Shown in pieces: positions 1 to 17,832 of a DNA stretch of 17,832 nucleotides. Positions within the stretch are counted from its first letter, which is position 1. The number at the start of each line of letters is the position of its first letter. The notes below the pieces were generated by a model that searched no databases, was not told where the DNA came from, and saw nothing but the letters and a program-made list of their open reading frames with translations. A program made the translations under genes and the position numbers. The stretch lies in the NCBI GenBank assembly GCA_947305045.1, contig CAMZCW010000028.1:1-17832 (forward strand), read 5' to 3'. Origin of the DNA: an uncultured Bacteroidales bacterium. GTDB taxonomy: Bacteria; Bacteroidota; Bacteroidia; Bacteroidales; UBA932.

Positions 1-73
1 CCATGGAGAAACAGATGGCCGCGTTGTGAGCGATTCCGCAAAAAAGTTGTAAATTAGCGGAATAAAACACAGT
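1..73. other. Left-edge leader with possible 3' end of an upstream gene
   Basis: The window opens inside an unknown neighbour. In frame 2 an open stretch reads into the window and stops at TAA 50-52, giving a plausible protein tail ending SDSAKKL. Frames 1 and 3 also close early (TAG 55-57, TGA 27-29), so the frame cannot be settled from this much sequence. A -7-like box TAAATTAG lies at 50-57, matching the Bacteroidota TAnnTTTG consensus at six of eight bases, with only a poor -33 candidate near 23-28. It may drive the nitroreductase gene that starts at 74. Confidence 0.3.
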
Positions 74-697
74 ATGACCATGAAACTGAACACTTTCTTA
101 ACCGGCGCCGTGTGCGCCCTCCTGTGCTGGGCGTGCGCCCCCAAGGCCCAGAACAACTCCACCCTGGATACCATTTTTGCCCGTAAAAGTGTACGCACGT
201 ACACTGACCAGGCCGTTGCCCCGGAGCAGGTGGAAACCCTCCTGAAGGCGGCCATGGCCGCCCCCAGCGGAATCAATCTGCAGCCCTGGCGTTTTGTGGT
301 AGTGACAGACGCGGACACCAAAGCAACGCTCGCCGGTCCCCGCAACAGCATGATTACCCAGGCTCCCGTTGTTATCGTCATTTGCGGCGAAACCACCTGG
401 ACGCACAAGCCCTGGGGAGAGCCAGATGCCCCGGAGGTAACGGAGCCTAACCGCAACTGGACGGCGGACTGCGCTGCCGCAACGGAGAACCTTCTCCTGG
501 CTGCGGAGGCCATCGGCCTGGGCGCCGTTTGGACCGCCTGCTACCCCTATGAGGAGCGGATGGCTACCACCATCGAGGCCCTGGGTATCCCGGAAAATGT
601 AATGCCGTACTGCATTGTCCCTGTAGGCTATCCCGGCGGGGACGAGAAACCCAAGGACAAGTGGAAGCCGGAAAACATCCACTACGAGAAGTGGTAA
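74..697 (+). CDS. Exported nitroreductase family protein
   Basis: This 207-residue protein belongs to the FMN-dependent nitroreductase fold, whose members use NAD(P)H to reduce nitro groups, quinones or flavins. The family start is visible as ARKSVRTYTDQ (about residues 36-46, an RxSxR-type FMN phosphate contact), then APSGINLQPWRF (about 63-74), and EAIGLGAVW (about 145-153) in the second half. Residues 1-21 form a basic, then hydrophobic segment ending in WAC, followed by a polar linker: a signal peptide, perhaps a lipoprotein with Cys21, although LCWAC is a poor lipobox. An alternative start at base 80 (MKLNTFL) gives the same signal. The gene stands alone and ends at a strong terminator. 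Export is unusual for a flavoprotein that depends on a soluble nicotinamide donor, so the substrate is unknown. Confidence 0.88.
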   Translation: MTMKLNTFLTGAVCALLCWACAPKAQNNSTLDTIFARKSVRTYTDQAVAPEQVETLLKAAMAAPSGINLQPWRFVVVTDADTKATLAGPRNSMITQAPVVIVICGETTWTHKPWGEPDAPEVTEPNRNWTADCAAATENLLLAAEAIGLGAVWTACYPYEERMATTIEALGIPENVMPYCIVPVGYPGGDEKPKDKWKPENIHYEKW

Positions 698-701
698 TGA
701 C

Positions 702-741
702 AAAAAAACACCTCGGGATTCAATCCTGAGGTGATTTTTTT
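702..741. terminator. Bidirectional intrinsic terminator, nitroreductase / pgi
   Basis: Arms 709-720 and 722-733 are complementary over 12 positions with one G-T wobble (CACCTCGGGATT against AATCCTGAGGTG); in practice the innermost pairs open to form the loop. Seven A residues (702-708) precede the stem and seven T residues (735-741) follow it, so transcripts from either side end in a U run. It lies between two convergent genes, as expected for a shared terminator. Confidence 0.93.
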
Positions 742-755
742 ATGAGATACAGGCG

Positions 756-2093
756 CTACAGCCGTTCCTTGATGGCCTTGGTGGCTTCCTCGTAACCGGG
801 TTTCTCCAGCAGGGCGAACATGTTCTTCTTGTAGGCCTCTACGCCGGGCTGGTTGAAGGGGTTCACGCCCAGGGTATAGGCGCTTACGCCGCAGGCAAAC
901 TCGAAGAAGTACAGGAGTTCACCCAGACGCTTGGCGTCCAGGGTTTCGATGGAAACCTCAACCTGGGGCACGCCGCCGTCGATGTGGGCCAGGCGCGTTC
1001 CCAGTTCCGCCATGTGGTTGCAGTGCTCCACGTGCTTACCGGCAAGGAAGTTGAGCTGGTCCAGGTTCTGGCTGTCCGACTCAATAACCACGCTGCGGCG
1101 GGCATTGTCCACGTGCAGGACAGTCTCAAACATGATGCGGGAGCCCTCCTGGATGAACTGGCCCATGGAGTGAAGATCGGCCGTGTTGTTTACGCTGGCA
1201 GGATAGATGCCGGTGCCGTCTTTGCCCTCGGACTCGCCGTAGAGCTGCTTCCACCACTCGGCTACATAGGTGAGCTTGGGATTGTAGTTCACCAGGATTT
1301 CCGTGCTCTTGCCGCACTCCTTGAACAGGAGGTTGCGCATGGCAGCGTAAACCACGGCGGGGTTGCCTGCTTCCTTGATGGAAAGGGCGCGTTCCGCCTT
1401 TTTGGCACCATCGACAAGGTCTTTGATGTCAAAGCCGGCTACGGCGATGGGCAGCAGACCTACCGGAGTGAGGACGCTGAAACGGCCGCCCACATTGTCC
1501 GGGACGATAAACGTCTTGTAACCTTCCTGGCGGGAGAGGGTTTTCAGGGCGCCGCGTTCTGCGTCCGTAATGGCCACAATGCGCTCTGCAGCTTCTTTTT
1601 TACCGTAAATGCTCTCAATGAACTGTTTCACAATACGGAAAGCGACGGCAGGTTCCGTGGTGGTGCCGCTCTTGGAAATGACGATGCAGGCCACATTGCG
1701 TTCCTTGGCAAGGTCCATCAGTTCTGCCAGGTATTCTTCCGAGAGGTTGTTGCCGGCGAACACCACTTCCGGAGCGTTTTTGTGCTTGAGTTGCTTGGCA
1801 AAGTTGTGGCTCAGGGCCTCAATCACACATTTGGCGCCCAGGTAGCTGCCGCCAATGCCAATGGCAATCACAAGGTCCACACCCTTTTTGTTCCAGCTGT
1901 TCCGGATGGCTTCCATGTCGTTCAGGAGACCGTCCGTAATCTCTGAGGGGAGGTGTTTCCAACCCAGGAAATCGTTGCCGGCACCGGATTCACTGTCCAG
2001 TACATCAAAGGCATCCAGGGCTTTTTGCACATACGCTTTGAATTGTTCATCCTTCACGAAGGACTCGCAACCTTTCACATCTACTTTTACCAT
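756..2093 (-). CDS. pgi: Glucose-6-phosphate isomerase
   Basis: Cytosolic enzyme that interconverts glucose 6-phosphate and fructose 6-phosphate in glycolysis and gluconeogenesis. The 445-residue length matches the short bacterial form. Visible motifs are GIGGSYLGA (79-87), the SIS-domain phosphate loop SKSGTTTE (140-147), the family signature DNVGGRFSVLTPVG (199-212) with Arg204, the catalytic segment LYGESEGKDGTG (284-295) with the base Glu near 287-289, His308 in DLHSMGQ, and the second signature NPFNQPGVEAYKK (411-423) with Lys422. All key residues are present. The start ATG at 2091-2093 follows an A-rich leader and a good -7 box at 2123-2130. The gene is monocistronic here: convergent with the nitroreductase gene and divergent from the DUF1846 gene. 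Confidence 0.98.
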   Translation of the reverse strand: MVKVDVKGCESFVKDEQFKAYVQKALDAFDVLDSESGAGNDFLGWKHLPSEITDGLLNDMEAIRNSWNKKGVDLVIAIGIGGSYLGAKCVIEALSHNFAKQLKHKNAPEVVFAGNNLSEEYLAELMDLAKERNVACIVISKSGTTTEPAVAFRIVKQFIESIYGKKEAAERIVAITDAERGALKTLSRQEGYKTFIVPDNVGGRFSVLTPVGLLPIAVAGFDIKDLVDGAKKAERALSIKEAGNPAVVYAAMRNLLFKECGKSTEILVNYNPKLTYVAEWWKQLYGESEGKDGTGIYPASVNNTADLHSMGQFIQEGSRIMFETVLHVDNARRSVVIESDSQNLDQLNFLAGKHVEHCNHMAELGTRLAHIDGGVPQVEVSIETLDAKRLGELLYFFEFACGVSAYTLGVNPFNQPGVEAYKKNMFALLEKPGYEEATKAIKERL

Positions 2094-2122
2094 ATTGTTT
2101 TGTTTAAGATATTTCAGTCTTA

Positions 2123-2130
2123 CAAAGATA
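2123..2130 (-). promoter_or_regulatory. Predicted -7 box of the pgi promoter
   Basis: Read on the minus strand this is TATCTTTG, a full match to the Bacteroidota -7 consensus TAnnTTTG, placed about 30 bases before the pgi start codon. No convincing TTTG -33 box stands 19-21 bases upstream; the position is occupied by a C/T-rich stretch. Transcription would begin near 2117. Confidence 0.6.
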
Positions 2131-2174
2131 GCTTTCTTTTTCGGAAAAGAAAAGGGCTCAAGAGAGAATCTTCA

Positions 2175-2206
2175 GTTGCAAAAGCGCAAAATAATCCTTA
2201 CATTTG
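2175..2206 (+). promoter_or_regulatory. Predicted promoter of the DUF1846 - cyclotransferase - receptor group
   Basis: GTTG at 2175-2178 and TACATTTG at 2199-2206 are separated by 20 bases, the spacing expected of the Bacteroidota primary sigma factor. Transcription would start about 2212, some 25 bases before the ATG at 2238. It lies back to back with the pgi promoter in a 144-base gap. Confidence 0.65.
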
Positions 2207-2237
2207 CATCCCGTATTTGACATTTTTCTACAGCACT

Positions 2238-3713
2238 ATGAAATACGGGTTCGACAACGCAAAGTACTTAAAAATCCAATCAGAGCACATCAAGGAGCGC
2301 ATCGCCAAGTTCGGCGACAAACTCTACATGGAGTTTGGCGGCAAACTGTTCGACGACTACCATGCCTCCCGCGTGCTCCCGGGCTTTGAGCCGGACTCCA
2401 AGCTTCAGATGCTCATGCAGCTCAAGGATGAGCTGGAGATGATTATCGTCATCAGTGCCGTGGATATCGAAAAGAACAAGATGCGCGCAGACCTGGGCAT
2501 AACCTACGATATGGATGTGCTGCGCCTGAGGGACGAATTTATGGCCCGCGGTTTCAGCGTGAACAGCGTGGTTATCACGCACTTCAACGGGCAGGCGAGT
2601 GCCGAGGCCTACCGCAAACGCCTGGAGAACATGGACATCAAGGTCTATTACCACTATACCATCGAAGGCTATCCCAACAACGTCTCGCTCATCGACTCGG
2701 ATGAAGGTTTTGGCCGGAACGACTATGTGGAAACTACGCGTCCGCTCATCGTGGTGACGGCCCCCGGTCCCGGCAGCGGCAAAATGGCAGTGTGCCTGAG
2801 CCAGCTGTACCAGGAGAACAAGCGCGGCGTCAAAGCCGGCTATGCCAAATTCGAGACCTTCCCGGTATGGGATCTTTCTCTCACGCACCCCGTGAACATT
2901 GCCTATGAAGCCGCCACGGCGGACCTGGACGATGTCAACATGATCGACCCGTTCCACCTGGATGCGTATGGTACCACCGCCGTCAACTACAACCGTGACA
3001 TTGAGATTTTCCCGGTGATGAACGCCCTGTTCGAGGACATCTACGGGGAAACGCCGTACAAATCGCCCACGGATATGGGCGTGAACATGATTGGTTCCTG
3101 CATCTGTGACGATGAAGTGTGTCGCGAAGCCTCCCGTCAGGAGATTATCCGCCGCTACTTCACCGGCCTTTGCAATCTGGCCGATGGCAAGTGCACGGAG
3201 AACGAGGTGAACAAACTGGCCCTCCTGTTGAAGCGGGCCAAGCTCTCCATCAATGACCGTCAGTGCGTGGTGGCCGCCCGCGAGCGCCTGGAGAAGGCAC
3301 AGAAGGCCACTGCCGCCATGGAACTGGAAGACGGTACCATCCTCACCGGCGAAACCAGTCCGCTGCTGGGTCCCAGTGCCGCCCTGCTGCTGAACGCCAT
3401 CAAGCACCTGGCCGGCATTGCCCATAATGTGAAGCTGATCCCGCAAACCATGATAGAGCCCATTCAGAAGCTCAAGGTGGATTACCTGCACGGGCACAAC
3501 CCGCGCCTGCACACGGACGAGGTGCTGGTGGCCATCTCCATGATGGGCCGGCTGGACGAGAACTGCCGCCTTGCCCTGGAACAGCTGCCCAACCTCAAGG
3601 GCGCCCAGGTACATTCCACGGTGATGCTCAGCGAGGTGGACCGGAAAACCTGGAACAAGCTGGGGATCGGCCTCACCTGTGACCCGGTTCGTAAAATCAA
3701 GAAAGTTGTATGA
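2238..3713 (+). CDS. UPF0371 / DUF1846 family protein
   Basis: This 491-residue protein matches the UPF0371 (DUF1846) family, which I recognise from its opening (MKYGFDNAKYLKIQSEHIKE) and from the segments FGGKLFDDYHASRVLPGFEP and ADLGITYDMDVLRLRDEF. The family is widespread and structurally studied, but I know of no assigned reaction. APGPGSGKM (residues 175-183) resembles a nucleotide-binding P-loop, though the residue after Lys182 is Met rather than Ser/Thr. No signal peptide or membrane segment is seen, so it is probably cytosolic. The ATG at 2238 was chosen because family similarity begins there and because the promoter lies just upstream; the reading frame stays open back to 1953, but that part is antisense to pgi. 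Its stop overlaps the next start by 4 bases (ATGA), implying translational coupling. Confidence 0.93.
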   Translation: MKYGFDNAKYLKIQSEHIKERIAKFGDKLYMEFGGKLFDDYHASRVLPGFEPDSKLQMLMQLKDELEMIIVISAVDIEKNKMRADLGITYDMDVLRLRDEFMARGFSVNSVVITHFNGQASAEAYRKRLENMDIKVYYHYTIEGYPNNVSLIDSDEGFGRNDYVETTRPLIVVTAPGPGSGKMAVCLSQLYQENKRGVKAGYAKFETFPVWDLSLTHPVNIAYEAATADLDDVNMIDPFHLDAYGTTAVNYNRDIEIFPVMNALFEDIYGETPYKSPTDMGVNMIGSCICDDEVCREASRQEIIRRYFTGLCNLADGKCTENEVNKLALLLKRAKLSINDRQCVVAARERLEKAQKATAAMELEDGTILTGETSPLLGPSAALLLNAIKHLAGIAHNVKLIPQTMIEPIQKLKVDYLHGHNPRLHTDEVLVAISMMGRLDENCRLALEQLPNLKGAQVHSTVMLSEVDRKTWNKLGIGLTCDPVRKIKKVV

Positions 3714-4459
3714 GAAGATGGCTGCTCATAGCCGGTGTGCTGCTTGCCGGTGCCTGTTCGCAGGCGCAGGTGAAGCAGTACGGCATCAAGGTGGTGAAAG
3801 AATACCCGCACCGCACGGACGCCTATACCCAGGGCCTGTTCTTCCAGGACGGCATCCTGTGGGAAACCACGGGGCAGTACGGGGAGAGCACCATTCGCAC
3901 GGTAGACCTTGCCAGCGGAGAACCCACGCAGCTTAAAAAGCTCAACAGCAAGTATTTCGGCGAAGGCTCCGTTATCCTGGACGGCGTGCTGTATGTGCTC
4001 ACCTGGACCAATAAGGTGGCCTTTAAGTACGATGCCGCCACCCTTACGTACCAGAAGACGCTCAGCTACCCGCGGGAAGGCTGGGGTATCACCACGGATG
4101 GGAAGCAGCTCATCGCCAGCGACGGCAGCGCCAACCTGTTCTTCCTGGACAAGGACCTCAAGCTCCTTAAACGCCAGCCCGTGACCATGAACGGCCGGTC
4201 GCTCCGCTACCTGAACGAGCTGGAGTGGATCGATGGTAAAATTTGGGCCAACGTATACACCACGGACACCATCGTCATCATCAATCCTGCCGATGGCAAG
4301 GTGGAAGCGGCCATTGACTGCAGCGGGCTCCTGCCCCGCAAGCTGCGTAAAAAGGATACGGATGTGCTCAACGGCATTGCGCTGGACGCGGAAGGGCGTA
4401 TTTACTTAACAGGGAAAAAATGGCCCCGCCTGTACCAGGTGGAGCTGGTTAAAAAATAA
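3710..4459 (+). CDS. Glutaminyl-peptide cyclotransferase (glutamine cyclotransferase), lipoprotein
   Basis: This 249-residue protein is a bacterial/plant-type glutamine cyclotransferase, a five-bladed propeller that converts N-terminal glutamine of peptides or proteins to pyroglutamate with release of ammonia. The family motifs occur in order: AYTQGLFF (about 38-45), YGESTIR (57-63), LNELEW followed by IWANVYTTDTI (168-188) and LNGIA (220-224). Residues 1-16 are a signal ending LLAGAC, so Cys16 is probably lipidated and the enzyme faces the periplasm or the cell surface. The start codon lies inside the stop of the DUF1846 gene. In Bacteroidota many exported proteins have Gln right after signal cleavage, which is a reasonable pool of substrates; that link is inference. 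The TPP riboswitch of the next gene begins 2 bases after this stop. Confidence 0.93.
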   Translation: MRRWLLIAGVLLAGACSQAQVKQYGIKVVKEYPHRTDAYTQGLFFQDGILWETTGQYGESTIRTVDLASGEPTQLKKLNSKYFGEGSVILDGVLYVLTWTNKVAFKYDAATLTYQKTLSYPREGWGITTDGKQLIASDGSANLFFLDKDLKLLKRQPVTMNGRSLRYLNELEWIDGKIWANVYTTDTIVIINPADGKVEAAIDCSGLLPRKLRKKDTDVLNGIALDAEGRIYLTGKKWPRLYQVELVKK

Positions 4460-4460
4460 A

Positions 4461-4550
4461 TTTACATAACAGGGGTATCGGCCCAAAGGCCGATTGAGAT
4501 TATACCCATAGAACTTGATACGGTTGATACCGTCGTAAGGAAGATGAAAA
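4461..4550 (+). promoter_or_regulatory. TPP riboswitch (THI element) overlapping the receptor start codon
   Basis: The order and conserved bases match the thiamine pyrophosphate aptamer. P2 is GGGTAT (4473-4478) with ATACCC (4502-4507 region). P3 is ATCGGCC, loop CAAA, GGCCGAT (4477-4494). The conserved TGAGAT follows at 4495-4500, in the place of CUGAGA. The second arm reads GAACTTGAT (4511-4519), P5 is ACGG with CCGT around TTGATA (4520-4533), and the closing strand is CGTAAGGAAG (4534-4543). The presumed P1 pairs TTTACAT (4461-4467) with ATGAAAA (4544-4550), with one mismatch, and so includes the start codon at 4544. Binding of the ligand would then block translation directly. There is no room for a separate terminator. 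Confidence 0.92.
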
Positions 4551-6715
4551 AAACATTGCTTTTTGCGGCACTGTGCGTGCTGCCTCTCTGCGCCGCTGCG
4601 CAGGAACGTCTGGACTCGGTGGTGGTTTCGGCCACCCGCGCCGGCAAAGAAACTCCGGTTACCTTTGACATGGTTGGGAAGGAGGAGCTCCGTGGGAGCA
4701 ACCCTTCGGCCTCCCTGCCCATGACCCTGAACCTGCTGCCCTCCGTCGTTACCTACAACGAGAACGGCACGGGCCTGGGGAATTCGTCCATGACCATCCG
4801 TGGCAGCAGGGGTTCGCAGATTAACGTGACGCTCAACGGCATTACCTTGAACGATGCCGAGTCGCAGGAGGTGTTCTGGGTGAACATTCCGGCCCTGACG
4901 AGTCTTCTGTCAGGGGTGCAGGTGCAGCGCGGGCTGGGGACGTCGGCCAGTGGTCCCGGCGCGTTTGGCGCCAGCATCAACATGAACACGGCCTTTGTGC
5001 GGCCGGAGCCTATGGCCACCATAGAGTTGAGTGGAGGCTCTTTTGGCACTGTCATGACATCGGCGGCCATCTCGTCCGGAAGGCTGCCCAGCGGGTTGTA
5101 CTTTGACCTGGCCCTGAACCTGGGCATCACCGACGGATACATCCGGAACGGTTTTGTGGAGTCCACTTCGCTCTTTGCCGTGCTGGGATGGCTTCGGGGC
5201 GCCAACTCGCTCAGAATGACGTATTTACTGGGCGCACAGCGGAGTGGTATCACCTGGGATGGGATAGATCTGGAACAGTATCACAAAGACCGACGCTACA
5301 ATGGGGCGGGGGAATACTACGACGACAATGGGAATGTCTGCTACTATCCCAACCAGACGGACAATTATGCCCAGCACCACCTGCAGCTCAACTATACGCG
5401 CCAGTTTGGTGCGCATCTCAGCTGGGTGAATACGGTGAATTATACCCGCGGCGACGGCTATGACGAGTACTATAAGATGAACCGGAAACTGCCCAACTTC
5501 GGCTTCCCCATGAGCGGTCGTTCGGACATGATTTATCAGAAGAAGATGGACAATGACCTCTGGGTGGCTGTCAGCAGCCTGCGGTACCGGTCGGCCCTGC
5601 TGGATGTGACGGGCGGTGTGAACCTGTCCTGGTACCGCGGCGGCCACTGGGGAGAGGTGCTGTGGGCCAAGGAAGCGCCCGATTATCCGTACCATACGCT
5701 GGACTGGTACAATCACACCGGCTGGAAACGGGAGCAGAGTGTCTTTGTGCGGGCGGAGTACCATCCGGTCCACTGGCTCACTGCCTATGCGGATGTGCAG
5801 TACCGGGGAATCGACTATAAACTCCTTGGAACCGATGACGACTTCCTGGAGTTTGGCGCGGTGGAGGCAGACCGGTTTGATTACCGCAAGCGCTGGAACT
5901 TTTTCAATCCCCGCGCAGGCGTCACGGGCGCCTGGGGCCGGCATAAGGTGTATGGCTCCGTTGCCTGGGGGCACCGGGAGCCGGGCAGGGGAGATATTAA
6001 AGAAAATGTAAAAGGCGCCCCCACTTCCATAGAACCTGAAAAAATGCTGGATACGGAGCTGGGCTATGCGTTTACCGGCCGGCGCTTCCAGGCATCGGCC
6101 AATCTATACCTGATGGAGTATTGGGACATGCTGCTGGAGACGGGCCGGCTGTCTTCTTCCGGCTATGCCATCAAGGAGAATGTGCCGCGTTCCTGGCGGC
6201 GGGGTATCGAGCTCTGTCTGGGGTGGGAACCGCTCTCCTGGCTCAAACTGGACGGCAATGTCACGCTTTCCATGAATCAGATTGCCGACTACACTTCTTA
6301 TGTCCCCTACGAGGACTATTCGGCCCTGCATGCGGTCCGGTACGGACGTACCACCATGCTCATGTCGCCCTCGGTGATTGCCATGGCCCGGGCTGCATTC
6401 CGGCCCTGGAAAGGAGGACGCATCAGTGTGGATGCCAAGTACGTGGGCAAGCAGTATATAGACAATTCCATGCGCGAGGAGATGGCCATTCCGGCCTGGT
6501 GGGTGGCGAACTTGCAGGCGGGGCATCAGTTTAAACTGCCGTTGGGACTGCTCGATTTGTCGGTTTATGTAAACAATCTCTTGAATCGTATGTACTATGC
6601 GGCCGGCTGGCGCTGGGAAAGCTATAACCCTGCTTCAGACAAGGTAGAAAGCGGAATTGGCGTATATCCCCAGGCACCTTGTAATTTCATGGTGAAGCTG
6701 CGTTTTACTTTTTAA
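4544..6715 (+). CDS. TonB-dependent outer-membrane receptor, probably for thiamine
   Basis: This 723-residue protein is an outer-membrane beta-barrel receptor that takes up scarce nutrients using TonB energy. A signal peptide covers residues 1-19 (cut before QERLDS), followed by a TonB-box-like DSVVVSATR (24-32). A plug domain follows to about residue 150, including MTIRGSRGSQINVTLNGI, then the barrel, rich in aromatic alternating strands and ending in Phe (KLRFTF). No carboxypeptidase-like N-terminal domain is present and no SusD partner follows, so it is not a SusC-type receptor. The TPP riboswitch on its leader points to thiamine or a thiamine derivative as substrate, in line with the THI-regulated receptors of other Bacteroidota. 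The usual partners (a PnuT transporter and a thiamine pyrophosphokinase) are not next to it; trmD comes next after a 255-base gap. Confidence 0.93.
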   Translation: MKKTLLFAALCVLPLCAAAQERLDSVVVSATRAGKETPVTFDMVGKEELRGSNPSASLPMTLNLLPSVVTYNENGTGLGNSSMTIRGSRGSQINVTLNGITLNDAESQEVFWVNIPALTSLLSGVQVQRGLGTSASGPGAFGASINMNTAFVRPEPMATIELSGGSFGTVMTSAAISSGRLPSGLYFDLALNLGITDGYIRNGFVESTSLFAVLGWLRGANSLRMTYLLGAQRSGITWDGIDLEQYHKDRRYNGAGEYYDDNGNVCYYPNQTDNYAQHHLQLNYTRQFGAHLSWVNTVNYTRGDGYDEYYKMNRKLPNFGFPMSGRSDMIYQKKMDNDLWVAVSSLRYRSALLDVTGGVNLSWYRGGHWGEVLWAKEAPDYPYHTLDWYNHTGWKREQSVFVRAEYHPVHWLTAYADVQYRGIDYKLLGTDDDFLEFGAVEADRFDYRKRWNFFNPRAGVTGAWGRHKVYGSVAWGHREPGRGDIKENVKGAPTSIEPEKMLDTELGYAFTGRRFQASANLYLMEYWDMLLETGRLSSSGYAIKENVPRSWRRGIELCLGWEPLSWLKLDGNVTLSMNQIADYTSYVPYEDYSALHAVRYGRTTMLMSPSVIAMARAAFRPWKGGRISVDAKYVGKQYIDNSMREEMAIPAWWVANLQAGHQFKLPLGLLDLSVYVNNLLNRMYYAAGWRWESYNPASDKVESGIGVYPQAPCNFMVKLRFTF

Positions 6716-6749
6716 AAAAATTTATTTTGTAAATAAAAGTTTAAAAAAT

Positions 6750-6780
6750 TTTGCAGTTTAAAAAACTTTATATACCTTTG
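6750..6780 (+). promoter_or_regulatory. Strong Bacteroidota promoter before the trmD leader
   Basis: TTTG at 6750-6753 and TACCTTTG at 6773-6780 are perfect -33 and -7 elements separated by 19 bases, the best promoter in this window. Transcription would start near 6786, about 185 bases before trmD. A-tract repeats just upstream could act as an UP-like element. The strength of the promoter and the long structured leader suggest that the transcript does more than carry trmD. Confidence 0.8.
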
Positions 6781-6795
6781 TCACAGCAAAAGAGG

Positions 6796-6840
6796 ATGAA
6801 ACCCCTGTTGCAGGCGAAAACGCATCTTCTAACCAACTAA
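6796..6840 (+). CDS. Possible 14-residue leader peptide
   Basis: A short frame reads MKPLLQAKTHLLTN and stops at TAA 6838-6840. AGAGG sits directly before the ATG, too close for an ordinary ribosome binding site, and the ATG is inside the first hairpin of the candidate leader RNA. Nothing in the composition (no run of a single amino acid) suggests classical attenuation. It may well be chance. Confidence 0.15.
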   Translation: MKPLLQAKTHLLTN

Positions 6841-6887
6841 TTAACCTTCTTCTTTTTAAGGTAAGAATACACTACTAACTAACCAAG

Positions 6888-6917
6888 TAAAGGGCTTGCA
6901 GGGATGTAAGCCCTTTA
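6888..6917 (+). other. 13-pair hairpin with GGGA tetraloop
   Basis: The arms TAAAGGGCTTGCA and TGTAAGCCCTTTA pair at all 13 positions (one G-U), leaving GGGA as loop. The downstream sequence TTGCATCTG has no U run, unlike the two clear terminators in this window. Confidence 0.6.
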
Positions 6918-6926
6918 TTGCATCTG

Positions 6927-6952
6927 TACCTTTGGAATTTTTTGTAATTTTG
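6927..6952 (+). promoter_or_regulatory. Two tandem -7-like boxes directly before trmD
   Basis: TACCTTTG (6927-6934) and TAATTTTG (6945-6952) both match TAnnTTTG. Neither has a good TTTG at the -33 position (TCTG at 6922-6925 is the best, 19 bases before the second box). A short-leader trmD transcript starting near 6958 is possible, which would leave the upstream RNA independent. Confidence 0.4.
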
Positions 6953-6970
6953 CAAGGTAAATAACAAAGT

Positions 6971-7651
6971 ATGCTTAGAATAGACATTATCAGTGTGGTT
7001 CCGGAACTGCTCGAAAGCCCGCTGAGCCATTCCATCCCCGCCAGGGCCGTCAAAAAAGGCCTGGCCGAGATTTATATCCACGACCTTCGCAAATATGGGC
7101 TGGGCAGCCGCCAAACCGTAGACGATTATTCCTATGGCGGAGACGCCGGCATGGTAATGATGGTGGAACCCGTATTCAACTGCATCAATGACCTGAAGGC
7201 AGAACGGGACTACGACGAAGTTATTTTCATGGCGCCGGACGGCGAGATTCTTACGCAGGGAATCGCCAACGAACTTTCCCTGAAAGGCAATATCATTATC
7301 CTTTGCGGGCATTACAAGGGGATTGACGAGCGCATCCGGGAGCATCTGGTCACGCGCGAAATCTCTGTAGGGGACTTTGTGGTGAGCGGGGGAGAGATTC
7401 CTGCGGCGCTGCTGGCGGATAGCATCATCCGCCTGATTCCCGGCGTGCTTACAGATGAGACGTCGGCCCTGAGCGACTCTTTTCAGGATGGGTTGGTGTC
7501 TCCGCCCGTGTATACGCGCCCGGCCGAGTTTAATGGCTGGAAGGTGCCGGATGTGCTGCTGAGCGGCAATCCCAAACTGATTCAGGCCTGGCAGGATGAG
7601 CAGGCGCTTGCCCGTACGCGGGAACGCCGTCCGGGTATGTTGGAAAAGTAA
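6971..7651 (+). CDS. trmD: tRNA (guanine-N1)-methyltransferase
   Basis: Cytosolic SPOUT-class enzyme that uses S-adenosylmethionine to methylate G37 next to the anticodon of several tRNAs, preventing +1 frameshifting. The 226-residue length fits Bacteroidota TrmD. Visible motifs are [13 protein letters not shown] (51-63), the trefoil-knot cofactor site [12 protein letters not shown] (111-122), [13 protein letters not shown] (130-142), and the catalytic segment SDSFQDG with Asp169, followed by PPVYTRP (178-184). The gene is not in the common rpsP-rimM-trmD-rplS cluster: no ribosomal protein or RimM gene flanks it here. Confidence 0.97.
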
Positions 7652-7670
7652 AGGATTATTCCTAAATTTG
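7639..7670 (+). promoter_or_regulatory. Predicted promoter of the DUF349 - yidC - yggS block
   Basis: GTTG at 7639-7642 overlaps the end of trmD, and TAAATTTG at 7663-7670 is a perfect -7 box 20 bases further on. Transcription would begin near 7676, giving a leader of about 20 bases before the ATG at 7697. Confidence 0.65.
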
Positions 7671-7696
7671 TAAGCTAATAATAAACATTAATACTC

Positions 7697-9490
7697 ATGA
7701 GTGAAGAAATTAAGCCTGTGGTAACGGAAGAACCCGCAGATGTAGTAAAAGTGGAACAGGAGACCCCTGTAGTGAACTATGCAGAGAAAAATCTGGCAGA
7801 ACTCACGGAGCTGTTCCAGCAGTTGACAGAAAGTGAAGACCGCATGAAACGGTCCAAGGAGGCGGATGCCATCAAGAGCGCCTTCTATAAACGCCTTTCC
7901 AAGGAAAAGGCAGAGGCCGGCGAAGATGCCTCCGTGGAGGAGCCGGACGACAATACCCCCGTAGAAGAAGCCACCGTTCCCCTGCAGAGCGGTCCTGTAA
8001 GCCCCTTTGCCGCCATCGAGGCCGGCTTTAAGGCGCTGTACATGGCCTACAAGAAGGAACGGGCCGAATATAACAAGCAGCTGGAAGCCGAGCGCGAGGA
8101 AAACCTGGCTAAAAAACAGGCCATCATCGAGGAACTCAAGGCCCTGGTAGAGGACCCCGGCCAGATGAAAGACGCGTTCCCGCATTTCCGTGACATCCAG
8201 AACCGCTGGCGGGAGACCGGCCCGGTGCCGCAGCCGAACTTCCGCGACATCAACGACACCTATCAGCTGTATGTCACCAAGTTCTACGACCTGGTAGATA
8301 TCAACCGGGAGCTGCGGGATCTGGACTTCAAGAAGAACTTGGAAGCCAAAACCGCCTACTGCGAGAGCGCAGAAGCCCTGGCAGAGGAAGAAGATGTCGT
8401 AGAGGCTTTCAAGGAGCTCCAGAAACTGCACGAGCAGTGGAAAGACCTGGGGCCCGTGGCCAAGGAATTCCGCGAGGAAATCTGGGAGCGCTTCCGCGCC
8501 GCCACCTCCGTTATCAACAAACGCTACCAGGCGCATTTCGAGGGCCTGAAAGCTCAGCAAACGGAGAACCTGGCCAAGAAGGAGGCTCTTTGCGAAAAGG
8601 TAGAAGCCATTGCAGCAAAGGAAATTACATCGTCCAGCGAATGGAACGCTTTAAGTAAGGAGATTGAGAAAATTCAGGCCGAGTGGCGCAGCATCGGCTT
8701 CGCTACCCGCAAGGAAAACCAGAAAATTTACGAGCGTTTCCGCGCCGCGTGTGACAAATTCTTTGAGCGCAAGCGCGCTTCCTTCTCGGAGTTCAAGGAT
8801 TCCATGAATGAGAACCTGGCCAGGAAGATGGCCATCATCGAGGAAGCGGAGTCCTTGAAGGACAGCACGGACTGGAAAGCCACCAGCGACCGCCTCATCG
8901 AGCTCCAGAAACAGTGGAAGGAGATTGGCGCCGTGCCGCGCAAGAAGAGCGAACAAATCTGGAAGCGTTTCCGCGCCGCCTGCGACGCTTTCTTCACCGC
9001 CCGTGACAATCGTCCCGCCGGCCCTGGTAACCTGGGCGGCAACCTTGCTGCCAAAAAAGCCCTCATCGAGGAAATCAAGGCCTATGTGCCGGATGATCAG
9101 AAAGATGCAGAGGCCCGCAAGGACTTTGAAGAGCGCTGGAAAGCCATCGGCTTTGTTCCTTTCAAGGAAAAAGATGCCATCCAGGCCGCATACCGTGAGG
9201 CCATGGAAGAAAAATTCCCCGGCTATGGCCAGCGTGACCGCAGGGAAGGGGGCCGTAGGGAAGGAGGCAACAGCCGCCGCCCGCTCACGGAATCGGATCG
9301 CCTGAAGGAGCAGTTCAACCAGCTCCAGCAGGAAATCCAGACCTATGAGAACAACATCGGCTTCTTTGGCCTGTCCAAAGGCGCAGAGAAACTCAAGGCC
9401 CAGATGCAGGAGAGAATCGATGCCGCTAAGGCTAAGCTGGAGGATTTGAAGGCACAGATTCGTGCGAAGGAACAGGAGGGACAACAGTAG
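7697..9490 (+). CDS. DUF349 repeat protein
   Basis: This 597-residue, strongly charged, helical protein carries five DUF349 repeats. Each begins with an ENLAKK-like segment and has a conserved Trp-containing turn: WRETGPVP (171-178), WKDLGPVA (248-255), WRSIGFAT (330-337), WKEIGAVP (407-414) and WKAIGFVP (481-488). Three repeats share RFRAA (265-269, 347-351, 424-428), and the DNA for these is nearly identical, as expected of internal duplication. An acidic N-terminal region (1-100) and a Gly/Arg linker (510-530) flank the repeats; a coiled coil ends the protein (about 534-595). No signal or membrane segment is present. The molecular role of DUF349 proteins is not known to me. Its stop lies 3 bases before yidC, so the two are co-transcribed. 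Confidence 0.92.
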   Translation: MSEEIKPVVTEEPADVVKVEQETPVVNYAEKNLAELTELFQQLTESEDRMKRSKEADAIKSAFYKRLSKEKAEAGEDASVEEPDDNTPVEEATVPLQSGPVSPFAAIEAGFKALYMAYKKERAEYNKQLEAEREENLAKKQAIIEELKALVEDPGQMKDAFPHFRDIQNRWRETGPVPQPNFRDINDTYQLYVTKFYDLVDINRELRDLDFKKNLEAKTAYCESAEALAEEEDVVEAFKELQKLHEQWKDLGPVAKEFREEIWERFRAATSVINKRYQAHFEGLKAQQTENLAKKEALCEKVEAIAAKEITSSSEWNALSKEIEKIQAEWRSIGFATRKENQKIYERFRAACDKFFERKRASFSEFKDSMNENLARKMAIIEEAESLKDSTDWKATSDRLIELQKQWKEIGAVPRKKSEQIWKRFRAACDAFFTARDNRPAGPGNLGGNLAAKKALIEEIKAYVPDDQKDAEARKDFEERWKAIGFVPFKEKDAIQAAYREAMEEKFPGYGQRDRREGGRREGGNSRRPLTESDRLKEQFNQLQQEIQTYENNIGFFGLSKGAEKLKAQMQERIDAAKAKLEDLKAQIRAKEQEGQQ

Positions 9491-9493
9491 CGT

Positions 9494-11374
9494 ATGGACA
9501 AGAATTCAATCATCGGCTTTGTCCTGATTTTCCTTATCATGATAGGGTTCTTCGGGTACCAGAGCCGTCAGGTAGCCAAACAGAAAGCCCATCAGGCCCA
9601 GCTGGATTCCATTGCCGCCGCAGAGGCCTACGCCCAGTGGCAGCAGGACAGCATCTGGCGGGCAGAACACCCGGAAGCCGCCGCAGCCGCAGAAGAAGCC
9701 GCAGCTGCACCGCAGGCCGCCGTGGCCCCGGTCTATTCCGATTCTTCCCTGAATGCCGCCGCCCGCGCAGAGGCTCAGCTTGTTACCCTGGAAAACAACA
9801 AACTGCAGGTGGTCTTCACCACCCGCGGCGCCCAGCCGTACTCGGTGAAGGTGAAAGATTACCTTACGTATTCCCAGGAACCGTTGTACCTGCTGCAGGG
9901 AGAAAAATCCCAGCTGGGTTATGTGGTGTATGCTCCTACGGCTGTAGATACGCGTAAATTTACCTTCCAGTATGTCCCGGAGGCCTCTTCGGACAGCACG
10001 GTGGTCATGCGCCTGCCGTTTACGGACGGAGGCTATATCGAACAAAAGTACACCCTGGTCAAGGATTCCTACTCGGTGAACGAGACCCTGTCCCTGGTGG
10101 GCATGGGCCATCTGATTCCCCGGAACGTGGGCAGTGTGGACGTGGACTTCGACGCCATTATCCCGCGCATGGAGAAGGGCTATAAGAACGAGACCCAGTA
10201 TTCCCGCCTCAACTACTATTTCCCGGACGACAACAAACCGGCCAACATTGGCAACGGCCGTGGGGGAGAGAAACGCTTCAACAACAACATTGAGTGGTTC
10301 GCCTTCCAGCAGCAGTTCTTCAGTGCCATCATGCGTGCTCCCGGTAACTTCAGCTACGGTGAGTTCAAGATCGACTTCCTGCCCAAGACCGGCTCGGACC
10401 TCATGCACTGCCGCGCCCTCATGCGGGCCGATATCACGCCCGGTGCGGAGCGCATAGACCTTCCCTTCGAGTTTTACTTCGGTCCCAACGACTATAAGGG
10501 CCTGAAGGCCTATGGCCACGCCTATGAGAAGGTGATTCCCCTGGGCGGTAAAATCATCGGCTATTTCACCAAGTGGGTGATTATCCCGCTGTTCGACTGG
10601 CTGCACAAAGGCATCTCCAACTTTGGCCTCATCATTCTCCTGATGACCATCTTCATCAAGATTGTGGTGTTGCCCTTTGCCTACAAGAGCTACTCGTCCA
10701 GTGCCAAAATGCAGGCCCTGAAGCCCTACATGGAGAAAATCAACGCCAAGTTTCCCAAGCAGGAGGATGCCATGAAAAAGCAGCAGGAAACCATGGACCT
10801 GTACCGCAAAGCCGGTGTATCGCCCATGGGCGGGTGCCTGCCCATGCTGCTTCAGATGCCCATCCTGTGGGCCATGTTCCGCTTCTTCCCGGCCTCCATC
10901 CAGCTTCGCCAGCAGCACTTCCTGTGGGCGGAGGACCTGAGCGCCTATGACGATGTCATCCACTGGAGCACCAGCATCCTGGGCATGGACCATATCAGTT
11001 TGTTCGCCCTCCTGATGGCTGTCTCCATGTTCTTCTACTCCAAGATCACCATGTCGCAGCAGGCAACGGGAAACGACCCCAACGCCAAGATGATGCAGGC
11101 CATGAGCCTGTACATGATGCCCATCATGATGTTCTTCATCTGTAACAACCTCTCCAGTGGCCTGAGTTACTATTACCTCCTGAGCAACCTCATCACCATG
11201 CTGGAAACCTTCGTAATCCGCAAGTGGGTGGTGAACCCGCAGGAGGTCCTGGACAAGGTGAAAGCGGCAGAGGCCAGCGGCAAGCCCGCTCCCAAGAGCA
11301 AGTGGCAGCAGCGCCTGGAAGAAGCCCAGAAGATGCAGCGCGAGATGGAAAAACAGAGGGGGAAGAAACGCTAA
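9494..11374 (+). CDS. yidC: Membrane protein insertase YidC
   Basis: Inner-membrane insertase of the YidC/Oxa1/Alb3 family that inserts small membrane proteins and assists SecYEG. This 626-residue form has an N-terminal membrane anchor (about 6-22), an Ala/Glu-rich linker (about 55-80), a periplasmic beta-sandwich domain (about 90-350) and the conserved five-helix core. In the core, Lys389 in FIKIVVLP occupies the place of the groove arginine (Arg366 of E. coli by my alignment), a conservative change. The cytoplasmic hairpin AKMQALKPYMEKI and the signature GGCLPMLLQMPI follow, then GLSYYYLLSNL. The tail is basic (QRGKKR), suited to ribosome contact. It sits 3 bases after the DUF349 gene, and its stop abuts the yggS start (TAAATG). 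Confidence 0.97.
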   Translation: MDKNSIIGFVLIFLIMIGFFGYQSRQVAKQKAHQAQLDSIAAAEAYAQWQQDSIWRAEHPEAAAAAEEAAAAPQAAVAPVYSDSSLNAAARAEAQLVTLENNKLQVVFTTRGAQPYSVKVKDYLTYSQEPLYLLQGEKSQLGYVVYAPTAVDTRKFTFQYVPEASSDSTVVMRLPFTDGGYIEQKYTLVKDSYSVNETLSLVGMGHLIPRNVGSVDVDFDAIIPRMEKGYKNETQYSRLNYYFPDDNKPANIGNGRGGEKRFNNNIEWFAFQQQFFSAIMRAPGNFSYGEFKIDFLPKTGSDLMHCRALMRADITPGAERIDLPFEFYFGPNDYKGLKAYGHAYEKVIPLGGKIIGYFTKWVIIPLFDWLHKGISNFGLIILLMTIFIKIVVLPFAYKSYSSSAKMQALKPYMEKINAKFPKQEDAMKKQQETMDLYRKAGVSPMGGCLPMLLQMPILWAMFRFFPASIQLRQQHFLWAEDLSAYDDVIHWSTSILGMDHISLFALLMAVSMFFYSKITMSQQATGNDPNAKMMQAMSLYMMPIMMFFICNNLSSGLSYYYLLSNLITMLETFVIRKWVVNPQEVLDKVKAAEASGKPAPKSKWQQRLEEAQKMQREMEKQRGKKR

Positions 11375-12025
11375 ATGATAAAAGACAATTTACACGAAAT
11401 CAACAGTAAACTGCCATCAGATGTTACCCTGGTGGCAGTTTCCAAATTTCATCCCGTGGAACGCCTGATGGAGGCGTATAACGCCGGGCAGCGGGTGTTT
11501 GCGGAAAGCCGCCCGCAGGAGCTTGCCGCCAAGGTCCCTCAGATGCCCGCAGACGTGCAGTGGCATTTCATCGGCCATCTGCAAACCAATAAGCTCAAGC
11601 TGGTACTGCCCTATGTTTCCCTGGTGCAGTCCGTAGATTCCCTGCATCTGCTGCAGGCCATCTCCGCCTGGGCTGTCGCCCACAACAAGGTCATCGACGT
11701 TCTCCTGGAACTCCACCTGGGCGCGGAAGAAACCAAGCAAGGCTTCACCGAAGACGAAATCCTTTCCCTCTGTCATTCTGAGCGCAGCGAAGAATCTATC
11801 AGGATCCGGGGCCTCATGGGCATGGCGTCCCATACGGAGGACAGGGCGCAGGTGGAAGGGGAGTTTGCCCGGATAGAGGCGCTGTATAAACGAATCAAAG
11901 CCTCCGGGATGGAAGGCTTTGATACGCTGTCTATCGGGATGTCCGGGGACTGGCCGCTTGCCGTGCAGCATGGGGCTACCATGGTGCGGATTGGCACCGA
12001 TATCTTTGGTCCCCGCGAATATTAG
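11375..12025 (+). CDS. YggS family PLP-binding protein
   Basis: Cytosolic single-domain protein of the alanine-racemase-like barrel (YggS/PLPBP/PROSC), which carries pyridoxal phosphate and keeps the cell's PLP and amino-acid pools balanced; it has no firm enzyme activity. Lys24 in VAVSKFHP is the PLP lysine. Family motifs follow: FAESRPQEL (42-50), HFIGHLQTNK (64-73), VQSVDS (84-89), RGLMGMA (145-151), LSIGMSGDWPLAV (185-197) and RIGTDIFGPREY (205-216). Residues 133-141 read CHSERSEES, the translation of a dispersed DNA repeat, which replaces ordinary family sequence just before the conserved RGLMGM strand. The length, 216 residues, is normal, so the protein is probably still functional. Its stop codon overlaps that of the convergent peptidase gene. 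Confidence 0.95.
   Translation: MIKDNLHEINSKLPSDVTLVAVSKFHPVERLMEAYNAGQRVFAESRPQELAAKVPQMPADVQWHFIGHLQTNKLKLVLPYVSLVQSVDSLHLLQAISAWAVAHNKVIDVLLELHLGAEETKQGFTEDEILSLCHSERSEESIRIRGLMGMASHTEDRAQVEGEFARIEALYKRIKASGMEGFDTLSIGMSGDWPLAVQHGATMVRIGTDIFGPREY
11771..11798 (+). repeat. Dispersed repeat of the GTCATTCTGAGCG...GAAGAATCT type inside yggS
   Basis: The segment from TGTCATTCTGAGCG through AGCGAAGAATCT matches a short, partly palindromic sequence that I recall being scattered in many bacterial genomes and often mistranslated as HSERSEES. Its arms ATTCT and AGAAT are inverted around the GAGCGCAGCGA centre. Here it is read in frame and causes no stop or frameshift. No complete second copy occurs in the window. 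Confidence 0.65.
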
Positions 12026-13365
12026 AGGTTGCAGGAAACAAAGCTTACAATTTCGTCGCGCAGGGACTCCGGGTAGTAGTCGGGGTTGTTGATACAGTCA
12101 TCGTGTCCGCCGACCTTGCTAATAAGCATTTTCACCGAGCTGCTCACTTTGGTGGGCTTGCCGGCCGTCCACGGGTCATTGTGTGCGTATACCAGCAGGA
12201 TGGGAATGTGGGTAGTGGGCAGGAACTTCTCTAATACGGCCTTGCTCACGCTGCCATCGAATTTGCCAATGAGCCATTCGTCTTTTTCTTCCACGGAAGG
12301 ATCTTCCGCATAGGCGCGGTCAAACATCGTCCCATCAAGCACGGAAAGCTCCTGGTAGGGGTAGGTGAAGGTGCCATACTCTTTGAGACACTGGATGGTG
12401 TACAGGTAGTCGTTGTACGCCTGCTGCTCGTCGCTCGCGTCATTGCCTTTTTTCTGCTTGCGGGAAAGTTGGTCGTCCAGGTCATCGTAGCGGAAGGTCA
12501 GCAGCTTTTCGTCGCTGGCGTTTTCCGAGGGCATGAGCAGGGCACGGTCGTGGGCGGAGTAGTCTGCAAACAGGCTGAAGAAGGTGTTCAGCGTCCCCTT
12601 GACATAGGAGGAATAGGACGTGCATTCGTCTTCGGAGAGGCCTTCCTTCTTCATCTCGTATTTACAGTATTTCTCGTGGAAGTCTTCCGTGAGCATGCGG
12701 TTCAGGAGGGCGTGCATGCGGGCGCGTTCCGCTTCCGTGCCACAGCTTTGCAGCACATAGCGACCCACGCGCTCGTCCAGATAGGTGGTCTGGAAAGGGG
12801 CGCAGAAGGCGGTCACTACGTTCATGTCGTCCGGATAGAAGTAGCTGTAGAAGACGGCGGTGTTGCCATCCTTGCTGGTACCGGTGCTCACCCAGCCTTC
12901 CGGGAGGACAGGCTTCAGGGCCTGGAAAATGGCATGCAGGTCGTCGCAGGCCTGCCGGATGGTGAGGTACTTCCACTTGGGGTCTCCGCTTACTTTGGAT
13001 TTGCCGTAATAGCGGTGCTCCATGTACACCACGTTGGCATCCAGGTTGTCTGCCAGGTCGTTGGCGGGATTCTCGGCGAAGCCGTTGTGCTCGTAACCGC
13101 GGGTGTAGAATACGGTGGGCTTGTCAAAGCCCTGAAAGCAGATGACGCCAAACTGTTTAAAGCTGCCCGTACCGGGGTTTTGGTGGTCTATCGGCTGCTT
13201 AAAGGTAAAGGTATAGCTTTCTTTGAAACCGTACTCCGTGCCTCCGGCATTGGCCTTGAGGTTCTCTATCTGGGGAACCGCGCGCAGTTTATCGCGAAGG
13301 GGTTGCGCAAAACCCTGGCCTGTGATGCACAGGGCCAGGGTTAAAGTGAGGAGAATTTTTTTCAT
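12022..13365 (-). CDS. Secreted serine peptidase, S37/PS-10-like alpha/beta hydrolase
   Basis: This 447-residue protein has a cleavable signal peptide (1-20, ending GFAQ) and an alpha/beta-hydrolase layout like the PS-10/S37 and S28 families, which remove short peptides from N-termini or cut after proline. HRYYG (117-121) is the family strand-turn. The nucleophile elbow is STGTSKDGNTA with Ser164, Asp397 lies in YAHNDPWTAG, and His421 in GGHDD, giving a complete Ser-Asp-His triad. The elbow has Asp where the second Gly of GxSxG is expected. The location is periplasmic or extracellular. It starts 18 bases after the C11 peptidase gene and is probably in its operon. Its TAA stop overlaps the yggS stop on the other strand. 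The exact family and specificity are less certain than the fold. Confidence 0.75.
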   Translation of the reverse strand: MKKILLTLTLALCITGQGFAQPLRDKLRAVPQIENLKANAGGTEYGFKESYTFTFKQPIDHQNPGTGSFKQFGVICFQGFDKPTVFYTRGYEHNGFAENPANDLADNLDANVVYMEHRYYGKSKVSGDPKWKYLTIRQACDDLHAIFQALKPVLPEGWVSTGTSKDGNTAVFYSYFYPDDMNVVTAFCAPFQTTYLDERVGRYVLQSCGTEAERARMHALLNRMLTEDFHEKYCKYEMKKEGLSEDECTSYSSYVKGTLNTFFSLFADYSAHDRALLMPSENASDEKLLTFRYDDLDDQLSRKQKKGNDASDEQQAYNDYLYTIQCLKEYGTFTYPYQELSVLDGTMFDRAYAEDPSVEEKDEWLIGKFDGSVSKAVLEKFLPTTHIPILLVYAHNDPWTAGKPTKVSSSVKMLISKVGGHDDCINNPDYYPESLRDEIVSFVSCNL

Positions 13366-13383
13366 ACGCAGTGGATGAAAGGA

Positions 13384-14913
13384 TTATTCATCTCCCTCGT
13401 CTCCTTCATCGTCGTCGTCGTCAACGGGCTCGTCCGGAGTCTGGTAGATGTAGAAGGGCGGGTTGTTGCGCGGGAAAGCCGGGTTCACGGCGAACCATTT
13501 GCTCCAGCCTACGGTTTTGTCAAAGGTGGTGAGGTTGTAGGTCTTGTCCCATGCGTTATTTGCGTCGGTCTTGATGGGCTTGCTTGTATCGACCACGTTA
13601 TTTACAAGGCTGTAGATGGTGCCTTTTTTGTCAATGGCCTGCTGCTTGCGTCCTTTATCGGTGTAGTCTACCAGGTAACCCTGGGCACCCAGGCATACGG
13701 AGTAGCTGAGGTTGTCGTAGTATTGGTCACCTTTGCATTCCAGGGAATTGTAGTGGATGGGCTGGGCCTGGTCCAACGCCGTTTTTACCTTTTCCAGGAG
13801 ATTGAGGTAGTTCTGGTCCTTGCTATATACTTCTTTGCCCAGGAAGTACAGGTAGTCGTACAGGTCGAACTTGTTTTCCTCTTTATCGTACTGATAGGTC
13901 TTTGCGGCGGCGGCAAGATAGCCTTTTTCGTTGTCCAGCTTGTTGGCACACAAGTAGGTGGTGATCTCCTTCAAGGCGCCAAGGAAGGCAGGCAGTTTTT
14001 CCATGTCCGTGATGTGGAAGTTCGCGTTGCCGCCCTCCTGGGGAAGGTTTTCGTTCAGGCTGCCTCTGGCAAGGTCCTCAAGAGCGGTTTTAAAGGGGTC
14101 GCTGTCCCGCATGGCCTCAATCATGTCTTTGTAGCCAAAATCGCTGATGGTGTGTCCGGAAGCCATGATGTAACTGGCGGCTCCCTGGAGCTCGGAGATG
14201 ACCTCAATCTGGCCCATCTCGCAGGATTGATAGCCCAGCAAGGCCAGCTGAACGCCGGATTGTCTGATGCCTTCCTTGATTTGGTACATGCTGATGCCGG
14301 GATTGTCCTCAAAATTCTCGTCTGAAGCGGTGGTTTTGGTGAGCGGAATATCCGCTGCCAGGTTGTAGCCGTCTCCGTGGCCGGTGACAAAGAAGAGATA
14401 CTGGCTGGCGGGTGCTTTTTCTACCGCATATTTGATAAAGGACGAGATGTTTTCCGGGGCAAACATCTTATAATCTGCACCGGCGAACTTGGAATCTTTA
14501 GGAAGCGTCAGATGGCAGTTGGAGCCTTTAGGGGCAAGGATGGAGGGCGTTATCTCGTAGCGATAAACAGTTCCCGGCTCGCCGCTGATCTTGAAGTTCA
14601 TTGCTTTCTCTTTTGCGGCTACTCCCTCTTCGCTGGAATATTTATACTGCGTAATGATGCGGACATTGCAGTTTTCCCCGTCAAGGGCCTTGGCCATATC
14701 CTTGATGGTGTCTTCGTCACCGATATCCAGGTTACCGCCGCCGATCCCATAATACAGGATGGTATAGTCTGCTTTTGCGGAAGGAGTGGGGGTGGGGTCT
14801 GTTTTTCCGGAGTCGTCTTTCCCGTCCCTGTTTTCCGGTGTGGTTTTGTCGCAGGCCGGTACCAGGACCGCCAGCAGGGCGGCCATGGTAAAGATGCTTA
14901 CAAGTTTTCTCAT
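13384..14913 (-). CDS. Clostripain-like C11 cysteine peptidase, lipoprotein
   Basis: This 509-residue protein belongs to peptidase family C11 (clan CD). Residues 1-21 form a lipoprotein signal ending LVPAC (Cys21), followed by a flexible Asp/Pro/Thr/Ser linker to about residue 47. The catalytic dyad is His179 in FFVTGHGDG and Cys231 in LGYQSCEMG. The usual DAC motif is replaced by QSC: the aspartate two residues before the nucleophile, which in clostripain selects Arg or Lys at P1, is Gln229 here. The last 12 residues are almost all Asp, Glu and Gly. The protein should be anchored in the outer membrane or at the surface. It precedes the serine peptidase in a two-gene operon behind a good -7 box. 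Confidence 0.9.
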   Translation of the reverse strand: MRKLVSIFTMAALLAVLVPACDKTTPENRDGKDDSGKTDPTPTPSAKADYTILYYGIGGGNLDIGDEDTIKDMAKALDGENCNVRIITQYKYSSEEGVAAKEKAMNFKISGEPGTVYRYEITPSILAPKGSNCHLTLPKDSKFAGADYKMFAPENISSFIKYAVEKAPASQYLFFVTGHGDGYNLAADIPLTKTTASDENFEDNPGISMYQIKEGIRQSGVQLALLGYQSCEMGQIEVISELQGAASYIMASGHTISDFGYKDMIEAMRDSDPFKTALEDLARGSLNENLPQEGGNANFHITDMEKLPAFLGALKEITTYLCANKLDNEKGYLAAAAKTYQYDKEENKFDLYDYLYFLGKEVYSKDQNYLNLLEKVKTALDQAQPIHYNSLECKGDQYYDNLSYSVCLGAQGYLVDYTDKGRKQQAIDKKGTIYSLVNNVVDTSKPIKTDANNAWDKTYNLTTFDKTVGWSKWFAVNPAFPRNNPPFYIYQTPDEPVDDDDDEGDEGDE

Positions 14914-14948
14914 AGAGTTCTACTTTTGATGATGGTATTATTTATGCA

Positions 14949-14956
14949 CAAATATA
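14949..14956 (-). promoter_or_regulatory. Predicted -7 box of the peptidase operon
   Basis: On the minus strand this reads TATATTTG, a perfect TAnnTTTG match, 35 bases before the start codon of the C11 gene. No clear TTTG -33 box lies upstream, where the sequence is A-rich. Transcription would start near 14943. Confidence 0.6.
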
Positions 14957-14999
14957 CCATTTTTTCTTTTGCTTTATGCGTTTTCCTTCTATATGGACC

Positions 15000-15039
15000 A
15001 AAAAAATGGACTGGCCTCAAACGACCAGTCCGTTTTTTT
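15000..15039. terminator. Bidirectional intrinsic terminator after the V-ATPase operon
   Basis: GGACTGG (15008-15014) pairs perfectly with CCAGTCC (15025-15031) around a 10-base loop. A run of A residues (15000-15006) precedes it and seven T residues (15033-15039) follow, so both strands yield a stem and U run. On the minus strand it ends the V-ATPase operon and insulates the peptidase operon that follows. Confidence 0.9.
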
Positions 15040-15065
15040 GTGCTGACCTGACAATCAGCGAATGA

Positions 15066-17295
<2,230 letters not shown>

Positions 17296-17299
<4 letters not shown>

Positions 17300-17832
17300 A
17301 CTTGCTCTGAGGCCTCCTCTTCCTCTGCGTGACGGTTTTTAACAATTTTGGAAGATGCCTTGGACAGGTTCTCTTCGTCTTCCATGTAGCGTTTGATTTT
17401 GCGGATGGCTTCCTGGTACCCGGGGATTTGTACTTTCTCGTACAGGTTCACCTTCTGGGTGGTCTTTTTGCGCTGGTAGTCCAGGATGCGGGCCTTCTCC
17501 AGATAAACCTCGCTCTCAATACCCAGGCGGCTCAGCTCCTTGAGAATGGCCACGCCGTCAGCGTACCAGGCAGGTTTGACAAAGGCGTTGAAGGGTTTAA
17601 TCTCGTAGTGGATTTCTCCCAGGGCAGGGGTTTTTACGCCCGCCACCTTTTTGGTGAACAAGTCCACATCCGTAATGGCGATGAGTCCCGGTTCAAATTC
17701 GTTCCAGAGGGCTGCCAGATAATCGTAACGCTGCAAGGCTTCTTCCAACTCACTGAGTAAACGCTCGCTGTCTGCCTTGGCCTTGCGCACTTCCAGACGG
17801 AGGGCGCTCTCCTTGTTCTGAAGGGTAGGGAG
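17296..17832 (-). CDS. V-type ATPase subunit D (central stalk), 5' end outside the window
   Basis: This is the C-terminal 178 residues of the V-ATPase central rotor shaft, which turns inside the A3B3 head. The reading frame stays open to the right edge and encodes LPTLQNKESALRLEV there, the conserved segment near the start of the family, so about 25 residues are missing outside the window. The GTG near 17790 is an internal valine codon, not the start. Heptad-like helical sequence continues to the end (LEKARILDYQRKKTTQKVNLYEKV in the C-terminal coil), followed by an acidic tail AEEEEASEQV. The gene order D-I-K fits the Bacteroidota operon, in which subunits A and B should lie further upstream, beyond the right edge. 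Confidence 0.95.

Follow-up and report, generated by a model that had tools for sequence, protein, structure and literature searches.

A TPP aptamer with a receptor start codon at its P1 position suggests a compact, direct-occlusion riboswitch in Bacteroidales

Results

The window analyzed here is a 17,832-nucleotide stretch from an uncultured Bacteroidales bacterium (contig CAMZCW010000028.1, forward strand). It carries a glutamine cyclotransferase gene (QC) and a gene for a TonB-dependent outer membrane receptor, with a TPP aptamer at their junction (Table 1). The Rfam covariance model RF00059 matches the + strand at 4461-4559 along its full length (model positions 1-105) with a score of 59.2 bits, compared to a curated cut-off of 54.3, and no other RNA family in the window reaches its cut-off. 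By covariance score, the aptamer is real. An initial annotation, made from the sequence alone, had placed the whole aptamer between the stop of one gene (TAA 4457-4459) and the start of the next (ATG 4544) and had named this covariance model as the check, and the match bears it out. The receptor sequence after ATG 4544, MKKTLLFAALCVLPLCAAAQ, looks like a signal peptide when the translation is read by eye, so this ATG is well placed as the start.

Table 1. Features at the junction of the cyclotransferase and receptor genes in the window.
Feature	Position	Strand	Basis or remark
Glutamine cyclotransferase gene (QC)	3710..4459	+	Pfam PF05096, 2.7e-87; ORF; stop TAA 4457-4459
5' flank	4461..4470	+	P1 5' strand: 4461-4467 (register of the initial annotation) or 4466-4470 (Rfam register)
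P2 enclosing P3	4471..4508	+	P2 = 4472-4474/4505-4507 plus 4476/4502; Rfam alignment
P3	4477-4481/4490-4494	+	Rfam alignment; pairs with two-sided changes in the 37 leaders
Conserved UGAGA of the aptamer core	4495..4499	+	Invariant in 37 leaders
P4 and P5	4514..4539	+	P4 = 4514-4517/4536-4539; P5 = 4520-4523/4530-4533
Junction plus P1 3' strand position	4540..4547	+	Includes the start codon; Rfam P1 3' strand 4543-4547
Receptor start codon ATG	4544..4546	+	Signal-peptide-like N-terminus comes next
TonB-dependent outer membrane receptor	4544..6715	+	Pfam PF07715 Plug, 1.1e-11; PF14905, 1.3e-6

The named relatives of the receptor come from metagenome-assembled Bacteroidales or Bacteroidia, many of them named after rumen or gut samples. 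Among the matches listed, at least 79 loci carry a related receptor, and their leaders differ in the distance between aptamer and start codon. We call a locus compact when the start codon lies 1-7 bases past the start of the P1 3' strand; 40 listed loci and the window make up this set of 41. In 36 other related loci among the matches listed, the aptamer lies approximately 50 to 100 nt upstream of the start (32 parsed and four labelled by eye: L197, L198, L207 and L228), and these we call distal.

We aligned 37 of the 41 compact leaders (L172, L173, L176 and L179 were left out) and examined the core helices. Across P2-P5, 97.4% of the alignment cells are paired, compared to 86.0% after shuffling, and none of 500 shuffles scores as high. 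Eight of the 18 core pairs have changes on both sides, the compensatory pattern looked for in P2-P5. In P3 of the window, A-U and U-A pairs replace the G-C and C-G of the Rfam consensus, and its second P4 pair is U-A instead of the consensus C-G; this pair is UA in 26 of the 37 leaders and CG in 11. The pairing and the changes on both sides suggest that the RNA is likely under selection to fold.

The closing helix is a different matter. The receptor start codon, 4544-4546, sits at the position of the P1 3' strand in the Rfam alignment (4543-4547). The initial annotation had described the start codon as part of P1 and had named UUUACAU (4461-4467) opposite AUGAAAA (4544-4550) as the only plausible closing stem. 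That helix can be formed with six of seven pairs and one A-A mismatch, and an equally good helix arises in 1.9% of 20,000 shuffles of the 11-nt flank. It is not the only candidate, as Rfam uses another register two bases away (4466-4470/4543-4547). That register also contains the AUG and has standard pairs at three of its five positions. The minimum-energy fold of 4455-4560 leaves P1 open and, with the core forced to fold, the predicted probability that the AUG pairs with the 5' flank is 0.08. The P1 energy with the window's own 5' strand is 0.0, compared to a mean of -2.2 with the 5' strands of 50 leaders; in a looser set-up, the values are -0.9 (CAU/AUG only) and -2.1. Because the energy model contains neither the ligand nor tertiary stacking, it neither proves nor excludes closure. 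The annotation was right on the architecture, with the AUG in the P1 position, and too sure of the particular stem.

A poor P1 could also mean that the window's riboswitch is decaying and its regulation gone. Its score of 59.2 bits, equal to that of L175, falls below the 63.2 to 74.2 bits of seven kin (L155, L156, L157, L161, L185, L191 and L229), and one relative, L181, has no aptamer that we could find between QC and the receptor. Against such decay, the P3 to P5 pairs are intact, the P3 and P4 departures from the Rfam consensus preserve pairing, and L175, a 95%-identical relative, has the same leader. We consider decay improbable.

The compact relatives make a stronger case for P1. In 28 of the 41 loci the five P1 positions take in the whole AUG, and in 33 at least part of it. 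For a permutation test, 66 receptor-linked leaders were dereplicated at 90% identity to 50, of which 33 belong to the listed loci and the remaining 17 to further genomes in the family; six leaders with CGTAAAGG were left out as their register is unsure. With their own 5' strands, these leaders have a mean P1 energy of -2.96, compared to -1.92 (sd 0.19) with permuted strands, and none of 20,000 permutations reaches a value as low. The longest helix near the junction averages 4.18 with own strands and 3.72 with permuted ones (11 of 20,000 permutations as high), and paired AUG bases taken alone show only a modest enrichment (matched by 513 of 20,000 permutations). Of the 50 compact leaders, 14 have the anti-start triplet CAU within the 10 nt preceding the aptamer, compared to 7.5 (sd 2.4) expected; of 32 distal leaders, five do, compared to 5.3 expected. 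CAU or UAU together are not enriched (28 of 50 compact leaders vs 27.7). The window retains CAU in its 5' flank (4465-4467).

A strand-swap test on 36 leaders of the family, including thiM- and thiE-linked ones, gave a mild effect, -2.58 with own strands vs -1.91 with strands of other genera (mean rank 0.42). The same test on 51 leaders with distant starts gave -4.96 vs -4.80 swapped. Three leaders (G064, G077 and G033) were dropped from both the strand-swap and the permutation tests, their upstream ATG being judged not a real start. Mean P1 energy is weaker in the compact loci (-2.91, n=41) than in the distal ones (-3.93, n=32).

Individual kin illustrate what a closed form could look like. 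In L156, whose receptor is 88% identical, CAUAA/UUAUG would pair the AUG fully, and the minimum-energy fold pairs CAUAAU with AUUAUG. The P1 strands are UUAUU/AAUGA in L161, UUUUUAUU/AAUGAAAA in L185 and CAUUUU/AAAAUG in L191. Among eight compact loci scanned, the Rfam alignment has five standard P1 pairs over the whole AUG in L156, L157, L161 and L185.

The initial annotation had looked to homologous leaders for compensatory changes in P1. In this respect, the P1 energy beats all 20,000 permutations, but fixing the register leaves a small signal: 59.5% paired vs 53.1% shuffled (seven of 500 shuffles as high), with two of six slid registers scoring higher for covariation, perhaps because the P1 register floats. 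The layout that would close the start codon in P1 recurs in 41 loci, but the predicted probability of a paired AUG exceeds 0.5 in only eight of 37 compact leaders (median 0.03, core folded). Thus, the closing helix is weak in the window and supported in its kin, less so when the register is fixed. Taken together, the permutation, AUG-pairing and CAU results point to P1 as a well-supported helix over the set, and not to AUG pairing in every member.

These observations also bear on a related possibility, that the TPP-bound core itself lies against the start codon while the AUG stays unpaired in this species. P4 and P5 come last among the aptamer helices and cover positions -30 to -5 relative to the start codon, leaving four bases between the end of P4 and the AUG. 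The window's P1 is predicted to be open, and five others of the 50 compact leaders (L171, L173, L178, L180 and G015) have no predicted P1, with energies of 0.0. The P1 energies below all permutations over the set, together with a CAU that is enriched in 5' flanks and kept in the window, argue that pairing matters, and we regard occlusion by the core alone as rather unlikely.

The distal loci are built differently. Six loci lack a parsed aptamer (L160, L181, L197, L198, L207 and L221) and one lacks a start (L228), leaving 32 distal loci for counting; here, the start lies 50-96 nt past the aptamer's CGnAGGRA motif. Also distal are G085, G097 and G130, labelled as the same genus as the nearest genome, of which G085 and G097 are apparently L225 and L204. 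The initial annotation had counted homologues whose P1 strands lie far from the start codon against its proposal, and the family answers both ways, with 36 distal loci and 41 compact ones, the window included.

Within the distal class, 31 of 32 loci have a linker, CCUUGCAU (CCUCGCAU in L223), whose eight bases can all pair with AUGCGAGG, made up of the start codon and the bases next to it; for this count the start was sought as ATGCG, which presumes part of the motif counted. The hairpin loop has 12-16 bases. L213 is the exception, with seven pairs at another place. An earlier parsing of the distal loci had taken an upstream ATG in ten of them, and L211 has two adjacent ATGs, either of which could serve as the start. 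As the hairpin is nearly invariant, it shows little covariation; L223 turns a G-U pair into G-C or C-G. The linker can also pair with the aptamer's own GGGG strand in many distal loci, and 28 of 32 distal loci, but only six of 41 compact ones, have a CCCC able to do so in the 70 nt downstream. From its pairing potential, the distal class looks like a classic two-state design aimed at the start codon.

We note two further features of these loci. The distal hairpin loci, for example L225 from 1430, fall in L186-L233, and their AUGCGAGG strand encodes Met-Arg-Gly. In two of 11 loci scanned, L189 (201-527, +) and L225 (187-499, -), both distal, the receptor has an RNase P RNA gene nearby.

The presence of a pairing partner in the distal relatives raises the question of whether the window hides one as well, in the coding region or the upstream gene, or uses Rho once translation stops. 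TPP riboswitches are an outstanding example of strand exchange in the available text of PMC10907184, and E. coli tbpA uses an anti-P1 stem and shows a drop in mRNA level too, according to the accessible part of PMC11487190. In the window, no anti-aptamer strand was found before the AUG and no CCCC within 70 nt downstream, nor was any terminator-like or sigma-70-like site found in 4300-4800. The longest helix between the aptamer's 5' strand and the 70 nt downstream averages 6.37 over the 41 compact loci, compared to 6.56 shuffled. From the 70 nt downstream and the stretch 4300-4800, we think a hidden switch of this kind very unlikely. The claim of the initial annotation that aptamer and expression platform are one fits the start codon in the P1 position and the compact loci mostly without a CCCC partner.

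The upstream gene is a regular part of the compact arrangement. A cyclotransferase match lies upstream in 39 of the 41 compact loci, the window counted, and in 23 of these 39 no more than 11 bases separate its end from P2, compared to four of 25 distal loci with a match. In the window, the upstream stop lies 11 bases before the first P2 base (4457-4472). P1 thus often sits between a stop and a start codon. At the window's upstream stop, a terminating ribosome would presumably cover the P1 5' strand and, as an idea, this overlap might gate the sensor. For promoters, we searched for what we take to be the Bacteroidales-type motif. It was not found in window positions 4200-4480, and the full motif occurs just before the aptamer in two of 41 compact loci (L199 and L230) and two of 32 distal ones (L188 and L210). 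L199 and L230 are not directly behind a cyclotransferase gene, which is 1,086 bases away in one and absent from the stretch examined in the other.

Of the genomes compared, the nearest, which is 91% complete and has 56% of sampled words in common with the window, contains one TPP aptamer. Among the five nearest-genus genomes with a TPP aptamer, we found a ThiC match in none, a ThiE-type match in one, and thiamin pyrophosphokinase and PnuC-type transporters in all five. This set of matches fits importers of thiamin rather than makers, and the receptor at 4544..6715 probably takes thiamin compounds.

A quick protein tree of 77 receptors (L160, L181 and L221 left out) places 38 compact loci, the window among them, in one group with a support of 99 and L199, L222 and L230 in another with a support of 100. 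Two changes of class, whatever their direction, are needed, both forced by supported branches. At L181, near position 1501, the cyclotransferase match reaches the receptor with no TPP aptamer found between them, and the riboswitch may have been lost.

In a family-wide sample, 122 of 149 genomes have a TPP match at E 0.001 or better. The compact layout also precedes receptors in genera labelled g3, g15, g16, g18 and g22; in g2 and g19 it precedes a ThiM-like gene, and in a single g6 genome a ThiE-like one (gene names from reading the translations). Three TPP aptamers lie on contig C28 of G038 (L071, L098 and L099); one is compact and precedes a ThiM-like gene, and the other two have distant starts. 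In an order-wide survey of 89 loci taken from among the best-scoring matches listed for 295 genomes (73 parsed, 16 not), the chosen ATG lies within 25 nt in two of the 73 parsed loci, both with doubtful starts; since only the best-scoring matches were taken, this sample is biased against leaders with a weak P1.

Discussion

Textbook translational riboswitches mask the Shine-Dalgarno site. Very probably, the locus described here is a genuine TPP riboswitch whose compact layout is unusual and is retained in related loci, and we lean, if only somewhat, toward a translation-level switch that works by direct occlusion of the start codon. In the mechanism we infer, TPP binding would close the junction and stabilize the weak P1 over or right beside the AUG, so that the 30S subunit could not load. 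Without TPP, P1 would stay open and the receptor would be made. Neither a terminator nor an anti-aptamer would be required. A weak P1 may itself belong to the design, since a strong one without a competing strand would keep the gene off.

The window shares its core with other members of RF00059 (THI element) but differs in having the start codon as a P1 strand position and no separate platform found within 70 nt downstream. As in E. coli tbpA (thiB), where the TPP-bound P1 goes with blocked translation initiation, P1 closure is proposed to prevent initiation; tbpA, as far as the accessible part of PMC11487190 describes it, masks a Shine-Dalgarno site and carries an anti-P1 stem, neither of which was found in the window. 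In fusing aptamer and platform, with the initiation region inside or beside the aptamer, the window resembles SAM-II, SAM-III and preQ1-II, group 1 in the available text of PMC10907184, although their ligands and aptamers are different. There, these three classes are treated as direct occlusion and the TPP class under strand exchange; in the window, the AUG lies in the P1 position, as expected of the former.

Riboswitches in Bacteroides precede OMthi, pnuT and thiS and, as the window probably does, place a TPP aptamer before a TonB-dependent thiamin receptor (PMC5613172, PMC7366714, in the text available). In B. thetaiotaomicron, thiamin caused no significant mRNA change in two transport operons, a result that fits translation control, and the same 2017 study called the functioning of TPP riboswitches in Bacteroidia uncertain; the phrase "start codon" is absent from its main text (PMC5613172, as accessible). 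Bacteroidia ribosomes do not recognize Shine-Dalgarno sites (PMC9976891), and initiation is tuned by structure near the start codon (PMC6847099), according to the available portions of both papers. The literature searched, which lay outside preprints and most subscription journals and was available in part, yielded no description of a start codon inside the P1 of a TPP riboswitch. Whether Bacteroides TPP riboswitches control transcription or translation is reportedly the subject of a preprint.

In both of its versions this regulator appears to conceal the start codon itself, by a different route in each. If so, these loci would offer a direct test of how riboswitches act on translation where Shine-Dalgarno sites play no part, as well as a natural series in which to follow the gain or loss of a riboswitch expression platform. 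More speculatively, in bacteria whose ribosomes ignore Shine-Dalgarno sites, the TPP riboswitches of this receptor family may have switched class two or more times. One class would use strand exchange and a start-codon hairpin of its own; the other would use direct occlusion, in which the start codon serves as a P1 strand and the ribosome terminating upstream gates the compact sensor. We hold this combined scenario to be unlikely.
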